Shown: piece after piece, positions 1 to 64,000 of the stretch
Layout of the letters: the number at the start of each line of letters is the position of its first letter
Position numbering within the stretch: the stretch's first letter is position 1
Assembly: GCA_021847995.1 (NCBI GenBank)
Contig: JAJZNE010000115.1
Location: 1 to 64,000, forward strand
Length of the DNA: 64,000 bases
Reading direction: 5' to 3'
Source of the DNA: Pseudomonadota bacterium
GTDB taxonomy: Bacteria > Pseudomonadota > Alphaproteobacteria > Acetobacterales > Acetobacteraceae
Made by a program: the position numbers and the translations under genes
Notes under the pieces: generated by a model
Databases searched by the model: none
Told to the model about the DNA's origin: nothing
The model's input: only the letters and a program-made list of their open reading frames with translations

Positions 1-1
1 A

Positions 2-415
2 GGCATCGTGCCGGGTGGCGGCGTCGCGCTGGCGCGTGCCTCCAAGGTGCTGGCCAACCTCAAGGCCGACAACGACGACCAGCGCTTCGGCATCGAGATC
101 GTGCGCAAGGCGGTGCTGTCGCCGCTGCGCCAGATCGCCGAGAACGCCGGCGAGGACGGGGCGGTGATCTCCGGCAAGGTGCTCGACCGCGACGACTATG
201 CCTGGGGCTTCGACGCGCAGACCGGCGAGTTCAAGGATCTGACCGCGGCCGGCATCATCGACCCGACCAAGGTCGTGCGCACGGCGCTACAGGACGCGGC
301 CTCCGTTGCCGGCCTGCTGGTGACGACCGAGGCGATGATCGCCGAGAAGCCGGAGAAGAAGGCGCCGGCGGCTCCTCCGGGCGGTCCCGGCGGCATGGGC
401 GATATGGATTTCTGA
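2..415 (+). CDS. groEL: Chaperonin GroEL, C-terminal fragment (cut by window start)
   Basis: Only the last 137 residues are present; the frame is open from the first bases and continues upstream of the window. The piece begins in the [10 protein letters not shown] region of the second equatorial segment and ends in the Gly/Met-rich tail GGMGDMDF that is diagnostic of bacterial GroEL. GroEL forms the 14-mer cytoplasmic folding chamber and works with GroES and ATP. A 9-bp-stem hairpin follows 28 bp after the stop and probably ends the transcript. The upstream partner groES would lie outside the window. Confidence 0.97.
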
Positions 416-442
416 TCCGCAATCCCGGCCCGGTCGGCGGGC

Positions 443-467
443 GGGGCAGGCTGTCATGGCCTGCCCC
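443..467 (+). terminator. Hairpin after groEL, probable terminator
   Basis: GGGGCAGGC, a 7-nt loop, then GCCTGCCCC: a perfect 9-bp GC stem beginning 28 bp after the groEL stop. There is no U-tract, so termination would be of the weak or factor-assisted kind. The rest of the 290-bp gap up to the cold-shock gene shows no gene and is probably the leader of csp. Confidence 0.5.
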
Positions 468-705
468 GTGCCGCCGCCCGGCGCCGCGCCGCCGAAGCGG
501 CATCGACGCAGCACGCCGTCGTCATCCGGTGCTCGTTGCGGCGGAATTGACACCGCTGCAAGTTTCTGCCCAACTCATGCTCGCAATCGCCTTTTGGCTT
601 GGCTTGCTGCGCCTCCGTCCTCGGGTGCCTTCAAGACGTCCAAAGCCCGGTTGTCCAACCCCGCCTGGCGTTTGCCCGCAGGCCCTCGACGGAGAGTAAG
701 ACCAA

Positions 706-909
706 ATGGCTATCGGAACGGTGAAGTGGTTCAACACCACCAAGGGTTACGGCTTCATCATGCCGCAGGACGGCGGCAAGGATGTGTTTGTCCATGTTAC
801 CGCGGTGCAGGCCGCGGGCCTTCGCGGCCTCAATGAGGGCCAGAAGGTCAGCTATGATGTCGCGATGGAACGCGGCAAGGCGGCGGCGACCAATTTGAAG
901 CTCGCCTGA
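706..909 (+). CDS. Cold-shock protein, CspA family (copy 1)
   Basis: A 67-residue single cold-shock domain, the normal family length. RNP1 (KGYGFI, residues 13-18) and RNP2 (VFVHV, 27-31) are intact, with the usual WF before them. The protein should bind single-stranded RNA/DNA as an RNA chaperone in the cytoplasm. A purine-rich GGAGAG lies about 10 bp before the ATG. It differs from the second copy 174 bp downstream at only nine positions, so the two are tandem paralogues. The long untranslated stretch before it is typical of cspA-type leaders. Confidence 0.95.
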   Translation: MAIGTVKWFNTTKGYGFIMPQDGGKDVFVHVTAVQAAGLRGLNEGQKVSYDVAMERGKAAATNLKLA

Positions 910-1043
910 CCTCCGGCGTGGCGTCCCTGCGGACGCCCTGATCGCATGCGCGGCATGTTCCCCTTTTCCCTGCGCTCCAACCCCGCCGGCGACGCGGCGG
1001 CGACGGGGCGTTGCTGCCTGTTTCTCTTTTCTTCCCCACCCCC

Positions 1044-1063
1044 GGGGGCGGACGTCCGCCCCC
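1044..1063. other. Perfect 20-bp palindrome between the two csp genes
   Basis: GGGGGCGGACGTCCGCCCCC is a perfect inverted repeat whose right edge is 19 bp before the ATG of the second cold-shock gene. As RNA it would fold into an 8-bp GC stem with an ACGU loop just ahead of the ribosome-binding region. It may end the first csp transcript or act as a leader structure of the second; the sequence does not decide. Confidence 0.5.
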
Positions 1064-1082
1064 TCGTTCGGAGCACTGACCA

Positions 1083-1286
1083 ATGGCAATCGGCACCGTG
1101 AAGTGGTTCAATGCCACCAAGGGCTATGGTTTCATCATGCCGCAGGACGGCGGCAAGGACGTGTTCGTCCATATCACCGCCGTCCAGGCGGCCGGCCTCA
1201 AGGGGCTGAACGACGGGCAGAAGGTCAGCTATGAGGTGGTGATGGAGCGGGGCAAGAGCTCGGCGGCCAATCTCAAGCTGGCCTGA
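1083..1286 (+). CDS. Cold-shock protein, CspA family (copy 2)
   Basis: A 67-residue cold-shock domain protein with intact KGYGFI and VFVHI RNA-binding motifs. It is a near-duplicate of the preceding gene; most differences are conservative (R/K, E/D, V/I), and more change lies in the last ten residues. Predicted cytoplasmic RNA chaperone. Only 173 bp separate the copies, and a strong GC palindrome lies in that gap, so the two may be expressed separately. The next gene is convergent and ends 3 bp after this stop. Confidence 0.95.
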
Positions 1287-1289
1287 GCT

Positions 1290-1862
1290 TCAGCCCGTCC
1301 AGTCGGCCGAATCGATCGCGGCGGTGGTTCGCTCCACCGTCGCGACCCTGTTTGCGCCTGCCTGACGCATCACCGTCTCCGCCTTCGCCTGGCGTTCCGC
1401 CGAGGTGACCCGAGCGGCCAGTACCAGAGTGCCGGCGCGCGCTGCCTGTTCGCGGCCTTCGTTGGCCGTGGTTTCGGCCGCCGTGCCCGCGCCCTCGGCG
1501 AGCGCGCCGGCGCCGAGCCCGCCCGCCACCCCCGCCGCCGCCGCTGCCGCCAGCGCGCCGCCGGTTGCCACCGTCAATCCGGCCGCCGCCGCCATCCCGA
1601 TCGAGCCGGCCAGGCCGGCGCCGAGCGTGCGGGCCTGCCGCAGATCGGTCTCCGTCATCACCGCGGCGGCACCCTGTTCCGGCGTCGCCTGCGCGGCGGC
1701 GGGCGTGGCTTCGGGCAGGCTCAGATCGGCGTGGTCGAACCCGGCTTCGGTCAGCCGCGCCACCGCGTCCTCCAGCCCTGCCGCGCTGGCGAACAGGCCC
1801 TGCACCTCGCGCACCGCGGGGGCAATGGCGGGGCCGGGCTTCGGGTCGGTCGTCTCGGCCAT
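1290..1862 (-). CDS. Hypothetical Ala/Gly-rich protein with central hydrophobic region
   Basis: A 190-residue protein. The N-terminal part (about 15-60) reads like a small alpha/beta module that senses or binds something (VQGLFASAAGLEDAVARLTE, then GFDHADLSL), as in short general-stress or DUF1269-like proteins. Residues about 80-122 are a long Ala/Gly/Leu stretch that could form a membrane hairpin. The C-terminal part (145-190) is a second amphipathic alpha/beta segment. No catalytic motif is visible. It is divergent from the glycosyltransferase gene and convergent with csp copy 2. Function unknown; a membrane-linked stress protein is a guess. Confidence 0.7.
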   Translation of the reverse strand: MAETTDPKPGPAIAPAVREVQGLFASAAGLEDAVARLTEAGFDHADLSLPEATPAAAQATPEQGAAAVMTETDLRQARTLGAGLAGSIGMAAAAGLTVATGGALAAAAAAGVAGGLGAGALAEGAGTAAETTANEGREQAARAGTLVLAARVTSAERQAKAETVMRQAGANRVATVERTTAAIDSADWTG

Positions 1863-2014
1863 GGCGCACTCCTTTTTGCTCCGTGTCGCTGCAACGCGAA
1901 CGCGCGCCGCGGTGCGCCTGTTCCCGCCCGGCTGCGGTGCGGCGTCGGCGCGTAGGCATCGGGCACGCGGCGCTGTTATGCTGCCCGCCCTCCCTACCGG
2001 CCTGGAGTTTGCCT

Positions 2015-5000
2015 ATGGCACGCCTGCGACCGCCGGCATCGCACCGCAATGGCGGCCCGTCGCGCGGCGTGCGCGCGGCGGTGCCGCCGCCGGCCCCGCG
2101 GGCGAGGTTGCATTTCCGCGGCACCACGGCGCGGATCCTTCTCGACCCGCTGATGGCGCCGGCCGGCGTGATGTACGACGCGGCACCGCTGCCCGCCGAT
2201 CGCTGGCGGATCACGCCGGAGGGCCTGGAGGTGGCCTGCCCACCGACCGCCTTCGACGCCGCGCCCCATGTCCTGAGCCTGGTGTGGCCGGGCGAGGGTG
2301 CGCCCGTGCTCGACCTGCCGTTCCGCTCCGACTACCGCGGCGGCCTCGATGTGGTGAACGACGAGGAGCTGCGCGGCTGGCTGCATGATGCGCTGCGGCC
2401 CGATTCGCCGATCGCGCTCGACGTGGCGTGCGGCGCCGTCACCTGCCGGATCCACAACACGCTGCCGCGTCCGGATTCGGCGGAAGCCGGCGGATTTGCG
2501 CTCGCGCTGCCGCCGCGGCCGGCGGCTTCGCTACCCGAACTGGTCACGGTCGCCGTGGAAGGCACCACGTATCAGCCCTATGGGCCGATCCTGCGCGGCA
2601 CCAGGCTGCCGGCGGTGCTTGAGGTCGCCGCCGCCGCCGCCCGCGCGCTCGGCCGCGGGGCGGCGGGGCGGCTGTTCGGCACGACGCTGTTGCCGGCGCT
2701 GGCCGCAGGCGGGGCGGCACTGGCGCCGGCGGGCGCGCTCGCTTTGCGCGGCACGCAGTTCCTGCCCCGTGCCGGCGTGCCCGACATCGACGTGATCGTG
2801 CCGGTCTATCGCGGCCGGGCGGAGACGCTTGCCTGTCTGGCCAGCGTCCTCGCCGCCGCCAGCGGGGTGCGCCATCGGCTGTTGGTGATCGACGACGCCA
2901 CCCCCAATCCGGCGCTGCGTGCCGCGCTCGATGCCCTGGCGGCGGACGGCCGCATCCACCTGCTGCGCAATGACCGCACGATCGGCTTCGTCGCCAGCGT
3001 CAATCGCGGCATGGCGCTCTCCGCCACCGCCGACGTGCTGCTGCTCAATGCCGATACCGAGGTGCCGCCCGGTTTCCTCGATCGTCTTTATCGGGCCGCC
3101 TATGCCGACGTGGCGATCGCGACGGCGACGCCGCTGTCCAACAACGCCACCGCCTACAGTCTTCCCGCCCCGCCCGGCGACCCGGCCGATCCGTGGGGGC
3201 TCCCGTACCGGGAGATCGACGCGCTGTGCCGGGCGGAGAACGCCGGCATCGTGCGGGACATTCCGACCGCGCACGGCTTCTGCATGTTCATCAAGCGGGC
3301 CGCACTGGACGATGTCGGCCTGTTCGACGCGGCGACCTTCGGCACCGGCTATGGCGAGGAGAACGACTTTTCCCTGCGCGCGCTGCTGCGCGGCTGGCGC
3401 AATGTGTGCGCCGCGGACGTCTATGTGCGCCACATCGGCGAGGTATCGTTCGCCGCCACCGCCGGACGCGAGGCGCAGCTTGCCGCCAATCTGCGCATCC
3501 TGGCTGAACGCTACCCGTTCTATCCGGTGGCGGTCGCCGATTTCCTGCGGACCGATCCGCTGCACGACCTGCGCAACAACATCCAGAAGGCGCTGTGGCG
3601 GCGGCATCCGCGCATCGCCGTGGTAGTCACGCTGTCGCTGGATGGCGGCGCCGCGCGCCACGCCGACGACCTGATGGCACGGCTTGCCGCCGAGGGCTGG
3701 CTGGCACTCTCGCTCGCCGTCGCCGGCGCGGCCGAGGGGGGGCGGCGTCTCGAACTGCGCCGGCCGGGGGGCGAGGAAGCGTTGCGCTATCCCGCCGGCG
3801 TGCCGCAGGAGGCGGCGTTCGCCGACATCCTCGATCTCGCCCCGCGGTTCCTGCATGTGCAGCACCTGATCGATCTGCCGGACGGAGTCGCCGCCTTCGT
3901 GCGCGACTGCGGCATTCCGTACGCGGTGACGCTGCACGATTTCTTCTATGCCTGCCCGAAGGTGACGCTGCTCGATGCCGGCAGCCGCTATTGCGGCATG
4001 CCGCCGGTCGCGAAATGCACGGAGTGCGTCCGCCAGGGGCCGATTCACCCGCAAATCCACCCGAGCCTTGCCGGCCATGCCGAACGCGGCGAGACCTGGC
4101 GGGTGCAGTGGGAGCGGTTCCTGCATGAGGCGGCGCAGGTGATCGCCCCCTCGGAAGACACCGCGGCGCGCTATGCGCAGCTGTTTCCCGGCCTTGCCGT
4201 CACCGTCCGTCCGCATTTCGCGACGCCCGGCACCGCGCCGGCCGTCCCTGCCGCAGCGTCCCCCTCGGCGGGCCGTCTGCGGGTGGCGCTGCCCGGCGCG
4301 ATCGGGCCGCAGAAGGGTGCGCACGTGCTGATCGACCTGGTGCGCCATTGCAGCCGCTGGCACGACGACATCGAGTTCGTGCTGGTGGGCTACAGCGACC
4401 GCGACGAGGAGCTGAAGCGCCACGACAACGTGATCCGCCGCGGCGGCTACCGGCCGGACGGGGCGGTCGCGGCGCTGGCGGCGGCAGGTTGCCAGGTGGC
4501 GCTGCTGCTCAATATTTTTCCTGAAACGTTCTCCTACACGCTGTCGGAAAGCGTGCTGGCCGGACTGGTACCGGTCGCCTTCGATTTCGGCGCGATCGGG
4601 GAGCGGCTGCGCATGCTCGGCATCGGCGTGGCGCTGCCGCCGGGTGCGGCGCCGGAGCAGATCGTGGCGGCGTTGCGCGCGGCGGCGCGGCAGCGGGTCG
4701 ATCTGCCGCCGGCGGCGCTGTTCGGCACCTATCCGACGCTGCTCGGCGATTACTATACGCCGGCGCTGGCCGACCTGATGGGGAGCGTGGCGCCCCCTGA
4801 CCGGCCGCAACTCGTCGGACAGCCGCGCGGGCTCGATCACGACGGCTGGTGCGCCGGCATCCTCGGCCTGCACCTGTGGGCGCGCGAGCCGCCGGAACAG
4901 CTCGTCTTCGACCTCTGGGTGCCGGCCGAGGCGCGGTTGCAGGCGGTCGAGATCGCCTGCAACGGTGCCACGCTGGCGCGCCGCTTCATCGAGCCTGACG

Positions 5001-5245
5001 GGATCCGCAGCATCGCCTGCGCGCTCGGCCGGGACGGCAGGCGGCTGTTCGACATCACCTGCACCTTCGATTTCGTGTTCCGCCTCGCCGCACCCGACAT
5101 CCGTTCCTGCGCGGCGATGCTGTCGCGCCTGCGGGTCGGCACCGGCGGGCGGTGGTTCACCGTGCCGCTTCCGCAAGTGCCGCCGCCGGTTGCGGCGCGG
5201 CTGCCCGCGAGCGCCGCCGATCGCTGGCGGGTGCCCGCCGCTTAG
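2015..5245 (+). CDS. Large two-domain glycosyltransferase (GT2 + GT4)
   Basis: A 1076-residue protein using the ATG preceded by CTGGAG; the open frame extends upstream but that part has no homology-like features. Residues 1-250 are of unknown fold. A GT2 domain follows (about 255-480) with VIVPVYRGR, VIDDATPNP and the metal-binding LLNADTEV. A GT4-like domain (about 520-930) contains a Cys-rich loop (CPKV, YCG, CTEC) and the nucleotide-sugar region GAIGPQKGAHVL with PETFSYTLSE. The C-terminal 130 residues look beta-rich. Such tandem enzymes build cell-surface polysaccharide or O-antigen in the cytoplasm. It stands alone upstream of glucokinase, not in a polysaccharide locus, so the acceptor is unknown. 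Confidence 0.88.
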   Translation: MARLRPPASHRNGGPSRGVRAAVPPPAPRARLHFRGTTARILLDPLMAPAGVMYDAAPLPADRWRITPEGLEVACPPTAFDAAPHVLSLVWPGEGAPVLDLPFRSDYRGGLDVVNDEELRGWLHDALRPDSPIALDVACGAVTCRIHNTLPRPDSAEAGGFALALPPRPAASLPELVTVAVEGTTYQPYGPILRGTRLPAVLEVAAAAARALGRGAAGRLFGTTLLPALAAGGAALAPAGALALRGTQFLPRAGVPDIDVIVPVYRGRAETLACLASVLAAASGVRHRLLVIDDATPNPALRAALDALAADGRIHLLRNDRTIGFVASVNRGMALSATADVLLLNADTEVPPGFLDRLYRAAYADVAIATATPLSNNATAYSLPAPPGDPADPWGLPYREIDALCRAENAGIVRDIPTAHGFCMFIKRAALDDVGLFDAATFGTGYGEENDFSLRALLRGWRNVCAADVYVRHIGEVSFAATAGREAQLAANLRILAERYPFYPVAVADFLRTDPLHDLRNNIQKALWRRHPRIAVVVTLSLDGGAARHADDLMARLAAEGWLALSLAVAGAAEGGRRLELRRPGGEEALRYPAGVPQEAAFADILDLAPRFLHVQHLIDLPDGVAAFVRDCGIPYAVTLHDFFYACPKVTLLDAGSRYCGMPPVAKCTECVRQGPIHPQIHPSLAGHAERGETWRVQWERFLHEAAQVIAPSEDTAARYAQLFPGLAVTVRPHFATPGTAPAVPAAASPSAGRLRVALPGAIGPQKGAHVLIDLVRHCSRWHDDIEFVLVGYSDRDEELKRHDNVIRRGGYRPDGAVAALAAAGCQVALLLNIFPETFSYTLSESVLAGLVPVAFDFGAIGERLRMLGIGVALPPGAAPEQIVAALRAAARQRVDLPPAALFGTYPTLLGDYYTPALADLMGSVAPPDRPQLVGQPRGLDHDGWCAGILGLHLWAREPPEQLVFDLWVPAEARLQAVEIACNGATLARRFIEPDGIRSIACALGRDGRRLFDITCTFDFVFRLAAPDIRSCAAMLSRLRVGTGGRWFTVPLPQVPPPVAARLPASAADRWRVPAA

Positions 5246-5280
5246 GGCATAAGCGCGACAGGACAGCATCGGGGAGCATC

Positions 5281-6222
5281 ATGTCCGCGGTCAAGCTGAT
5301 CGCCGATATCGGCGGCACCAATGCACGGTTCGCGATCGCGCGGGACGGCAGGGTGACGGACCTGACCGTGCTGCCGACCGGACACTACCCGACCCTGCAC
5401 GACGCCGCCCGCGCCTTCCTCGATAACCTGCCGGCCGATCTGCGGGTGACGCGCGGTGCGATCGATGTCGCCGGTCCGGTGACCGGCGATCGCGTGCATC
5501 TGACCAACAGCGGCTGGTCGTTCTCGATCGCCGAGACGCGCGCGGCGCTCGGGTTCGAGGATTTCAAGGTGCTCAACGATTTCGCCGCCGCCGCCCTTGG
5601 CATCCCGCTGCTGGGAGCGTCGGATTACCGCGCGATCGGCGGCGGGACGCGGGAGGCGCAGGGGCCGGTCGGGGTGATCGGTCCCGGCACCGGCCTCGGC
5701 GTCGCCGGGCTGACCTTCACCGCCGGGCGCTGGGTGGTGCTGCCGGGCGAGGGCGGACACGCCACCATGCCGGCCGCGACGCGCGAGGAGGCGGCCATCC
5801 TCGACCGGCTGAGGGAGCGGTTCGGCCATGTCTCGGCCGAGCGGGTGCTGTCCGGCCACGGGTTGCAGAACCTGCATCAGGCGCTGGCCGCGGTGCGCGG
5901 CATCGCGGCGCCGGCGCTGAGCGACCACGACATCACGCAGGCGGCGCTGACCGGGGCCGATCCGTTGTGCGCCGATGTACTTGATCTGTTCGCGGAGATG
6001 CTGGGTACGGTCGCCGGCAATCTGGCGATGACGTTCGGCGCGTCCGGCGGCGTCTTCCTGATCGGCGGCATCCTGCCGCGTTTCGCCGCGCGCTTCGCCG
6101 CCTCCGGGTTCCGTGCCCGGTTCGAGAGCAAGGGGCGCTTCACCAGCTATATGCAGGCGATCCCGACCTTCCTCGTCACCCACGACAACCCGGCGCTGCT
6201 CGGGCTTGCCGCACTGGACTGA
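5281..6222 (+). CDS. glk: Glucokinase
   Basis: A 313-residue ROK-unrelated bacterial glucokinase (Glk family, EC 2.7.1.2), which phosphorylates glucose with ATP in the cytoplasm. The phosphate-1 motif DIGGTNARF is at residues 9-17, the sugar-binding LNDFAAAALG follows at about 99, and the phosphate-2 motif GPGTGLGVAGL near 139. The start was chosen at the ATG before SAVKLIADIGG; a longer frame upstream overlaps the glycosyltransferase and is not conserved-looking. It is 35 bp after the glycosyltransferase and 21 bp before pyrE, so the three may be co-transcribed. Confidence 0.95.
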   Translation: MSAVKLIADIGGTNARFAIARDGRVTDLTVLPTGHYPTLHDAARAFLDNLPADLRVTRGAIDVAGPVTGDRVHLTNSGWSFSIAETRAALGFEDFKVLNDFAAAALGIPLLGASDYRAIGGGTREAQGPVGVIGPGTGLGVAGLTFTAGRWVVLPGEGGHATMPAATREEAAILDRLRERFGHVSAERVLSGHGLQNLHQALAAVRGIAAPALSDHDITQAALTGADPLCADVLDLFAEMLGTVAGNLAMTFGASGGVFLIGGILPRFAARFAASGFRARFESKGRFTSYMQAIPTFLVTHDNPALLGLAALD

Positions 6223-6243
6223 CCGGCCGGCCGCCGCGGAGAC

Positions 6244-6972
6244 ATGCCGATGACCAAACAGCACCTGACCGACTGGGACCGCGACGCGGCGCTCGCCACG
6301 GCGCGCATCCTGCTTGAGATCGCGGCGGTGAATTTCCGCCCGGCGGAGCCGTATACCTTCACCTCCGGCTGGAAGTCGCCGGTCTATATCGATTGCCGGC
6401 GCATCATCTATTTCCCCCGCGCCCGCAGCCGGATCTGCGATCTGGCGGTCGAGAAGCTGGGACGGCACATCGGCCATGAGAGCATTGACGTGGTGGCGGG
6501 CGGCGAGACGGCGGGCATTCCCTTTGCCGCCTGGATCGCCGAGCGCATGCATCTGCCGATGGCCTATGTGAGAAAGCAGCCCAAGGGCTTCGGTCGCAAC
6601 GCGCTGATCGAGGGTGATGTGCCGGAAGGCCGGCGCACGCTGCTGGTCGAGGATCTGACCACGGACGGGCAGAGCAAGGTACGATTCGCCACCGCACTGC
6701 GCGAGGCCGGGGCGCGGGTGGACCATGCCTTCGTCGTGTTCTTCTATGGCGTGTTCCCCGGCAGCTTTGCCACCCTCGCGCGGATGCAGATCGGGCTGCA
6801 CCATCTCTGCACCTGGTGGGATGTGCTGGAGGCGTGCCGCGACCGTCCCTATTTCGACGATGCCGCGCTGGCCGAAGTGCGTCGCTTCCTGGAGAATCCG
6901 GTTGCCTGGTCCGCCGCGCATGGCGGCGTCGCCAGCGCCGAGGAGGCGGTTGCGCGCAGGGATGGCGGCTGA
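6244..6972 (+). CDS. pyrE: Orotate phosphoribosyltransferase
   Basis: A 242-residue enzyme of UMP synthesis joining orotate and PRPP to give OMP. The type I PRPP loop LLVEDLTTDGQS lies at residues 133-144 and the orotate-site lysines in VRKQPKGFGR at 109-118. It is somewhat longer than the usual 210-220 residues because of N- and C-terminal extensions; the longer form is known in alphaproteobacteria. Its stop overlaps the start of the next gene, an acyl-CoA synthetase, which implies translational coupling although the two pathways are unrelated. Confidence 0.93.
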   Translation: MPMTKQHLTDWDRDAALATARILLEIAAVNFRPAEPYTFTSGWKSPVYIDCRRIIYFPRARSRICDLAVEKLGRHIGHESIDVVAGGETAGIPFAAWIAERMHLPMAYVRKQPKGFGRNALIEGDVPEGRRTLLVEDLTTDGQSKVRFATALREAGARVDHAFVVFFYGVFPGSFATLARMQIGLHHLCTWWDVLEACRDRPYFDDAALAEVRRFLENPVAWSAAHGGVASAEEAVARRDGG

Positions 6973-9115
6973 GACGGGCGCGCGCGCCCCGGCCGGACCG
7001 GTGAACCCGACCGCTTCCGACCCGCTTGCCGCGGCGCTGTTCCGACCGCATGCCGTTGCCCTGATCGGCGCCTCCGCCGATCAGGGCAAGAACAATTCGC
7101 GGGCGCAGCGGCTGCTCCACCGCATGGGCTATGCCGGGCGCGTCGTCCCGGTCAATCCCGCCCATGCCGAGATCATGGGGGAACGGGCGTTCGCCGATGT
7201 CAGGGACGCCCCCGGGCCGATCGACCATGCCTTCGTGATGGTGCCGGCGCATGCCGTCGCCGGGGCGATCGCCGCCTGTGCCGCGGCGGGGGTGCAGGTC
7301 GCCACCATCTTCTCCGCCGGATTTGCGGAACTGGGCGCGGCGGGGGCGGCGATGCAGGCCCGGGTCGTGGCGATCGCGCGGGAGGGCGGGGTACGGCTGT
7401 TGGGGCCGAACTGCATGGGCCTCATCAACGTCGCCGATGGCGTGCCGCTGACGGTGAACGCCGCCTTCGAGGCGGAGACGCTGCGGCCTGGCTGGCTGAG
7501 TCTGATTTCCCAGAGCGGCAGCATGATGGGCGCCCTGATGACGCGCCTGCAGGCACGCGGTCTGGGTTTCGCCAAGATGGTCTCGGTCGGCAATGAGTGC
7601 GACATCGCGGTCGGCGAGCTGGCCCAATTGCTGATCGAGGATCCGGCGACGCGGGTGCTGCTGCTGTTCCTGGAAGTCTTCCGCGATGCCGGGCGGCTGG
7701 CGGCGGCGGCGCGGCGGGCGCAGGCGCTGGGCAAGCCGGTGATCGCGCTCAAGCTCGGCCGGTCGGAGACCGGGCGGCGGCTCGCCACCTCGCATACCGG
7801 GGCGCTGCTGGGGGAGGATGCGCTGTCGGCCGCGTTCTTCCAGGAGCATGGCATTCTGCGGGTCGATACGCTGGAGGGATTGCTGGAACTGCCGCGTCTC
7901 GTGCTCGGGCACCGGCCGCCGGCGGGGCGGCGGGTGGCCGCGCTGACCGGGACCGGCGGCGCGGCGGCGCTGGTGCTGGACCGGCTCGGCAGTCTCGGCG
8001 ACGAAGTGGTGGGGCCGCCGGCGGCACTCCGCACCAGGCTGGCCGGGGTCGGCATCGACCTGCCGGAGGCGCCGCTGATCGACCTGCCGATGGGCGGCAC
8101 GCCGCTGCAATACCGGACGGCGCTGGAAGCCCTGCTGCAAGGCGGAGAGTGCGATGCGGTGCTGGCCGTGCTCGGCTCCTCCGCCCGGCTGCGGCCGGCG
8201 CAGATCGACAGCACCATACTGGCGGCCGATCGCACCGGCGCGCCGCCGCTGGCCGTGTTCATCGCGCCGCTGGCCGAGGAGGCGCTGCAACGTCTGGACG
8301 CCGCCGACATCGCCGCCTTCCGCACGCCGGAGGCGTGCGCGGACGCTCTGCATGCCTATCTGGCCTGGCGGGCGCCGCGCCTGCCGCCTTCCGTCCCGCC
8401 GGAACTGCTGGACCGCGCGCGGGCGGCGCTCGGCCGGCCGGGTCCGGGGGCCCTGGATGAGGCGTCGTCGTGTGCGCTGTTTGCCGCCATCGGGATCGAG
8501 GCGCCGCCGCTTCAGGTGGTGCGCGATCCGCAGGCGATCGGGCCGGTCGCGGCGCCGGTCGCGGTGAAGCTGCTGTCGCCCGACATCGCCCACAAGACCG
8601 AGGCAGGGCTGGTACGCCTGAACGTCATCGGCCGCGCGGCCGCCATCGACGCGGCGGCGGCGCTGCTTGCCCGGGCCGCGGCGCTGCGCCCGGCGGTGCG
8701 GGTCGGCGGCGTACTGGTGGCGCCGATGCAGTTCGGGCTGATGGAAGTGATCATCGGCCTGCGCCGCGATCCGGCGATCGGCCCGGTGGTGATGCTGGGC
8801 GCCGGAGGCATCGCTGCGGAACTGCGGCGGAGCGTCAGCCTCCGGCTCGCGCCGGTGACGCAGGAGGAAGCCGCCGCAATGATTGCGGAGGTGCCGGAAT
8901 TGCGGCTGCTGGCCGGGTTCCGCGACCAGCAGCGGGGCGATCTGCCGGCGCTGGCGCGGGCGGTCAGCGCGCTTAGCATGCTCGCCGGGCTGGCCGCGCC
9001 GGTGGTGATGGAAGCGGAGATCAATCCGCTGCTGGTGCGCGCTGAGGGAGAGGGCGTGGTGGCGGTGGACGGGCTGGTGGTGCTGGCGCCGCCGCCGGGT
9101 GCGCCGCTAGAGTGA
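6962..9115 (+). CDS. NDP-forming acyl-CoA synthetase family protein
   Basis: A 717-residue protein with the order CoA-binding Rossmann domain (ALIGASADQGKNNS near residue 33), succinyl-CoA-ligase-like domains (LLGPNCMGLIN; ISQSGSMMG), the phospho-His loop region (SHTGALLGEDA) and a C-terminal ATP-grasp domain (about 490-717; AVKLLSPDIAHKTEAG). This matches ADP/GDP-forming acetate- or acyl-CoA ligases and the related Pat-like proteins, here without the GNAT domain. The start is the ATG overlapping the pyrE stop. The substrate acid is not evident. Its end overlaps the convergent amidase gene by 9 bp. Confidence 0.88.
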   Translation: MAAETGARAPAGPVNPTASDPLAAALFRPHAVALIGASADQGKNNSRAQRLLHRMGYAGRVVPVNPAHAEIMGERAFADVRDAPGPIDHAFVMVPAHAVAGAIAACAAAGVQVATIFSAGFAELGAAGAAMQARVVAIAREGGVRLLGPNCMGLINVADGVPLTVNAAFEAETLRPGWLSLISQSGSMMGALMTRLQARGLGFAKMVSVGNECDIAVGELAQLLIEDPATRVLLLFLEVFRDAGRLAAAARRAQALGKPVIALKLGRSETGRRLATSHTGALLGEDALSAAFFQEHGILRVDTLEGLLELPRLVLGHRPPAGRRVAALTGTGGAAALVLDRLGSLGDEVVGPPAALRTRLAGVGIDLPEAPLIDLPMGGTPLQYRTALEALLQGGECDAVLAVLGSSARLRPAQIDSTILAADRTGAPPLAVFIAPLAEEALQRLDAADIAAFRTPEACADALHAYLAWRAPRLPPSVPPELLDRARAALGRPGPGALDEASSCALFAAIGIEAPPLQVVRDPQAIGPVAAPVAVKLLSPDIAHKTEAGLVRLNVIGRAAAIDAAAALLARAAALRPAVRVGGVLVAPMQFGLMEVIIGLRRDPAIGPVVMLGAGGIAAELRRSVSLRLAPVTQEEAAAMIAEVPELRLLAGFRDQQRGDLPALARAVSALSMLAGLAAPVVMEAEINPLLVRAEGEGVVAVDGLVVLAPPPGAPLE

Positions 9116-10507
9116 CGGCCAGTGCTGCGCCCAGGGCCGCGCGGCTTCCAGCACCGAGGCGACGCGCAGCACGCCGGCATCATCGAAGCGCCGGCCGACG
9201 ATTTGCAGCCCCACCGGCAACCCCGCTGGCGTGAAGCCGCAGGGGACGGAGGCGGCGGGATTGCCGGTGAAGTTGAACGGATAGGAGAATTCCGCCCAGG
9301 TCAGCCAGTCCCAGGCATGTTCCGGCCAGCCTTCGGGGGCGAGGCGCGTGGCCGGGAAGGCGGCGACCGAGACCGCGGGCGTCACCAGATAGTCCCACTC
9401 CGCAAAGAACGCGCCGATCGCGCCGATATAGGCGAGCTTGCGTTCGCGCATGATCTGATAGTCGGCGACGGTGCGGCCGGCATTGGCCTCGATCAACGCG
9501 ACGAGACCGGGGTCCATCGCGTCGCGCCAGCGCGGCAGCAGCCGGGTGTGCTGCGCGTACTGGGTGGGCCAGAAGAAGCGGATCAGGGCCGGCCCGTCCG
9601 GTCCCCATGCCGGTGTCACCTCCTCCACCGCAGCGCCGAGGGCGGGGAGGGATGCGGCGGCGTCCCGCACCAGGGCGGCGACATCGCGATCGACGCGGGC
9701 ATGGCCGAGATCGGGCGAGAAGGCGATTCGCAGGCCGGCGAGATCGCCGCCGAGCCGGGCCGGATAGTCCGCCGGCGGCGCTTCCAGGCTGAGATAGTCG
9801 CGCGGATCGGGGCCGGCCATGCAGCGGAGCATGAGCGCGGCATCGGCAACGGTGCGGGTGATCGGCCCCTGATGCACGACGTTGTCGCTGTTGCTGGAGG
9901 GCGCATGCGCGACGCGGCCGAAAGTGGGTTTGAGGCCGAACACCCCGGAAAAATGCGCCGGCATGCGGATCGAGCCGGCGCCGTCGCCGCCCTGGTGCAG
10001 CGGGCCGAACCCGGCGGCGCAGGCCGCCCCGGCGCCGGCGGAGGAGGCACCGGCATTGCCGCCGTGGCGCCAGGGGTTGTGGGTGATGCCGGTGAGCGGG
10101 CTTTCGCTCACGCCCTTCCAGCCGAATTCCGGCGTCGTGGTGCGCCCGACGATGATCGCGCCGGCCGCGCGCAGGCGCCCGATCAGCGGCGCGTCCTGCG
10201 CCGGCACCTGCCCTTCCGTGGTGCGCGAGCCGGCCCGCAGCGCCACGCCCGCCATCGCGGTCAGATCCTTGATCGTCACCGGCACGCCGTGCAGCGGACC
10301 CAGCTCGCCCCCTGCCATGACCGCCGCTTCCGCCGCCCTGGCGGCGTCGCGGGCGGCATCGGCGAACACCTCGGTGAAGGCATTGAGCCGCGGCTCCAGC
10401 GCGGCGATGCGGGCGAGCACCGACCCGACCACTTCCACCGGCGAGATCTGCCGCCGGCGGATCAGGTCGGCGAGCTCGGTCGCGGGCATGCGGGCGGGGT
10501 CGGTCAT
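9107..10507 (-). CDS. Amidase (amidase-signature family)
   Basis: A 466-residue amidase-signature hydrolase. The Ser-cisSer-Lys triad is visible: Lys80 in VTIKDLTA, cis-Ser at 155/156 in GGNAGASSAG and nucleophile Ser179 in GGDGAGSIRMPA. It resembles the stand-alone AtzF/GatA-like amidases that hydrolyse small amides. There are no neighbouring gatB/gatC genes, so it is probably not the tRNA amidotransferase subunit. No signal peptide, hence cytoplasmic. It is divergent from ada with a 142-bp gap. Confidence 0.9.
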   Translation of the reverse strand: MTDPARMPATELADLIRRRQISPVEVVGSVLARIAALEPRLNAFTEVFADAARDAARAAEAAVMAGGELGPLHGVPVTIKDLTAMAGVALRAGSRTTEGQVPAQDAPLIGRLRAAGAIIVGRTTTPEFGWKGVSESPLTGITHNPWRHGGNAGASSAGAGAACAAGFGPLHQGGDGAGSIRMPAHFSGVFGLKPTFGRVAHAPSSNSDNVVHQGPITRTVADAALMLRCMAGPDPRDYLSLEAPPADYPARLGGDLAGLRIAFSPDLGHARVDRDVAALVRDAAASLPALGAAVEEVTPAWGPDGPALIRFFWPTQYAQHTRLLPRWRDAMDPGLVALIEANAGRTVADYQIMRERKLAYIGAIGAFFAEWDYLVTPAVSVAAFPATRLAPEGWPEHAWDWLTWAEFSYPFNFTGNPAASVPCGFTPAGLPVGLQIVGRRFDDAGVLRVASVLEAARPWAQHWPSL

Positions 10508-10649
10508 GGCTGTTCTCCGTCAACGGGGCCGACGCCACCGGCCGCGCCTGGCGGCGGCGGGGCGTGCGGACGGCGACAGGCTGCGCCAGCGCGACAGCCG
10601 GCGCAACCGGCGGATGGCGCGCGCCGCGCGGCGGTTCCATGGTGGCGCC

Positions 10650-11705
10650 ATGAGCAGCATCGATGACGCGCACTGGAACCTGATCTGCCGCCGCACGCCG
10701 GCCGATTTTCTCTATGCGGTGACGACGATGGGCGTCTACTGCCGCCCTGGCTGCCCGTCGCCGCGCCCGCGGCGGGAACATGTGCGTGTCTTCGCCGACG
10801 CGGCGGCAGCCGAGGGGGCGGGGTTTCGCGCCTGCCGGCGCTGCGACCCGAAGGGCGAGCGGGCGGCGCTGGCGCGGGCGGTGGTCGCGGAGGCCTGCGC
10901 GCAGATCGAGGCGGCGGAGGCGATCCCGTCGCTCGATGTGCTCGCGGCGCGGGCCGGCTATTCCAAATTCCATTTCCTGCGCCTGTTCCGCAGCCATACC
11001 GGCCTCACCCCGCGCAGCTTCGCCGAGGGGGTGCGGGCACGGCGCCTCCAGGCGGCGCTGGCGGAAGGTGCGCGCGTGGCCGACGCGGTGGCGGCGAGCG
11101 GGTTCGGCTCCGAAAGCCGGGTGTATGAGGACAGCTTCGGCCTGCTCGGCATGACGCCGGGCGCGGCGCGGCGCGGCGGCGCGGGCGAGACGATCCGCAC
11201 GGCGCTGGCGGAATGTGCGTTCGGCCGGCTGCTGGTGGGTGCCACCGGGCGCGGCGTGTGCTTCATCGGGTTCGCCGAGCCGGAGGCGGCGCTGCGCGGC
11301 GAGCTGCGACGGCGCTTTCCGCGCGCGCGGATCGTCGCGGACGATGCCGGGCTGGCCGAGACGGTGCGGGCGGTGCTCGGTTTCCTCGACGAGCCGAAGG
11401 CCGGGCTGGCGCTGCCGCTCGATCTGCGCGGGACGACGTTCCAGGTGCGGGTGTGGGAAGCGCTGCGCCGCATTCCGCCGGGGGAGACGCGCAGCTATGC
11501 GGCGCTGGCGGCGATGATCGGGGCGAAGCGGGCGGTGCGCGCGGTGGCACGGTGCTGTGCGGCGAATCCGGTGGCAGTCGCCGTGCCCTGCCACCGCGTC
11601 GTCGGCAGCAACGGCGACCTGACCGGCTATCGCTGGGGCCTGCCGCGCAAGGCAACGCTGCTGGCGCGGGAGGGGGCGCGAGACGAGACTCCATACCCTC
11701 CATGA
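10650..11705 (+). CDS. ada: Ada: DNA methylphosphotriester/O6-methylguanine methyltransferase and regulator
   Basis: A 351-residue bifunctional adaptive-response protein. The N-terminal zinc site is Cys31, Cys35, Cys62 and Cys65, with Cys31 in YCRPGC as the methylphosphotriester acceptor. An AraC-type helix-turn-helix follows at about 75-165. The C-terminal methyltransferase domain carries the acceptor Cys314 in VPCHRVVG. All active residues are present, so the protein should repair alkylated DNA and activate its own regulon when methylated. The ATG was chosen because the zinc motif then sits at the family position; the frame is open upstream but antisense to the amidase. Confidence 0.95.
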   Translation: MSSIDDAHWNLICRRTPADFLYAVTTMGVYCRPGCPSPRPRREHVRVFADAAAAEGAGFRACRRCDPKGERAALARAVVAEACAQIEAAEAIPSLDVLAARAGYSKFHFLRLFRSHTGLTPRSFAEGVRARRLQAALAEGARVADAVAASGFGSESRVYEDSFGLLGMTPGAARRGGAGETIRTALAECAFGRLLVGATGRGVCFIGFAEPEAALRGELRRRFPRARIVADDAGLAETVRAVLGFLDEPKAGLALPLDLRGTTFQVRVWEALRRIPPGETRSYAALAAMIGAKRAVRAVARCCAANPVAVAVPCHRVVGSNGDLTGYRWGLPRKATLLAREGARDETPYPP

Positions 11706-11792
11706 CGGCCAGTAGGGGTCGCATACCGGCGCACGCGGTTGCATAAGCAGGGGCGGAAGAAGCGCCGTTCATTGGGGAAAGGAGAATCGACC

Positions 11793-12845
11793 GTGTCCAG
11801 CCCGTCCGAAATCCGCGCCAGAACCCAGGCCCTGTTCGGATTCGATACGGAATGGCTGGCCCGGCACAGCGAACCGGTGCTGGAGCCGGAACTGCCGATC
11901 ATCGACCCGCATCATCACCTGTGGGACCGTGACAGCCGCTATCTGTTCGACGAATTCTCCGCGGACATCGCCAGCGGTCATCGTATCGGCGCGAGCGTCT
12001 TCGTGCAGTGCGACGAGATGTACCGCGCCGACGCCGATGCGGAGTTCGCCCCGCTGGGCGAGACGGAATTCGTCAACGGCATCGCGGCGATCAGCGCGAG
12101 CGGCCGGTACGGCTCCGACCGCGTCGCGGCCGGCATCGTCGGGTTTGCCGATTTCCGGCTCGGCGCGCGCGTCGATGCCGTGCTGGAGGGGCATCTGCGG
12201 CGAGCGGGGGAGCGGTTCCGCGGCATCCGGTCGCGTTCCGTCTGGGATGCCGACCCGACGATCAAGGGATCGACGCAGGACTTCCCGCCGCATCTGCTGC
12301 TGGATGCGCGGTTCCGCGAGGGCTATGCAAGGCTCGCACGCTATGGCCTGACATTCGACGCCTGGCTTTTCCATCCGCAGATCCCCGAGCTTGCCGACCT
12401 TGCCGGCACGTTTCCGGACATCACGGTCGTACTCGACCATATCGGCGCCCCGCTCGGCATCGGCGTCTATGCCGGACGACGTGACGAAGTGTTCGCCGCG
12501 TGGCGGCGGAACATGGCGGAACTGGCGAAGCGGCCCAACGTTGCGGTGAAGCTCGGCGGGCTCGGGATGCACCTGTTCGGCTTCGATCTCGACCCTGCCC
12601 ATCGCGCCGCGCCGGCGTCCTCGGAGGAGCTGGCGCGGCTGTGGCGGCCCTACCTCGAAACCTGCATCGAACTGTTCGGCGCCGGGCGCTGCATGTTCGA
12701 GAGCAACTTCCCGGTGGACAAGCGCGTGGCGAGCTATCTGGTGCTGTGGAATGCCTTCAAGCGCATCGCCGCCGGCTGCTCTGCCGCGGAAAAGGCTGCG
12801 CTGTTTTGCGACACCGCACGGCGCGTCTATCGACTCGCGCCGTGA
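11793..12845 (+). CDS. Amidohydrolase (amidohydro_2 family metal-dependent hydrolase)
   Basis: A 350-residue TIM-barrel hydrolase. The metal-binding HxH appears in IIDPHHHLWD near residue 35, a further His in VVLDHIG and the catalytic Asp region in FESNFPVDK near 309. This combination is typical of the family that holds 2-pyrone-4,6-dicarboxylate lactonase and related lactone or decarboxylase enzymes. The GTG start is chosen because AAAGGAGA lies 8-10 bp before it. It ends 30 bp from the convergent ABC ATPase gene and may serve the same catabolic cluster, which I infer from position only. Confidence 0.85.
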   Translation: MSSPSEIRARTQALFGFDTEWLARHSEPVLEPELPIIDPHHHLWDRDSRYLFDEFSADIASGHRIGASVFVQCDEMYRADADAEFAPLGETEFVNGIAAISASGRYGSDRVAAGIVGFADFRLGARVDAVLEGHLRRAGERFRGIRSRSVWDADPTIKGSTQDFPPHLLLDARFREGYARLARYGLTFDAWLFHPQIPELADLAGTFPDITVVLDHIGAPLGIGVYAGRRDEVFAAWRRNMAELAKRPNVAVKLGGLGMHLFGFDLDPAHRAAPASSEELARLWRPYLETCIELFGAGRCMFESNFPVDKRVASYLVLWNAFKRIAAGCSAAEKAALFCDTARRVYRLAP

Positions 12846-12875
12846 CCGGCCGGTGAGGGAACCGCGCCGTGACGT

Positions 12876-14372
12876 TCAGGCGAGGTAGCACTGCTCGGTG
12901 ATTCCCGCCTCGGTCAACGCCGCGCCGGTCAGCTCTGCGGCGATCGCGCCGCGGCGAAAGATCAGGACGCGGTGGCAGAGATGCGCCAGTTCCTCGTATT
13001 CGGCGGAGGCGATCACCACTGCGGTGCCGGCAGCGGCGATATCGGCGATCTTCTGCAGCAACTGCCGCCGCGACCCGATGTCCACGCCCTGTGTCGGCTC
13101 GTGCAGCAGGATCACCGCGGGATCGGTGCGCAGCCACTTGCCGAGCAGCGCCTTCTGCTGGTTGCCGCCGCTCAGCGTGCGCAGCGGACGGTCGGGATCG
13201 GCGGGTCGCACGTCGAGCATGTCGAGCACGCGCTGCACCGCGCCCCGCTCCGCCCGGTGACGCAGCCGGCAGCCGCGCATGAACCGCCCGCCGTCGGAAA
13301 TTGCGACGTTCTCCAGCACGGTGGCGTTGGGAATGCCGCTGTGCCGCTGCCGGTCGGCGGGCAACAGGGCGATGCCGGCGCCGATTGCACGCGCCGGCGT
13401 CAGGCCGGTGATCGTCCGGTCGCCGACCTGCACGCTGCCCTGCGCGGCGCGCGCGGCGCCGAACAGCAGGTAGGGCACTTCGTCGTGTCCCATGCCGAGC
13501 AGGCCGGTCAGTCCGAGGATTTCGCCTTCGTGAACATCGAAGCTCACGTCGTGGACCATCCGACCGGACAGAAATTCGGCGCCGAGCACGCGCCGGCCGC
13601 GGGCTGTGCCGCGAACGGGATAGAGCGTGCCCAGTTCGCGACCGAGCATTGCCGCGACCAGTTGCCGGGCGGAGGTCTCGGCGGTGGCGACGGTCTGCAC
13701 CAGGTGGCCGTCGCGCAGCACGGAGACGCGGTCGGCAATCTCCATGATTTCGTCCAGCCGGTGGCTGACGAAGATCACTGCCGAGCCGCGCCGCGCGATG
13801 TCACGCATCGCCGCGAACAGCATGCTGACGGATGGACCCGGCAGGAAGGCGGTCGGCTCATCGAGCACCAGGACATCGCCCCGGGTGTGGTCGAGATCCT
13901 GGATCGCCCGCGCGAAACCGAGCAGTGCCCGCTCCGCCGCCGGCACGTCGCGCACCCGCGCGTCGGGGTCGATGTCGAGGCGGAGCGCCGCCAACGCCGC
14001 GCGCGCCGCCCGACGTTCCTTCGGCCAGTCCACGCGGCCGAGGGCGGTGGTGCGGTAGCGTCCGGCGCGGAGATTCTCCAGCACCGTCATGCTGCCCACA
14101 ACACCCACGTCCTGGTGCAGGAAGTGGAGCCCGAGCCGCGACGCCTCGCCCGGCCGCATCGGCATCGGTATGTCGGCGCTGCGCAGGACGACGCTGCCGC
14201 GATCGGGTGCATGATAGCCGGACAGCAGCTTGATCAGGGTCGATTTGCCCGAACCGTTCTGGCCGATCAGGGCGTGGATCTCGCCCGCGCGGATGTCCAG
14301 ATCGACGGCGGAGAGCACGCGCACGCCGCTGAAGCTTTTGGTCAGGCCCCGCAGCCCCAGCAGAACGGCCAT
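12876..14372 (-). CDS. Sugar-type ABC transporter, double ATP-binding protein (RbsA/XylG-like)
   Basis: A 498-residue protein with two ABC domains, as in ribose/xylose importers. Domain 1 has Walker A GQNGSGKST (37-45) and Walker B VLVLDEPTAFL, with a degenerate signature (VPAAERALL). Domain 2 (about 250-498) lacks a proper Walker A (LTGLLGMGHDE) but has LSGGNQQK and a Walker B-like ILLHEPTQGVD; this asymmetry is normal for RbsA. It powers uptake with the downstream-encoded-first binding protein and permease genes (minus-strand order permease, binding protein, ATPase). The start is the ATG before AVLLGLRG; a run of nine G lies directly in its ribosome-binding position. Confidence 0.93.
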   Translation of the reverse strand: MAVLLGLRGLTKSFSGVRVLSAVDLDIRAGEIHALIGQNGSGKSTLIKLLSGYHAPDRGSVVLRSADIPMPMRPGEASRLGLHFLHQDVGVVGSMTVLENLRAGRYRTTALGRVDWPKERRAARAALAALRLDIDPDARVRDVPAAERALLGFARAIQDLDHTRGDVLVLDEPTAFLPGPSVSMLFAAMRDIARRGSAVIFVSHRLDEIMEIADRVSVLRDGHLVQTVATAETSARQLVAAMLGRELGTLYPVRGTARGRRVLGAEFLSGRMVHDVSFDVHEGEILGLTGLLGMGHDEVPYLLFGAARAAQGSVQVGDRTITGLTPARAIGAGIALLPADRQRHSGIPNATVLENVAISDGGRFMRGCRLRHRAERGAVQRVLDMLDVRPADPDRPLRTLSGGNQQKALLGKWLRTDPAVILLHEPTQGVDIGSRRQLLQKIADIAAAGTAVVIASAEYEELAHLCHRVLIFRRGAIAAELTGAALTEAGITEQCYLA

Positions 14373-14415
14373 CGCCCCCCCCCGGCCGCCGGCATCGTCG
14401 CCCCTGCCCCTGCGG

Positions 14416-15543
14416 CTAGTGCACGAGGCCCCAGAGCCTGCGGTATTCGGCGGCATAGTTGCCACCGAACAGCGCATTCTCGTCATTGGGCACGCCCTCC
14501 AGGTTGCCCTTGACGAACAGCCGCAGCGGAATGTTCTCATCGACCGGCGGCATGCCCAGCATCCCGCGGGCGATCTCGTCAACCGCCGCCCAGCCACACC
14601 AGACGTCGGGCTCGCCCACGTCGGCGATCTGCACGTTGCCCTGTCGGATCCAGTTGAGGTTGCCGTCCACGGCGTCGGACCCAACCACCACCGGCGGATT
14701 GGCCAGATCGGCGGAGGAGATCGCCGGCACGATATAGATCGCCTGCGCGTCATAGGTCGGCAGCACCATCGTCACGTCGGGGCTGCGCCGCAGCAGCGTC
14801 TGTGCCATCCGCCCCAGCCGCACACCGAGATTGCCAACCTGCGTGTCCTGCACAATCACCTTGCAGTCGGGACAGAGCGTGCTGAACTCGTGCTGCATGC
14901 CCTCGACGCGCGACACCTCGCCCGGGAATTCGTTGTCGCCGAAGATCAGGACGTGGGCCTTTCCGCCGGAATGGGCGATCGCGTAGTCCGCCTGGAGCTG
15001 GCCGGAGTGGTAGAAGGAGATCGTCACATGCGCGAAAGTCCCCGGCACCAGCGGCGCGGTCTTGTCCGCCGTCAGCGCATCGACCACCGGAATCCTGGCC
15101 GCCAGCGCATCGGCGGTCGGCCCCTTCATCAGCTCCGGCGAGGCACCGACGGTGACGATCCCGTCGGCATGTTCGCTGACCGCCTGCTCCATGCCGCGGT
15201 TCCATTCCGAGACATCGCCCTTGCCGTCGAACAGCGACGTCGCGATGCCGGCGACCTTGGCGGCGGCCTCCACCCCGTGGGCGATGGTGGCGACGAACGG
15301 GACCGCCATCGTCGAGGTGATGATCCAGATGTGCTTGCCCTTGAGTCTGGCGATATCAAAGGATTCGCCGGGGGAGACGAAACGCGGCATCTGCTCCGCC
15401 TGCTTCACCGCCGCCTGTGCCTGGGCCACGCCATCGCCGGCGCGGGCCGGGGCCGGCAGCGTCCAGGCGGCGCCGGCGAGCAGCGCCAGCACTGCGGCAG
15501 GGGCGCGGCCGTTCCGGCAGATCGGGAATGTTGGTGATGGCAT
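14416..15543 (-). CDS. ABC transporter periplasmic sugar-binding-like protein (RbsB family)
   Basis: A 375-residue secreted binding protein with a signal peptide of about 35 residues ending in APARA. The mature part has the two-lobe periplasmic-binding fold of the LacI/RbsB type (IWIITSTMAVPFVATIAHGV; DGIVTVGASPE; VVVGSDAVDGNL). A strong AGGAGGG lies 8 bp before the ATG. It delivers a solute to the RbsC-like permease encoded 35 bp upstream. The ligand may not be a sugar, because the neighbouring enzymes act on acids and amides. Confidence 0.9.
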   Translation of the reverse strand: MPSPTFPICRNGRAPAAVLALLAGAAWTLPAPARAGDGVAQAQAAVKQAEQMPRFVSPGESFDIARLKGKHIWIITSTMAVPFVATIAHGVEAAAKVAGIATSLFDGKGDVSEWNRGMEQAVSEHADGIVTVGASPELMKGPTADALAARIPVVDALTADKTAPLVPGTFAHVTISFYHSGQLQADYAIAHSGGKAHVLIFGDNEFPGEVSRVEGMQHEFSTLCPDCKVIVQDTQVGNLGVRLGRMAQTLLRRSPDVTMVLPTYDAQAIYIVPAISSADLANPPVVVGSDAVDGNLNWIRQGNVQIADVGEPDVWCGWAAVDEIARGMLGMPPVDENIPLRLFVKGNLEGVPNDENALFGGNYAAEYRRLWGLVH

Positions 15544-15578
15544 GCGGATATCCCTCCTGTTTTTTTCGGTATCGATGG

Positions 15579-16661
15579 CTAGACCGCCTCTCCCCGCGCG
15601 ACCAGGCGCGCGAAGGTGACGGCGACCAGCAGGGCAACGCCGTTGAACACCTCCTGCACCCAGGACGAGGCGCCGAGCAGTTCCAGCCCGGTGACGCCGG
15701 TGACCAGCAGGTACAGCGCGACCACGGTGCCCCAGGCGTTGAAGCGGCCGGGCTTGATCGTGGTGGCGCCGAGGAAGGCGCCGGCATAGGCGGGCAGCAG
15801 GAAACTCGGCCCGACGGAGGGATCCGCGGCGCCGAGTTGCCCGGCGGTGAAAACCCCGGCGAGGGCGCTGATCGCCCCCGACGCGATGAAGGCGCCAAAG
15901 CGCAGCCGATCGACCCCGAGCCCGACCAGCCGGGCCGCCTCCCGCCCCTCACCGACGAAATAGAGATTACGGCCGAGCGGCGTATGCTCGTAGATGTACC
16001 AGAGCAGGACCGCCAGGGCGAAGGCGAGATAGGCCGGCACCTGCAGACCGAGGATGCGGTGCTGAACGAAGGCGCTCAGCGGCGCCGCCACCGTGTCGAG
16101 GATCTGGCCGCCCGAGACGGCGAGGGTGAGCCCGGTCAGGATCGTCGCGGTGCCAAGCGTACCGATGAAGGCATTGACGCCGATGCGCACGACGAAGAAG
16201 CCGTTGAGCAGGCCGGCGGCGATGCCGACCATCACGGTCGCGATCATGACGATCGCGAGCGGCCAGTGCATCTGGCCGGTGAAGAACGCGGTCAGCACCG
16301 CCGCGGCGCCGAGCATCGAACCGATGGACAGGTCAAACTCGCCGGTGGTGAGCGGCAGGGTGAGGCCGAGTGCGAGGATCATCAGCACCGCCTGCGAACT
16401 GACGATCGTCCGCAGATTGCCGAGGGTGAAGAAGGTACGGGGCAGCAGGACGGAAAAGCCGACGAGGAAGGCGGCGAGGGCGAGGACGACGGCATAGCGG
16501 TAGAGCAGCAGCCGCAATGCCGGGCTTGCGGTACGACCGGCGGCGATCGCGCCGCCCACCGCACGGGACGGATAGGTGAGCACGCCGCCGGCCGGAGCGG
16601 CGTCCGCGTCGCGCGGACGCTGCCCTGCTTCCTCCTGGCCGTTGCCGTGCTCCTGCTGCAT
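15579..16661 (-). CDS. ABC transporter permease (RbsC family)
   Basis: A 360-residue inner-membrane permease with 8-10 predicted hydrophobic helices and the family signature GLTLPLTTGEFDLSIGSM plus NAFIGTLGTATILTG. The ATG at residue MQQEHG is preferred. A GTG 54 bp upstream is in frame but lies in an 18-bp palindrome that looks like an operator/promoter, so it would start translation at the promoter. The first 50 residues are polar and cytoplasmic. First gene of the minus-strand permease, binding protein, ATPase operon. Confidence 0.88.
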   Translation of the reverse strand: MQQEHGNGQEEAGQRPRDADAAPAGGVLTYPSRAVGGAIAAGRTASPALRLLLYRYAVVLALAAFLVGFSVLLPRTFFTLGNLRTIVSSQAVLMILALGLTLPLTTGEFDLSIGSMLGAAAVLTAFFTGQMHWPLAIVMIATVMVGIAAGLLNGFFVVRIGVNAFIGTLGTATILTGLTLAVSGGQILDTVAAPLSAFVQHRILGLQVPAYLAFALAVLLWYIYEHTPLGRNLYFVGEGREAARLVGLGVDRLRFGAFIASGAISALAGVFTAGQLGAADPSVGPSFLLPAYAGAFLGATTIKPGRFNAWGTVVALYLLVTGVTGLELLGASSWVQEVFNGVALLVAVTFARLVARGEAV

Positions 16662-16676
16662 CCGACGAACAATGCC

Positions 16677-16734
16677 TTGCAATCGTGATCTGACGCTGGC
16701 TAATATATTAGCCACATATCAGAAACGGCCTCAA
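16677..16734. promoter_or_regulatory. Divergent promoters overlapping an 18-bp perfect palindrome
   Basis: TGGCTAATATATTAGCCA (16697-16714) is a perfect palindrome between the divergent citE-like and permease genes. On the plus strand TTGCAA (16677-16682), 18 bp, then TAATAT (16701-16706). On the minus strand TTGAGG (16729-16734 complement), 18 bp, then TAATAT (16710-16705). Both candidate -10 elements therefore lie inside the palindrome. A dimeric regulator bound there would block both operons; the GntR protein encoded at 18.8 kb is the obvious candidate (inference). Confidence 0.65.
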
Positions 16735-16739
16735 GCCCC

Positions 16740-17585
16740 ATGACGTGCCTGATGTTTGCACCCGCCCTGCGCGGTGACCGCGCCCTCAAGGCGTGGTCGC
16801 ACGCCGTCGATTCGGTGATCCTCGACCTTGAGGATGCCGTGCCCGCCGACCGCAAGGTGGCGGCGCGGGCCGCGATGGCGGCGCTGGTGGCGGCGCAAGC
16901 CAGACCCTGGACGGTGCGTATCAACGATCTCGCCACGCCGTGGTGGCGCGACGACCTGGCGGCGGCGCTGCACCCCAACCTCGCCTGGGTCATGGTCCCC
17001 AAGACGCAGTCGGCGGATATGATCCGTACGCTTGATGATATATTGACCGCTCACGAAACGGCTTCCCCACGGCCCGAGCCGATCCGCCTGCTGCCGATCA
17101 TCGAGAGTGTGCAGGGCCTCGCCGCGGCGCGTGCCATCGCCGCGGCAAGCCCCCGGGTCACGGCCCTCACCTTCGGCGAGGGGGATTTCTCGCTCGATCT
17201 CGGGATGGACTGGGATCCGTTCGGAACCACCATCACTGTTGCGAAGGTGCAGCTGGTGCTCGAGTCCCGGCTCGCCGGCATCGGGCCGCCGCACGCCGGC
17301 GCCTATCCGAAGCTGCACGATGCCGAAGGGCTGGAGAAGAGTTGCGAACTGGCACGCGGCCTCGGCTTCGCCACCAAGCATTGCATCCATCCCGAGCAGA
17401 TCCCGGTCGTGCGCCGTGCCTTCGCCCCGACGCCTGCCGCCGTCGCGCGGGCGGGCGAGATTGTCGCGCGGTTCGAGGTCGCGCTGGCCGATGGCGTGGC
17501 CGCGATCGACGTGGGTGGGATGTTCGTCGATTACCCGGTCTATCGGCGGGCGCAGCAGACGCTGGCGGATGCGCAAGGCCGATGA
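16740..17585 (+). CDS. CitE-like CoA lyase (HpcH/HpaI aldolase/citrate lyase beta family)
   Basis: A 281-residue TIM-barrel lyase. The Mg-binding residues are seen as Glu122 in IIESVQGL and Asp149 in FGEGDFSLDLG, with an N-terminal DLEDAVP and the C-terminal KHCIHPEQI signature. Members cleave malyl-, citramalyl- or related 3-hydroxyacyl-CoA to acetyl- or propionyl-CoA and an oxoacid. It is first in a plus-strand operon followed by a class III CoA-transferase, which could supply the CoA ester. Without citD/citF it is not citrate lyase itself. Confidence 0.9.
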   Translation: MTCLMFAPALRGDRALKAWSHAVDSVILDLEDAVPADRKVAARAAMAALVAAQARPWTVRINDLATPWWRDDLAAALHPNLAWVMVPKTQSADMIRTLDDILTAHETASPRPEPIRLLPIIESVQGLAAARAIAAASPRVTALTFGEGDFSLDLGMDWDPFGTTITVAKVQLVLESRLAGIGPPHAGAYPKLHDAEGLEKSCELARGLGFATKHCIHPEQIPVVRRAFAPTPAAVARAGEIVARFEVALADGVAAIDVGGMFVDYPVYRRAQQTLADAQGR

Positions 17586-17613
17586 CGATCACGTCACGCC
17601 CGGAATAGCTGCC

Positions 17614-18801
17614 ATGGGCCTGTTCAGCGGATGCCGTGTGATCGACGTGGCGACCCTGTTCGCCGGGCCGCTGGCCGCGACGCTGCTCGGCGATCATGGC
17701 GCCGATGTCGTCAAGGTCGAACATCCGCGCGGCGACGACGTGCGCCGCTGGGGCGGCCAGAAGGACGGCAAATCGCTGTGGTGGAAGGTAATCTCCCGCA
17801 ACAAGCGCTGTGTTGCGGTCGATCTCAACCAGCCCGCCGGCCAGCAGGCGCTGCGCGATCTCGTCGCCGGCGCCGATGTGCTGGTCGAGAATTTCCGTCC
17901 CGGCCGGATGGAGGCGTGGGGACTGGGCTGGGAGGAACTGCATCGTCTCAATCCGCGTCTGGTGATGTTGCGGATGACGGGGTTCGGCCAGGAAGGCCCC
18001 TATAGCGGCTTCGCGGGCTTCGGCACGCTCGCCGAGGCGATGAGCGGGTTTGCCGACATCACCGGCCAGCCCGACGGTCCGCCGACGCTGCCCCCGTTCG
18101 GCCTGGCCGACGGCATCGCGGGTATCACCGGCGCCTTCGCCGTCGCCGGGGCGCTGCTCAAGCGCGAACGCACCGGACAGGGGGAGCTGATCGACGTAGC
18201 GCTCTATGAACCGCTGATGTGGATCCTCGGCTCCTCGCTGGTGGAATTCGATCAGCTCGGCCTGATCCAGAAGCGCAGCGGCAACCAGTCCGCCCGTTCC
18301 TCGCCGCGCAACACCTATCCGACGCGGGACGGCAAGTGGATTGCGCTGTCCGCGAGCGCCGATTCGATCGCGCGGCGCGTGCTGACCGCGATCGGCCGGC
18401 CGGATCTGGCCGCCTCTCCCGACTATGCCACCAACCGCGAGCGTATCCGCCGCCGTGACGAGATCGACGCCCTGGTGGCGGGATGGACCGCGAGCCGCGA
18501 TCAGGCCGAGGTGCTGGCGGCGTTTCGCGCGGCGGATGCCGCGGTGGCACCGATCTACGACGTGAGCCAGGTCGCCGCCGACCCGCATTTCCGTGCGCGC
18601 GGCAGCGTCATCACGGTCGCCGACGAGGAGTTTGGCCCCCTCACCATGCAGGGCGTGTTTCCGCGCGTGGTCGGCGATCCGGCGGCGATCCGCTCCCTCC
18701 CCGCGGATGCGATCGGGGCAGAAACCGATGACGTGTTGCGGGAACTCGGCTATGATGCCGACCGGCTGGCTGCGCTCCGGCGCGCAGGCGCGATCCGCTG
18801 A
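17614..18801 (+). CDS. Class III CoA-transferase (CaiB/BaiF family)
   Basis: A 395-residue CoA-transferase that moves CoA between carboxylic acids. The family start FSGCRVIDVATLFAGPLA, VKVEHPRGDDVR, VENFRPG and the GFGQEGPY motif are present, as is the catalytic-Asp region after PFGLADGIAGITG. It sits 28 bp after the CitE-like lyase and overlaps the GntR start by one base. The likely role is to form a hydroxyacyl-CoA that the lyase cleaves, as in malate/citramalate or itaconate pathways; the actual acid is unknown. Confidence 0.9.
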   Translation: MGLFSGCRVIDVATLFAGPLAATLLGDHGADVVKVEHPRGDDVRRWGGQKDGKSLWWKVISRNKRCVAVDLNQPAGQQALRDLVAGADVLVENFRPGRMEAWGLGWEELHRLNPRLVMLRMTGFGQEGPYSGFAGFGTLAEAMSGFADITGQPDGPPTLPPFGLADGIAGITGAFAVAGALLKRERTGQGELIDVALYEPLMWILGSSLVEFDQLGLIQKRSGNQSARSSPRNTYPTRDGKWIALSASADSIARRVLTAIGRPDLAASPDYATNRERIRRRDEIDALVAGWTASRDQAEVLAAFRAADAAVAPIYDVSQVAADPHFRARGSVITVADEEFGPLTMQGVFPRVVGDPAAIRSLPADAIGAETDDVLRELGYDADRLAALRRAGAIR

Positions 18802-19466
18802 TGCAGAAGCCGGGGCCGACCAAGACCGACCGGGCGGTGCGCGAGATCCGCGCCCGCATCGTCAATCGTCAGTTGCGGTCGGGCGATCTGGTGCGGCAGG
18901 CGGCGCTGGCCAGTGAAATGCAGCTCGGCATCACGCCGGTGCGGGAGGCGCTGCTGCAACTCGCCAGCGAAGGGCTGGTCAGGAAGATCCCGTATGTCGG
19001 CGTCGTGGTGGCGGACATGACGGTCGAGTCGACGCAGCAGATCTACGAGGTGCGGCGGCTGTTGGAAGCCTACGCGACCCGTCAGGCCTGCCTGCGCGCA
19101 GGCGCTGCCGACATCGCCGATCTGCGGGGCTGCAATGGGCGCATGGCGGCGGCGCTGGCGGCCGGCGATCCGGCACGCTACCGGGAACTGAACCAGGATT
19201 TCCACATGGCGATCTATCGCCTTGCCGGCAATCCGGCATTGTACGACATCATCGCCGCGCAGTGGCGGCGGTTCCCGCGCGACACGCTGCTGTTGATGGA
19301 GCACCGCATGGCGCAGTCGCTGGCCGACCATCGGATGATCCTGGCTGCCTTCGAGCAGCGCGATGCCGGGCACGCCGAGGCGGTGATGGCGAGCCATATC
19401 GGCGCCGCCCAGTACGAGGTGGCGGCACTGGTCGGCGACCGGCCGTTGCCGGGGGGAGTGCGATGA
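18801..19466 (+). CDS. GntR-family transcriptional regulator (FCD type)
   Basis: A 221-residue regulator with an N-terminal winged helix (residues about 10-75; the recognition region reads LASEMQLGITPVREALLQL) and a helical FCD ligand domain (about 85-210; metal-type residues in ELNQDFHMAIY and EHRMAQSLADHRMIL). FCD regulators usually sense small organic acids. It shares an A of the stop/start (TGATG) with the CoA-transferase gene and overlaps the next gene by ATGA, so it is inside the operon it probably controls. Confidence 0.9.
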   Translation: MQKPGPTKTDRAVREIRARIVNRQLRSGDLVRQAALASEMQLGITPVREALLQLASEGLVRKIPYVGVVVADMTVESTQQIYEVRRLLEAYATRQACLRAGAADIADLRGCNGRMAAALAAGDPARYRELNQDFHMAIYRLAGNPALYDIIAAQWRRFPRDTLLLMEHRMAQSLADHRMILAAFEQRDAGHAEAVMASHIGAAQYEVAALVGDRPLPGGVR

Positions 19467-20158
19467 CCGGCGACATGCTCTACCGGCCGCGGGTCGCGCT
19501 GCACGAGGTCGATTTCGACCATCTCGCGCGTGCCGGATTCGGACGGCGCATGGGACTGGGCCGCCGCCCTGCGGTGCTGTGCATCGACGCGCAGCGCTAC
19601 ATGTTCGGAGAGGACGGCCGCGACGACCTCTATCCGTCGAGTTGCGGTCCGCGTGCGCGGCGCGCCCTGCCGGTGCTGCGCCGCCTGCTCGACGCGGCAC
19701 GGGCGCGCCTGTGGCCGGTGGTGCTGACGCGCTTCGAGATCGACGATCCTGCCGACATGGGCGTATACGGCCGCAAGCGCGCGTTTTCCGACTCGCCCCA
19801 CTGGTGCCGGCGCGGCACGCCGGGGGCCGAGCTCATGCCCGAGCTTGGTCCGCGGGACGGCGATATCGTGATCGTCAAGAAGAAGCCGAGCGCCTTCTTC
19901 GGTACGCCGCTGACGGCGATGCTGATCGATCGCAGCGTGGACAGCGTGATCATCTGCGGTGGATCGACCAGCAACTGCGTGCGTGCCACGGTGTTCGATG
20001 CCGCCTCCTATAATTTCCGCGCCATCGTGGTCGCGGATGCGGTGATCGACCGCGTGCCGGCATCGCAGGAGATGAGCCTGTTCGACATGGACCGGCAGTT
20101 CGCCGATGTGATGACGCTCGACGAGGTGCTGGCGTCGGCGCAGCCACAGGAAAGCTGA
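19463..20158 (+). CDS. Isochorismatase-family cysteine hydrolase
   Basis: A 231-residue cysteine hydrolase. The catalytic set is visible: Asp42 in LCIDAQRYMF, a Lys at 139-141 in VKKKPSAFFGT and Cys172 in GGSTSNCVRATV. This family includes N-carbamoylsarcosine amidase, ureidoacrylate hydrolase, maleamate amidase and biuret hydrolase. The location next to a PuuE-like protein suggests the release of ammonia from an amide or ureido compound. The start overlaps the gntR stop. Confidence 0.88.
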   Translation: MTGDMLYRPRVALHEVDFDHLARAGFGRRMGLGRRPAVLCIDAQRYMFGEDGRDDLYPSSCGPRARRALPVLRRLLDAARARLWPVVLTRFEIDDPADMGVYGRKRAFSDSPHWCRRGTPGAELMPELGPRDGDIVIVKKKPSAFFGTPLTAMLIDRSVDSVIICGGSTSNCVRATVFDAASYNFRAIVVADAVIDRVPASQEMSLFDMDRQFADVMTLDEVLASAQPQES

Positions 20159-20162
20159 GCGG

Positions 20163-21068
20163 ATGGAACCCGCGCGCGACTTCGTCGGCTACGGGCGCAA
20201 TCCGCCGCGGGTGGAATGGCCCAACGGTGCCCGCGTCGCCCTCAGTCTCGTGCTGAACTACGAGGAAGGCAGCGAACGCTCCTTCTGGGCAGGGGACAAC
20301 CGCAACGAGGGAATGGGCGAGGTGCCGCGCGCCATCGATCCGGCCTATCGCGATCTGGCGACGGAATCCGTCTATGAGTACGGCAGCCGTGCCGGCGTGC
20401 ATCGCCTGCTGCGGCTGTTCGACCGGAATCGCATCCGCTGCACCCTGTTCGCCGCGGCGCGCGCCCTGGAAGCCAACCGGGAGGTGGCGGCATGGGCCGC
20501 CGAAGCCGGCCACGAGGTCTGCGGCCACGGCTACCGCTGGAGCGAGGACTGGACCGTATCACGCGGGGAGGAAGCCGAACGCATCCGGCTCGCCGTCGCC
20601 TCGATCACCGCAACCGTCGGGCAGCGCCCGGTCGGCTGGTACAACCGGTGGATGCCGAGCCCGCACACGCGCTCCCTGCTTGTCGAGGAGGGCGGGTTTC
20701 TCTACGACTCCAATGCCTACAACGATGATCTGCCGTACTATGTCACGGTTGCCGGCAAGGCCCATCTCGTCGTGCCCTACACGCTCACCTACAACGACAG
20801 CCACTACACTTACGGGCAGTTGGGCGGCCCCGATGATTTCCTCGCCTATTGCCGGCGCGGTCTGGATTATCTCTGGGACGAAGGGGCGGACGTGCCGCGC
20901 ATGATGTCCGTGGGCCTGCATCCGCGCCTGAGCGGACAGGCGGCCCGCGCCAGCGCAGTACGTGACTTCATCGACTATGCGCTGGCAAAGGGCGGCGTCT
21001 GGATCGCCACCCGTGCCGACATCGCCGCCCACTGGCGCCGCCGGCGACCGCCGCAAACCGCGGCGTGA
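20163..21068 (+). CDS. Polysaccharide-deacetylase family protein, PuuE/allantoinase-like
   Basis: A 301-residue NodB-homology protein of the cytoplasmic PuuE type: no signal peptide, RCTLFAAARALE, then GHEVCGHGYRWSEDW and RPVGWYNRWMPSPHTR. PuuE proteins act as allantoinases or on similar cyclic amides and not on polysaccharide. With the neighbouring cysteine hydrolase it fits hydrolysis of a cyclic imide or ureide (inference). It is 4 bp after the hydrolase stop and the last plus-strand gene of the cluster; the next gene is convergent. Confidence 0.82.
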   Translation: MEPARDFVGYGRNPPRVEWPNGARVALSLVLNYEEGSERSFWAGDNRNEGMGEVPRAIDPAYRDLATESVYEYGSRAGVHRLLRLFDRNRIRCTLFAAARALEANREVAAWAAEAGHEVCGHGYRWSEDWTVSRGEEAERIRLAVASITATVGQRPVGWYNRWMPSPHTRSLLVEEGGFLYDSNAYNDDLPYYVTVAGKAHLVVPYTLTYNDSHYTYGQLGGPDDFLAYCRRGLDYLWDEGADVPRMMSVGLHPRLSGQAARASAVRDFIDYALAKGGVWIATRADIAAHWRRRRPPQTAA

Positions 21069-21100
21069 TCGCGCGGCGGCGCCGGACGGAGAACCTGACG

Positions 21101-23146
21101 TCACAGATCCTTGGCAAGGCGCAGCGCGTCATAGACGGCGGCATGGATGTTGCGGCTGGCGACGGCATCGCCGATGCGGAACAGGCGGAACGTTCCCGCC
21201 GGGTTGCGCACCAGCTCCTGCGGCCGGCCGGCCAGGAGCGCCGCGTACTCCACTTCGCCGCGGTTGACCGACAGCGGCTTCAGTGTCTCGTAGAGATCGG
21301 TGAGCGGCAGCGTGCCATGCTCGACGACGATCTGGTCCACCTCGCGCTCCGACCGGTCGTGGCCGTAATCCGAGCCGAGCACGGCCACCAGCGCGTTGCC
21401 GCTGCGCCTCGCCGCGAGCAGCCGCGTGTTGATCGTGACGCGCACGCCGTGGCGCAGGAAGATCTCGGCGTAGGCGGCGTGGTTGAGACCGCCGATCTCG
21501 GGGGCGAAGAATCGCTCGGGCGTCACGATCTCGACGGCGGCTCCGGCTTGCGCCAGGTGTTCCGCGGCCTGCATCGCCGGGTGGGCGCCGTTGTCGTCAT
21601 AGACCAGGACGCGCGCGCCCGGCCGCACCTCCCCCGAAAGGATGTCCCAGGTGGAGACGACCAGATCATTGCCGCTTTCCAACACCTCGGTGTTGGGGAC
21701 ACCGCCGGTCGCGATGAAGACGATTTCGGGCGCCTCGGCCAGCACGTCTTCCGCCTGCGCCCAGGTGGCGTAGCGCACGGTCACGCCCTGCGCCGCGAGC
21801 CGCGCCAGGCGCCAGTCGATGATGCCGTCCAGTTCGCGGCGGCGACCGCTGCGCGCGGCCAGCCTCACCTGGCCGCCCGCCTGACCGGTCGCCTCGAACA
21901 CCGTCACCGCATGGCCGCGCGCCGAGGCGACCCGAGCCGCCTCCAACCCGGCCGGCCCGGCGCCCACCACCACCACCTTCTTCTGCGGCCCCGCGGCACG
22001 GGCAAGGACATGCGGCAGGGTTGCCTCCCGCCCGGTCGCCGGATTGTGGACGCACACCGCGTCATTGCCCTCGTAGATGCGGTCGAGGCAGTAGGTGGCG
22101 CCGACGCAGGGACGGATCTCGTCCTCGCGTCCGGCCGTCAGCTTGCGCACGATATGGGGGTCGGCGATGTGGGCGCGGGTCATGCCGACCATGTCGAGCC
22201 GGCCGGTCGCGATGGCATGACGCGCGGTCGCCACGTCCTGGATGCGGGCGGCGTGGAAGACCGGCATCTGCGTCGCCGCCCGTACCTCGCCGGCGAAATC
22301 GAGATGCGGCGCCGCCGGCGTGCCGTGGATCGGGATCACCCGCGCCAGGGCCGCATCGGTCTCGATGTGGCCGCGGATGATGTTGAGGAAATCGACCTTT
22401 CCGGACCTCGCCAGGCGCTGCGCGATGGCGATGCCTTCCGCCCTGGAAAGTCCCTTTTCCCAATCCTCATCGGCGACCATGCGGATGCCGACGAGGAATT
22501 TTCCGCCGGTTTGGCGGCGGATTGCGTCGAGGACGCGGAACGTGAAGCGCAGCCGGTTGTCCAGGCTGCCGCCGTACTCGTCGTCGCGCCGGTTGGTGGC
22601 CGGGGACCAGAACTGGTCCGGCAGGTGGCCGTAGGCGTCGAATTCCAGCCCGTCCAGCCCGGCCGCCTCCATCCGCGCCGCGGCGGCGCCGTAATCCTCC
22701 ACGATGCGGTCGATATCCCAGTCCTCCGCGGCCTTCGGGAACGAACGGTGCGCCGGTTCGCGGATCGGCGAGGGGGCGAGAACGGGCAGCCAGTCGGCCT
22801 TGTTCCAGGCGGTGCGGCGGCCGAGATGCGTGATCTGGATCATCACCGCGGCCCCGTGCTGGTGGCATTCGTCGGCGAGCCGCGCGAGCCAGGGCACGAT
22901 CTCGTCCCTGTAGGCGAGCAGATTGCCGAACACCGGCGGACTGTCCGGCGAAACCACGGCGGAGCCGGCGGTCATGGTCAGCGCGATGCCGCCCTTCGCC
23001 TTCTCGACATGATAGAGCCGGTAGCGATCCTTCGGCATGCCGTCCTCGGAATAGGCCGGCTCGTGCGCGGTGCTCATGATCCGGTTGCGCAGCGTCAGAT
23101 GCCGGAGGCGGAAGGGCTGGAGCAGGGGATCCTTGCTCTGGGACAT
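21101..23146 (-). CDS. NADH:flavin oxidoreductase, TMADH/dienoyl-CoA-reductase type
   Basis: A 681-residue multidomain flavoenzyme. The FMN TIM barrel spans about 1-345 (LRNRIMSTAHEP, QITHLGRRTA), an iron-sulfur linker about 345-370, then FAD/NAD Rossmann domains with VVVVGAGPAGLEAARVA (about 385) and VLVYDDNGAH. The family demethylates methylamines or reduces conjugated double bonds. In the linker the Cys pattern is Cys347, Ala350, Cys353, Cys365, where TMADH-type enzymes have four Cys, so the cluster may be altered. Start: ATG before SQSKDPLLQPF. It is convergent to the plus-strand catabolic operon and possibly part of it functionally. Confidence 0.88.
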   Translation of the reverse strand: MSQSKDPLLQPFRLRHLTLRNRIMSTAHEPAYSEDGMPKDRYRLYHVEKAKGGIALTMTAGSAVVSPDSPPVFGNLLAYRDEIVPWLARLADECHQHGAAVMIQITHLGRRTAWNKADWLPVLAPSPIREPAHRSFPKAAEDWDIDRIVEDYGAAAARMEAAGLDGLEFDAYGHLPDQFWSPATNRRDDEYGGSLDNRLRFTFRVLDAIRRQTGGKFLVGIRMVADEDWEKGLSRAEGIAIAQRLARSGKVDFLNIIRGHIETDAALARVIPIHGTPAAPHLDFAGEVRAATQMPVFHAARIQDVATARHAIATGRLDMVGMTRAHIADPHIVRKLTAGREDEIRPCVGATYCLDRIYEGNDAVCVHNPATGREATLPHVLARAAGPQKKVVVVGAGPAGLEAARVASARGHAVTVFEATGQAGGQVRLAARSGRRRELDGIIDWRLARLAAQGVTVRYATWAQAEDVLAEAPEIVFIATGGVPNTEVLESGNDLVVSTWDILSGEVRPGARVLVYDDNGAHPAMQAAEHLAQAGAAVEIVTPERFFAPEIGGLNHAAYAEIFLRHGVRVTINTRLLAARRSGNALVAVLGSDYGHDRSEREVDQIVVEHGTLPLTDLYETLKPLSVNRGEVEYAALLAGRPQELVRNPAGTFRLFRIGDAVASRNIHAAVYDALRLAKDL

Positions 23147-23275
23147 CGGGGCCTCCGTCGCGGGGCTGGGGCGGGTGGGGCAGGCGTGAGCCGTCCGGCA
23201 GGGACGGCACGGCCGGCCAGACCCAGCATGCCGCGCCGGCCGCCGGTTCGGCAATGCCGCGCGCGCCGCGGGCGG

Positions 23276-23304
23276 TTGACATCCCCGGCGCCTGTGCGAA
23301 CCTG
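23276..23304 (+). promoter_or_regulatory. Candidate sigma70-like promoter for the FmdB-like gene
   Basis: TTGACA begins at 23276 and AACCTG follows after a 17-bp spacer. The -35 is perfect but the -10 is poor, so confidence is low. The 207-bp divergent gap between the flavoenzyme and the zinc-ribbon gene shows no other feature. Confidence 0.25.
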
Positions 23305-23353
23305 CCTCCGAGGATCGACATCCGCCTTTGCGACATCTGGCCCGGACAGCGCC

Positions 23354-23617
23354 ATGCCGGCTTATGATTATCTGTGCGACAGTTGCGGCCCGTTCACCCG
23401 CACGCAGCCGATGGCGGCGTTCGCCGATCCGCATCCCTGTCCCGCATGCGGAGCGGCGGCGCCGCGTGCCCTGCTGCATATGCCGGCGCTCGCTGCCGCG
23501 GGGGTGGCCGGCCCCGCTCCGCCGCCTGGCGCCGCACCGCGATTCGGCGGCCATCCCGGCGGCTGCGGCTGCTGCGCGCCCCGCCGGCTGCGGGCGGATG
23601 ACGGAACCGGGCCATAG
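23354..23617 (+). CDS. FmdB-type zinc-ribbon protein
   Basis: An 87-residue protein. The N-terminal zinc ribbon has Cys8-x2-Cys11 and Cys29-x2-Cys32 in the usual MPAYDYLCDSCG context of FmdB-family regulators. The C-terminal half is Gly/Pro/Ala-rich and ends with a GGCGCCAP patch that adds three Cys. FmdB proteins are associated with amidase/formamidase genes; a formamidase gene is present in this window but 17 kb away. Function is unproven. A kinase gene follows on the same strand. Confidence 0.85.
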   Translation: MPAYDYLCDSCGPFTRTQPMAAFADPHPCPACGAAAPRALLHMPALAAAGVAGPAPPPGAAPRFGGHPGGCGCCAPRRLRADDGTGP

Positions 23618-23737
23618 GGCACCGGCGGCGACGCAGGTTTGTCTGGCATGACGCCGGCGGCTGTGGCAGAAATTCCCCGCCACCGCCGGAGCTTGCAGCA
23701 CCGGTCTGCGGAGAGTCCGATTGCTGCGGGGCAGCAC

Positions 23738-25726
23738 ATGCAACTGACGACACCGGTTGCCAGTTCTTACGCGGTTGCCGCGACGGAAACCGTCGGATCG
23801 GATGCGCGGGGAGTCGGCAGCGGGGCGGCATCGGCGTTGGCGGCGCTGGTGCGGCTGGGTGCGGGATCGCTTCCGGATGCCGTCTGCTGGGTCGCGGACG
23901 CTGGGGCCGAAGGGGGCGGGTTGCTGGCCTGTTTCCCCTCGCCTCCGCCGGACTCCGGGTGGCTGCGTGCGCTGGCAGGCCAGGCGGAGCAGGGTGCCTG
24001 TGTGTTTGCCGATTTGCGGCAGGATGCCACCGGCGCGGCGGCGCGGGGGCAGGGCAGCCTCTTTCGCTTCTTTGCCGGCACGCCGCTGATCACGCCGGAC
24101 GGTCGGGTTTCCGGTGCGCTGTGCCTGCTCGCCCGTGCGCCGCGGCCCGGCCACGAAGCCGCCGACCGGGCGCTGCTCGACGACCTCGGGGCGGCTGCCG
24201 CGGCGATCATGGCGCGGACCGGAGCCGCCGGGTACGAGGATTCATCTGCCGCGGCGTTGCGGCGGCGCATCGGGCAATTGCTGGAGGCATGCCATCTCGC
24301 CCAGATCCGCACCTGGGAGCTGACGCGCGAGGATGCCGCCTCTGACGCGGCGCTGGATGCGGCGTTCGGGCCGATCCATCCGGAGGACCGGGAGCGGGTG
24401 CGCGCCGCGATCCGGCGCTGCACCACGCAGCATGCGGCCTTCGAGGTCGAGTTCCGGGTACGCCGGCCGGACCGGCCGATTGCCTTCGCCCGCGTCGCCG
24501 GCCGCTGCCATCTGGACGCGGGCGGCAGGCTGGCGAAGTTCAGCGGCGTCCGACAGGATATCTCGGAGCGCAAGGAGGCAGAGGCGGCCAGCCTGCAGGC
24601 CGAGAAGTTGAAATCGATCGGCCGCCTGACCGGCGGCATTGCCCACGACTTCAACAACCTGCTCACTGTCATCTCGATGAATCTGGAGATGCTGGGCGAA
24701 TTGTTGCCGGCGGGGCATGAATTCGCGGAATATGTCGAGCCGGCGCGTCAGGCGGCCAACAGCGGCGCGGAGCTGACCGCGCGGCTGCTGGCCTTCGCGC
24801 AGCGCCAGCCGCTGCGGCCGGAGACGGTGGCGCTCGACCAGTTCCTGCCGTCGCTGCGCGAACTGGCGGTGCGCACCATCGGTGGGCGTTGCACGATCGA
24901 CCTGCGCTGCGCCCCCGACATCGGCGCCTGCCTGGTCGATCGCGCGCAACTGGAAAGCGCGCTGCTCAATCTGATCGCCAATTCCCGCGATGCCATGCCG
25001 GCAGGCGGGCCCATCGTCATCACTGCCGCCAACACGACGGGCGCGCCGCCGGGCGGGGACGGGCGGGGCCAGAGCGATTATGTCAGCATTTCGGTTGCCG
25101 ATGACGGCGTCGGGGTGCCGCCCGAGATCATCGACCGCGTGTTCGAGCCGTTCTTCACCACCAAGCCGGTCGGCAAGGGCACCGGCCTCGGCCTCAGCAT
25201 GGTGCTCGGCTTCGCGCGCCAATCTGGCGGGCGCGTGGAGATCACCAGCCGGCCGCATCGCGGCACCGCCGTCGTGCTGCACCTGCCGCGTGCCGCCGGC
25301 GCGGGGGGGGCGGCGGAGTCCGACCGGGGGGGCACGCCGTGGCGCCCGCCGCCGGCACGCACGCTGGTGGTGGACGATGCGCCGGACGTGCTGCGCGCGG
25401 TGACGCGGATGTGCCGCGACATCGGGCTGCGGCCCACCGCCGCCGGCAGTGCGGAGGAGGCGATGGCGCTGCTGCGCGGCGGGGTGCCGTTCGACCTGCT
25501 GCTGACCGACGTGATCCTGCCCGGCCGCTTCGGCGGCGCAGAGATCGCGCAGGAAGGGCTGCGCGCCCAGCCGGCGCTGCGCGTGCTGTTCACCTCCGGC
25601 TATTCCGACGCGGACATTGTCAACCGCGCACGTATCGGGCGCGACAGCGAAGTCCTGGTCAAACCTTATAACCGAAAGCAACTGCTTGCCGCGCTGCGGC
25701 GGGTGATGGAAGATCGACCATCGTAG
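23738..25726 (+). CDS. Hybrid sensor histidine kinase with receiver domain
   Basis: A 662-residue cytoplasmic kinase. Residues about 20-165 are GAF-like, about 185-290 PAS-like (ending VRQDISERKEAE). The HisKA box LTGGIAHDFNNLL carries His303. The HATPase domain has NLIANSRDA, DDGVGVPPE and GTGLGLSMV. A C-terminal receiver domain has VVDDAPD, phosphoacceptor Asp591 in LLTDVILPG and VKPYN. All catalytic residues are intact. The linker between ATPase and receiver contains G8 and G7 runs. The ATG before QLTTPVAS was chosen because upstream codons have lower GC3; an ATG at 23648 is possible. The downstream FIST and kinase-like genes make signalling partnership likely. Confidence 0.88.
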   Translation: MQLTTPVASSYAVAATETVGSDARGVGSGAASALAALVRLGAGSLPDAVCWVADAGAEGGGLLACFPSPPPDSGWLRALAGQAEQGACVFADLRQDATGAAARGQGSLFRFFAGTPLITPDGRVSGALCLLARAPRPGHEAADRALLDDLGAAAAAIMARTGAAGYEDSSAAALRRRIGQLLEACHLAQIRTWELTREDAASDAALDAAFGPIHPEDRERVRAAIRRCTTQHAAFEVEFRVRRPDRPIAFARVAGRCHLDAGGRLAKFSGVRQDISERKEAEAASLQAEKLKSIGRLTGGIAHDFNNLLTVISMNLEMLGELLPAGHEFAEYVEPARQAANSGAELTARLLAFAQRQPLRPETVALDQFLPSLRELAVRTIGGRCTIDLRCAPDIGACLVDRAQLESALLNLIANSRDAMPAGGPIVITAANTTGAPPGGDGRGQSDYVSISVADDGVGVPPEIIDRVFEPFFTTKPVGKGTGLGLSMVLGFARQSGGRVEITSRPHRGTAVVLHLPRAAGAGGAAESDRGGTPWRPPPARTLVVDDAPDVLRAVTRMCRDIGLRPTAAGSAEEAMALLRGGVPFDLLLTDVILPGRFGGAEIAQEGLRAQPALRVLFTSGYSDADIVNRARIGRDSEVLVKPYNRKQLLAALRRVMEDRPS

Positions 25727-25832
25727 CCGGTGGCCGTTGAGCAAGGTTTCGCGAAGTGCTGCACGGCACGACCGAAAGCTGCTAAAGGTCGACAGTCATC
25801 CTTCGTTGCCAGCTTCGCAATGAGAGCTTTTC

Positions 25833-27029
25833 GTGGTCAGGATCGGATACGCCAGGCACTTCGACGCAGCGACCGCCGTGCAACAATGCGCCGCAGCGCT
25901 GCCGCATCAGGATGTCCGCATGCTGCTGGCATTCTGCGGCGGCAAGCATGACCCGCAGGCCGTCCTTTCGGCCTTCCGTGCGCATTTTGGTAACATTCCG
26001 ATCGTCGGCGGTTCGGCTGCCGGGGCGCTGGTCAACGGCGCATGCGGCTACAGCGGGCTGGAAATCGCAGTGGCCGCCATCTTCGACCCCGCCCTGGTGC
26101 CGCAGGTGCTGGCCGAAAGCGGGTTGGAGACGAACGAGCAGGAAACCGGGCGGCGGCTTGGCGCGCGGCTTGCCAGGACGGCGACCGACCAGGCGGCGGT
26201 GATGCTGCTGTTCGACAGCGTCGCGCGCAGCGCACCGCTGCAACTCCATCCGGCGAGCGAGGTCGTCCGCGGCGTCACCGACGGACTGGCCGGCCGCCCG
26301 GTGCGGCTGTTCGGCGGCGGCACGCTGACCGACATGAACCTGTCCGACGCCTGGGTGTTCGACGGCAACACGGTGCGGAAGCATGCCGTGGTGGCATTGG
26401 TGTTCCCGCCACAGATCGGTGCCGAGATCGTCATCCTGCACGGCTGCCGGCCGGTCAGCACGTTCATGGAGATCACCCGCATCGACGGCGCCGAGGTGTT
26501 CGAATTGGACGGCCGGCCGGCGCTTGCCGTGATCGAACAGATGCTGGGCCTGCCGCTGGGCGGCTCGCAGGGCCAGGATCTGTCGCTGATTGCGACGCTC
26601 GGCGAAAAGCAGGGCGATCCCTTCGCTCCCTATGAGGAAAGCGCCTATGTCAATCGCCTGATCCTGTCGGCCAACCGCGCCGCCGGGTCGATCACGCTGT
26701 TCGAGCCGGATTTCGCCCGCGGCACTCGGGTGCAGATCATGGCGCGCGACAACGGGCTGATGCTCGATTCGGTGCGGCAGGGCATCGCCGGTCTCAACCA
26801 GGTGATCGCGGGGCGCGAGACGCTTCTCGCGCTCTATATCGACTGTGCCGGCCGCGCCAGCGCGCGCAGCGGCGCGGCGGTGGAGGAGGCCGATCTGGTG
26901 CGCACGCTGCTGCCGCCGGCGCTGCCGCTGCTCGGTTTCTATTCCGGCGTGGAGGTGGCACCGTTCGACGGTTACAGCCGCCCGCTGGACTGGACCGGTG
27001 TCGTTACCGTGCTGTGCCGCATGCCATGA
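25833..27029 (+). CDS. FIST-domain sensor protein (NosP-like)
   Basis: A 398-residue protein with FIST_N (about 15-205) and FIST_C (about 215-385) domains and no membrane segment. Recognisable parts are MLLAFCGGKHDPQAV, IVGGSAAGALVNG, RLFGGGTLTD and the C-terminal PLLGFYSGVEVAPF. In Pseudomonas the FIST protein NosP binds haem and reports nitric oxide to the kinase encoded beside it; the same gene order is seen here. Whether this one binds haem cannot be read. The GTG start at VRIGYARHF gives the normal N-terminus. It overlaps the next gene by ATGA. Confidence 0.88.
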   Translation: MVRIGYARHFDAATAVQQCAAALPHQDVRMLLAFCGGKHDPQAVLSAFRAHFGNIPIVGGSAAGALVNGACGYSGLEIAVAAIFDPALVPQVLAESGLETNEQETGRRLGARLARTATDQAAVMLLFDSVARSAPLQLHPASEVVRGVTDGLAGRPVRLFGGGTLTDMNLSDAWVFDGNTVRKHAVVALVFPPQIGAEIVILHGCRPVSTFMEITRIDGAEVFELDGRPALAVIEQMLGLPLGGSQGQDLSLIATLGEKQGDPFAPYEESAYVNRLILSANRAAGSITLFEPDFARGTRVQIMARDNGLMLDSVRQGIAGLNQVIAGRETLLALYIDCAGRASARSGAAVEEADLVRTLLPPALPLLGFYSGVEVAPFDGYSRPLDWTGVVTVLCRMP

Positions 27030-28393
27030 ACGTGTTCGCCGCCACCCCGCCGGAGCAGTTGCAGCGCGAGCTGAACTATTATCGGCGCGAGTGCAACGAT
27101 CTCGGCGCGCGGCTGCTACGCTTGCAGGAGGAACAGAGCCAGGCGTTCCGCGAGGCTCGCCGGAGCCGCACCACGGCAAAGCTGGTGCGGGAGGCCTATC
27201 GCCTGGCCGACGGCGCCGCCTCGGCGGGGGAGATCGGCGCGGCGCTGCTCGACGTGATTCTGGACAACGCGATGTGCGACCGGGCGGCCTTCCTGTCCGA
27301 GACCGAACCGGGTTCCGGCCGCTTCCTGGTCACCCATGCGGTTGGCATGGCGGCGGAGGCGTCCCCCTGGCCGGTGGTCATCGTCAACAGCCCGGCCTTC
27401 TTCTTCACCACCTCGCAGACCCGTATCGAGCCGCCGGCCTACGAACTGACCGGCATCCTGAAACTGCCCTATATCCTGTGGGCCTATGACCGGGCGAGCG
27501 GCCATGCGCTGATCCTCGGCAACCGCTCGGAGAGCAATGTCAGCCGGCCGTTCGAGCCGGGCGATCAGGAACTGGTGGAGGGGGCGCTCTCGGTCTATCT
27601 CGATGTCCTGACGCGCAAACAGGCGGAGCTTGCTCTGCGCCGCGCGCGCAAGATCGCCGAGGAGACGGTGCAGGCCACTGCGGAGTTCCTCGCTTCGGTC
27701 AGCGACGCACTGCGCTCGCCGCTCAATTCCATCATCGGCTGTTCGGAGAAGATGGCGAGCGGCTCGCGCTATCCGCTCAGCATCGAGCGGTGTGCCGAGT
27801 TCGCCGACCATATCCATGAATCGGGCAACCGCGTCGTCGGCCTCATCAACGGCATCCTGCAATATTCGAGCTTCGCGAAGGTGACGCTGTCGCTGGCACC
27901 GGACTGGCGCCCGCTGAGCGAAATCGTCGGCGCCGCCGTCAGCGCCGGTGCGGCGCTCGGCGAGAAGCGGCATGTGCAGGTGGAGAGCGAGATCGCCCCG
28001 GCACCGCTGGAACTGCATGTCGATCCGACCGGGTTCGGCCAGGTTCTGAGCACGCTGGTGGAGGCCGCGGTGCGCGCAAGCCCGGTCGCCGGCCGCGTCG
28101 CGGTTTCGGCGCTGCTGTGCCAGGACGGATCGCTGGAGATCGGCGTGCAGGGCGCCGGCATCGCCGGCGCGGCCGCTGCGTGGGAGGAGGAGACGGGGGA
28201 GGCGCCGGCGGGCATGGAGGATCTCAGCCTGCCGATTGTGCGTGCCCTGGTCGAAGGCCATGACGGCCAGATGACGCTGCACGCGGCGCCGGCGCAGGAG
28301 ACGGTGGCGACGATCGCCCTGCCCGCGCACCGGGTCCGCATGGCAGCGGCGACCGGCCCCGCATTGGCGGGGCCGGCCCTCTCGCCGGCCTGA
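27026..28393 (+). CDS. Degenerate histidine kinase partner of FIST protein (predicted pseudokinase)
   Basis: A 455-residue cytoplasmic protein: an N-terminal coiled coil (10-50), a GAF-like region (about 60-190), a second helix and a HisKA/HATPase-like part (about 205-435). The H-box reads FLASVSDALRSPLNS, with Asp227 in the place of the phosphoacceptor His. The N-box has LVEAAVRAS (no Asn), the G1 box VQGAGIAG (no Asp) and the ATP lid is MEDLSLPIV in place of GTGLGL. ATP binding and autophosphorylation are therefore unlikely. The coupling with the FIST gene suggests a signalling adaptor. The start is the ATG of ATGA with the FIST stop. Confidence 0.85.
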   Translation: MNVFAATPPEQLQRELNYYRRECNDLGARLLRLQEEQSQAFREARRSRTTAKLVREAYRLADGAASAGEIGAALLDVILDNAMCDRAAFLSETEPGSGRFLVTHAVGMAAEASPWPVVIVNSPAFFFTTSQTRIEPPAYELTGILKLPYILWAYDRASGHALILGNRSESNVSRPFEPGDQELVEGALSVYLDVLTRKQAELALRRARKIAEETVQATAEFLASVSDALRSPLNSIIGCSEKMASGSRYPLSIERCAEFADHIHESGNRVVGLINGILQYSSFAKVTLSLAPDWRPLSEIVGAAVSAGAALGEKRHVQVESEIAPAPLELHVDPTGFGQVLSTLVEAAVRASPVAGRVAVSALLCQDGSLEIGVQGAGIAGAAAAWEEETGEAPAGMEDLSLPIVRALVEGHDGQMTLHAAPAQETVATIALPAHRVRMAAATGPALAGPALSPA

Positions 28394-28410
28394 GCTTCCC
28401 GGTCGGCCGG

Positions 28411-29601
28411 TCAGAGAACGACCCCCGGCGGGGTCGCGGCCAGGGTGGCCAGGTTCTCGTCGATGGCCCGGAACAGGCCCCAGCTTTCCTGATAATTCAG
28501 CGGAAAGCCAGGGCAGCCGGCGTCCATGTCCTGCTGGCGGGCGTGGATGTAGCTGGTCCAGCGCCGCGTCGCCGGCCGGCGGTGATGGAAGTCGTGGCAC
28601 GGTGCATCGCCCACCAGCACGAACAGGCGCACGAACAGTTGTATAGTGAGCATGTTCAGCCACCAGGCCGCCCAGCGTCCCGCCCCCGCCCAGGAGCGGA
28701 CCCCCTGCACCGGCGGATGCAGGCCGGGAAACACGCCGGCGGTGGCGCGGCAGACGAATTCCTTGCCGCGGGCTGCGATCAGGACCGGCGGCGGAAAGCG
28801 ATGCTCGCACAGGATGCGGAACACCGTCGCCATCTGCAACAGCACCGTCACCGGCAACACCCACAGAAGCAGGAACGCGGCCGGGAACCCGCCAAGCACG
28901 CTCACCGCCGCCGCCCCGGCCCAGACCGTGATGCCGAGGGAGTTGTGTGCACGGTCGGGCGAAGCGAGGCTGGCACGCACGCGCCGGTAGAGGAAGCGCG
29001 CATGGAAGCCCGGCGAGAACAGGTTGCGCAGCACCCGCCGCCACAATTCGCGCTTCACCAGCCCAGGACGCAGGTGACACATGGCGAAGACGAAGTCAGC
29101 GAATTCGTCTTCGTCGGTGAGCAACTTGCGGGGGCTGTGATGCAGCATGTGCTCGCGCTGATAGGTATCGAAATGCTTGAACACCAGCACGGCGGAAATC
29201 AGCCGGCCGACCTGGCGGTTGCGCACCCGGTCACGAAAGACGGTGCCGTGGGCGCAATGGTGAAAGACCACCACCTGGAACAGCCCAAGCCCGCAGGTCG
29301 TCATCAGCAGCCCGAGCGCCAGCACGGCGGCTCCGGCCGATGGCGGCAAATGCAGCGCGACCACGCCGGCGGCGATACCGCCGAGTGTCCAGGTCAGCGC
29401 CGCCAGCACGAAGGCGCGCGGGGAGCGTGCCGGCGCCGCCTCGCCAGGCGCAGGCCGTGCGGTCAGCCACGTCAGGAAAGGCTGAATCCATCGCGGCAAT
29501 TGCCGGAACATCATGACGCGCGGGTCCGTCCGTATGGCCGTGCTTGACTCGGCGGCACTTGACTCGAATGATAAATCGATGCTGGATGACACATACGTCA
29601 T
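28411..29601 (-). CDS. Fatty-acid desaturase family membrane protein
   Basis: A 396-residue integral membrane di-iron enzyme with the three His boxes: HHCAHG (114-119), HMLHH (151-155) and HDFHH (336-340). About four hydrophobic spans lie between 60 and 270. It inserts a double bond or hydroxyl group into an acyl chain or carotenoid-like substrate; the sequence does not tell which. AAAGGA lies 8 bp before the ATG. Convergent with the degenerate kinase gene, 17 bp apart. Confidence 0.88.
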   Translation of the reverse strand: MTYVSSSIDLSFESSAAESSTAIRTDPRVMMFRQLPRWIQPFLTWLTARPAPGEAAPARSPRAFVLAALTWTLGGIAAGVVALHLPPSAGAAVLALGLLMTTCGLGLFQVVVFHHCAHGTVFRDRVRNRQVGRLISAVLVFKHFDTYQREHMLHHSPRKLLTDEDEFADFVFAMCHLRPGLVKRELWRRVLRNLFSPGFHARFLYRRVRASLASPDRAHNSLGITVWAGAAAVSVLGGFPAAFLLLWVLPVTVLLQMATVFRILCEHRFPPPVLIAARGKEFVCRATAGVFPGLHPPVQGVRSWAGAGRWAAWWLNMLTIQLFVRLFVLVGDAPCHDFHHRRPATRRWTSYIHARQQDMDAGCPGFPLNYQESWGLFRAIDENLATLAATPPGVVL

Positions 29602-29862
29602 CGACCGTTTCCTTTCTGCATGCGTCTGTCGCCGGCCCGGGGGGTTTCGTCCTTGCGGGGACGGTCAGGCGGCGTGCGTGCAGTGTGGAATCAAGCGGTC
29701 TTTTTGCGTATGAGAAAATGAGGCGATATCGGGCAACTTGCCGTTGAGCGATAGAACACGGCGAGGGGGGTGGTCACGCGCCCCGCCCGATCCCGCTCGC
29801 CGAAGATCAAGCGAGAATAACGTCTACAGATCGGCAAACTGTCAGTGAAAATTGGCGCGCAG

Positions 29863-30039
29863 CGACAATGAGGCGTCCGCCTGCCGCCTGCCGCGACGCA
29901 GCAACGCCCCCAGCACGGCGGCGGGCAACGCTGCTGGTGCGCCGGCGAGCCATTCGGCAGGGCCGACATGTTGCGCGAGCACAAGATAGAAGCCGAACAC
30001 CTGCGCCCAAAGGATCAGCCCGAGCAGCACCTGCCGCAC
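29863..30039 (-). CDS. Possible small membrane protein
   Basis: A short GTG-initiated frame that encodes about 60-65 residues with one clear hydrophobic segment near the N-terminus (LLGLILWAQVFGFYLVL) and a basic C-terminus; its stop is at about 29842. It lies in the 660-bp gap between the desaturase and the repeat at 30.1 kb. No family is recognised and no strong ribosome-binding site is seen. It may be chance; the rest of the gap (29602-29840) holds nothing I can identify. Confidence 0.35.
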
Positions 30040-30118
30040 CCCCGTCGTTGCAATGATAATGCGGTCGGGACGGCACTCGTTCCGGGAGCCGGGATAAGTT
30101 CACGCGATTGTGCGATTT

Positions 30119-30268
30119 CACCCATGCCGGCCGATGGTGACCTACGAAGGATGGATCACCATCGGCCGACATGGAATCTCGTTTAGCGCGCCGCCGCCCG
30201 CCAGCCCGGCGCGCATGCCAAGCCATCGAAAGGCCGGAAGAGTCGGTCGTTCGGCGACGTGGTATCAG
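30119..30268. repeat. Hairpin-bearing intergenic repeat, copy 1
   Basis: About 150 bp shared with 61293-61444. The left part folds as a hairpin: CGGCCGATGGTGA (30128-30140) pairs perfectly with 30156-30168, extended by CCATG/CATGG. The right part (about 30184-30268) aligns with copy 2 at roughly 80 % identity by eye, most clearly GCGCGCCGCCGCCC and AAAGGCCGGAAGA. Its end TGGTATCAG includes the stop codon of the arabinofuranosidase gene. Looks like a REP- or MITE-like element or a lineage-specific terminator module. Confidence 0.7.
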
Positions 30269-31788
30269 CCGGCCATGCTGCCGGCGCGGGTGACGATCAC
30301 GTTCCAGGACAGCGGCTTGAGCCGCACCGAAATCCGCTCCCCGGCGACCGAAACGTCGGGGTTGTCGCGCGGTGCCACCGTGTGGGGCAGATCCTTCGTG
30401 TTCACGGCTCTCAGATTGGCGTGGTGCAGTTCCTGCGCCGACAGCAGGTGCCGCTGCGCACCGAGGCCACGCAGCGCGACCGAGAGGTCGAGCGGTTCCG
30501 TCGGATGGCGGTTGAGGGCGAACACGGCGGTCGTTCCGTCGGCTGGGTCATCGACGACGGCGGCGGCGAGATAGGGAATTTCCGGAAACGCCTTGGCGGT
30601 GTAGGCGGGCGAGGTGATACGCGCCTGCATCACCCGGCCGCGGCCGTGGCGCGCGGCGAGCGCGAAGGGATGGAAGATGGTCTGCCGCCACGCCGCGCCG
30701 CCCGGCTCGGTCATGATCGGTCCGATCACGTTGACGAGCTGGGCAAGGCAGGCCGCCCTGACGCGGTCGGCGTTGTTGATCAGCGTGATCAGCGCGCCGC
30801 CCACGATCAGGGCATCCTCGACGTTGTAAACTTCCTCGATCAGGCGCGGCGCGACCGGCCAGCCCGGCTTGCGCATGTGCTCGATGCGGTGGGTGCGGTA
30901 CCAGACATTCCATTCGTCGAAGGACAGCATGATGCGCTTGGGAGAGCGCCGCTTCGCCGCGACGGCGTCGCAGATCGCGACAACCTCCTTGATGAAGGCG
31001 TCCATCAGCTCGATGACCCCGAAATACTCCGCGAGGTCGTCGGCATCGTTGCGGAAATAGGTATGCAGCGAAATGAAGTCCACTTCGTCGAAACAATGGT
31101 CGAGGACGGCATATTCCCATGCCCCGTAGCTCGCCATGTTGCGGTGGGAGGAACCGCAGGCGGCAAGCTGGATCGTGGGATCGGTCCAGCGCATCACCTT
31201 CGCCGTCTCCAGCGCCGCGCGGCCATATTCCTCGGCGGTCCTGTGGCAGATCTGCCAGGGACCGTCCATCTCGTTGCCGAGGCACCAGAACCTGACGCCG
31301 TGCGGCTCCGTGTAGCCGTGCGCGCGGCGGAGATCGGACAGTGTCGAACCACCGGCATGATTGCAGTATTCCAGGAACCGCCGCGCCGCGTCCGGGCCGC
31401 GGCTGCCGAGATTGACGCCGAGCATCGGCTCCACGCCGGCCTTGCGGCACCAAGCGATGAATTCGTTGGTGCCGAACTGGTTGGTCTCGGTGGAGGACCA
31501 TGCGAGGTCGCGCCGCACCGGCCGCTTCTCGCGCGGGCCGACACCATCCTCCCAGTCATAGCCCGAGAGGAAATTGCCGCCGGGATAGCGGATGATGGTC
31601 GGGCCAAGCTCCCGGGTCAGCGCCATCACGTCGCCGCGCAGGCCCTGTTCATCGGCGGTCGGGTGGCCGGGTTCATAGATGCCGCCATAGACGCAGCGGC
31701 CCATGTGTTCGACAAAGGCGCCGAAAATGCGGCGGTCGAGCTCGGAGAGGACAAAATCCCGATCGACGACGATGCTGGCGTCTGGCAT
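30265..31788 (-). CDS. Alpha-L-arabinofuranosidase, GH51
   Basis: A 507-residue glycoside hydrolase of family 51. Acid/base Glu173 in WCLGNEMDG and nucleophile Glu292 in FDEWNVWY are both present, with GGNFLSGYDWEDGVGP near residue 70. It removes terminal arabinofuranose from arabino-oligosaccharides. No signal peptide, so it acts in the cytoplasm on sugars brought in by the ABC importer encoded just upstream on the same strand (15-bp gap). The last codon lies in the intergenic repeat. Confidence 0.94.
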   Translation of the reverse strand: MPDASIVVDRDFVLSELDRRIFGAFVEHMGRCVYGGIYEPGHPTADEQGLRGDVMALTRELGPTIIRYPGGNFLSGYDWEDGVGPREKRPVRRDLAWSSTETNQFGTNEFIAWCRKAGVEPMLGVNLGSRGPDAARRFLEYCNHAGGSTLSDLRRAHGYTEPHGVRFWCLGNEMDGPWQICHRTAEEYGRAALETAKVMRWTDPTIQLAACGSSHRNMASYGAWEYAVLDHCFDEVDFISLHTYFRNDADDLAEYFGVIELMDAFIKEVVAICDAVAAKRRSPKRIMLSFDEWNVWYRTHRIEHMRKPGWPVAPRLIEEVYNVEDALIVGGALITLINNADRVRAACLAQLVNVIGPIMTEPGGAAWRQTIFHPFALAARHGRGRVMQARITSPAYTAKAFPEIPYLAAAVVDDPADGTTAVFALNRHPTEPLDLSVALRGLGAQRHLLSAQELHHANLRAVNTKDLPHTVAPRDNPDVSVAGERISVRLKPLSWNVIVTRAGSMAG

Positions 31789-31803
31789 TGCGGAGCGGCT
31801 CCT

Positions 31804-32634
31804 TCATCCCTTGATGCCGGCCGAGAGCGCCACCGCCTCGGTGACACGGCGCTGGAAGATCAGATAGGCGAGGGCGACCGGCATCGCGGCCATCACCGCG
31901 CCGGCAATATTGCGTGCGTACTGCACGCCGAATGCATCATGGACCTGCACGATGCCGACGGTGACGGTCATCGCCCGGTCGGTGCTGGCGACCAGGAACG
32001 GCCAGAGGAAGGCATTCCACGCGCCGATGAAGGTGATGATGGCGAGCGCCGTGGTGACGCCCCAGTTCATCGGCAGGAAGATCTGCATGAACAGCCGGAA
32101 TTCTCCCGCGCCATCGACCAGCGCGGCCTCGCGGAATTCCCGTGGGATGGCATCGAAGAACTGCTTGTACACGATCACCACCACCGGTACGATCAGCTGC
32201 GGCAGGACGATCCCGCCCCACGAATTGATCAGGCCGAAATCGTTCATCAGGATGAAATGGGTCACGATCAGTGCCTGCAACGGCACCATGAAGCTTGCCA
32301 GGATGAGGCCGAACAGCAGACGCCGCAGCGGGAAGCGCAGCTGCGAGATCGCGTAGCCGCAGGTCGCACTCATCGCCACCACCAGCACAGTGACGGCGGC
32401 GGCGGTCACAAGGGAATTGAGATACCAGCGGGCGATGGTGGTATGTGCGAGCACGTAGCCGTAGGCGCCGACTGTCGGGTGCAGCGGTAGCAGATGGAAC
32501 CCCGGTGCCACCACCTCATCCTCCGGCTTGAGCGTGGTGACGATCGCCCAGTAGAGCGGGAACACCCACAGCGCCGCGGAGCCCAGGGCGAGCAGCGAGA
32601 GCAGCAGATCCGACGGACGATGCCACGGCCTCAT
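31804..32634 (-). CDS. Sugar ABC transporter permease (MalG/AraQ type)
   Basis: A 276-residue inner-membrane permease with six hydrophobic helices and the cytoplasmic EAA loop EAALVDGAGEFRLFMQIFLP, typical of CUT1 carbohydrate importers. Start is the ATG before RPWHRPSD, which overlaps the stop of the preceding MalF-type gene (ATGA). It pairs with that permease to carry an arabinose-containing oligosaccharide, as judged from the GH51 neighbour. Confidence 0.92.
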   Translation of the reverse strand: MRPWHRPSDLLLSLLALGSAALWVFPLYWAIVTTLKPEDEVVAPGFHLLPLHPTVGAYGYVLAHTTIARWYLNSLVTAAAVTVLVVAMSATCGYAISQLRFPLRRLLFGLILASFMVPLQALIVTHFILMNDFGLINSWGGIVLPQLIVPVVVIVYKQFFDAIPREFREAALVDGAGEFRLFMQIFLPMNWGVTTALAIITFIGAWNAFLWPFLVASTDRAMTVTVGIVQVHDAFGVQYARNIAGAVMAAMPVALAYLIFQRRVTEAVALSAGIKG

Positions 32635-33551
32635 CGTGACTCCCGCGTGCGCAGCACCTGGTATTGCAGCACCGAGAGAGCCGCGATCAGGGCGAACAGG
32701 AACAGCGCCACCGCGGCGGCATAGCCGCCGTGGTTGAGCACGAAGGCCTGGCGGTAGATGTACTGGACGACGACATAGGTGGAATTGAACGGCCCGCCCT
32801 GCGTCAACAGATAGACCTGATCGAAGATCTTCAGTTGCAGGATGAGCTGGATGGTCAGCACCAGCGCCGTCACCGGCCAGATCAGCGGCCAGGTGATATG
32901 GCGAAACTGCGCAAGCCGTCCGGCGCCGTCGAGGGCGGCGGCCTCGTAATAGTCGGCGGGGATGTTGCGCAGCCCGGCGGTGAACAGCAGCACGTTGAAG
33001 CCGTTGGTCCACCAGATGGTGACGAGGGCGACCATCGGCATCGCCCAGGCCGGACTCTTGAACACCGCAACCCCGCTGCCGCCGGAGACCAGTCGCAGCA
33101 GCGGCTGTGCGACGCCGAATTGCAGATCGACCAGCCATTGCCAGATCAGCGTCACCACCGTCACCGGCAGAATGTAGGGCAGAAAGAAGCAGGCCAGCAC
33201 GAGGCTTTGGCGCCAGCCGCGCAGGCGCGAGACCATCAGGGCGATGCCGAGGGCGAGCAGCGTCGTCGGCACCACCGTCAGCGCCACGAAATAGGCGGTG
33301 TGATAGACGGAGGCCCGGAACAGCCCATCGCCGGCGAGGCGCACGTAATTGGCCGTGCCGACCCATTTTCCGGTGCCGATCAGCGGTGAAGCGGTGAAGC
33401 TGAGCTGCACCAGCTTGAGCGTCGGATAGACGAACAGCACGAGGTAGGCGATCACGAACGGGGCCACCAGTGCTGCCGCTTCGGTCGCCTGCCGCTGCGC
33501 CGCCTGCCGCCCTGCCGGGATGCGAACGGCGCGTCCGGCCGCGCGTGTCAT
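32631..33551 (-). CDS. Sugar ABC transporter permease (MalF/AraP type)
   Basis: A 306-residue inner-membrane permease with about six helices and an EAA loop (EAAALDGAGRLAQFRHITWP). The short basic N-terminus after the ATG (TRAAGRAVRIPAGR) precedes the first helix. The start is 2 bp after the binding-protein stop. It forms a heterodimer with the MalG-type permease. No ATP-binding gene is present in the operon, so a shared MsmX/UgpC-like ATPase encoded elsewhere must serve it. Confidence 0.92.
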   Translation of the reverse strand: MTRAAGRAVRIPAGRQAAQRQATEAAALVAPFVIAYLVLFVYPTLKLVQLSFTASPLIGTGKWVGTANYVRLAGDGLFRASVYHTAYFVALTVVPTTLLALGIALMVSRLRGWRQSLVLACFFLPYILPVTVVTLIWQWLVDLQFGVAQPLLRLVSGGSGVAVFKSPAWAMPMVALVTIWWTNGFNVLLFTAGLRNIPADYYEAAALDGAGRLAQFRHITWPLIWPVTALVLTIQLILQLKIFDQVYLLTQGGPFNSTYVVVQYIYRQAFVLNHGGYAAAVALFLFALIAALSVLQYQVLRTRESR

Positions 33552-33552
33552 G

Positions 33553-34857
33553 CTATTGCAGGTCCGCTTGCAACTCCTCGCGCAGTTGCCCGATCGCGTC
33601 CGCCGCCGGCAACTGGCCGTTGATCGCCGGCTGGATGAAGTTTGTGCATGCCTCATAGACCGGAGAGGCGACACCCGCGATCTTCGAGCGCGGATCGAAC
33701 ACCGCCGTCTGCGCCAGTGTCGAATAGGTCGCGTTGGGCTGCATATCCCGGAACGCCGCACTCTCCGTCACCGGACGGTACGCGGGGATATGGCCGGCGG
33801 CGGCCCACATGATGCTGTTGCGGTTCATCCAGGCAATCACCTTCATCACCGCCGCGACTTTTTCCGCCGGCACCGGATTGCCGCTGCGCGCCGGGATGGC
33901 GAAGCTGTGCGAATCGGCCCAGGTGGCGGGATGGGCGAACAGCGTCGGGATTTGCACGGCGCCCCATGCGAAGCCGAGCTTGTGCGATGCCGCGAGATCG
34001 ACCATCGTCGGCACTTCCCATACGCCGTTGATGTGCATCGCCGCCTTGCCCGAGGTGAACAGCGCGATGGAGGCCGGGTAATCGGTGTTCTTCGGCGCCC
34101 AGCCCTGCTTCACCCAGTTGGCGATCGTCTCTGTCGCCCGCACGGCTTTCGTCGCGTTGTCGCCGGGCAGAACCTTGCCGTCCCGGATGAAGCTGCCGTC
34201 CATCTGCGCGAGCAGCGTGTAGAAGATGCGCCAGTTGGTGCCGCCGCTGTTGTCGCCGCTTGCGAACGACAGGCCGTACTCGGTGCCGCCGCCGGTCAGC
34301 TTCTTCAGCGCCGCGTCGAAGTTCGCGATGCCGTCGAGACCCTTCGGCAGACCCCGGTCGTCCAGCAATCCGGCCCTGGCGAGCAGATCCTTGTTGTAAT
34401 AGAGAATGACGGAGTGGATATCGAGCGGCACGCCGTAGAGCCTGCCGTCGATATGCGCCGCATCCCAGTCCGTCCTGAAGTAGTCGTCGGCGCCGAGGCC
34501 GACAGCGGCGAGATCCCGGTCGGTGAATGGGCGCAGCGTGCCGGTGGAGACGCCGAGCGGCAGGCGGGAGATGTGGTAGGTCATCACGTCGGGCCCCTGC
34601 CCGACCGCGGCCGAGGTCTGAACTTTGGTATAGAACGGCGTGCCCCATTCCAGCGTGGTCGCGTCGATCTGGATATCGGGACTTTCGGCGTTGAACTTTG
34701 CGATCATCGCCTTCATGCGGACACCGTCGCCGCCGCTCAGGAAATCCCACCAGACGACATGGGTCTTGTCGGCCGCCCTCGCCGCTGGCGCGCCAAGGCC
34801 GGCGAGCGAGAGCAGAACGGCGGCGGCCAGGGCCGCCAGCGGACGCGATGCGGGCAT
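33553..34857 (-). CDS. Extracellular solute-binding protein, family 1 (carbohydrate)
   Basis: A 434-residue periplasmic binding protein with a signal peptide of 28 residues ending in PAARA. The mature sequence starts with the family-1 pattern THVVWWDFLSGGDGVRM and has YGVPLDIHSVILYYNKDLL and GKAAMHINGVWE, typical for maltose/oligosaccharide binders. The ligand is likely an arabino-oligosaccharide. First gene of the minus-strand operon; the divergent GntR gene starts 151 bp away. Confidence 0.93.
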   Translation of the reverse strand: MPASRPLAALAAAVLLSLAGLGAPAARAADKTHVVWWDFLSGGDGVRMKAMIAKFNAESPDIQIDATTLEWGTPFYTKVQTSAAVGQGPDVMTYHISRLPLGVSTGTLRPFTDRDLAAVGLGADDYFRTDWDAAHIDGRLYGVPLDIHSVILYYNKDLLARAGLLDDRGLPKGLDGIANFDAALKKLTGGGTEYGLSFASGDNSGGTNWRIFYTLLAQMDGSFIRDGKVLPGDNATKAVRATETIANWVKQGWAPKNTDYPASIALFTSGKAAMHINGVWEVPTMVDLAASHKLGFAWGAVQIPTLFAHPATWADSHSFAIPARSGNPVPAEKVAAVMKVIAWMNRNSIMWAAAGHIPAYRPVTESAAFRDMQPNATYSTLAQTAVFDPRSKIAGVASPVYEACTNFIQPAINGQLPAADAIGQLREELQADLQ

Positions 34858-34939
34858 GGACGTCTCTCCTCGGTTGCGGGAACGTCGCGCCCTGGCCGCC
34901 GGGCGGGGCCGCGGCGCGCATTCCGTCTTTGCTGGCCAA

Positions 34940-34950
34940 TGGTATTATCA
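34940..34950. promoter_or_regulatory. Candidate GntR/FadR-type operator
   Basis: TGGTATTATCA fits the FadR-subfamily pattern TNGTNNNACNA with one mismatch. It is in the divergent gap between the binding-protein gene and the GntR gene. Read on the minus strand, TCGACA and TAATAC are 17 bp apart, so the operator would overlap the -10 of the transporter operon. Confidence 0.4.
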
Positions 34951-35008
34951 TATACTCGGCTGCCTGTCGATCCCTTCGCATCGGCAGCCGGGGAGGGACG
35001 GGGCGGCG

Positions 35009-35740
35009 ATGATGGAGCGCGAGCCGATCGCGGTCGGCACGATGAGCGCGCAGATCGAGCGCAGCCTCGGCATGCGCATCGTCGCCGGCGTGTTCCGCCC
35101 CGGCGATGCACTGCCGATCGAGAGTGAGCTGTGCGAGACCTACGGCGTCAGCCGCACCACGATCCGCGAGGCAATGAAGCGGCTGGCGGCGAAGCGGCTG
35201 GTCGAGGTGTCGCCGAAGGTCGGCACGCGGGTGCTGCCGTTCGCGGAATGGAACCTGCTCGACCGCGACGTGCTAGCGTGGCGGCTGCACGCCCAGTTCG
35301 ACAGCAAGATCGTCGAGGATATCTTCGAGATGCGGCTGTGCTTCGAGCCGCGGGCGGCATTCCTGGCAGCGCGCGACGGCACCGCCCCCGACCACGCCAT
35401 GATCGCCCGCCACGCCGCCGACCTCGCCGCCGCGTCTGCCGCCGACCTGCCGGCGGAGGCGGCAGCACAGGCGGCCCTGGAATTCCACCTCGCCGTCATC
35501 AACGCCTCGCGCAATGGGCTGTTCGTCACTATCGGCGCGGCGATCAAATCGGCATTGCGCGTCTCCTCCGAACTGCTGCAGCGCCAGGCGGCGGCGCCGC
35601 GGGAGGATGCGGCGCTGCATGCGGCGGTGGCGCGTGCCATTCTGGCGCGGCAGGCGGACGAGGCGGCGGCGGCGATGGCGGCGCTGCTGCGTGCCTCCCG
35701 CGCGCGGCTGCTGCCCTACGCCGTGCCGCCCGGGCCATGA
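35009..35740 (+). CDS. GntR-family regulator (FadR subfamily, FCD domain)
   Basis: A 243-residue regulator. The winged helix (about 10-80) has ALPIESELCETYGVSRTTIREAM, cut here only to show the recognition helix VSRTTIREAMKRL; the FCD domain follows (about 95-230; RLCFEPRAAFLAAR, EFHLAVINAS). Such regulators next to sugar operons sense the sugar or its acid. GGAGGGACGGGG precedes the ATG. It is divergent from the arabino-oligosaccharide operon, its probable target, and overlaps the next gene by ATGA. Confidence 0.9.
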   Translation: MMEREPIAVGTMSAQIERSLGMRIVAGVFRPGDALPIESELCETYGVSRTTIREAMKRLAAKRLVEVSPKVGTRVLPFAEWNLLDRDVLAWRLHAQFDSKIVEDIFEMRLCFEPRAAFLAARDGTAPDHAMIARHAADLAAASAADLPAEAAAQAALEFHLAVINASRNGLFVTIGAAIKSALRVSSELLQRQAAAPREDAALHAAVARAILARQADEAAAAMAALLRASRARLLPYAVPPGP

Positions 35741-36990
35741 ACCGGCTGGCGGAAGCCCTGCGCCACGGCCGGTTCCTGCGCCGCCGCCGCGTCGTCGGCT
35801 GGTGCGGCGTGCTGCTCGCGCTTGAACTGTCGGCGCTGATCTTTCTCACGCTGTGGACGCACGGGGTCTTCCGCCCGGTGCCGCCGCTGACGACCGCGTT
35901 CAGCAGCTTCTATGCGGCGGGCATGCTGGCGGACGGGCCGACGCCGTGGCGGACCTATGACGGCGCGGCGCATTATGCGGCGCAAATGGCGGCAACGGCG
36001 CCGGGCGTGGAGCATTTCGTGTTTTACTATCCGCCGGTCTTCCTGCTGGTCTGTGCCGCACTTGCCCGTCTGCCCTACCTCCCCGCCTTCGCCGTGTTCG
36101 AGGCGGTGACGCTGCTGCTCTATCTTCTGGCGGCGCGGCCGGTCCTGGCGCTGCCGCGCTGGTCCGGGCTGCTGCCGCTGCTGGCGTTTCCGGCGGTTAT
36201 CTGGACGGTCGGGCTGGGGCAGAACGCATTGCTGACCGCGGCGATTTTCGGCGCCGGATTGCTGCTGCTGGAGCGGCGGCCGACAATGGCCGGGGCGGTG
36301 CTCGGGCTGCTCTGCTACAAGCCGCATTTCGGCCTGCTGCTGCCGGTGGCCTTCCTGGCCGGCGGGTACGGGCGGGCGATGCTCGGCGCCGTGCTGAGCG
36401 TCACGGCCCTTGTGGTGCTCTCCGCCGCCGTGTTCGGCTGGAGCATCTGGCACGATTACCTGCTTGCCTTTGCGCAGGCCGGGCCGGTCTATACCGGCGG
36501 CCAGGTCAGTTTCGCCGCTTTCGTCACCCCGTTCGGCGCCGCTTTGTCGCTGGGCGCGTCGCCCTGGTCGGCGATGTGGGTGCAGGCGGCGGCACTGCTG
36601 TTCGCCGCCGGCTGCGTCGCCTGGGCCTGGCACGGCACGGCCCCATTCGGGGCCCGCGCTGCGGTGCTGCTTTCGGCCACGCTGCTCGCCGTGCCGCTGG
36701 CGCTGTTCTACGACACGATGCCGCTGGCGCTGGCGATCTTTTTTCTCGTGGGCGAAGGACGCCGGACGGGATTCCTGCCGTGGGAGCGGACGGCGCTCGC
36801 CGTCGCCTATGCCGTGCCGCTGCTGTCGCGCCATGCCGGGCTGGCGCTGCATCTGCCGCTCGGTCCGGCGGCGAGCCTGCTCGTCCTCGGCTTCGCGCTG
36901 TGGCGGGCGCGGCCGGCGATCAGACGATGTGAACCGTTGTCGGCAGCTGCTTCGGGTCTTCCCAGAACGCATCGCCGGCAAACCGGTTGA
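35737..36990 (+). CDS. GT87/DUF2029-like polytopic membrane protein
   Basis: A 417-residue membrane protein with about ten hydrophobic helices. The early periplasmic part (FSSFYAAGMLADGPTPWRTYD, residues 50-70) and YYPPVFLLVCAAL near 95 match GT87-type polyprenyl-phosphate-mannose-dependent mannosyltransferases. An LGLLCYKPHFGLLLP segment also fits. It is coupled to gntR by ATGA. The last 24 codons overlap the 3' end of the convergent sulfotransferase gene; the stop may thus be later than the functional end. Acceptor unknown. Confidence 0.8.
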   Translation: MNRLAEALRHGRFLRRRRVVGWCGVLLALELSALIFLTLWTHGVFRPVPPLTTAFSSFYAAGMLADGPTPWRTYDGAAHYAAQMAATAPGVEHFVFYYPPVFLLVCAALARLPYLPAFAVFEAVTLLLYLLAARPVLALPRWSGLLPLLAFPAVIWTVGLGQNALLTAAIFGAGLLLLERRPTMAGAVLGLLCYKPHFGLLLPVAFLAGGYGRAMLGAVLSVTALVVLSAAVFGWSIWHDYLLAFAQAGPVYTGGQVSFAAFVTPFGAALSLGASPWSAMWVQAAALLFAAGCVAWAWHGTAPFGARAAVLLSATLLAVPLALFYDTMPLALAIFFLVGEGRRTGFLPWERTALAVAYAVPLLSRHAGLALHLPLGPAASLLVLGFALWRARPAIRRCEPLSAAASGLPRTHRRQTG

Positions 36991-37747
36991 ACAGGTCGGG
37001 CGGAAGCACGGTCGGGCGCGTGCGCGCCTGCACCGTCCGCCCGACCTCGTGCAGCCCCGGCGTGCCGAGCCGCAGGTCGAAATCCACCATGTCGTAGCAC
37101 GGCTCGATGTGGTCGGGGTCGTGGGCGAACAGTTCCTCGCCGATGAAGTCGTAGATCGCGGCGAGCGTGCCGCGCGGATTGGCGGTGAGCTGCTCGTAGC
37201 GCACCAGCAGCAGCCGGTCGGCGTGCGGGCCAAAGACCGCCTCCCGCAGGGCGTTCCAGGCGAAGCCGACCATGCCGTCAGGCTTGCTCAACCCGTCGGC
37301 CCGCGAATAGACGGTGCCCCCCGGCTCGAAGCCGAAAATGCCGGAGAGTTCGAAGGCGTTGCGTTTCACCAGAGCCTCGATGCTGTCGACCACCCAGGCC
37401 GGGTTGCGCACGCAGCAGATGACCCGCGCATCCGGGAACAGCGCGGTCAGCGCCGGCAGCTTCGTCGTCCATTGCCGGTTGGTGTCGAACACCACATCGG
37501 CGCCGGTCTCGGCGTAATAGGCGTCGAAGCAGGCGCGCAGCAGCCGACGGCGCTGCGCATCATCGATGAACACCGCCCCCTCGTTACGCTGGCTCGTGGC
37601 ACCCAGCATGGCGTTGAAGATGGTGCCGACCGGGCTGGTCATGCCGGCGGAGATGCGCGGATTCTGCCGCAGCAGCGCCGCCAGGAGGGTGGAGCCGGCG
37701 CGCGGCAGGCCGGAGATGAAGTGGAACCGGGGCGACATGATTTCCAT
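36920..37747 (-). CDS. Sulfotransferase-family protein
   Basis: A 275-residue protein. The PAPS 5'-phosphosulfate loop is seen as SGLPRAGSTLL (12-22) and the 3'-phosphate site region as ARVICCVRNPAWVVDS (near 112). FDTNRQW and LVRYEQL complete the family pattern. It may transfer sulfate to a carbohydrate or small molecule in the cytoplasm. It overlaps the GT87-like gene end by 71 bp in a tail-to-tail arrangement. The substrate is not evident. Confidence 0.85.
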   Translation of the reverse strand: MEIMSPRFHFISGLPRAGSTLLAALLRQNPRISAGMTSPVGTIFNAMLGATSQRNEGAVFIDDAQRRRLLRACFDAYYAETGADVVFDTNRQWTTKLPALTALFPDARVICCVRNPAWVVDSIEALVKRNAFELSGIFGFEPGGTVYSRADGLSKPDGMVGFAWNALREAVFGPHADRLLLVRYEQLTANPRGTLAAIYDFIGEELFAHDPDHIEPCYDMVDFDLRLGTPGLHEVGRTVQARTRPTVLPPDLFNRFAGDAFWEDPKQLPTTVHIV

Positions 37748-37795
37748 GTCCGCCGCATATCATGCCGGCGCCCGCCGTGCATCAGGGGAGCGTGT

Positions 37796-38356
37796 CTATT
37801 CCGGAACCGGCACGTCGAACCCGTTCAGCGTGACCGAGACGGCACAATAGAGGCCGACCAGATAGATCAGCTCCGCCGTCGCATCCTCCCCGAACGCGGC
37901 GACGGCCTGCCGCCAGGTCAGTTCCGGCAGCACATGGCCATCGACCAGGGCCGAGGCGACGTCATAGGCGATCGTTTCCTCCCGGCCGAGATCGGCCGGC
38001 CGCTGGCCGGCGACGATGGTGGCGATGGTTTCGTCGGGCAGGCCGCGCATTTCCGCCACCAGGACATGCGCATAGATTTCGTAGGCGGAGCGGAACTTCG
38101 CCCCGGTGACGAGGATCGCCACCTCCCGCACCGGCCGCGGCAGTTTCGGCGAGGACGACAGCGCCTTGACCAGTTCCCACACCGGCCCGCCGAATTGCGG
38201 CCAGCGCAGCCAAGGGTTCCACGGGCCGATCAGCGCACCGTCGGCGGCGATCGCGGTGAAGCCGCGGAAGTTCTTCTCGATACCGCCGCGCATGTCGTCG
38301 TAGAGCGGGCGTTGCGCTGCGGTCAGCGCAGCAGGCGGGATCAGGGGCAGGCGCAT
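37796..38356 (-). CDS. Carboxymuconolactone decarboxylase-family protein
   Basis: A 186-residue AhpD-like helical protein with REVAILVTGAKFRSAYEIYAH, corresponding to the family core; the usual CxxC of AhpD peroxidases is missing, so a disulfide-based activity is unlikely. AAGGAGGT lies 6 bp before the ATG, a near-perfect ribosome-binding site. Its role may be a decarboxylase or a non-catalytic member. Next to pdxJ, 25 bp apart, and probably in one transcript with it. Confidence 0.85.
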   Translation of the reverse strand: MRLPLIPPAALTAAQRPLYDDMRGGIEKNFRGFTAIAADGALIGPWNPWLRWPQFGGPVWELVKALSSSPKLPRPVREVAILVTGAKFRSAYEIYAHVLVAEMRGLPDETIATIVAGQRPADLGREETIAYDVASALVDGHVLPELTWRQAVAAFGEDATAELIYLVGLYCAVSVTLNGFDVPVPE

Positions 38357-38381
38357 CGGACCTCCTTGTCACTCGATCGTC

Positions 38382-39122
38382 TCATGGCCCGGCCAGCACG
38401 TCGCGATAGGCGACGATGGCCGCCTCCCACCCGCGCAGCAGTGCATCGGCCGTCAGTTCGTGGCCGATCGAGGCTTCCGCGATGGGAGGCAGGGACGTGA
38501 GCAGCGGCGGAAGATTTAGCAGATTGAGGTCATGGCCGACATTAACAACGAGGCCCAGTTGCGCCGCCGCCCGCGCCGTAGCGGCACAGGCGTCGTGCAG
38601 CGACTGCGGCTGGCCTTCCCGGAAGGCGGTGGCGTAGCCGCCGGTGTAGATTTCCACGCCGTCGGCGCCGGTCTCGCGCACCGGCGCGACCGCCCGCGGA
38701 TCGGGGTCGATGAACAGGATGACGCGGCTGCGATGCGCGTGCAGGCGGTCCACCACCGCGCGCATCGCCGCGATCTCCGTCTCCGCCAGCCGCCAGCCTT
38801 CCTCCGAGGTCAGCACGCCCGGTGGATCGGGCACCAGCGTCACCTGCTCCGGCGCGACCCCGGCCACCAGATCGAGGAACCCGGGCGTGGGATAGCCTTC
38901 GATGTTGAACTCGAACCCGGGCCGCCAGGGCGCGATCAATGCCGCCAGCGCGGGAACATCGGCGCGGCGGATATGCCGCTCGTCCGGGCGCGGATGCACC
39001 GTGATACCATGCGCACCGGCGTGATGCACGAGGCGCGCGAAATGCAGCAGGTCCGGCACGCCGGTACGGCGCGCATTGCGCAGCAGCGCGATCTTGTTCA
39101 GGTTGACGGACAGCCGCGCCAT
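38382..39122 (-). CDS. pdxJ: Pyridoxine 5'-phosphate synthase
   Basis: A 246-residue TIM-barrel enzyme that condenses 1-deoxy-xylulose 5-phosphate with 3-amino-2-oxopropyl phosphate to give pyridoxine 5'-phosphate. Family signatures are LSVNLNKIALLRNAR at the start, GITVHPRPDERHIR (active-site His/Arg) and FNIEGYPT, and a C-terminal NVGHDLNL and SIGHEL. GAGGAG is just before the ATG. It is 6 bp after the dioxygenase gene on the same strand; pdxA is divergent close by. Confidence 0.96.
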   Translation of the reverse strand: MARLSVNLNKIALLRNARRTGVPDLLHFARLVHHAGAHGITVHPRPDERHIRRADVPALAALIAPWRPGFEFNIEGYPTPGFLDLVAGVAPEQVTLVPDPPGVLTSEEGWRLAETEIAAMRAVVDRLHAHRSRVILFIDPDPRAVAPVRETGADGVEIYTGGYATAFREGQPQSLHDACAATARAAAQLGLVVNVGHDLNLLNLPPLLTSLPPIAEASIGHELTADALLRGWEAAIVAYRDVLAGP

Positions 39123-39128
39123 CGCTCC

Positions 39129-39866
39129 TCACTCCCGCCGGAAGGTCAGCACCAGCACGTCGCGCCACGCCGGGCGGGCGGGATCGAGCGGGCGGATCGG
39201 CGTCACGCCATGCCATACGCGCGCGTCATCGACCATGGCCGAATCGAGCGGCGCCGTCAGCACGAAACTGCCGAGGCGCGTACCGGCGGCATCGGCGATC
39301 GCGGTCTCCCCCTCGGCCACGTTCTCCCGCCGCACCAGCAGCACCAGCACCCAATCCACGCCGTCGCGGTGCATGCCCTCGGGCGTCGGGCGCCCTTCCG
39401 TATCCGGGCGCGCCTCGATGCGGAACTGGTGCATCTCGACATGCCAGGCGGCGGGGCGCGTGGCCGGGGCGGTCAGCGCGGTGAACAGCGTGTTGCAGGT
39501 GCCGATGATCGCCTGCGTTGTCGGATGGGCGCCGATCGTCTCCGCCACCGGGTCGAACCAGCGCGCGATGCCGCCGTTCAGGGGGTTGTAGTCGCGGCTC
39601 TGGTAATGCGGCTGGTGCGGCTTGCGGCGGATCGTGCCCGCCTTCGGCGCAACCGCGAAGGTGGCGAAGCGGCGGCGGCGATAGCGTCCGCCATCCGCCA
39701 TGTAGCGATCGAGGCCGAGATCGTCCCAGCTCGCGGCGAACCCCTCCCAGTCAAGCAGGCCGGCCGGCAGCAGGGCGGCGCGCATGGCGGGGGCGCGGAC
39801 GAAGGCGTAGCCGGCCGCTTCCAGCGATGCCGCGGCTTCGGTCAGCTTGCTCGGGTGCGGCGCCAC
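39129..39866 (-). CDS. 2-oxoglutarate/Fe(II) dioxygenase (IDO-like, PF10014 type)
   Basis: A 245-residue non-haem iron dioxygenase. The iron triad is His166 and Asp168 in MHRDGVDWV and His219 in VWHGVTPI, followed by an Arg for 2-oxoglutarate. HVEMHQFRIEA (142-152) is the conserved strand of this family, whose known members hydroxylate free amino acids such as isoleucine. The GTG start has AGGGAGAGAG before it. It lies between pdxJ and pdxA; whether it has any link to vitamin B6 is unknown. Confidence 0.85.
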   Translation of the reverse strand: MAPHPSKLTEAAASLEAAGYAFVRAPAMRAALLPAGLLDWEGFAASWDDLGLDRYMADGGRYRRRRFATFAVAPKAGTIRRKPHQPHYQSRDYNPLNGGIARWFDPVAETIGAHPTTQAIIGTCNTLFTALTAPATRPAAWHVEMHQFRIEARPDTEGRPTPEGMHRDGVDWVLVLLVRRENVAEGETAIADAAGTRLGSFVLTAPLDSAMVDDARVWHGVTPIRPLDPARPAWRDVLVLTFRRE

Positions 39867-39913
39867 TTCTCTCTCCCTTCGCGGTGGCGGACAGGGTAAC
39901 GGGGGAACGTGCG

Positions 39914-40912
39914 ATGAGGGAGCGAGGCACCGCCATGGCAGCCCCGATCGGAGTAACGATGGGCGATCCGGCCGGTATCGGGCCAGAGATCGTGGCGCGG
40001 CTGTTTGCCGCCGGTCCGCCGGTGGCGGCGCTCGCGATCGGCGATGCCGCGGTGCTGCGGCGCGCCGTGGGCGTGATCGGCGCCGACCTCGCGGTGCGGG
40101 AGGTGGATCGTGCCGCCGAAGCGGGTTGCACCGCCGGCGCCGTCGATGTGCTGCCGGCCGGGGTGCTGCCTTCCCTGCCCGCGTTCGGCCGCGTCGATGC
40201 CGCCGCCGGGGCGGCCGGTTTTGCCGCCGTGGAGCACGGCATCGCCGCCGCGGCGGCCGGAGAGATCGCCGCCCTGGTGACCGCTCCGATCAGCAAGGCG
40301 GCGTGGGCCGCCGCCGGCATCCTCTTTCCCGGCCATACCGAACTGCTCGCCGCCCGCGCCGGGGTGGCCGAGTACGCGATGATGCTGGCGAACGACGAAC
40401 TGCGCGTGGTGCTGGTCAGCATACACCTCCCGCTCGCCGAGGCGGTGCGGCGGGTGACGCCGGCGGCGGAGGCTCGGGCGATCCGGCTGGCGGCGGCGGC
40501 GATGCGCCGCTTCGGCGTCACCGCCCCGCGTGTCGCGGTTGCCGGCCTCAATCCCCATGCCGGGGAGGATGGACTGTTCGGCACCGAGGAGCGGGAGGTG
40601 ATCGCGCCGGCGGTCGCGGCGGCGCGGAAGGCCGGTATCGACGCCAGCGGCCCGTGGCCGGGCGACACCGTGTTCGCCCGCGCCAGGCGAGGTGAATTCG
40701 ATGTCGTGGTGGCGCAGTATCACGATCAGGGGCTGATTCCGGTGAAGTATCACGGGCTCGATCAGGGCGTGAACGTGACGCTCGGCCTGCCCTTCGTGCG
40801 CACCAGCCCCGACCATGGCACCGCGTTCGACATCGCCGGCACCGGCCGCGCCAGTGCGGCGAGCCTCGGCGCCGCCGTGCGGATGGCGGCGCGGATGGCG
40901 GCGCCCCCCTGA
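39914..40912 (+). CDS. pdxA: 4-hydroxythreonine-4-phosphate dehydrogenase
   Basis: A 332-residue NAD- and metal-dependent dehydrogenase of the DXP-dependent vitamin B6 pathway; its product feeds PdxJ. Signatures are VTMGDPAGIGPEIV at the N-terminus, FPGHTELLA, GLNPHAGEDGLFG and YHDQGLIPVKY, and RTSPDHGTAFDIAG near the end, with all three metal His present. The ATG at 39914 follows GGGGGA at 7 bp; the ATG at 39935 (GAGG before it) is equally possible and would remove seven residues. Divergent from the dioxygenase-pdxJ unit. Confidence 0.96.
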   Translation: MRERGTAMAAPIGVTMGDPAGIGPEIVARLFAAGPPVAALAIGDAAVLRRAVGVIGADLAVREVDRAAEAGCTAGAVDVLPAGVLPSLPAFGRVDAAAGAAGFAAVEHGIAAAAAGEIAALVTAPISKAAWAAAGILFPGHTELLAARAGVAEYAMMLANDELRVVLVSIHLPLAEAVRRVTPAAEARAIRLAAAAMRRFGVTAPRVAVAGLNPHAGEDGLFGTEEREVIAPAVAAARKAGIDASGPWPGDTVFARARRGEFDVVVAQYHDQGLIPVKYHGLDQGVNVTLGLPFVRTSPDHGTAFDIAGTGRASAASLGAAVRMAARMAAPP

Positions 40913-40922
40913 AGCGTGCCGG

Positions 40923-41879
40923 TCAGGCCGTTCCGGCAGGCGCCAGCAGCGACTTCGCGATCATGCAATGCATGCCCTTGTGCTGGTTGACCAGTTGCGT
41001 GACGTGCAGGTCGCCGGCGATGCTGACCAGGGCATAGGCCTGTTCGCGCGACAGGCCGGTGCGCGCGGCGATTTCGGCGATCATGCGGCGCAATGCCTGC
41101 TCGGCGGCACGGTCCAGGTCGGGGTCGAAGCCGTGCGTGATGAGGTGCGTCGCGGTTTCGGCGAACGGTGCCTCCAGCCGCAGATCACGGCGCAGCACGA
41201 AGCGGAACGTGCCGCTGAGCGCGGTTTCGATCGCGGTCAGGTTCACTTCCCCGTCGCCCTGCGCGCCGTGCCCGTCACCGCAGGAAAACAGCGCGCCCGG
41301 CGCGAACACCGGCAGGAACAGTGTCGCCCCGGCGCCGAGATGGCGGTTGTCGATGTTGCCGCCGAAGGCGCGCGGAATGACCGAAGTCAGGCGGCGCCAT
41401 TCGCGCGGCGGTGCCGTACCCATCACGCCGAAGAACGGCGCCAGCGGAATCTCCGGCCCCCACGGCAGGCGGGCGATGCCGCGCGCCGGATCGAGGGCGA
41501 TGGTCATGGCATGCGCCGTCGGGAAATCGTCCGGCAGGGTGCCGAGCAGCGGCAGGTTCTTGTTGAAGCCCCAGTCCTGGCGTGGCGAAACCTGCTCGAT
41601 CCGTATTTCCAGCACGTCGCCCGGCATGGCGCCCGCGAGCGCGATCGGGCCGGTCAGGATATGCGGGCCGATGGTCGGCGGGCCGAGGGCGGCATGGATC
41701 GCCGGCAGTTCCGGCGGCACATGGAAACCGGCGGGCGGCAGATCCTCCGCCGCACCGCTGACGGTCTCGATCGTCACGCGATCGCCGTCCGCGATGGTCA
41801 GCACCGGCGGCAGCGCCGCATCGAAATACCCCCAATGGCAGGTGTCCGGCGAGGCACGCAGGTGATGATGCGCCGACAT
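40923..41879 (-). CDS. Acetamidase/formamidase family hydrolase
   Basis: A 318-residue FmdA/AmdA-type amidase. The characteristic GDGHGAQGDGEVN region (near 200) and PRAFGGNIDNRHL are present, and the C-terminal VSIAGDLHVTQLVN matches the family. It releases ammonia from formamide or short amides in the cytoplasm. It is convergent with pdxA (10 bp) and divergent from the DUF29 gene. The FmdB-like zinc-ribbon gene often seen nearby is at 23.3 kb. Confidence 0.92.
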   Translation of the reverse strand: MSAHHHLRASPDTCHWGYFDAALPPVLTIADGDRVTIETVSGAAEDLPPAGFHVPPELPAIHAALGPPTIGPHILTGPIALAGAMPGDVLEIRIEQVSPRQDWGFNKNLPLLGTLPDDFPTAHAMTIALDPARGIARLPWGPEIPLAPFFGVMGTAPPREWRRLTSVIPRAFGGNIDNRHLGAGATLFLPVFAPGALFSCGDGHGAQGDGEVNLTAIETALSGTFRFVLRRDLRLEAPFAETATHLITHGFDPDLDRAAEQALRRMIAEIAARTGLSREQAYALVSIAGDLHVTQLVNQHKGMHCMIAKSLLAPAGTA

Positions 41880-41967
41880 GCCCGACCCTCCGATGCTGCA
41901 TTGCGGCGAGCCTAGGGTGCCGGCGCCGGCCCGTGCAAGGGCCGCCGTTGCATGCTATGATTTTGGT

Positions 41968-42411
41968 ATGCCCATACCCTCGCTCCGCACGCAGGATTTC
42001 CACGCCTGGGCGGAACAGCAGGCGGCGCTGCTGCGGGCCGGCGATCTCGCCCACGCCGACATTGCCGGCATCGCGGAAGAGATCGAGAGCATGGGCCGCA
42101 GCGAAAAGCGGGAACTGGTGAACCGGCTGGCGGTGCTGCTGCTGCATCTTCTGAAACGGCAGGCGCAGCCGATGCTGCGCGGCCATTCCTGGCGGCTTTC
42201 GGTGAAGGAGCAGCGGTTGCGCCTCGCCGCCCATCTTGCCGACAACCCCAGCCTGAAACCGCTGCTGCCAGCCGCGATCGCCGAGGCGCATCGCCTGGCA
42301 CTGGTGGCCGCCGAGCGCGAGACGGGATTGCCGGAAACGGCCTTCCCGACTGTCTGCCCCTGGTCGGCCGAGCAGATGATGGACGAGGCGTTCTGGCCGG
42401 CGCCGGATTGA
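41968..42411 (+). CDS. DUF29 protein
   Basis: A 147-residue protein of the DUF29 family: it starts PIPSLRTQDFHAWAEQQAALL and contains ADIAGIAEEIESMGRSEKREL, then a helical region with LLLHLLKRQAQP. The family is common in cyanobacteria and alphaproteobacteria and has no assigned function. The ATG before PIPSLRTQ is the family start; a longer frame upstream is unsupported. Confidence 0.85.
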   Translation: MPIPSLRTQDFHAWAEQQAALLRAGDLAHADIAGIAEEIESMGRSEKRELVNRLAVLLLHLLKRQAQPMLRGHSWRLSVKEQRLRLAAHLADNPSLKPLLPAAIAEAHRLALVAAERETGLPETAFPTVCPWSAEQMMDEAFWPAPD

Positions 42412-42436
42412 ATGCCGGCAACTTCAGCCCCGCCGT

Positions 42437-43207
42437 TCACCCGGGCCGCGCCGCCGCGAACAGGGCCACGTCCAGCAGGAAACTGCCGTCCCCGTCGATC
42501 GCGTAATGCCGCCGCACGTCATCGGCGACCGCCGCCTGGACGGCGCGGATCGCGGCGATCAGTTCGGGCGGCGTGCGCATGCGCGCCACCCAGTCGGCGA
42601 AAACGAGCCGGGTGCGGAAGGCGGCGACACTGCCGGTCAGCAGGCCGGCGCGCGCCAGCGCCGCCTCCCACTCCGCGCGGCTGCGGTCTCGGACATGTGA
42701 GGTGTCGCGCAGCAGTTCGATGGTTTGCAGGAACGTATCGAGGGCTGCCGGACCGGGTGAGACGGCATCGACGAAGCCGGCCTGGCCCCCCGGCCGCAGC
42801 ACCCGCGCCGCCTCCCGCAGCCCGGCCCCGAAATCGCGCCAGTGATGGGCGGAAAAGCGACTGAGCACCAGATCGAAGGAGGCATCGGGGAACGGCAGGC
42901 GTTCGGCCGGCGCCTCGACGGTGCGCAGATTGGCCAGCCCCCGCGACGCCGCCGCCTCGGCCACCACCGCCAGCATGCGCGGGGAAAGATCGCAGGCCAC
43001 TACCTCGGCGACATGCGGCGCGACGGCATAGGCGACATGGCCGCCGCCGCAGCCGAGATCGAGCACCCGCGCCCCGGCGTGGCCATGCGTCAGTGCTGCC
43101 AGGGCGGCGAGGTCGGCGCCCTGGGCGTGGACTGCGCTGTTCAGATAGGCGCGGGCCTGGGCGCCGAACTGCGCTTCGGCCAGGGATTCCTGCGTGCGTA
43201 TCGTCAT
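42437..43207 (-). CDS. SAM-dependent methyltransferase (class I)
   Basis: A 256-residue methyltransferase of the UbiE/Methyltransf_11 type. SAM motif I VLDLGCGGGHVAYAV is near 65, the acidic ACDLSPRML follows, and ERLPFPDASFDLVLSRFSAHHW (post-I/II region) near 115. It probably methylates a small molecule. Start: ATG before TIRTQESLAE with GGGAGCA ahead. It is divergent from an XRE regulator that is 76 bp away and may control it. Confidence 0.9.
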   Translation of the reverse strand: MTIRTQESLAEAQFGAQARAYLNSAVHAQGADLAALAALTHGHAGARVLDLGCGGGHVAYAVAPHVAEVVACDLSPRMLAVVAEAAASRGLANLRTVEAPAERLPFPDASFDLVLSRFSAHHWRDFGAGLREAARVLRPGGQAGFVDAVSPGPAALDTFLQTIELLRDTSHVRDRSRAEWEAALARAGLLTGSVAAFRTRLVFADWVARMRTPPELIAAIRAVQAAVADDVRRHYAIDGDGSFLLDVALFAAARPG

Positions 43208-43283
43208 TGCTCCCTCGGTTCCGGTGACCGGGAAAGTTTGCCGCCGCCGTGGATCACAGTACAAGGCCGGATTTTATCCTGGT

Positions 43284-44087
43284 ATGACTGGCACCATGAC
43301 GACGTCGGAGGCCACGGCGCGCCGGCAGATCCTGGGGGCCTTCCTGCGTGCGCAGCGGGAGGGGCTGCGGCCCACGGCGCTCGGCTTGCCGGTGGGCGCA
43401 CGGCGCCGCACGCCGGGCCTGCGGCGGGAGGAAGTGGCGCAGCTTGCCGGCCTCAGCACCACCTGGTACGCGTGGCTGGAACAGGGCCGCGACATCGCTG
43501 TCTCGCCGCAGGCGCTGGCGCGGCTGGCGGCGGCGCTGAACCTCGATCGTGCCGGCCGCAGCTATCTGTTCGCGCTTGCCGCCCGCCGCGACCCGCTGCC
43601 GGAGCCGGAGGGCACGGCCGAACCGCCCGCGACCCTTGCCGCCTGCGTCCATGCCTGCACCGCGCCGGCCTATGTTCTCGACCGGCTGTGGAACGTGCCG
43701 CTCTGCAACGCGGCGGCGGCGCGGCTGTTCGCAGGCTGGCTCGACCAGCCGGGGCCGCACAATCTTCTGCGCTTCGTCTTTCTCGCCCCTGCCGCGCGGA
43801 CGCTGCTGCCGGACTGGGAGGGGCGCGCGCGGCGCGTGCTGGCCGAATTCCGCGCCGACTGCGCCGCCCACCTGGAGGACCCGCCGGTGCGGGCGCTGCT
43901 GGCCGAACTCCGTGAATCTTCGCCGCCCTTCGTCGCGCTGTGGCGCCAGCAGGACGTGACCGCGCGGGACGGCGGCGGACGAAGCTTCCGCCATCCCGCG
44001 CTGGGGCCGATCGCCTTGCAGCAAAACACCTTCCTGGTGGCCGGCCGGACCGACCTCAAGCTGGTGATGTTAACGCCGGGACCGTAA
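43284..44087 (+). CDS. XRE-family transcriptional regulator with MmyB-like ligand domain
   Basis: A 267-residue regulator. The helix-turn-helix is about 10-75 (RRTPGLRREEVAQLAGLSTTWYAWLEQGR) and a PAS-like MmyB C-terminal domain is about 95-265 (APAYVLDRLWNVPLCNAAAARLF). The latter is thought to bind fatty acids in actinobacterial relatives. The ATG at 43284 is used; an ATG 12 bp later is possible; neither has a clear ribosome-binding site. Divergent from the methyltransferase gene. Confidence 0.87.
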   Translation: MTGTMTTSEATARRQILGAFLRAQREGLRPTALGLPVGARRRTPGLRREEVAQLAGLSTTWYAWLEQGRDIAVSPQALARLAAALNLDRAGRSYLFALAARRDPLPEPEGTAEPPATLAACVHACTAPAYVLDRLWNVPLCNAAAARLFAGWLDQPGPHNLLRFVFLAPAARTLLPDWEGRARRVLAEFRADCAAHLEDPPVRALLAELRESSPPFVALWRQQDVTARDGGGRSFRHPALGPIALQQNTFLVAGRTDLKLVMLTPGP

Positions 44088-44100
44088 GTCCCGGCCGGCG

Positions 44101-44514
44101 TCAGGTCTTGGCCTTGTCGATCTCGGCGAACACCTCGCGGGCGATGCGGAACGCCTCGAAGCCGGCGGGGATGCCGCAATAGCCGCAGACCTGGAGGAAC
44201 ACCTCCTTGATCTCCTCGCGCGAAACCCCGTTGGTCAGCGCGCCCTTCACATGCAGCCGCAGTTCATGCCCCTTGCCCATCGCCGCCAGCATGGCGAGGT
44301 TGAGCATGCTGCGTGTCTGGCGCGTGAGGCCGGGACGTGTCCAGATCATGCCCCAGGCCTGTTCGGTGGTCGCCTTCTGGAACGCGGCATAGAAATCGTC
44401 CGCCGCCGCGAGCGACTGATCGACGTACTCGGCGCCGAGCACCTCGCGCCGCACGGCGAGGCCGCGCTCGAACAGGTCGCCCTTGTATTCGGGACGGTCG
44501 GGGGTCTTGGCCAT
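44101..44514 (-). CDS. Carboxymuconolactone decarboxylase-family protein (PcaC-like)
   Basis: A 137-residue helical protein. It has the PcaC pattern: RREVLGAEYVDQS, MLNLAMLAAMGKGHELRLHV, SREEIKEVFLQVCGYCGIPAG and a C-terminal AFRIAREVFAE. PcaC removes CO2 from gamma-carboxymuconolactone in protocatechuate breakdown, but no other pca gene is in the window and the role may differ. AGGAGG is 7 bp before the ATG. Adjacent to the ligase gene on the same strand. Confidence 0.88.
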   Translation of the reverse strand: MAKTPDRPEYKGDLFERGLAVRREVLGAEYVDQSLAAADDFYAAFQKATTEQAWGMIWTRPGLTRQTRSMLNLAMLAAMGKGHELRLHVKGALTNGVSREEIKEVFLQVCGYCGIPAGFEAFRIAREVFAEIDKAKT

Positions 44515-44546
44515 GCAGGGTCCTCCTGTTGCGTCGTCCGGGCAAC

Positions 44547-46133
44547 CTAGGCGACCGATGCCACCGGCACCAGCCGCAGCAGCGTCTCCAGGCAGTCGGC
44601 CTCGGCCGCCGGCTTGTCGGGGCGCAGGCGGGCGATGCGCGGAAAGCGCAGCGCGATGCCGGATTTGTGGCGCGACGACACCTGCACGGCATCGAACGCC
44701 ACTTCCAGCACCAGTGCCTTCGCCACCTCCCGCACCGGACCGAAGCGCGCGATGGTGTGGTTGCGCACCCACCGATCGAGCCAGGCCAGTTCGGCATCGG
44801 TGAAGCCTGAATACGCCTTGCCCACCGGCACCAGCTCCGCATCGCGCCAGACGCCGAACGTGTAGTCGGAATAGAAGCTGCTGCGCCGGCCGTGGCCGCG
44901 CTGCGCATACATCAGCACGGCATCGACGGTCAGCGGCGCGCGCTTCCATTTCCACCACAGCCCGCGCGGCCGGCCGGGCAGGTAGGGCGCATCGCCGCGC
45001 TTGAGCATCAGCCCCTCGATCGCCGCCGCCCGCGCCCCCGCCCGCAACGATGCCAGGTCATCGAGCGTACCGAAGTCGATCAGTGAGGAGAGATCCATCC
45101 GCGCCGGTCGCGTCCGCGCGAACCACGCCTCCAGCCGCGCGCGGCGGGCATCGAACGGCAGGGCGCGGACATCCTCCACCCCGTCGAACAGGATGTCGTA
45201 CAGCCGCACCGCGGCCGGGAATTCGCGCAGCAGCCGCGCGCCGACCGTCCTGCGGTTGAGCCGCTGTTGCAGGTCGGCGAACGGGGCGACCTCGCCGGCG
45301 CGCATCACCAGCAACTCGCCGTCCAGCACGGCGCGGAAATCCATCGCCGCGACGATCTCGGGAAAGGCCGCGGAAATGTCGTCGGCCCCCCGCGAATAGA
45401 GCCGCCGGCCGCCGACGGTCGCGACCAGTTGGACGCGGATGCCGTCCCATTTCCACTCGGCGCGCAGCGCCGCCGGATCGAGGGCCGCGAAATCCTCCGC
45501 CTCCAGCGGATGGGCCAGCATCGGCGGGCGGAACACCGGCGCGTCGGCCGCATCAGGCCGCGGGCCGCGCCCCTCGATCCAGGCGAACAGCGGCGCGTAG
45601 GGCGGCGTCAGCGCGTGCCAGACTTCCTCGATCTCATCGGCGCCGATCCGCCCTTCGGTCAGGTCCGCCAGCGCCACCTTGGCCAGCCGCGCCGACACGC
45701 CGACGCGCAGCCCGCCGGTGATCAGCTTGAGCAGCGCGAGCCGCGCCGGTGCCTCCGACGCATCGAGCCAGCCGGCGACGATCGCCGGCAGCGCCGCGCG
45801 CGGCGTGTCGCGCAGCACCGCGACGACCTCCGACAGGCGCGGCGGTGCGGCGCCGCCCGCTGTCCCCGGCCACATCAGCGCCACCGTCTCGGCTAGGTCG
45901 CCGACATAGTCGTAGGACCACGCGAACAGCACCGGATCGGTGCGCGTGGCGGCCAGTTCGCGGATCAGCGCCGGCCGCGCGGCGGCGAAACGCAGCGCGC
46001 CGGTCACGGCGGCAAGGCCGAAGCCGCGGTCGGGGTCCGGCGCGGTCGCGAAATAGCGGCGCAGCAGCACGATCTTGGCGTTGCGGCCGGGCGTGAAGGC
46101 CAGCCGCTCCAGCAGCGCCGCGAAGGCGATCAT
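44547..46133 (-). CDS. ATP-dependent DNA ligase
   Basis: A 528-residue ATP-dependent ligase. An N-terminal helical domain (about 1-195) precedes the nucleotidyltransferase core; the adenylated Lys is Lys228 in EWKWDGIRVQL, with YSRGADD, LDGELLVM, EGLMLKR and WWKWKRAP as the further motifs and a C-terminal OB fold. This is the ligase of the bacterial Lhr/ligase/exonuclease repair set and not the NHEJ LigD. Start is the ATG that overlaps the exonuclease stop (ATGA). No helicase or phosphoesterase partner is next to it. Confidence 0.92.
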   Translation of the reverse strand: MIAFAALLERLAFTPGRNAKIVLLRRYFATAPDPDRGFGLAAVTGALRFAAARPALIRELAATRTDPVLFAWSYDYVGDLAETVALMWPGTAGGAAPPRLSEVVAVLRDTPRAALPAIVAGWLDASEAPARLALLKLITGGLRVGVSARLAKVALADLTEGRIGADEIEEVWHALTPPYAPLFAWIEGRGPRPDAADAPVFRPPMLAHPLEAEDFAALDPAALRAEWKWDGIRVQLVATVGGRRLYSRGADDISAAFPEIVAAMDFRAVLDGELLVMRAGEVAPFADLQQRLNRRTVGARLLREFPAAVRLYDILFDGVEDVRALPFDARRARLEAWFARTRPARMDLSSLIDFGTLDDLASLRAGARAAAIEGLMLKRGDAPYLPGRPRGLWWKWKRAPLTVDAVLMYAQRGHGRRSSFYSDYTFGVWRDAELVPVGKAYSGFTDAELAWLDRWVRNHTIARFGPVREVAKALVLEVAFDAVQVSSRHKSGIALRFPRIARLRPDKPAAEADCLETLLRLVPVASVA

Positions 46134-47149
46134 GGCGCCGCCTCGTCCTCCTCCCCGTAGCCGAGCAGGCGCAGCGCGTGGCCTTCGATGCCGCGCGTTC
46201 CCGCCGCGTGGATCAGCGCCTCCTCCCGCCCATGCGTCACCCACACCTCCGGCGCGCCCACGTCGTCCAGCGTCGCGTTCAGCTCGTCCCAGTCGGCATG
46301 GTCGGAGATCACCAGCGGCAGCTCGACGCCGCCCTGGCGCGCCCGGCCGCGCACCCGCATCCACCCGGACGCGGCCGCCACCACCGGGTCCGGCAGCCGC
46401 CGCGCCCAGCGATCGGCGGCGGCGGAGGGCGGGGCGAGCACGATCGCGCCGGCGAGATCGGATTTCGCCGCCCCGGTCGCCGGCCGCAGCGCGCCGAGCG
46501 GAACGCCGAGCCGTTCATAGGCGGCGCACAGCGCGACATGCGCACCATGCAGCCAGATCGGCCGGTCCCAGCCCGCCGCGCGCAGGAGGGCGATCAGGCG
46601 CTGGCATTTGCCGAGCGAATAGCAGCCGACGAGATGCGTCCGTTCCGGAAACAGCGCCACGCTCGCCAGCAGCCGCGCGATCTCCCCGGCCGGCGGCGGA
46701 TGGCGGAACACCGGCAGGGCGAACGTCGCCTCGGTCACGAACACGTCGCAGCGCACCGGCATGAACGCATCGCAGGTGGGATCGGCGATGCGCTTGTAAT
46801 CCCCGCTCACCACCGCGCGGCTGCCACGGTAGTCCATCACCACCTGCGTCGAGCCGAGCACGTGGCCGGCGGGGATCAGGGAAAGATCGACCTCGCCCAG
46901 CCGCAGCAATTCGCCCGGGATGAGCGCCTGCTGCGTTTGCCCCGCCCCGTCGCCGAGACGTGTGCGCATCAGCGCGAGCGTGGCGGGGCTGGCGAGCACC
47001 GCCTGGTGGCCGGGCCTCGCATGATCGGAATGCGCGTGGGTGATGACGGCGCGATCGACCGCCCGCAGCGGGTCGATGAAGAACCCACCCGGCGCGCAGA
47101 AGAGACCCTGCGGCGTGACCCTGAGCCAGGTGCGCGGATGCGGCGGCAT
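46130..47149 (-). CDS. Ligase-associated DNA exonuclease (metallo-beta-lactamase/beta-CASP)
   Basis: A 339-residue metallo-beta-lactamase-fold nuclease. The metal motif is THAHSDHARPG (His38, His40, Asp42, His43), with VVSGDYKR and SDHADWDEL as later motifs. Such proteins are encoded with ATP-dependent ligases and are thought to process DNA ends. It overlaps the ligase gene by 4 bp, which indicates translational coupling. It lies 20 bp downstream of the PheC-like gene on the same strand. Confidence 0.93.
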   Translation of the reverse strand: MPPHPRTWLRVTPQGLFCAPGGFFIDPLRAVDRAVITHAHSDHARPGHQAVLASPATLALMRTRLGDGAGQTQQALIPGELLRLGEVDLSLIPAGHVLGSTQVVMDYRGSRAVVSGDYKRIADPTCDAFMPVRCDVFVTEATFALPVFRHPPPAGEIARLLASVALFPERTHLVGCYSLGKCQRLIALLRAAGWDRPIWLHGAHVALCAAYERLGVPLGALRPATGAAKSDLAGAIVLAPPSAAADRWARRLPDPVVAAASGWMRVRGRARQGGVELPLVISDHADWDELNATLDDVGAPEVWVTHGREEALIHAAGTRGIEGHALRLLGYGEEDEAAP

Positions 47150-47168
47150 GGCGGCGCGGGCAGCGCGA

Positions 47169-47963
47169 TCAGTCGAGCCACTTCGCGATCAGGGCCGCCA
47201 GCGCCCCGGTCTCGCGCTGGATGTGGATGAACTGGTCCACCCATTGCTGCAACGCCACGTCCCGCGGCAGCAGGAACGCCTTCTCGCTGAAGTCGAACGG
47301 CTGGTCGGGGTGCAGCGCGCACAGGGCCGGATGCAGCCGGTGCTGCAACCGCGCCTCGGTCGCGTCGGTGATCATCAGATCGGCGCGACCGGCCAGCAGT
47401 TCGTCGAAGATGCGCGTGTTGTCGGGGAACACCACGATCGCGGCGGCGTGCAGCCGGGCGCGGTCGAACGCCTCGTTGGTGCCGCCGGGATTGACGATGA
47501 CGCGCACGCCGGGCCGGTCGATGTCCGCAAGGGTCGCGAATTTCGCGGCCTGTGCGCACGGTGCGATCGGTGTCTTGCCGTCGCGCAGGATCGGCGCCGA
47601 GAAGAACGCCTGCGTCTGTCGGGTCAGCGTGACGGAAACGCCGCCCGCCCCGATATCGAACCGCCCGGCCAGCAGGTCGGGCAGCAGCGCGCGCCAGCTC
47701 GTCTGCACCGGCTCCAGCGTGACACCGAGCGCCGCCGCCATCGCCTGCGCCATGTCCACGTCCAGCCCCTGCCACTGTCCGGTCGCGGCGTCGTGCAGGG
47801 CGAACGGGGCATAGTCGCCCGGCATGCCGACGCGCAGCCGCCCGTCGGCCAGGATCGTGTCGAGCCGCGACGGCACCGGTTGCGCCGCGGCCGGGGCGGC
47901 CGCCAGCAGCAGGCCGAGCAGCGCCAGGACGCGGCACCTGCCGCTGCCCCGTCTTCGTGCCAT
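47169..47963 (-). CDS. PheC-like periplasmic cyclohexadienyl dehydratase / solute-binding protein
   Basis: A 264-residue secreted protein of the amino-acid-binding fold. A signal peptide (about 27 residues, ending AAA) is followed by RLDTILADGRLRVGMPGDYAPF. Segments FSAPILRDGKTPIAPCAQ, VNPGGTNEAF, DLMITDATEARLQHRLHPALCA and PFDFSEKAFLLPRD strongly recall PheC, the periplasmic enzyme that dehydrates prephenate/arogenate. The Glu of GGTNE (Glu164) probably corresponds to the catalytic acid of PheC. GGAGG is before the ATG. A pure binding protein remains possible because no transporter genes are nearby. Confidence 0.82.
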   Translation of the reverse strand: MARRRGSGRCRVLALLGLLLAAAPAAAQPVPSRLDTILADGRLRVGMPGDYAPFALHDAATGQWQGLDVDMAQAMAAALGVTLEPVQTSWRALLPDLLAGRFDIGAGGVSVTLTRQTQAFFSAPILRDGKTPIAPCAQAAKFATLADIDRPGVRVIVNPGGTNEAFDRARLHAAAIVVFPDNTRIFDELLAGRADLMITDATEARLQHRLHPALCALHPDQPFDFSEKAFLLPRDVALQQWVDQFIHIQRETGALAALIAKWLD

Positions 47964-48096
47964 GCCGATCCTCCGTCCGTCACTCGCCCGGTCGCAGCCT
48001 GGACGCGGGACGGGGGGAAGGCAACGGTTCTGGCGCGGCGCCGGAGAATGTTGCACACATGGCCCGGCGAGCGTCCCGTAACGAGGGCTGGCCGAC

Positions 48097-49824
48097 ATGG
48101 ACCTCAACCTGATCTACGACAGCAGCGTCGCGTCAGCCCCGGCCGGCTTCCAGACTGCGCTGACCGCGGCAGCGGATTACCTGGACCGGATCATCCTCAA
48201 TCCGATCACGGTCAATATCGCGGTCGGCTGGGGCGAGTATGACGGCATGCCGTTGCAGAGCCAGACGGAGAGCCTGGGCGGCATCGCCCCGGTCTATTCG
48301 CTCGGCTACCAGCAGGTGCGCGAGGGGCTTTCCACCGTTGCCGGCCAGGCGCCGGCGGCGACCGCCTATGCCAACCTGCCGCCGGCCGATCCGAGCGGCG
48401 GCGCCGGCTTCCTGGTGTCGAGCGCGTTGCAGAAGGCGTGGGGGATGCTGCCGGCGAACGGCAGCGCGATCGACGGCTATGTCGGCTTCGGCAGCGCAAC
48501 CGGCTACAACTTCACCACCACCGGCGACATGAGCGCCGGCGGCATCTACTTCATGGGCGTGGCGGAGCATGAGCTGACACATGCGCTTGGCCGCTTCTCG
48601 GACCTGGGCGGCGGCTATCTCAGCACGCTCGATCTGTTCCGCTACAGCGCGCCGGGCGTTCTGCAAGGCGATGCGACCGACCCGTTCGCGCCGGCCTATT
48701 TCTCGATCGACGGCGGTCGGACGCCGCTCGCGGCCTATGCCACCAGCGGCGACAATTCGGACTGGGCCACCTCCGTCAGCAACGACGCCTTCGATGCCAT
48801 GTCGCCGTGGGGCACGGTGAATGCGATGTCGCCCACTGATCTGGCGGAGATGGCGGCGATCGGGTTCGAGGTCGGCTGCTTCGCCGCCGGCACCCGCCTG
48901 CGCACGCCGCGCGGGGAGATCCGGGTGGAGGCGCTGCGGGCCGGGCGGGACAGTGTGCTGACCGCCGCGGGCCGGGTTGCCGCGATCCGCTGGATCGGGG
49001 CGCGGACCATCAGCGTGGCGCGGCATCCGTCGCCTGAGCGGGTGATGCCGGTGCGCGTGGCCCGCGGCGCGCTGGGGCCGGGGCAGCCGGTGCGCGACCT
49101 CGTGCTCTCGCCCGATCATGCGGTGTTCCTCGACGGCGTGCTGATCCCGGTGCGGCTGCTGGTGAACGGACGCAGCATCGCCCGCGTCCCGGTGGCCCGG
49201 GTGCGCTACCTGCATGTCGAATTGTCGTGCCATGACGTGATCCTGGCGGAGGGGCTGCCGGTCGAAACCTATCTCGACACCGGCAACCGTGCCGCCGTCA
49301 CCGGCGCGGGGCATGGCCGGCGCGGCGGGGAGGCGGTGGCCCGCCGACTGTGGGCGCGGCGCGGCTGCGCGCCGCTGGTGGAAAGCGGGCCGGGCCTGAT
49401 CGCGGCGCGGCGGCGGGTGCTGACCCGCGCTGTGAGCCTGGGCCACCTTCTGACCGAGGATGCGGCGCTGGAAGTGTTGGCCGACACGGAACCGGTACCG
49501 GCACGCGAACGGGGCGGGCGGTGGGAGGCGACGCTGCCGCCCGGGGTGCGGCGGCTGCGGCTGCGCTCGCGCTGGTATGTCCCGGCAGAGGTGATTCCGG
49601 AGGCGACCGACCCCCGCCGGCTCGGCGTGGCGGTGGCGCGGCTGTGGATCGACGGGCGCGATGCGGCGCTGGACGGCCCGGTGCTGCGCGAGGGCTGGCA
49701 CGCCCCCGAGCGGCACTGGCGCTGGACCGCCGGCGACGCGGTGATCGACGTCGGCGGGGCGCGCCATCTTGCGTTCCGGACGGCGATCACCGGACGCTAC
49801 TGGGCAGAGGCCGGCGCCGGCTGA
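48097..49824 (+). CDS. Zinc metalloprotease fused to Hint (hedgehog/intein) domain
   Basis: A 575-residue protein. Residues 1-260 are a metzincin-like protease of the NF038122 type, with HELTHALGRF (His158, Glu159, His162). Cys261 opens a Hint domain (GCFAAGTRLRTPRGEI, LSPDHAVFLDGVLIPVRLL with the TxxH-like His), which runs to about 410. The rest (410-575) is Arg-rich and beta-like. No classical signal peptide is seen; secretion by another route is likely. The autoprocessing Cys suggests that the C-terminal part is cleaved or attached to something. Divergent from the PheC-like gene by 133 bp. Confidence 0.85.
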   Translation: MDLNLIYDSSVASAPAGFQTALTAAADYLDRIILNPITVNIAVGWGEYDGMPLQSQTESLGGIAPVYSLGYQQVREGLSTVAGQAPAATAYANLPPADPSGGAGFLVSSALQKAWGMLPANGSAIDGYVGFGSATGYNFTTTGDMSAGGIYFMGVAEHELTHALGRFSDLGGGYLSTLDLFRYSAPGVLQGDATDPFAPAYFSIDGGRTPLAAYATSGDNSDWATSVSNDAFDAMSPWGTVNAMSPTDLAEMAAIGFEVGCFAAGTRLRTPRGEIRVEALRAGRDSVLTAAGRVAAIRWIGARTISVARHPSPERVMPVRVARGALGPGQPVRDLVLSPDHAVFLDGVLIPVRLLVNGRSIARVPVARVRYLHVELSCHDVILAEGLPVETYLDTGNRAAVTGAGHGRRGGEAVARRLWARRGCAPLVESGPGLIAARRRVLTRAVSLGHLLTEDAALEVLADTEPVPARERGGRWEATLPPGVRRLRLRSRWYVPAEVIPEATDPRRLGVAVARLWIDGRDAALDGPVLREGWHAPERHWRWTAGDAVIDVGGARHLAFRTAITGRYWAEAGAG

Positions 49825-49830
49825 CGCGGG

Positions 49831-50403
49831 TCAGGTGGCCTCGCCCTCCAGCTTCTTCTGGAGCATGTCGAGCCGTTCCAGCCCGCCCGGCGTACGCGGG
49901 TCGATATCCAGCGCCTTCTGCCAGGCATCGAGCGCGCCCTGCCAGTTGCCCTGGTGTTCGGCGATGTGCGAAAGGCCTTCGAGGGCGGAGAAATTGCGGG
50001 GATCGTGCTGCAGCGCCTGCTCGATGTCGCGGATCGCCCCGTCATAGTCGCCGGCGGCGGCGCGGGCGACGGCACGGTGATTGTAGCCCTCGGAGAAATC
50101 AGGCTGCAGGTCGAGGGCGGCGTCGAAATCGGCGATCGCCTCGCCCGGCGCGTCGTTGCCGAGGTCGCGGTCGCCGCGGCCCATCAGCAGGCCGACCGCG
50201 GGCGTTGCCTGATCGAGCCAGAGGGCGCGGATGCGTCCCTCGATCATCGCTGCCGCCTGTTCGTCGGGGGCGGCACGCAGGGCCTTGAACAACCGGTCAA
50301 GCTGCGCCTCGCGCGCCTGCGCCGGCGTCTCGGCAGCCGAAGCGTCGGCGAGCAGCAAGGCGCCGGAGAGGACGAACGGCAGGACGATCGCCGCACGGAT
50401 CAT
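49831..50403 (-). CDS. Exported TPR-repeat protein
   Basis: A 190-residue protein with a signal peptide (about 23 residues ending ASA). Three TPR units cover about 75-180, with canonical spacing (GEAIADFDAALDLQPDF, GDYDGAIRDIEQALQHDPR, GNWQGALDAWQKALDIDPR). TPRs bind other proteins, here in the periplasm. It is convergent with the metalloprotease gene, 6 bp apart, which may be a coincidence. No catalytic motif. Confidence 0.88.
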   Translation of the reverse strand: MIRAAIVLPFVLSGALLLADASAAETPAQAREAQLDRLFKALRAAPDEQAAAMIEGRIRALWLDQATPAVGLLMGRGDRDLGNDAPGEAIADFDAALDLQPDFSEGYNHRAVARAAAGDYDGAIRDIEQALQHDPRNFSALEGLSHIAEHQGNWQGALDAWQKALDIDPRTPGGLERLDMLQKKLEGEAT

Positions 50404-50479
50404 CTGCTATCATCGCGCCAGGGACCGCGGAGTTGCAAGCGTGCGCGCCCGGTGGACACGAAAGTGACCAGAAATATTC

Positions 50480-51184
50480 CTAATATGGAACTATACCGCC
50501 ACAATTGTACTCCCGTGCCCATCGGCCGGGAAGGAACGGCGGGCCGCAGACGCGGGGTGTGAAGCGGCGGCGGGGGGCGGGTGCGGCGGGAAAGGGGCAC
50601 CCGGCCGGGCGTGGCGGCGGGGATGGGGCGGGAGGATCGCCGCCCGCCGCCTGCGGTCGCGCCGCCTCCGTCTCCGGCGCCATCTCCGGCAGCGTCTCCG
50701 GTACGGGCGACGGGGGGGTGGGGCGGCGGGGCAGCGTCAGCACCGCCGGCAGGGGGATGTCCAGCATCCGGCGCAGGGGCCGCAGAATCCGCCCCGCCTG
50801 CGGCGCCACCGCCAGATAGGCCGCCAGTTCCAGCCGCTGCACCAGATACTGCAACTGCGCCCGTCCCCCCCTCTCCTCCGGCACCAGCCGCATCAGCCAG
50901 CCCCGGCCGTGCGGCAGCCCGTCACACGGCCGCGCCGCCGCCGCCTGCGCCGCACCCGGCGGGCGCGGGGCTCGCGGCCTCGGCGGCGCCGGAAGCCTGC
51001 CAACAGCGACACGGGCGGCAAGGGCGGCGAAGCGCTGCCCGATGCGCAGCATCCGGACGAAGATCAGCCGGTGCAGCGGCCCCGCCAGACGCCGCCCGGC
51101 AGGGCTTGCGGCAATCGCCCGGCACAGGACGGTGATGACGCTGGCAAAATAGGCGTCACCCGTGGGTGGGGACCGCGGGTTCAT
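50480..51184 (-). CDS. Hypothetical protein of Acetobacteraceae type
   Basis: A 234-residue basic, Pro/Arg-rich protein. The central part has two patterns that I recall from other Acetobacteraceae hypotheticals: GWLMRLVPEE followed by a short helix, and APQAGRILRPLRRMLDIPLP. The last third is Pro/Ala low complexity. No domain is assigned. The start is the ATG before NPRSPPTGD. It is separated from the phosphoketolase gene by a 194-bp divergent gap with no recognised element. Confidence 0.65.
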   Translation of the reverse strand: MNPRSPPTGDAYFASVITVLCRAIAASPAGRRLAGPLHRLIFVRMLRIGQRFAALAARVAVGRLPAPPRPRAPRPPGAAQAAAARPCDGLPHGRGWLMRLVPEERGGRAQLQYLVQRLELAAYLAVAPQAGRILRPLRRMLDIPLPAVLTLPRRPTPPSPVPETLPEMAPETEAARPQAAGGDPPAPSPPPRPAGCPFPAAPAPRRRFTPRVCGPPFLPGRWAREYNCGGIVPY

Positions 51185-51378
51185 GAACAAAAATAGAACA
51201 GAAACGGATCAGAAAATCAACAACGACGTTGCCGGCCCGGCCCGGCCCTGCCCGCGGCGCGCGGCGGCGGCGGGCGCGGACGGTTCGGGCGCGCAACCGC
51301 CGTGTCTTGATCAGGCGCAAGGCGCATCCCTACGCTATCAGGTCTCTGGCGGCCGGCCCCACAGCAAGCGAGCGGATC

Positions 51379-53778
51379 ATGACCGATGCCCCCCACCCTG
51401 CCCTGGCAGACGCCGACCGGTCGGCCGAACTCGACCGGATGAACGCCTGGTGGCGGGCGGCGAACTATCTTTCGGTCGGGCAGGTGTATCTGCTCGACAA
51501 TCCGCTGCTGCGCGAGACGCTGTCAGCGGCGCACATCAAGCCGCGGCTGCTCGGCCATTTCGGGACCGTGCCCGGCCTCAATTTCATCTATGTCCATCTC
51601 AACAGGCTGATCCGCCACCATGACCTGAATATGATCTTCGTCTGCGGTCCCGGGCATGGGGCGCCCGGTGTCATTGCCAACACCTGGCTGGAGGGTACCT
51701 ATTCCGAGACCTATCCGGCGGTGAGCCGGGACGGGGAGGGGATGCGGGCGCTGTTCCGCCAGTTCTCCTTCCCCGGCGGCATTCCGAGCCATGCCGCGCC
51801 GGAGACGCCGGGGTCGATCCATGAGGGCGGGGAGCTCGGCTACTCGCTCAGCCATGCCTTCGGCGCCGCGTTCGACAACCCCGACCTGATCGTCGCCTGC
51901 GTCGTCGGCGACGGCGAGGCAGAGACCGGACCGCTGGCGACGTCCTGGCACAGCAACAAGTTCCTCGACCCGCGCCATGACGGCACGGTGCTGCCGATCC
52001 TGCATCTCAACGGCTACAAGATCGCCAACCCCACCGTTCTCGCGCGCATCCCCGAGCCGGAACTGCGCAAGCTGTTCGAAGGCTATGGCTATGCCCCGCA
52101 CATCGTCGCCGGCGACGATCCGGCGCAGATGCACCGCGAGATGGCGCGGACGATGGATCGCATCCTCCACGAGATCCGCGCCATCCGTGCGGCCCCGCCG
52201 CAGGACGGGCATCCGCGCTGGCCGATGCTGATCCTGCGCACGCCGAAGGGCTGGACCGGGCCGAAGACCGTCGATGGCAAGAAGACCGAGGGATTCTGGC
52301 GCGCCCACCAGGTGCCGATCCCCGACATGAGCACGACCGCCCATATCCGCCTGCTCGAATCGTGGATGCAGAGCTACCGTCCGGACGAGCTTTTTGACGA
52401 CGCCGGCCGGCCGCACGCCGACATCGTCGCCCTGGCGCCGCACGGCGAACGGCGCATGAGCGCCAATCCGCACGCCAATGGCGGCATCCTGCGCCGCGAT
52501 CTGCGGCTGCCGGACTGCACGCGCTATGCCGTGGCAGTGCCGGAACCGGGGGCGGTCGAGCATGAATCGACGCGGGTGATGGGCGACTATCTGCGCGACG
52601 TGATCCGCGCCAATGCCGATGCCCGCAATTTCCGCCTGTTCGGCCCGGACGAAACCGCCTCCAACCGTCTGCAGGCGGTGTTCGAGGCGACCGAACGAGT
52701 GTGGGAGGCGGCAATCCTGCCGGAGGACGAGCATCTCGCACGGTCGGGCCGGGTGATGGAAATCCTCAGCGAGCACACCTGCCAGGGGTGGCTGGAAGGC
52801 TATCTGCTGACCGGCCGGCACGGGCTGTTCAGCTGCTACGAGGCGTTCATCCACATCGTCGACTCGATGGTCAACCAGCATGCCAAATGGCTCAAGACAA
52901 GCCGGAAGCTGGCTTGGCGCCGGCCGATCGCCTCGCTCAACTACCTGCTCACCTCGCATGTCTGGCGGCAGGACCACAACGGCTTCAGCCACCAGGATCC
53001 CGGCTTCATCGACTACGTGGTGAACAAGAAGGCGGACACGGTGCGCGTCTATCTGCCGCCCGACGCCAACACGCTGCTGTGCGTGACCGAGCACTGCCTC
53101 AAGAGCTATGACCGCATCAACGTGATCGTCGCCGGCAAGCAGATGGAGCCGCAATGGCTCGATATGGATGCGGCGATCAGCCACACCGAGGCCGGCATCG
53201 GCATCTGGCCGTGGGCGAGCAACGACGAAGGCGGGGAGCCGGATGTCGTCATGGCCTGCGCCGGCGACGTGCCGACGCTGGAAACGCTCGCCGCCGTCTC
53301 GCTGCTGCGCCGGCATCTGCCGGACCTGCGGGTGCGGGTCGTCAACGTGATCGATCTGATGACGCTGGTACCCGACTACGCCCACCCGCACGGGCTATCC
53401 GACCATGATTTCGATGCGCTGTTCACGCGCGACAAGCATGTCGTGTTCGCCTATCACGGCTATCCGACGCTGATCCACCGCCTGACCTACCGGCGCACCA
53501 ATCACGCCAATTTCCATGTCCGCGGCTATCAGGAGGAGGGGACGACGACGACGCCGTTCGACATGGTGGTGCTGAATGGCCTCGACCGGTTCCATCTGGT
53601 TGCCGACGTGATCGACCGGCTGCCACATCTCGGGCCGCGCGCCGCCTATGCCAAGCAGGAAATCCGTGACAAGCTGATCGCGCACCGCCGCTATATCGCC
53701 GCCCACGGCACCGACCTGCCGGAGGTGCGCGATTGGCGCTGGCCGAGCGAGGCAGCGGAGCCGCCCGCCCCGGCATGA
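51379..53778 (+). CDS. Phosphoketolase (Xfp family)
   Basis: A 799-residue thiamine-diphosphate enzyme. It splits xylulose 5-phosphate and/or fructose 6-phosphate into acetyl phosphate and a sugar phosphate. Family motifs are GPGHGAPG near 90, [19 protein letters not shown] near 150, ThDP-binding [18 protein letters not shown], and [10 protein letters not shown]; the C-terminal domain has [12 protein letters not shown] (ThDP activation Glu region) and YHGYP. Length matches the family. The ATG before TDAPHPAL is used. It offers an acetyl-phosphate route from pentoses such as the arabinose released by the GH51 enzyme (inference). Confidence 0.97.
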
Positions 53779-53827
53779 CAGCACCGGCATGACAGCACCG
53801 CTGCTTCCCGCCTGCCGCAGCGATCGT

Positions 53828-53852
53828 GCGGGCGCGCGTGCAGCGCGCCCGC
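53828..53852. terminator. Bidirectional hairpin between phosphoketolase and secreted-protein genes
   Basis: GCGGGCGCGC, a 5-nt loop, then GCGCGCCCGC: a perfect 10-bp stem 50 bp after the phosphoketolase stop and 13 bp from the stop of the convergent gene. No T-tract on either side. Confidence 0.55.
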
Positions 53853-53864
53853 GACCTACTCGCG

Positions 53865-54215
53865 CTAGAGGCCGCCCATCCCGGTCATCTGGCGGCCCAC
53901 CGAGCTGCGGCTGCGGGCCGGCTGGCCACCGAAATTGCTCTCGTCGCACTTGCAATAGGGGGGTGCCACCGGCGCACTGACGCCGACCGGCAGCCCGAAC
54001 AGGTAAAACAGCGGCTTGTTGTTCAACGTCGTCGGCCGCTGCTGAAGCGAGGGGAAATCGCGCGGCTGCGGGGCCGTCATCGGCAGTTGCGGCGCCACCG
54101 GCGCCGGCGCGGCGCCGCTGGGCGGGGCCGTGCTTTGCGCTGCCGCGCTGCCGGTGATGAGAAGCATGGCGAAACCGGCCAGTCGCGCCATCCCAGGCTT
54201 GCCGATGCGACGCAT
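53865..54215 (-). CDS. Small exported protein of unknown function
   Basis: A 116-residue protein with a signal peptide (about 27 residues, LAGFAMLLITGSAAAQ). The mature part is Pro/Ala/Gln-rich, then PLFYLFGLPVGVSAPVAPPY with a CKC motif near 87 and ends in a Gly/Met tail. GGAGGG lies 7 bp before the ATG, a good site. No family is recognised. It might be a periplasmic or outer-surface protein. Convergent with phosphoketolase. Confidence 0.75.
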   Translation of the reverse strand: MRRIGKPGMARLAGFAMLLITGSAAAQSTAPPSGAAPAPVAPQLPMTAPQPRDFPSLQQRPTTLNNKPLFYLFGLPVGVSAPVAPPYCKCDESNFGGQPARSRSSVGRQMTGMGGL

Positions 54216-54367
54216 GGTATGCTCCCTCCACAGGCCGTTACGCGGAAGATCGTGCGCAGTTCCCGCAAATGAAAGGGGGAGGCAGCCGGGGCGCAATCAC
54301 ACTGGCCTCACTCGCCATGCTTTTTTTGCGGCTGCGAGGCGCCGCCGGCGCTGCTAGGGTGGCGCCC

Positions 54368-55021
54368 ATGTGCAACCTCTACAGCATGACACGGGCGCGT
54401 GACGCGATCCGGAAGCTGTTCGGGGCGAAGCGCGACCGGACCGGCAATGAACCGCCGCGTCCCGCCATCTTCCCCGATCAGCTCGCACCGGTGGTGCGGC
54501 GCGATCACGACGGCGTGCGTGTGATCGAGCCGATGCGATGGGGCTTCCCGCCGCCGCCGAACCTCGGCAGCCGCCCGGTGACGAACATCCGCAACACCGC
54601 CAGCCCCTACTGGCGCGGCTGGCTGAAGCCGGCGTTCCGCTGTCTGGTGCCGGCCACGTCGTTCTGTGAATACGACGAACGGCATGCCAGGCGCCCGACC
54701 TGGTTCGCGCTCGGCCCCGACCGCCCGCCCTTCGCCTTCGCCGGACTGTGGCGGCCGTGGACCGGCGTGCGCAAGGGCGAGAGCGGAGAGCACAGGCTGT
54801 TCGCCTTTCTTACCACCGAGGCCAATGACATCGTGCGCCCGGTGCATGCCAGGGCGATGCCGGTGATTCTGACCGAGGAGGCGTGGGACACTTGGCTCGC
54901 GGCCGAAACTCCCGCTGCGCTCGGCCTGCAGCGTCCGTTTGCGGCCGAGCGGATGATCGTGGTTGCAACGGGTGCGCGCCAGGATCCGGGCAGCGCATCC
55001 GCCGGCACAATCTCCGATTGA
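54368..55021 (+). CDS. SOS-response-associated protein YedK/HMCES family
   Basis: A 217-residue SRAP-domain protein that cross-links to abasic sites in single-stranded DNA. Cys2 (MCNLYS) becomes the N-terminal nucleophile after Met removal. The other active residues are seen as Asn in TNIRNTAS, Glu in SFCEYDE and His in RPVHARAMPVIL. The ATG that puts Cys at position 2 decides the start; an upstream in-frame start would destroy the active site. No SOS box is obvious. Confidence 0.93.
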   Translation: MCNLYSMTRARDAIRKLFGAKRDRTGNEPPRPAIFPDQLAPVVRRDHDGVRVIEPMRWGFPPPPNLGSRPVTNIRNTASPYWRGWLKPAFRCLVPATSFCEYDERHARRPTWFALGPDRPPFAFAGLWRPWTGVRKGESGEHRLFAFLTTEANDIVRPVHARAMPVILTEEAWDTWLAAETPAALGLQRPFAAERMIVVATGARQDPGSASAGTISD

Positions 55022-55113
55022 GGGCGCCCGATCGGGCGGCGACTGACGGAGCGGGGGCCGTGCCCGCCGCGTGCGGGCGCCGGCGCATCCCGCTTGCCGG
55101 TGGGCTTGCCGGC

Positions 55114-55689
55114 CTACCAGGCGATTTCGAAGACGCAGGCCGGTGCACCGGCGGCCTGGCAGGCGATTTCGCGTGCGAGGGCCGCCGGATCGACCAGGGA
55201 GCGGAACAGGGTCTCGAAGGTCGCCGCATAGAAGGTGCAGACGGGCGTTGCGGAGCGTTCGCCGCGGCAGAGCGGGCATCCGGCAAGGCGGAAGTGCAGC
55301 GGGCGCGCGTGCGTTGCGCTGAATCGGCCGCTGCCGCAGAACGTCCAGGCGTGCCGCGCGATGGCGCGTGCCAGCAGTCGCGCGGCGATATGCCGCGGCA
55401 GCAGGCGCATAGGCGTCTGAACGATGGGGGGAATGCGGCTGGCGAGGAGATAGCGTCCGGTGCGCCAACCGGCTTCCCGCGCGATCCGCGTGGCCTCCTC
55501 TGCCGGCAGCGTATCGCGCAGCGCCTGGAACAGCGCCGTCACCTCCGCTTCGTTCACCATGCCGGCGGGCGGCGCGGCGAGGTAGGCGGCGAGCCCGGCA
55601 CGTTCGAACACGACCGGGCCGTGCGCCGGCCCGAGCGCGGCGGCGAGCTGGAGAACCGCATTCGGTCCGATGCGGGCGCCTTCGCTCAT
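55114..55689 (-). CDS. bchJ: BchJ-like V4R-domain protein
   Basis: A 191-residue protein with a V4R-type C-terminal half: [39 protein letters not shown] and [13 protein letters not shown] match BchJ, once described as 4-vinyl protochlorophyllide reductase and now thought to be an auxiliary factor of bacteriochlorophyll synthesis that binds a pigment intermediate. Several Cys (about 140-165) may bind metal. The start overlaps the bchE stop by ATGA, so the two are translated together. Confidence 0.85.
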
Positions 55690-57290
55690 GGCGTGGAGGA
55701 GGCTGCCGGCTCCGTCACCGGCTCCGGCAAGCCGCTGCCGCCGCCGGTGGTGGCGAGGCGGCCGCGCCTGGTGCGGTCATGCGCCGTTTGCCATTCGATC
55801 GCCGGCGAACCGGGCGACGCCCGGCGCGTGCGGTCAAATCCGAAATCCACCCGGGAGCGGGATTGCGGACCCCAGTAGTTGACCCGGCCAAGATCGTAGA
55901 ATTTACGTTCGAATCCCAACTTGAGGAAGGCCTTGAGGCAACCGAGCAGATAGCGCCGGCGCGTGCCCGACCCCGACCAGGGATAGGAAAACAGCGCCTT
56001 GTGCATGTAGAATCGACGATAGTTGTGCATGACGCGATCCAGCAGCTCGGCGCGCTCCATCGCGTCGGGCTTCATGATCGGCGTCACGAAATTGTATTTC
56101 TCGTAGTCGAACACCTCGACCTTGTCGCCCAGCTCGCGGAACAGATCGGAGAACGGCCACGGCGTGTACATCGACCAGTTCGCGAGGTCCGGCGCCCAGT
56201 CGCGCGCCATGCGATACGTCTCCTCCAGCGTTGCGCGCGTCTCGTTCTCCAACCCGACGATGAACTGCGCTTCCACCACGATCCCGGCCTGACGCAGCAG
56301 CGCGATCGCCTTCCTGTTCTGGGCGACGGTGGTCTCCTTGTTGAAGCGGTCGAGCTGCATCTGCGCGGCCGCCTCGGTGCCGAGCGAGACGTGGATCAGC
56401 CCGGCCCTGCGATACATCGGCAGCAGCGCTTCGTCGCGCAGGATATCGGTGACGCGCGTGTTGATGCCCCACAGGATGCCGAGGTCGCGCCGGATCAGCT
56501 CCTCGCAGAAGGCGACGAACTTCCTGCGGTTGATGGTCGGTTCCTCGTCGGCGAGGATGAAGAAGCCGACACCGTGATCGCGCATCAGCGCTGCAATCTC
56601 ATCGACCACCTTCACCGGATCGCGGTAACGGTAGTCGCGCCAGAACTTCCACTGCGAGCAGAACGAGCAGGTGAACGGACAGCCGCGGGCCATGCTGGGA
56701 ATGGCAACGCGCTTGTTGAGCGGTATGTATTTGTATTTGTTCCAGTCAAGAATCGCCCAGTCGGGCGTGAGGCCGTCGAGATCGCGGATGGTGGGCGCCG
56801 CCGGCGTCGCGACCACGTCGGGGCCGTCGCGGAAGGCAATGCCGCGGAGCGCGCGCCGGCAGGCCGGCCAGTTCCCGCCGTCGATCGCCCGCACCAGATC
56901 GACCAGCACGGCCTCACCCTCGCCGCGCACGATGGCGTCGATCCACGGCGCCTCCGTCAGCACCTGGCCATACATGAAAGTCGCGTGAACGCCGCCCAGG
57001 ATGGTGACGGCCGCGGGATGCAGCTCCTTGGCGATCTGCAGCAGCCGTTCCGCCTTGTAGATCGAAGGCGTGATGGCGGTTGCGCCGACGATATCGGGCC
57101 TTTCTTCCGCGAGGATGCGCCGGACCTCGGTCTCGGAAAGATCGTTGGTCATCGTGTCGATGAAGCGGAGATCCTGATAGCCGGCGGCTCTCAGGGCACC
57201 GGCCAGATAGGCGGCCCAGGCGGGCGGCCAGTTGCCGGCGATCTCGGCGCCGCCGGAGTGATAGTTGGGATGAAGCAGCAATATGCGCAT
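55686..57290 (-). CDS. bchE: Mg-protoporphyrin IX monomethyl ester oxidative cyclase, anaerobic (BchE)
   Basis: A 534-residue B12-binding radical-SAM enzyme. The N-terminal cobalamin-type domain is about 1-140 ([31 protein letters not shown]). The radical-SAM cluster motif is Cys204-x3-Cys208-x2-Cys211 (GCPFTCSFC), with [13 protein letters not shown] after it. BchE forms ring E of bacteriochlorophyll with oxygen from water, so it works without O2. GGGAGG is 7 bp before the ATG. A candidate FNR-like box lies 55 bp upstream. No other photosynthesis gene than bchJ is in the window. Confidence 0.95.
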
Positions 57291-57344
57291 GACGTGGCCT
57301 CCCGGCTCCGTCAGGAAAACTAGACGTACGAAAAAGTTTACAGA

Positions 57345-57358
57345 TTGATCCAGGTCAA
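57345..57358 (-). promoter_or_regulatory. FNR/FixK-like box upstream of bchE
   Basis: On the bchE strand the site reads TTGACCTGGATCAA; the consensus is TTGAT-N4-ATCAA, so one of ten positions differs. It is 55 bp from the bchE start codon, suitable for activation. Nearby, TGT-N12-ACG starts just after it and is one base short of a PpsR/CrtJ box (TGT-N12-ACA). Position and BchE function support oxygen-dependent control (inference). Confidence 0.55.
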
Positions 57359-57392
57359 CTGGCGCGCCCGGGCGGGCCGCCGGTCGGGGGGG

Positions 57393-57884
57393 TCACTCGT
57401 GCTGCGGCGCCGATGCGTCGGGGCAAAGGCGTCGGCGGATCAGCGCGTCGGCCGACAGCGTTCCGGCCCCCTGGGCCATCAGCAGCAGCAGCAGCCCCGC
57501 CCACTGGATATGCGTGGGCCATGCGGCGGGATAGACGAAAATCTCGATCACCAGCGTCATGCCGAACAGCGCGAGAGCGGCGAGGCGTGTGGCGAGGCCG
57601 AGCAGGAGCAGCGGCGGCGCGGTCACTTCCAGCGCCACCGCAAGTGTGGCGGCGGCGTCGGAGGACAGCAGCGGCACCTGATAGGTATTGGCGAACAGAT
57701 AGAGTGTGGTGTCCCAGTTGCTCAGATGCGTTTGCGCCGAACTCCAGAATACCTGCGCCAGGGCGATGCGCGCGACGAGTGCCACCAGCGCGTAGGGAAT
57801 CGCGCCGAACCATCGCGGCGGCAGGGCGAGGAGCGGAGCGATCCAGGGTCGGTCGGCGATCAGGGCGGGCGGCTTCGTCGGCAT
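57393..57884 (-). CDS. DoxX-family membrane protein of bufferin operon
   Basis: A 163-residue membrane protein with four hydrophobic helices (about 30-50, 75-100, 105-120, 125-145) and the DoxX pattern LVARIALAQVFWSSAQTHLSNW. DoxX genes are frequent last members of DUF692/DUF2063 bufferin operons, sometimes named BufD; the role is unknown, perhaps redox support of the modified peptide. It starts 5 bp after the DUF2063 gene stop and ends the minus-strand operon. Confidence 0.85.
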   Translation of the reverse strand: MPTKPPALIADRPWIAPLLALPPRWFGAIPYALVALVARIALAQVFWSSAQTHLSNWDTTLYLFANTYQVPLLSSDAAATLAVALEVTAPPLLLLGLATRLAALALFGMTLVIEIFVYPAAWPTHIQWAGLLLLLMAQGAGTLSADALIRRRLCPDASAPQHE

Positions 57885-57889
57885 CGCGG

Positions 57890-58687
57890 TCAGTCTCCGT
57901 CATCCGGTCCGGGCGCGTCGGGCACCAGGCAGGCATGGAACAGGCCGTGGCCGATGAAGTCGGCGAGCAGCGACGCCGCCGTGGCCGCCGGCACCTGGCC
58001 GAGCGCCGCGTCGAGCGGCACTCCCTGGCAGAGCGCATGCAGGAAATCGAAGGCAGGAGGCGAGAGCGCCAGCAGCTCCGCTTCACCGTCGCGCCGCAGC
58101 ACCGCCAGCCACTCGCCCGGTCCGCCGGGATCGATCGCGGCAAGTCGGCTGTTGCGCAGCGCTTCCGGCTCGCTCAGCACCGCCTGCCAGATGGCGCGCG
58201 CCGGATGGGCGAGCGCCAGCAGTGACAGCGACGGATGGGCGGCGAAGCGCACGCCTGCCCGGTGCGCCTGCGGCACCGCGTGCAATCCGGCGGCGGTCAG
58301 TGCCGGCACCGCTTCGGCGTGCAGGGCACGGTTCAGCGCCCATTCCAGCCGTGCCACATCGGGCAGATAGGCAAGATCCCGCGCGGCGGAATCGGCGGCA
58401 AGGAAATCGGCAAACTGTGCGCCGTAGCGGTTGAGATCGGCATCGGCCGGCGCGGCGGCGGTGATGAACCGCGTCGCGGCGGCCTCGAAGAACGCGCTGC
58501 CGACCAGTCGCGCGACGGCAGGAAAGCCGAGACGCAGCGCCGCGGTCAGGGTGCCGAACACGTTGTTGCGATAGACGGCAAGGCGCGCCGCGGCGGGCAG
58601 CGCACCGCCGATCACCGAGGTCGGTGGATCACCGCCATCGCACAGGGCGGCACAAAAGCCGCGCTGGAGTTCAAGCAGCGACGGCAT
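57890..58687 (-). CDS. bufC: DUF2063 partner protein of the MNIO enzyme (BufC-like)
   Basis: A 265-residue protein of the DUF2063 (DNA-binding domain-named) family: PSLLELQRGFCAAL at the start and AVYRNNVFGTLTAALRLGFPAVARLVGSAFFEAAATRFI follow, shown here in parts only (YRNNVFGTL, FPAVARLVG). In bufferin clusters this protein presents the precursor peptide to the DUF692 enzyme. The ATG overlaps the end of the bufB gene by 17 bp, a sign of coupling. Cytoplasmic, with no signal peptide. Confidence 0.88.
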   Translation of the reverse strand: MPSLLELQRGFCAALCDGGDPPTSVIGGALPAAARLAVYRNNVFGTLTAALRLGFPAVARLVGSAFFEAAATRFITAAAPADADLNRYGAQFADFLAADSAARDLAYLPDVARLEWALNRALHAEAVPALTAAGLHAVPQAHRAGVRFAAHPSLSLLALAHPARAIWQAVLSEPEALRNSRLAAIDPGGPGEWLAVLRRDGEAELLALSPPAFDFLHALCQGVPLDAALGQVPAATAASLLADFIGHGLFHACLVPDAPGPDDGD

Positions 58688-59543
58688 CGCCGGTATGTCC
58701 GCGGCAGCAGGCCAGACGGCGGTCCGCCTGCGCCGCCTCCTCCAACAGGACGGCGAGCGGAGGCAGCGCGGCATCGCGTTCGATCAGGGTCGGGCGCGGG
58801 CCGATGAGGCGCAGCGCCATCTCGAACAGCGCCCATACCGTCGGCGCGACCGCCCGGTCATGCGTGTCGAGCAGCAGCGGCGTGCCGTTGCCCGCCGGGC
58901 TGTGGCCGGCGAGATGGTATTCCCCGATCGCCTCCGCCGGCAGCGCGCGCAGGTAGCGTTCCGCGTTCCAGCCGTGATTGGTGGTGCTGACCACGATGTT
59001 GTTGACATCGCAGATCAGGCCGCAGCCGGTGCGCGCGGCGAGCGCCGTCAGGAACTCCGGCTCCGGGATCGTCGAATGGCGGAATTGCAGATAGGTGGCG
59101 GGGTTCTCGATCAGGATGCGAAGCCCGAGCGCCGACTGAACGGCATCGACGTTGCGGCAGACGACGGCGAGGCTTTCCTCGGTCAGCGGCAGCGGCAGCA
59201 GGTCGGCGAGGAAGCGATGATCGACCGCGCTCCAGGCGAGATGTTCGGAGCACAGGGACGGTCTGATCCGCCGCGCCAGGGCGGCGATGCGGGCGAGATG
59301 ATGCGGGTTGACGCCCGCCGCGCTGCCGAGCGACAGGCCGACGCCGTGCAGCGATAGCGGGCAAACCTCGCGCACCTCGTCAAGCACGCGCAGTGCCGCC
59401 CCGCCAAGATAGTTTTCGCTGTGCACCTCGACCCAACCGATCCCCGGCGGGCTGCCGAGAAACGCCGCATGATGCGGCGCGCGCAGCCCGATCCCTGCAA
59501 CGGCAGGGATCGGGTCGGCGCCGGCATGCGCAAGGCCTGCCAC
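58671..59543 (-). CDS. bufB: DUF692 multinuclear non-haem iron oxidase (BufB-like)
   Basis: A 290-residue TIM-barrel MNIO enzyme. Iron-ligand motifs are visible in order: GWVEVHSENYLGG (about 38-50), SLHGVGLSLG, LCSEHLAW, ILIENPATYLQF, CDVNNIVVSTTNHGW and EYHLAGHSP followed by LLDTHDRAV. In bufferin systems the enzyme converts Cys residues of the DUF2282 precursor into thiooxazole-type groups that bind copper. The GTG before AGLAHAGAD is 14 bp after the precursor gene stop and is the only start that gives a full-length N-terminus. Confidence 0.92.
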   Translation of the reverse strand: MAGLAHAGADPIPAVAGIGLRAPHHAAFLGSPPGIGWVEVHSENYLGGAALRVLDEVREVCPLSLHGVGLSLGSAAGVNPHHLARIAALARRIRPSLCSEHLAWSAVDHRFLADLLPLPLTEESLAVVCRNVDAVQSALGLRILIENPATYLQFRHSTIPEPEFLTALAARTGCGLICDVNNIVVSTTNHGWNAERYLRALPAEAIGEYHLAGHSPAGNGTPLLLDTHDRAVAPTVWALFEMALRLIGPRPTLIERDAALPPLAVLLEEAAQADRRLACCRGHTGDAVAA

Positions 59544-59557
59544 GGCGCGCCTGCGGC

Positions 59558-59884
59558 TCAGGCCGGCTTGAGCGTGCCGCCGGCGATCTTCTCGCAATCG
59601 CCCGCGGGCAACAGCACGAACGACGCCGGATCGCGCGCCGAGGTCGCCTGACCGGCGCAGGAATGCACGCCAACGGCGCAATCGTTCTTGCCGGCGGCAT
59701 TGATGCCGTAGCAGGCGACGAGATGCTGCAGCATGGCGCGATCCTTGTTCGCCTTCTGCACCTGCATCATCTGGTCCTTGGACATCATCTGCTGTGCCGT
59801 TGCCACGGACGGCGCAAGCGTCGCCGCCCCGGCGGCGCCAATCACGGCAGCGAACACGGAGGAGGCAATCAGTCGGCGATCCAT
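59558..59884 (-). CDS. bufA: DUF2282 bufferin precursor peptide (BufA1-like), Met-rich variant
   Basis: A 108-residue precursor. The signal peptide is about residues 1-30 (ending ATA-QQ). The core has the bufferin Cys pattern: Cys58 (CYGINAAGKNDC), Cys69, Cys76 (HSCAGQA) and Cys97 (DCEKIAGG). Between signal and core is an unusual segment (31-57) with Met33, Met34, Met39, Met40 and Met51. Predicted product: a periplasmic peptide with two or more modified Cys that buffers copper. The ATG with AGGGAGA 9 bp before is chosen; a second ATG 9 bp upstream is too close to that site. Confidence 0.92.
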   Translation of the reverse strand: MDRRLIASSVFAAVIGAAGAATLAPSVATAQQMMSKDQMMQVQKANKDRAMLQHLVACYGINAAGKNDCAVGVHSCAGQATSARDPASFVLLPAGDCEKIAGGTLKPA

Positions 59885-59936
59885 CTGTCTCATTCTCCCT
59901 GTGCAAAGCGGCCCGCTCGCGGTCCGCATCCCCGGA

Positions 59937-59962
59937 TACGTGGGCAGGGAGAAAAAGGTTAC
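59937..59962 (-). promoter_or_regulatory. ECF-type promoter upstream of bufA
   Basis: On the minus strand GTAACC (59962-59957), a 16-bp spacer, then CGTA (59940-59937). GTAACC/CGT-A/T is a typical ECF sigma pattern of alphaproteobacteria and recalls SigF promoters of Caulobacter. The -35 includes the nrsF stop codon TAA. The start of transcription would be about 45 nt before bufA. It fits recognition by the ECF factor encoded upstream. Confidence 0.6.
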
Positions 59963-60636
59963 GCGGTGCCGGGCCGCCGTGCCGGACGTTCGACCAGCGT
60001 CCGGCCGACCGCGGCGGCGAGCACGCTGAGCAGGGCGACCGATCCGAGTTGCCAGATCAGCACCATGATCGCCGCGTCCTCGCGATGATAGAGGCGCAGC
60101 GCCGCGGCGCCGAGGGCCGCGGCGGCCAGCCCGCCGCACAGGCAGGCATTGGTGGCACGCACGCCGGCGCTGCGGCGCAGCAGCACCACCAGCGCCGCCG
60201 CCGGCACGAAACCGCCGAGCGCGATCGCGGGCAGGCACATGAAATCGGTGGTGAGAGCGAAGCCGCCCGCGCCGGCGGTGGAGAGCACGAGCAGGCACTG
60301 CCGCCCGAGCGTGCCGAGCCAGAGCGCGAGCGGCGCCAGCGGCAACCACAGCTTCCAGTCGGGCTGGTCGGGCAGCGCGGCGCAGAAGGCAGCATAGGCC
60401 GCGGCGACGGCGGTGAGCATCGCCGCCGCACCGGCGATCCAGAAGCCGGACTCGCCAAGGCGGGCGGCGAGGTCGGGCCGCAGCCCGAATGCAAAGGCGA
60501 CCGCCGCTGCAGCCGGCAGCGAAACCGCCAGCCAGTATCCGAGGCGGACCGCGGGCGGGGGAAGGCGCCGCACCGGCACGAGGGCGCCGGCAAGCTCGGC
60601 GATCAGGCGTTCCGTCTGCCCTTCAGGGTGCATCAT
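59959..60636 (-). CDS. nrsF: NrsF-family (DUF1109) anti-sigma factor
   Basis: A 225-residue inner-membrane protein with six predicted helices and DUF1109 character: PPAVRLGYWLAVSLPAAAAV, FMCLPAIALGGFVPAAALVVLL and NACLCGGLAAAALG with Cys in FMCLPA and ACLCGG, a pair probably linked to metal or thiol sensing in this family. It holds the ECF sigma factor at the membrane until copper or other metal stress. It overlaps the sigma gene by 14 bp. The first 30 residues are cytoplasmic. Confidence 0.9.
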   Translation of the reverse strand: MMHPEGQTERLIAELAGALVPVRRLPPPAVRLGYWLAVSLPAAAAVAFAFGLRPDLAARLGESGFWIAGAAAMLTAVAAAYAAFCAALPDQPDWKLWLPLAPLALWLGTLGRQCLLVLSTAGAGGFALTTDFMCLPAIALGGFVPAAALVVLLRRSAGVRATNACLCGGLAAAALGAAALRLYHREDAAIMVLIWQLGSVALLSVLAAAVGRTLVERPARRPGTA

Positions 60637-61228
60637 GGTGGTCCGGTCCTTTCACCGCACCGCCGGCCATTTCCGGGCCCAGCATCATCCGGCGCAACGC
60701 CCGCAACCCGCGATGGGTCGCGACCTTGAGGGCCGCGACAGTCATGCCGCTGGTCGCCGACGCCTCCTCCAGCGACAGTTCGGCGAGCTTGGTCAGCTCG
60801 ATCGCCCGGCGCTGTCCGGACGGCAGGCGAGCGATCGCCGCCCGCAGGGAAGCGGCCTCCAGCCCGGCGTCCGGAGTCGTATTCGTCATCAGTGCGCCGG
60901 TGGTTTCAGGGATGGTGTCGATTGGGGTCTCGCGGGCGCCGGCGCGGCGGTACCGGCGCATCGCATCGCCGCCGCGGAAGCGCATGATGCCGAGCAGGAA
61001 CGGCACGAACGGCCGGGCGGGATCATAAAGTCGGCGCGCCGCATGGAGCGCGAGCAGGGTTTCCTGCACCGCATCCTCGATCGCCGCGCCATCCGCCTGC
61101 GGCCAGCGCGCGCGGGCGGCGCGGCGCAGGATCGGCAGCACGGCGGTCAGCAACTGCCCGTAGCGCAGCCGGTCGCCCTGCTGCGCCGCCACCATCCACT
61201 CACGCAAGCGGGGGTCTTCGGCCGTCAT
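60623..61228 (-). CDS. ECF sigma factor (SigF-like)
   Basis: A 201-residue ECF sigma factor. Region 2 is about 25-95 (DAVQETLLALHAARRLYDPARPFVPFLLGIMRFRGGD, cited in parts: VQETLLALH, FVPFLLGI) and region 4 about 130-185 (RLPSGQRRAIELTKLAELSLEEAS, then VAALKVATHRGLRALRR). Its pairing with a DUF1109 anti-sigma and a bufferin operon matches the SigF-NrsF group. The ATG before TAEDPRLREW was used; the frame upstream lies in the intergenic repeat. Confidence 0.93.
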   Translation of the reverse strand: MTAEDPRLREWMVAAQQGDRLRYGQLLTAVLPILRRAARARWPQADGAAIEDAVQETLLALHAARRLYDPARPFVPFLLGIMRFRGGDAMRRYRRAGARETPIDTIPETTGALMTNTTPDAGLEAASLRAAIARLPSGQRRAIELTKLAELSLEEASATSGMTVAALKVATHRGLRALRRMMLGPEMAGGAVKGPDHHDAP

Positions 61229-61292
61229 GGCTCCGGTTTCCGGTCGCTGCCTTATAGCTTCGGCTCCGGCCGGTGCGAAGATGCGGGAGGTC

Positions 61293-61444
61293 TCATACCA
61301 GCCGCCCTTTGAGTTGACCCATCTGCGATGGGTCAACGGCGGCCGGTATGATTCATATTTCGCGCGCCGCCGCCCACCAACCCGGCGCGCATACCAAGCG
61401 CCGTAAAGGCCGGAAGAATCGGCCTTTAGGGCGCCTGGTATCAG
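61293..61444. repeat. Hairpin-bearing intergenic repeat, copy 2
   Basis: About 150 bp similar to 30119-30268. Left hairpin: TTGACCCATC (61314-61323), loop TGC, GATGGGTCAA (61327-61336), flanked by GCCGCC/GGCGGC and CATACC/GGTATG, which makes a long imperfect stem. The right part is the conserved block. The ends TCATACCAG and CTGGTATCA form near-perfect terminal inverted repeats (8 of 9). The stop codon of the TadE-like gene is in the right end. Confidence 0.72.
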
Positions 61445-61845
61445 TTCTGGACGGTCAGCGTGATCGTGCTTGTGAGGGTGACGTCCGACAGGACGAGCGT
61501 CGGTACCGTCGGCTTCCATGGGAAGCTCGCCGTCACCGTCACGGTGCCGCCGACCTGGTAGCTCGGGCTGAAGGTGACGTTCACCGTGCAGGTGCCGCAA
61601 CTGCCGAGCAGCGGCTGCACTGCATCGCTGAACTGGGCGGTGATGGTGTTCGTGGTCGCCGTGCTGCTGTTGACGATGGCATAGCGTGCCGCAACGGCGA
61701 CGCCGCGGTCGAGCGCATGCTGATCGCCCATCATGCGTCCGACATCCATGAGGCCGACCAGCAGCATCAGCACCAGCGGCAGCACCACGCCGAATTCCAG
61801 CGCCACGCTGCCGTGCCGGTCGCGAATGAGAGGCGGCATGGTCAT
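61441..61845 (-). CDS. TadE-like pilus assembly protein
   Basis: A 134-residue protein with the TadE start RDRHGSVALEFGVVLPLVLMLLVGLMDVGR: a short cytoplasmic head, Gly-Ser-x-Ala-hh-E cleavage-like site, and a membrane helix, then a periplasmic domain with one CGTC pair that could form a disulfide. It belongs to minor pseudopilins of Tad/Flp systems. It overlaps the upstream TadE-like gene (ATGA). Its last codon falls in the intergenic repeat. Confidence 0.85.
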   Translation of the reverse strand: MTMPPLIRDRHGSVALEFGVVLPLVLMLLVGLMDVGRMMGDQHALDRGVAVAARYAIVNSSTATTNTITAQFSDAVQPLLGSCGTCTVNVTFSPSYQVGGTVTVTASFPWKPTVPTLVLSDVTLTSTITLTVQN

Positions 61846-62312
61846 TGCAGCCGCGCCGTCGCACTGCTGGAGATGGTGTACGGCGAGGCGACGCCGGGCA
61901 GCGGCATCGGCAGCGTGAACACGGCACTGACCGAGACGGTGACGAACTCCGTCAGGACATCGCCCGAGGAGCAGGTGGTGCTGCAACTGACCGCGCTCGC
62001 GCTGCCGCGGTCCCAGCTGGACGAACTGGGCAGACAGTAGCAGGCGGTGCTGGCGGTGACGGTAGGGGCGGGCAGGGCGGTGCCGTAGGCGGCGGTGGCG
62101 GCGCTTTCCATGCCGCTCGCGCTCGGGCCGGTGCCGAAGGCATAGAGCAGCGCGGCCTGCTCGGCCCGCGACGCGGCGGCCCAGCCGGCCAGAATCAGGC
62201 CGAAATCCGCGGCGCCGCCGAGCATCGGCACCAGCAGCAGTCCGCCGACCAGTGCCGTCTCCATCGCCGCGACGCCGCGCCGGTCGCGCAGCAGGGAGGA
62301 ACCGCGGATCAT
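61842..62312 (-). CDS. TadE/TadG-like protein
   Basis: A 156-residue protein with an N-terminal RDRRGVAAMETALVGGLLLVPMLGGAADFG segment of the TadE type (charged head, Glu in the helix). The periplasmic part contains Cys-rich CYCLPSSSSW and SCSTTCSSG with four Cys. It is coupled at both ends by 4-bp overlaps (ATGA). Probable membrane-anchored component of a Tad-like apparatus; no Tad ATPase or secretin genes are in the window. Confidence 0.82.
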   Translation of the reverse strand: MIRGSSLLRDRRGVAAMETALVGGLLLVPMLGGAADFGLILAGWAAASRAEQAALLYAFGTGPSASGMESAATAAYGTALPAPTVTASTACYCLPSSSSWDRGSASAVSCSTTCSSGDVLTEFVTVSVSAVFTLPMPLPGVASPYTISSSATARLQ

Positions 62313-63637
62313 TGCATCAGCACCACCTTGCTGCTGCCGCTGTTCGACGAGCCGGCCGAGGCGGCCGAGATGCCGGCGGAGCCGGCGACTTCGATCGTGT
62401 CGGCGATCACGCTCATGCTGTCGCCGGGAGCGGCATCCAGATGGGCATTGTTGCTCAGGTTGAGCGCACCGCAGGGCATGTAGATCGAGCCGGACACGTT
62501 CAGTGTCGATCCGCCGGCGAAGGGATCGTAGATCGTGCTGGCCGGGTTCCCTCCTGAGCCGCAGGTCTGCCAGACGAGCATCCCCGCGGTGGGGCCGCTG
62601 GTCGGCGCCGACATCTGCGTCGGGGTGTTGGAGTAGTTGGTCCAGTTGAACGACCCCGGCGATGAGCCGGTGAGCACGAACGTCACGCCGCTGGCCTGGG
62701 TGATCGTGGCATTGTTGAAGACCAGACTGCCGTTGACCACGTAGTAGATCCCCGGTGAGAACACATCCGTGCTGCCGTTGCCGCCGATCGTGGTGTTGCC
62801 GCAAAAGACGGTGCCGCCGGAGAATTGATAGGGGGTGCTTTTCCAGGCGGTGAAACTGGTCCCCGACGGATAGCTGCAACTTCCCGGTGAGGGCGCTGTC
62901 TTGCCCGAATAGGGATCGGATTGGGGCGCTGCGTTGCTGGTCGGATTGCTTGGGGAAAGAGTGTTGCTGCCGCTGTTCGACTGATTGACCGATCCGACGG
63001 CACCGATGCTGGGGCCGCTGATGGTTCCGCTGTTGAGGTAGATGGCGCCGCCCGAACTCTGACCGGAGACGCTGGCCGTCGAATTGGAGAAGATTCCGCA
63101 TCCGCTGGTGACGATGCTGCCCATGTTGTTGACCCAGATCGCGTTGGACGCGGACGGGCTGAGCGCCAGCACGCAGGGGCCGCTCGGCTTGGTGCCGGCG
63201 GTTGCGGTCGCCTTCAGGGTCGGGGCGGCGAGGCTAAGGGCGGCGGCGAGGAAGCCGTCGGCGGTGGCGCTCAGAGTGACCGTGACCGTCGAGCCACTGG
63301 TGCTGACTGTGACCGGGGTCATGAGTTTGCCGATCACGGCACTGCTGCTTGCGTCCTTCGCCGCCTGCAAGGCGGCGTCCTGCAGGTCGGACGTGCTCGG
63401 GCTGTTCGGCAGCAGCAGGGCAGCGCCATAGGCGGCGGCGTCTGCGGCGACCTGAAGGCGCTGCTGCTCCACGTAATAGAATCCGGCATCGACGGCGAGT
63501 GCGGCGGCACCGAACACCGCCGGCAGGGCGAGTGCGATCAGCGGCGCGATCGCCCCGCGCCGGTCGCGCCGCAGCCGCCGCGCCCGCGCCGCGAGCGTTG
63601 CACGAAAGATATGTAAATGATGCCGGATAGTATTCAT
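62309..63637 (-). CDS. TadG-like membrane-anchored surface protein
   Basis: A 442-residue protein. The Tad N-terminal motif is RRDRRGAIAPLIALALPAVFG (about 25-45) with AVDAGFYYVEQQRLQVAADAAA after it, as in TadG/von Willebrand-type Tad proteins. The rest (about 150-442) is Ser/Gly/Thr/Asn-rich, beta-like, with repeated SGS, GNGSTDVF and TYDPF-like motifs, and resembles polymorphic secreted regions. ATG at 63637 preferred to GTG at 63640. It starts the three-gene operon. GC content falls in this gene. Confidence 0.8.
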   Translation of the reverse strand: MNTIRHHLHIFRATLAARARRLRRDRRGAIAPLIALALPAVFGAAALAVDAGFYYVEQQRLQVAADAAAYGAALLLPNSPSTSDLQDAALQAAKDASSSAVIGKLMTPVTVSTSGSTVTVTLSATADGFLAAALSLAAPTLKATATAGTKPSGPCVLALSPSASNAIWVNNMGSIVTSGCGIFSNSTASVSGQSSGGAIYLNSGTISGPSIGAVGSVNQSNSGSNTLSPSNPTSNAAPQSDPYSGKTAPSPGSCSYPSGTSFTAWKSTPYQFSGGTVFCGNTTIGGNGSTDVFSPGIYYVVNGSLVFNNATITQASGVTFVLTGSSPGSFNWTNYSNTPTQMSAPTSGPTAGMLVWQTCGSGGNPASTIYDPFAGGSTLNVSGSIYMPCGALNLSNNAHLDAAPGDSMSVIADTIEVAGSAGISAASAGSSNSGSSKVVLMQ

Positions 63638-64000
63638 CACCCGTGTCTGGTTTGGTGCTGTTCCAGTCCGTTGCAGCGGCAGCAGCCCACCGGCAGCCGT
63701 ATAGATACTATCGAAACGGTTTGCAAGTCCCCTGATCCTGCGACATGGCTGATGATGTCTGCGGAATTGTGGTGCTGTCGCGGCAGCGGAGGGAATGGAA
63801 CGGCGGACACCAGCCTCCCGCGGACCGGCGGGACGATCGTTATGAAAAATTATTAATCTCGTACAAGTCGTATCGTATGCGAACAGTCACAATAAAATCT
63901 GCAGCGGCGGGTAGATTTTAGGCAGTCCTTAATTCAACTCCTCTTGCAAAGTGTCTGGGTTGCGGCTTATCTTGCGTCCGGCTGCGGAAGGTTCTTCGAT
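63638..64000. other. Non-coding region upstream of TadG operon
   Basis: A 363-bp stretch with lower GC than the rest of the window. It contains TTACACATTT-like and TAATCTCGTACAAG-like AT-rich parts but no open frame with coding character, no tRNA and no convincing hairpin terminator. It probably holds the promoter of the TadG operon; I cannot identify its position. Confidence 0.5.

Follow-up and report, generated by a model that had tools for sequence, protein, structure and literature searches.

The window, as we call the whole 64,000-nucleotide stretch of acetobacterial DNA that was analysed, carries six genes on its minus strand in the order sigF, nrsF, bufA, bufB, bufC and doxX (Table 1). 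A sequence-only reading of the locus had proposed this order, with a 14 bp overlap of sigF and nrsF, a 17 bp overlap of bufB and bufC and a gap of 5 bp between bufC and doxX at the end, and the open reading frames, their translations and their coordinates bear all of this out; counted from the second in-frame ATG, at 60633, the sigF/nrsF overlap would be 11 bp. We took bufA to start at the ATG at 59884, which lies at a normal distance from the sequence AGGGAG, the ATG at 59893 being too close to it. Profile searches covering DUF2282, DUF692, DUF2063 and DUF1109 placed all six genes above the Pfam cut-offs, and the DUF2282, MNIO and NrsF genes are present in one copy each in the 4.27-Mb assembly. 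The ECF sigma factor gene adjoins that of a six-TM PF06532 protein, and in related loci sigF invariably lies immediately ahead of nrsF. The complete gene order sigF-nrsF-bufA-B-C-doxX also recurs in the related loci L006, L007, L008, L012 and L013, and is therefore not a matter of chance.

Table 1. Features of the bufferin cluster in the window, and cysteine-rich peptide genes in related loci.
Feature	Coordinates	Strand	Evidence
sigF, ECF sigma factor, 201 aa	60623..61228	-	Sigma70_r2 and Sigma70_r4_2 above Pfam cut-off
nrsF, six-TM anti-sigma factor, 225 aa	59959..60636	-	PF06532, 84 bits (cut-off 26.8); alignments, Cys classes; AF2 six helices
sigma-F promoter, GTAACC-N16-CGTA	59937..59962	-	genome pattern count; 12-locus footprint; Caulobacter box
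bufA 5' leader, possible short hairpin	59901..59934	-	hairpin predictions in 12 leaders
bufA, Buf1/DUF2282 precursor, 108 aa	59558..59884	-	PF10048, 69.8 bits (cut-off 22.4); homologue alignment
bufB, MNIO maturase, GTG start	58671..59543	-	PF05114, 320 bits (cut-off 25); NCBIfam MNIO_BufB; invariant ligands; 3BWW homologue
bufC, PME-type-1 partner (DUF2063 and RRE-like domain)	57890..58687	-	PF09836, 81 bits (cut-off 27.2); AF2; Foldseek
doxX, membrane protein of bufferin clusters	57393..57884	-	PF07681, 51 bits (cut-off 23.6); position conserved in related loci
CAGK-repeat peptide ORFs	L010:2673-2903, L011:2975-3172, L015:1293-1496, L017:2635-2820	-	

The precursor BufA has the four DUF2282 cysteines in their usual spacing when aligned with its homologues (ACYG, DCA, SCAG and DCEK). 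Its Sec-type signal peptide, MDRRLIASSVFAAVIGAAGAATLAPSVATA, was recognised by inspection and has an n-, an h- and a c-region and an ATA/Q cleavage site. BufB scores 344.7 bits against the NCBIfam model MNIO_BufB (cut-off 310) and aligns with MNIO proteins whose structures are known (3BWW, TglH and MbnB). Residues H66, H101, E146, D179, N182, H210, D226, H228 and E255 do not vary across 81 BufB sequences. Both the precursor cysteines and the iron-ligand motifs noticed earlier stand. At the site of Arg15-Arg16 in FonB there is a single arginine (R21), in agreement with the loss of Arg16 conservation in DUF2282 MNIOs (PMC13097082). An AF2 model of BufC (pLDDT 93, from 24 homologues) matched partner chain A of TglHI (8hci, 8hi7) and NGO1945 (3dee) in Foldseek, and one domain of about 70 residues gave a weak match to the RRE protein TbiB1. 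The parts found here are those described as defining a Buf1 cluster, the characterised products of which bind copper through thiooxazoles (PMC12452194); by analogy with these relatives the BufA product would also carry thiooxazoles and bind copper.

The nrsF stop codon supplies the TAA of the -35 box of a sigma-F promoter that lies between nrsF and bufA, an overlap common to the window, L006 and L012. This promoter shares the exact -35 box and spacing of the experimentally mapped Caulobacter sigma-F box, GTAACC-N16-CGAA (PMC3511200), but departs from it by one change at the -10 (CGTA, not CGAA); L013 shows the same CGT. All 12 aligned acetobacterial bufA upstream regions (window, L006-L015 and L017) carry GTAACCTT unchanged, with collinear and with divergent sigF-nrsF alike, and the same box stands ahead of bufA in the Gallionella-type loci L034, L040, L044 and L045. 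The pattern GTAACC-N14-18-CGTAT has one site in the genome, against five for the reversed control. Upstream of sigF, between 61229 and 61450, no sigma-F box was found within two mismatches. Since a sigma-F box lies between nrsF and bufA and none ahead of sigF, bufA to doxX probably form a separate, sigma-F-driven unit, making two transcription units in all. The "complete operon" of the sequence-only reading is thus whole as a gene set but probably divided in transcription.

A wider sigma-F regulon in this genome was considered and rejected. The relaxed pattern GTAACC-N15-17-CGWA matches at 6 sites and its reversed control at 26, so the sites other than that of bufA are at or below chance; one of them, on contig C95 and 57 bp ahead of an ORF some 296 aa long, is a weak candidate. 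A hairpin was predicted between the start site and the RBS in all of the bufA leaders of the window, L006-L015 and L017 (12/12, mean z -2.2). As an RNA element it is a weak candidate and was set aside, RNAalifold giving no consensus structure for the leaders and the hairpin of the window leader alone (z -0.46) being no more stable than shuffles.

Profiles, synteny, active-site conservation, the predicted fold of BufC and the conserved sigma-F promoter all support the earlier assignment of the locus to the bufferin, MNIO, DUF2063, DoxX and SigF-NrsF families, and we conclude that it is a genuine and complete Buf1 (DUF2282) bufferin gene set under SigF-NrsF. To that reading our analysis adds the internal promoter and a changed set of cysteines in NrsF.

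The altered NrsF, a putative sensor, is the most interesting part of the cluster. Its cysteines are C85, C114, C134 and C165-x-C167. Of the two conserved cysteines of Caulobacter NrsF, C131 is present as C134, and the equivalent of C181, the second classical cysteine, is replaced by H184; the protein is a variant of its family, which its PF06532 match supports, and not a classical two-Cys NrsF. Three cysteine classes can be distinguished among 69 rows from Acetobacterales and two Gallionellaceae: a classical class with C134 and a cysteine at 184 (window numbering), corresponding to the Caulobacter C131/C181 pair; a "CCH" class with C114, C134 and H184; and the window type with C85, C114, C134, C165-x-C167 and H184, found in 22 distinct Acetobacterales genomes. 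The window-type set is exact in 18 of these 22, the other four having one or two changes at the C85/C165 positions, and H184 stands in place of C181 in all 22 distinct variant sequences. A quick tree with long deep branches, built without the columns that define the cysteine classes, set the classical class apart from the rest (SH-aLRT 98). The window-type gene is linked to an MNIO gene within about 4.5 kb in 15 of the 22 genomes, and the classical type is MNIO-linked in 3 of 30 rows. Strict coupling of the variant to bufferins was rejected, as 7 of the 22 variant genomes are without an MNIO gene; six of these seven unlinked genomes belong to one genus that has none.

An AF2 model of NrsF (pLDDT 74) has six helices, at residues 28-50, 63-86, 100-121, 134-153, 160-183 and 189-215; no fold match was obtained at E ≤ 0.001. 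Because the distribution of positive charges (9 against 3) favours an N-in orientation, this moderate-confidence model would direct C114, C134 and H184 towards the periplasm and place C85 and C165-x-C167 at the cytoplasmic face. In Bradyrhizobium OsrA, C129 is needed to hold the sigma factor and C179 for its release by H2O2 (PMC3420878). As C129 aligns with C134 and C179 with H184, window NrsF appears to have kept the holding cysteine and lost the release cysteine. It is possible, though we regard it as doubtful, that acetobacterial NrsF has been rewired into an anti-sigma factor that senses metal. The redox-type C131/C181 switch would then have been replaced by a periplasmic C114-C134-H184 set and a cytoplasmic-face C85/C165-x-C167 set, and SigF would be freed when Cu(I) binds, possibly with sensing at both membrane faces. 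We found no description of this Cys/His rearrangement in the open-access literature searched.

Downstream of the cluster lie bchE (TIGR02026, 791 bits) and bchJ (TIGR02019), and two adjacent photosynthetic reaction-centre genes are found on contig C46 of the same assembly; the host is therefore a phototroph, as was proposed when it was described as a phototrophic Acetobacteraceae relative. We discarded the idea of a conserved link between the buf genes and bchE/bchJ, tblastn with BchE and BchJ giving no match in the flanks of the related loci and the BufB positive control giving 83. In the gap between doxX and bchE (window 57291-57392), TTGACCTGGATCAA was judged by eye to come close in sequence to an FNR-type box, and is followed by TGT-N12-ACG, near a PpsR-like pattern; bchE probably has its own oxygen-regulated promoter. 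On the other side, about 60 bp upstream of sigF (window 61290-61443), a MITE-like repeat some 155 bp long is dispersed through the genome, where it has 38 matches; its ends are imperfect inverted repeats, TACCAG(G/C)CGCCCT, and a TGA flanks it on each side. Beyond it, translations inspected by eye suggested TadE/TadG-like pilus-assembly genes (window 61441-63640). Within the genus the cluster is patchy, the MNIO gene being present in two of five genomes; the other MNIO-bearing genome (G280) has a divergent cluster, with a BufB 60% identical and an NrsF that lacks the CxC.

Related loci contain further candidate sigma-F targets. Directly behind sigma-F-type boxes are genes for small secreted Cys-rich CAGK-repeat peptides (for example ...CAGKTGACAGKTGACAGK; Table 1), and in L133 and L134 an ORF for a 72-aa peptide of this kind follows such a box at 94 bp. 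None of the CAGK-repeat peptides scored above a Pfam or NCBIfam cut-off. As the genus of L133 and L134 yielded no MNIO gene, their peptides may bind metal without modification or be processed by some other enzyme. A gene for a periplasmic thioredoxin-like protein, divergent from sigF, was observed in L008 (1054-1452, minus strand) and, on the minus strand, in L122, 97 bp after a box at 840; the presence of such a gene with its own GTAACC box (L007/L122, L008/L124) suggests a wider sigma-F regulon in relatives. L008 (L124, G366) also has two tandem bufA genes and several sigma-F-type boxes in one locus.

We consider it very likely that the locus encodes a bufferin of the Buf1 type (a 5-thiooxazole RiPP, or "captophorin") together with an ECF sigma/anti-sigma switch of its own. 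In unstressed cells NrsF would keep SigF at the membrane; excess periplasmic copper, or another thiophilic metal, would act on NrsF and free SigF, and RNA polymerase would then start at the box between nrsF and bufA to give a bufA-bufB-bufC-doxX transcript. BufC would present precursor BufA to BufB, and this MNIO would convert the two central cysteines into thiooxazoles by oxidation, still within the cytoplasm. After Sec export of the product its outer cysteines would form a disulphide, and copper would be buffered in the periplasm. The sigF-nrsF pair would probably be expressed apart, without sigma-F feedback. Modification, copper binding, inducer and release mechanism are here modelled on the relatives of the cluster. 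Its putative copper role is a good inference from that analogy, because the orthologous SigF regulon of Caulobacter (DUF2282/DUF692/DoxX) is copper-induced and a sigF mutant is copper-sensitive (PMC8224329), and because copper is chelated by bufferins (PMC12452194). The inducer may nevertheless be something other than copper, since in Caulobacter SigF responds to chromate and cadmium as well, and the homologous Bradyrhizobium pair to H2O2; the signal read by NrsF may also differ, because the cysteine needed for stress release of OsrA (C179; PMC3420878) is absent.

The same machinery could instead serve a switch that answers oxidants such as H2O2 or hypochlorite, and not metal, with a peptide that mainly guards against redox stress. 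We think this unlikely: the response of EcfF-OsrA of B. japonicum to H2O2 (PMC3420878), the thioredoxin-like gene that has a sigma-F-like box to itself in L007/L122 and L008/L124 and the ties of DoxX elsewhere to oxidative or sulphur stress (PMC12452194) speak for it, but the cysteine on which that H2O2 response depends is a histidine here, DUF2282/MNIO targets point to metal buffering, and induction of the Caulobacter regulon by Cr and Cd, which accompanies that by Cu, is independent of oxidative stress. Rather less likely still is an intact cluster whose precursor escapes modification, or whose metal is not copper but gold, silver or mercury. For this speak the induction of the related Cupriavidus gig cluster by Au and Ag as well as Cu (quoted in PMC8224329) and the existence of MerC-bufferin fusions (PMC12452194), whereas the BufB equivalog score above cut-off, the full ligand set, the intact partner and the copper binding of characterised Buf1 products (PMC12452194) argue for a modified, copper-binding peptide. 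Least probable of all is a single operon read from a promoter upstream of sigF, with a fortuitous internal GTAACC match, since the tight, overlapping gene packing and the collinearity of sigF, nrsF and buf genes in several relatives that would suit it are outweighed by a box that has no second match in the genome, shows the mapped Caulobacter -35 and spacing, and is kept even at loci with a divergent or distant sigF-nrsF (L010, L011, L014).

With the bufferin cluster as the preferred reading, most of the locus is as expected, its biosynthetic genes being one more member of a family with thousands of examples, and the Cys/His change in NrsF is the one testable surprise. In Caulobacter both NrsF cysteines were mutated, which left the mechanism unsettled and a direct role of other residues possible (PMC3511200). 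A natural NrsF family that has lost the putative release cysteine and gained a strictly conserved Cys/His set offers a clean comparative handle on metal sensing. A phototroph genome with one sigma-F box would also be a simple system in which to ask whether copper-sensitive steps, such as haem and bacteriochlorophyll synthesis, are protected by bufferins.

Compared with the Buf1 bufferins or captophorins (thiooxazole RiPPs made with an MNIO and a PME-type-1 partner), the cluster is alike in its four-Cys DUF2282 precursor with a Sec signal, its MNIO with complete ligands, its DUF2063-RRE partner and its DoxX, and the biosynthetic genes, known here as genes, have no distinguishing feature. Linkage of Buf1 clusters to SigF/NrsF is likewise a described arrangement (PMC12452194). 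Caulobacter vibrioides (CC3252-CC3257 and CC2905-CC2907) has the same gene families, a terminal DoxX and a single SigF-NrsF pair, but two buf clusters where the window has one; here sigF-nrsF is collinear with and directly upstream of bufA, the promoter lies at the nrsF stop codon, and NrsF has a histidine for C181 and four additional cysteines. The OsrA protein of the Bradyrhizobium japonicum EcfF-OsrA pair (ECF group 16, DUF1109) is a six-TM anti-sigma factor of the same family, in which C179 is the only cysteine other than C129; it lacks C85, C114 and the CxC set, and the regulon is different. Acidocella and the related acetobacterial loci L010, L011, L014, L015 and L017 have BufB proteins 64-67% identical, the same promoter and, in those that include nrsF (L010, L011, L014), the same NrsF cysteine set as the window; they differ in the placing of sigF-nrsF, which runs divergently from the buf genes or lies at a distance, and in their extra sigma-F-type boxes ahead of CAGK-repeat peptides and transporters.
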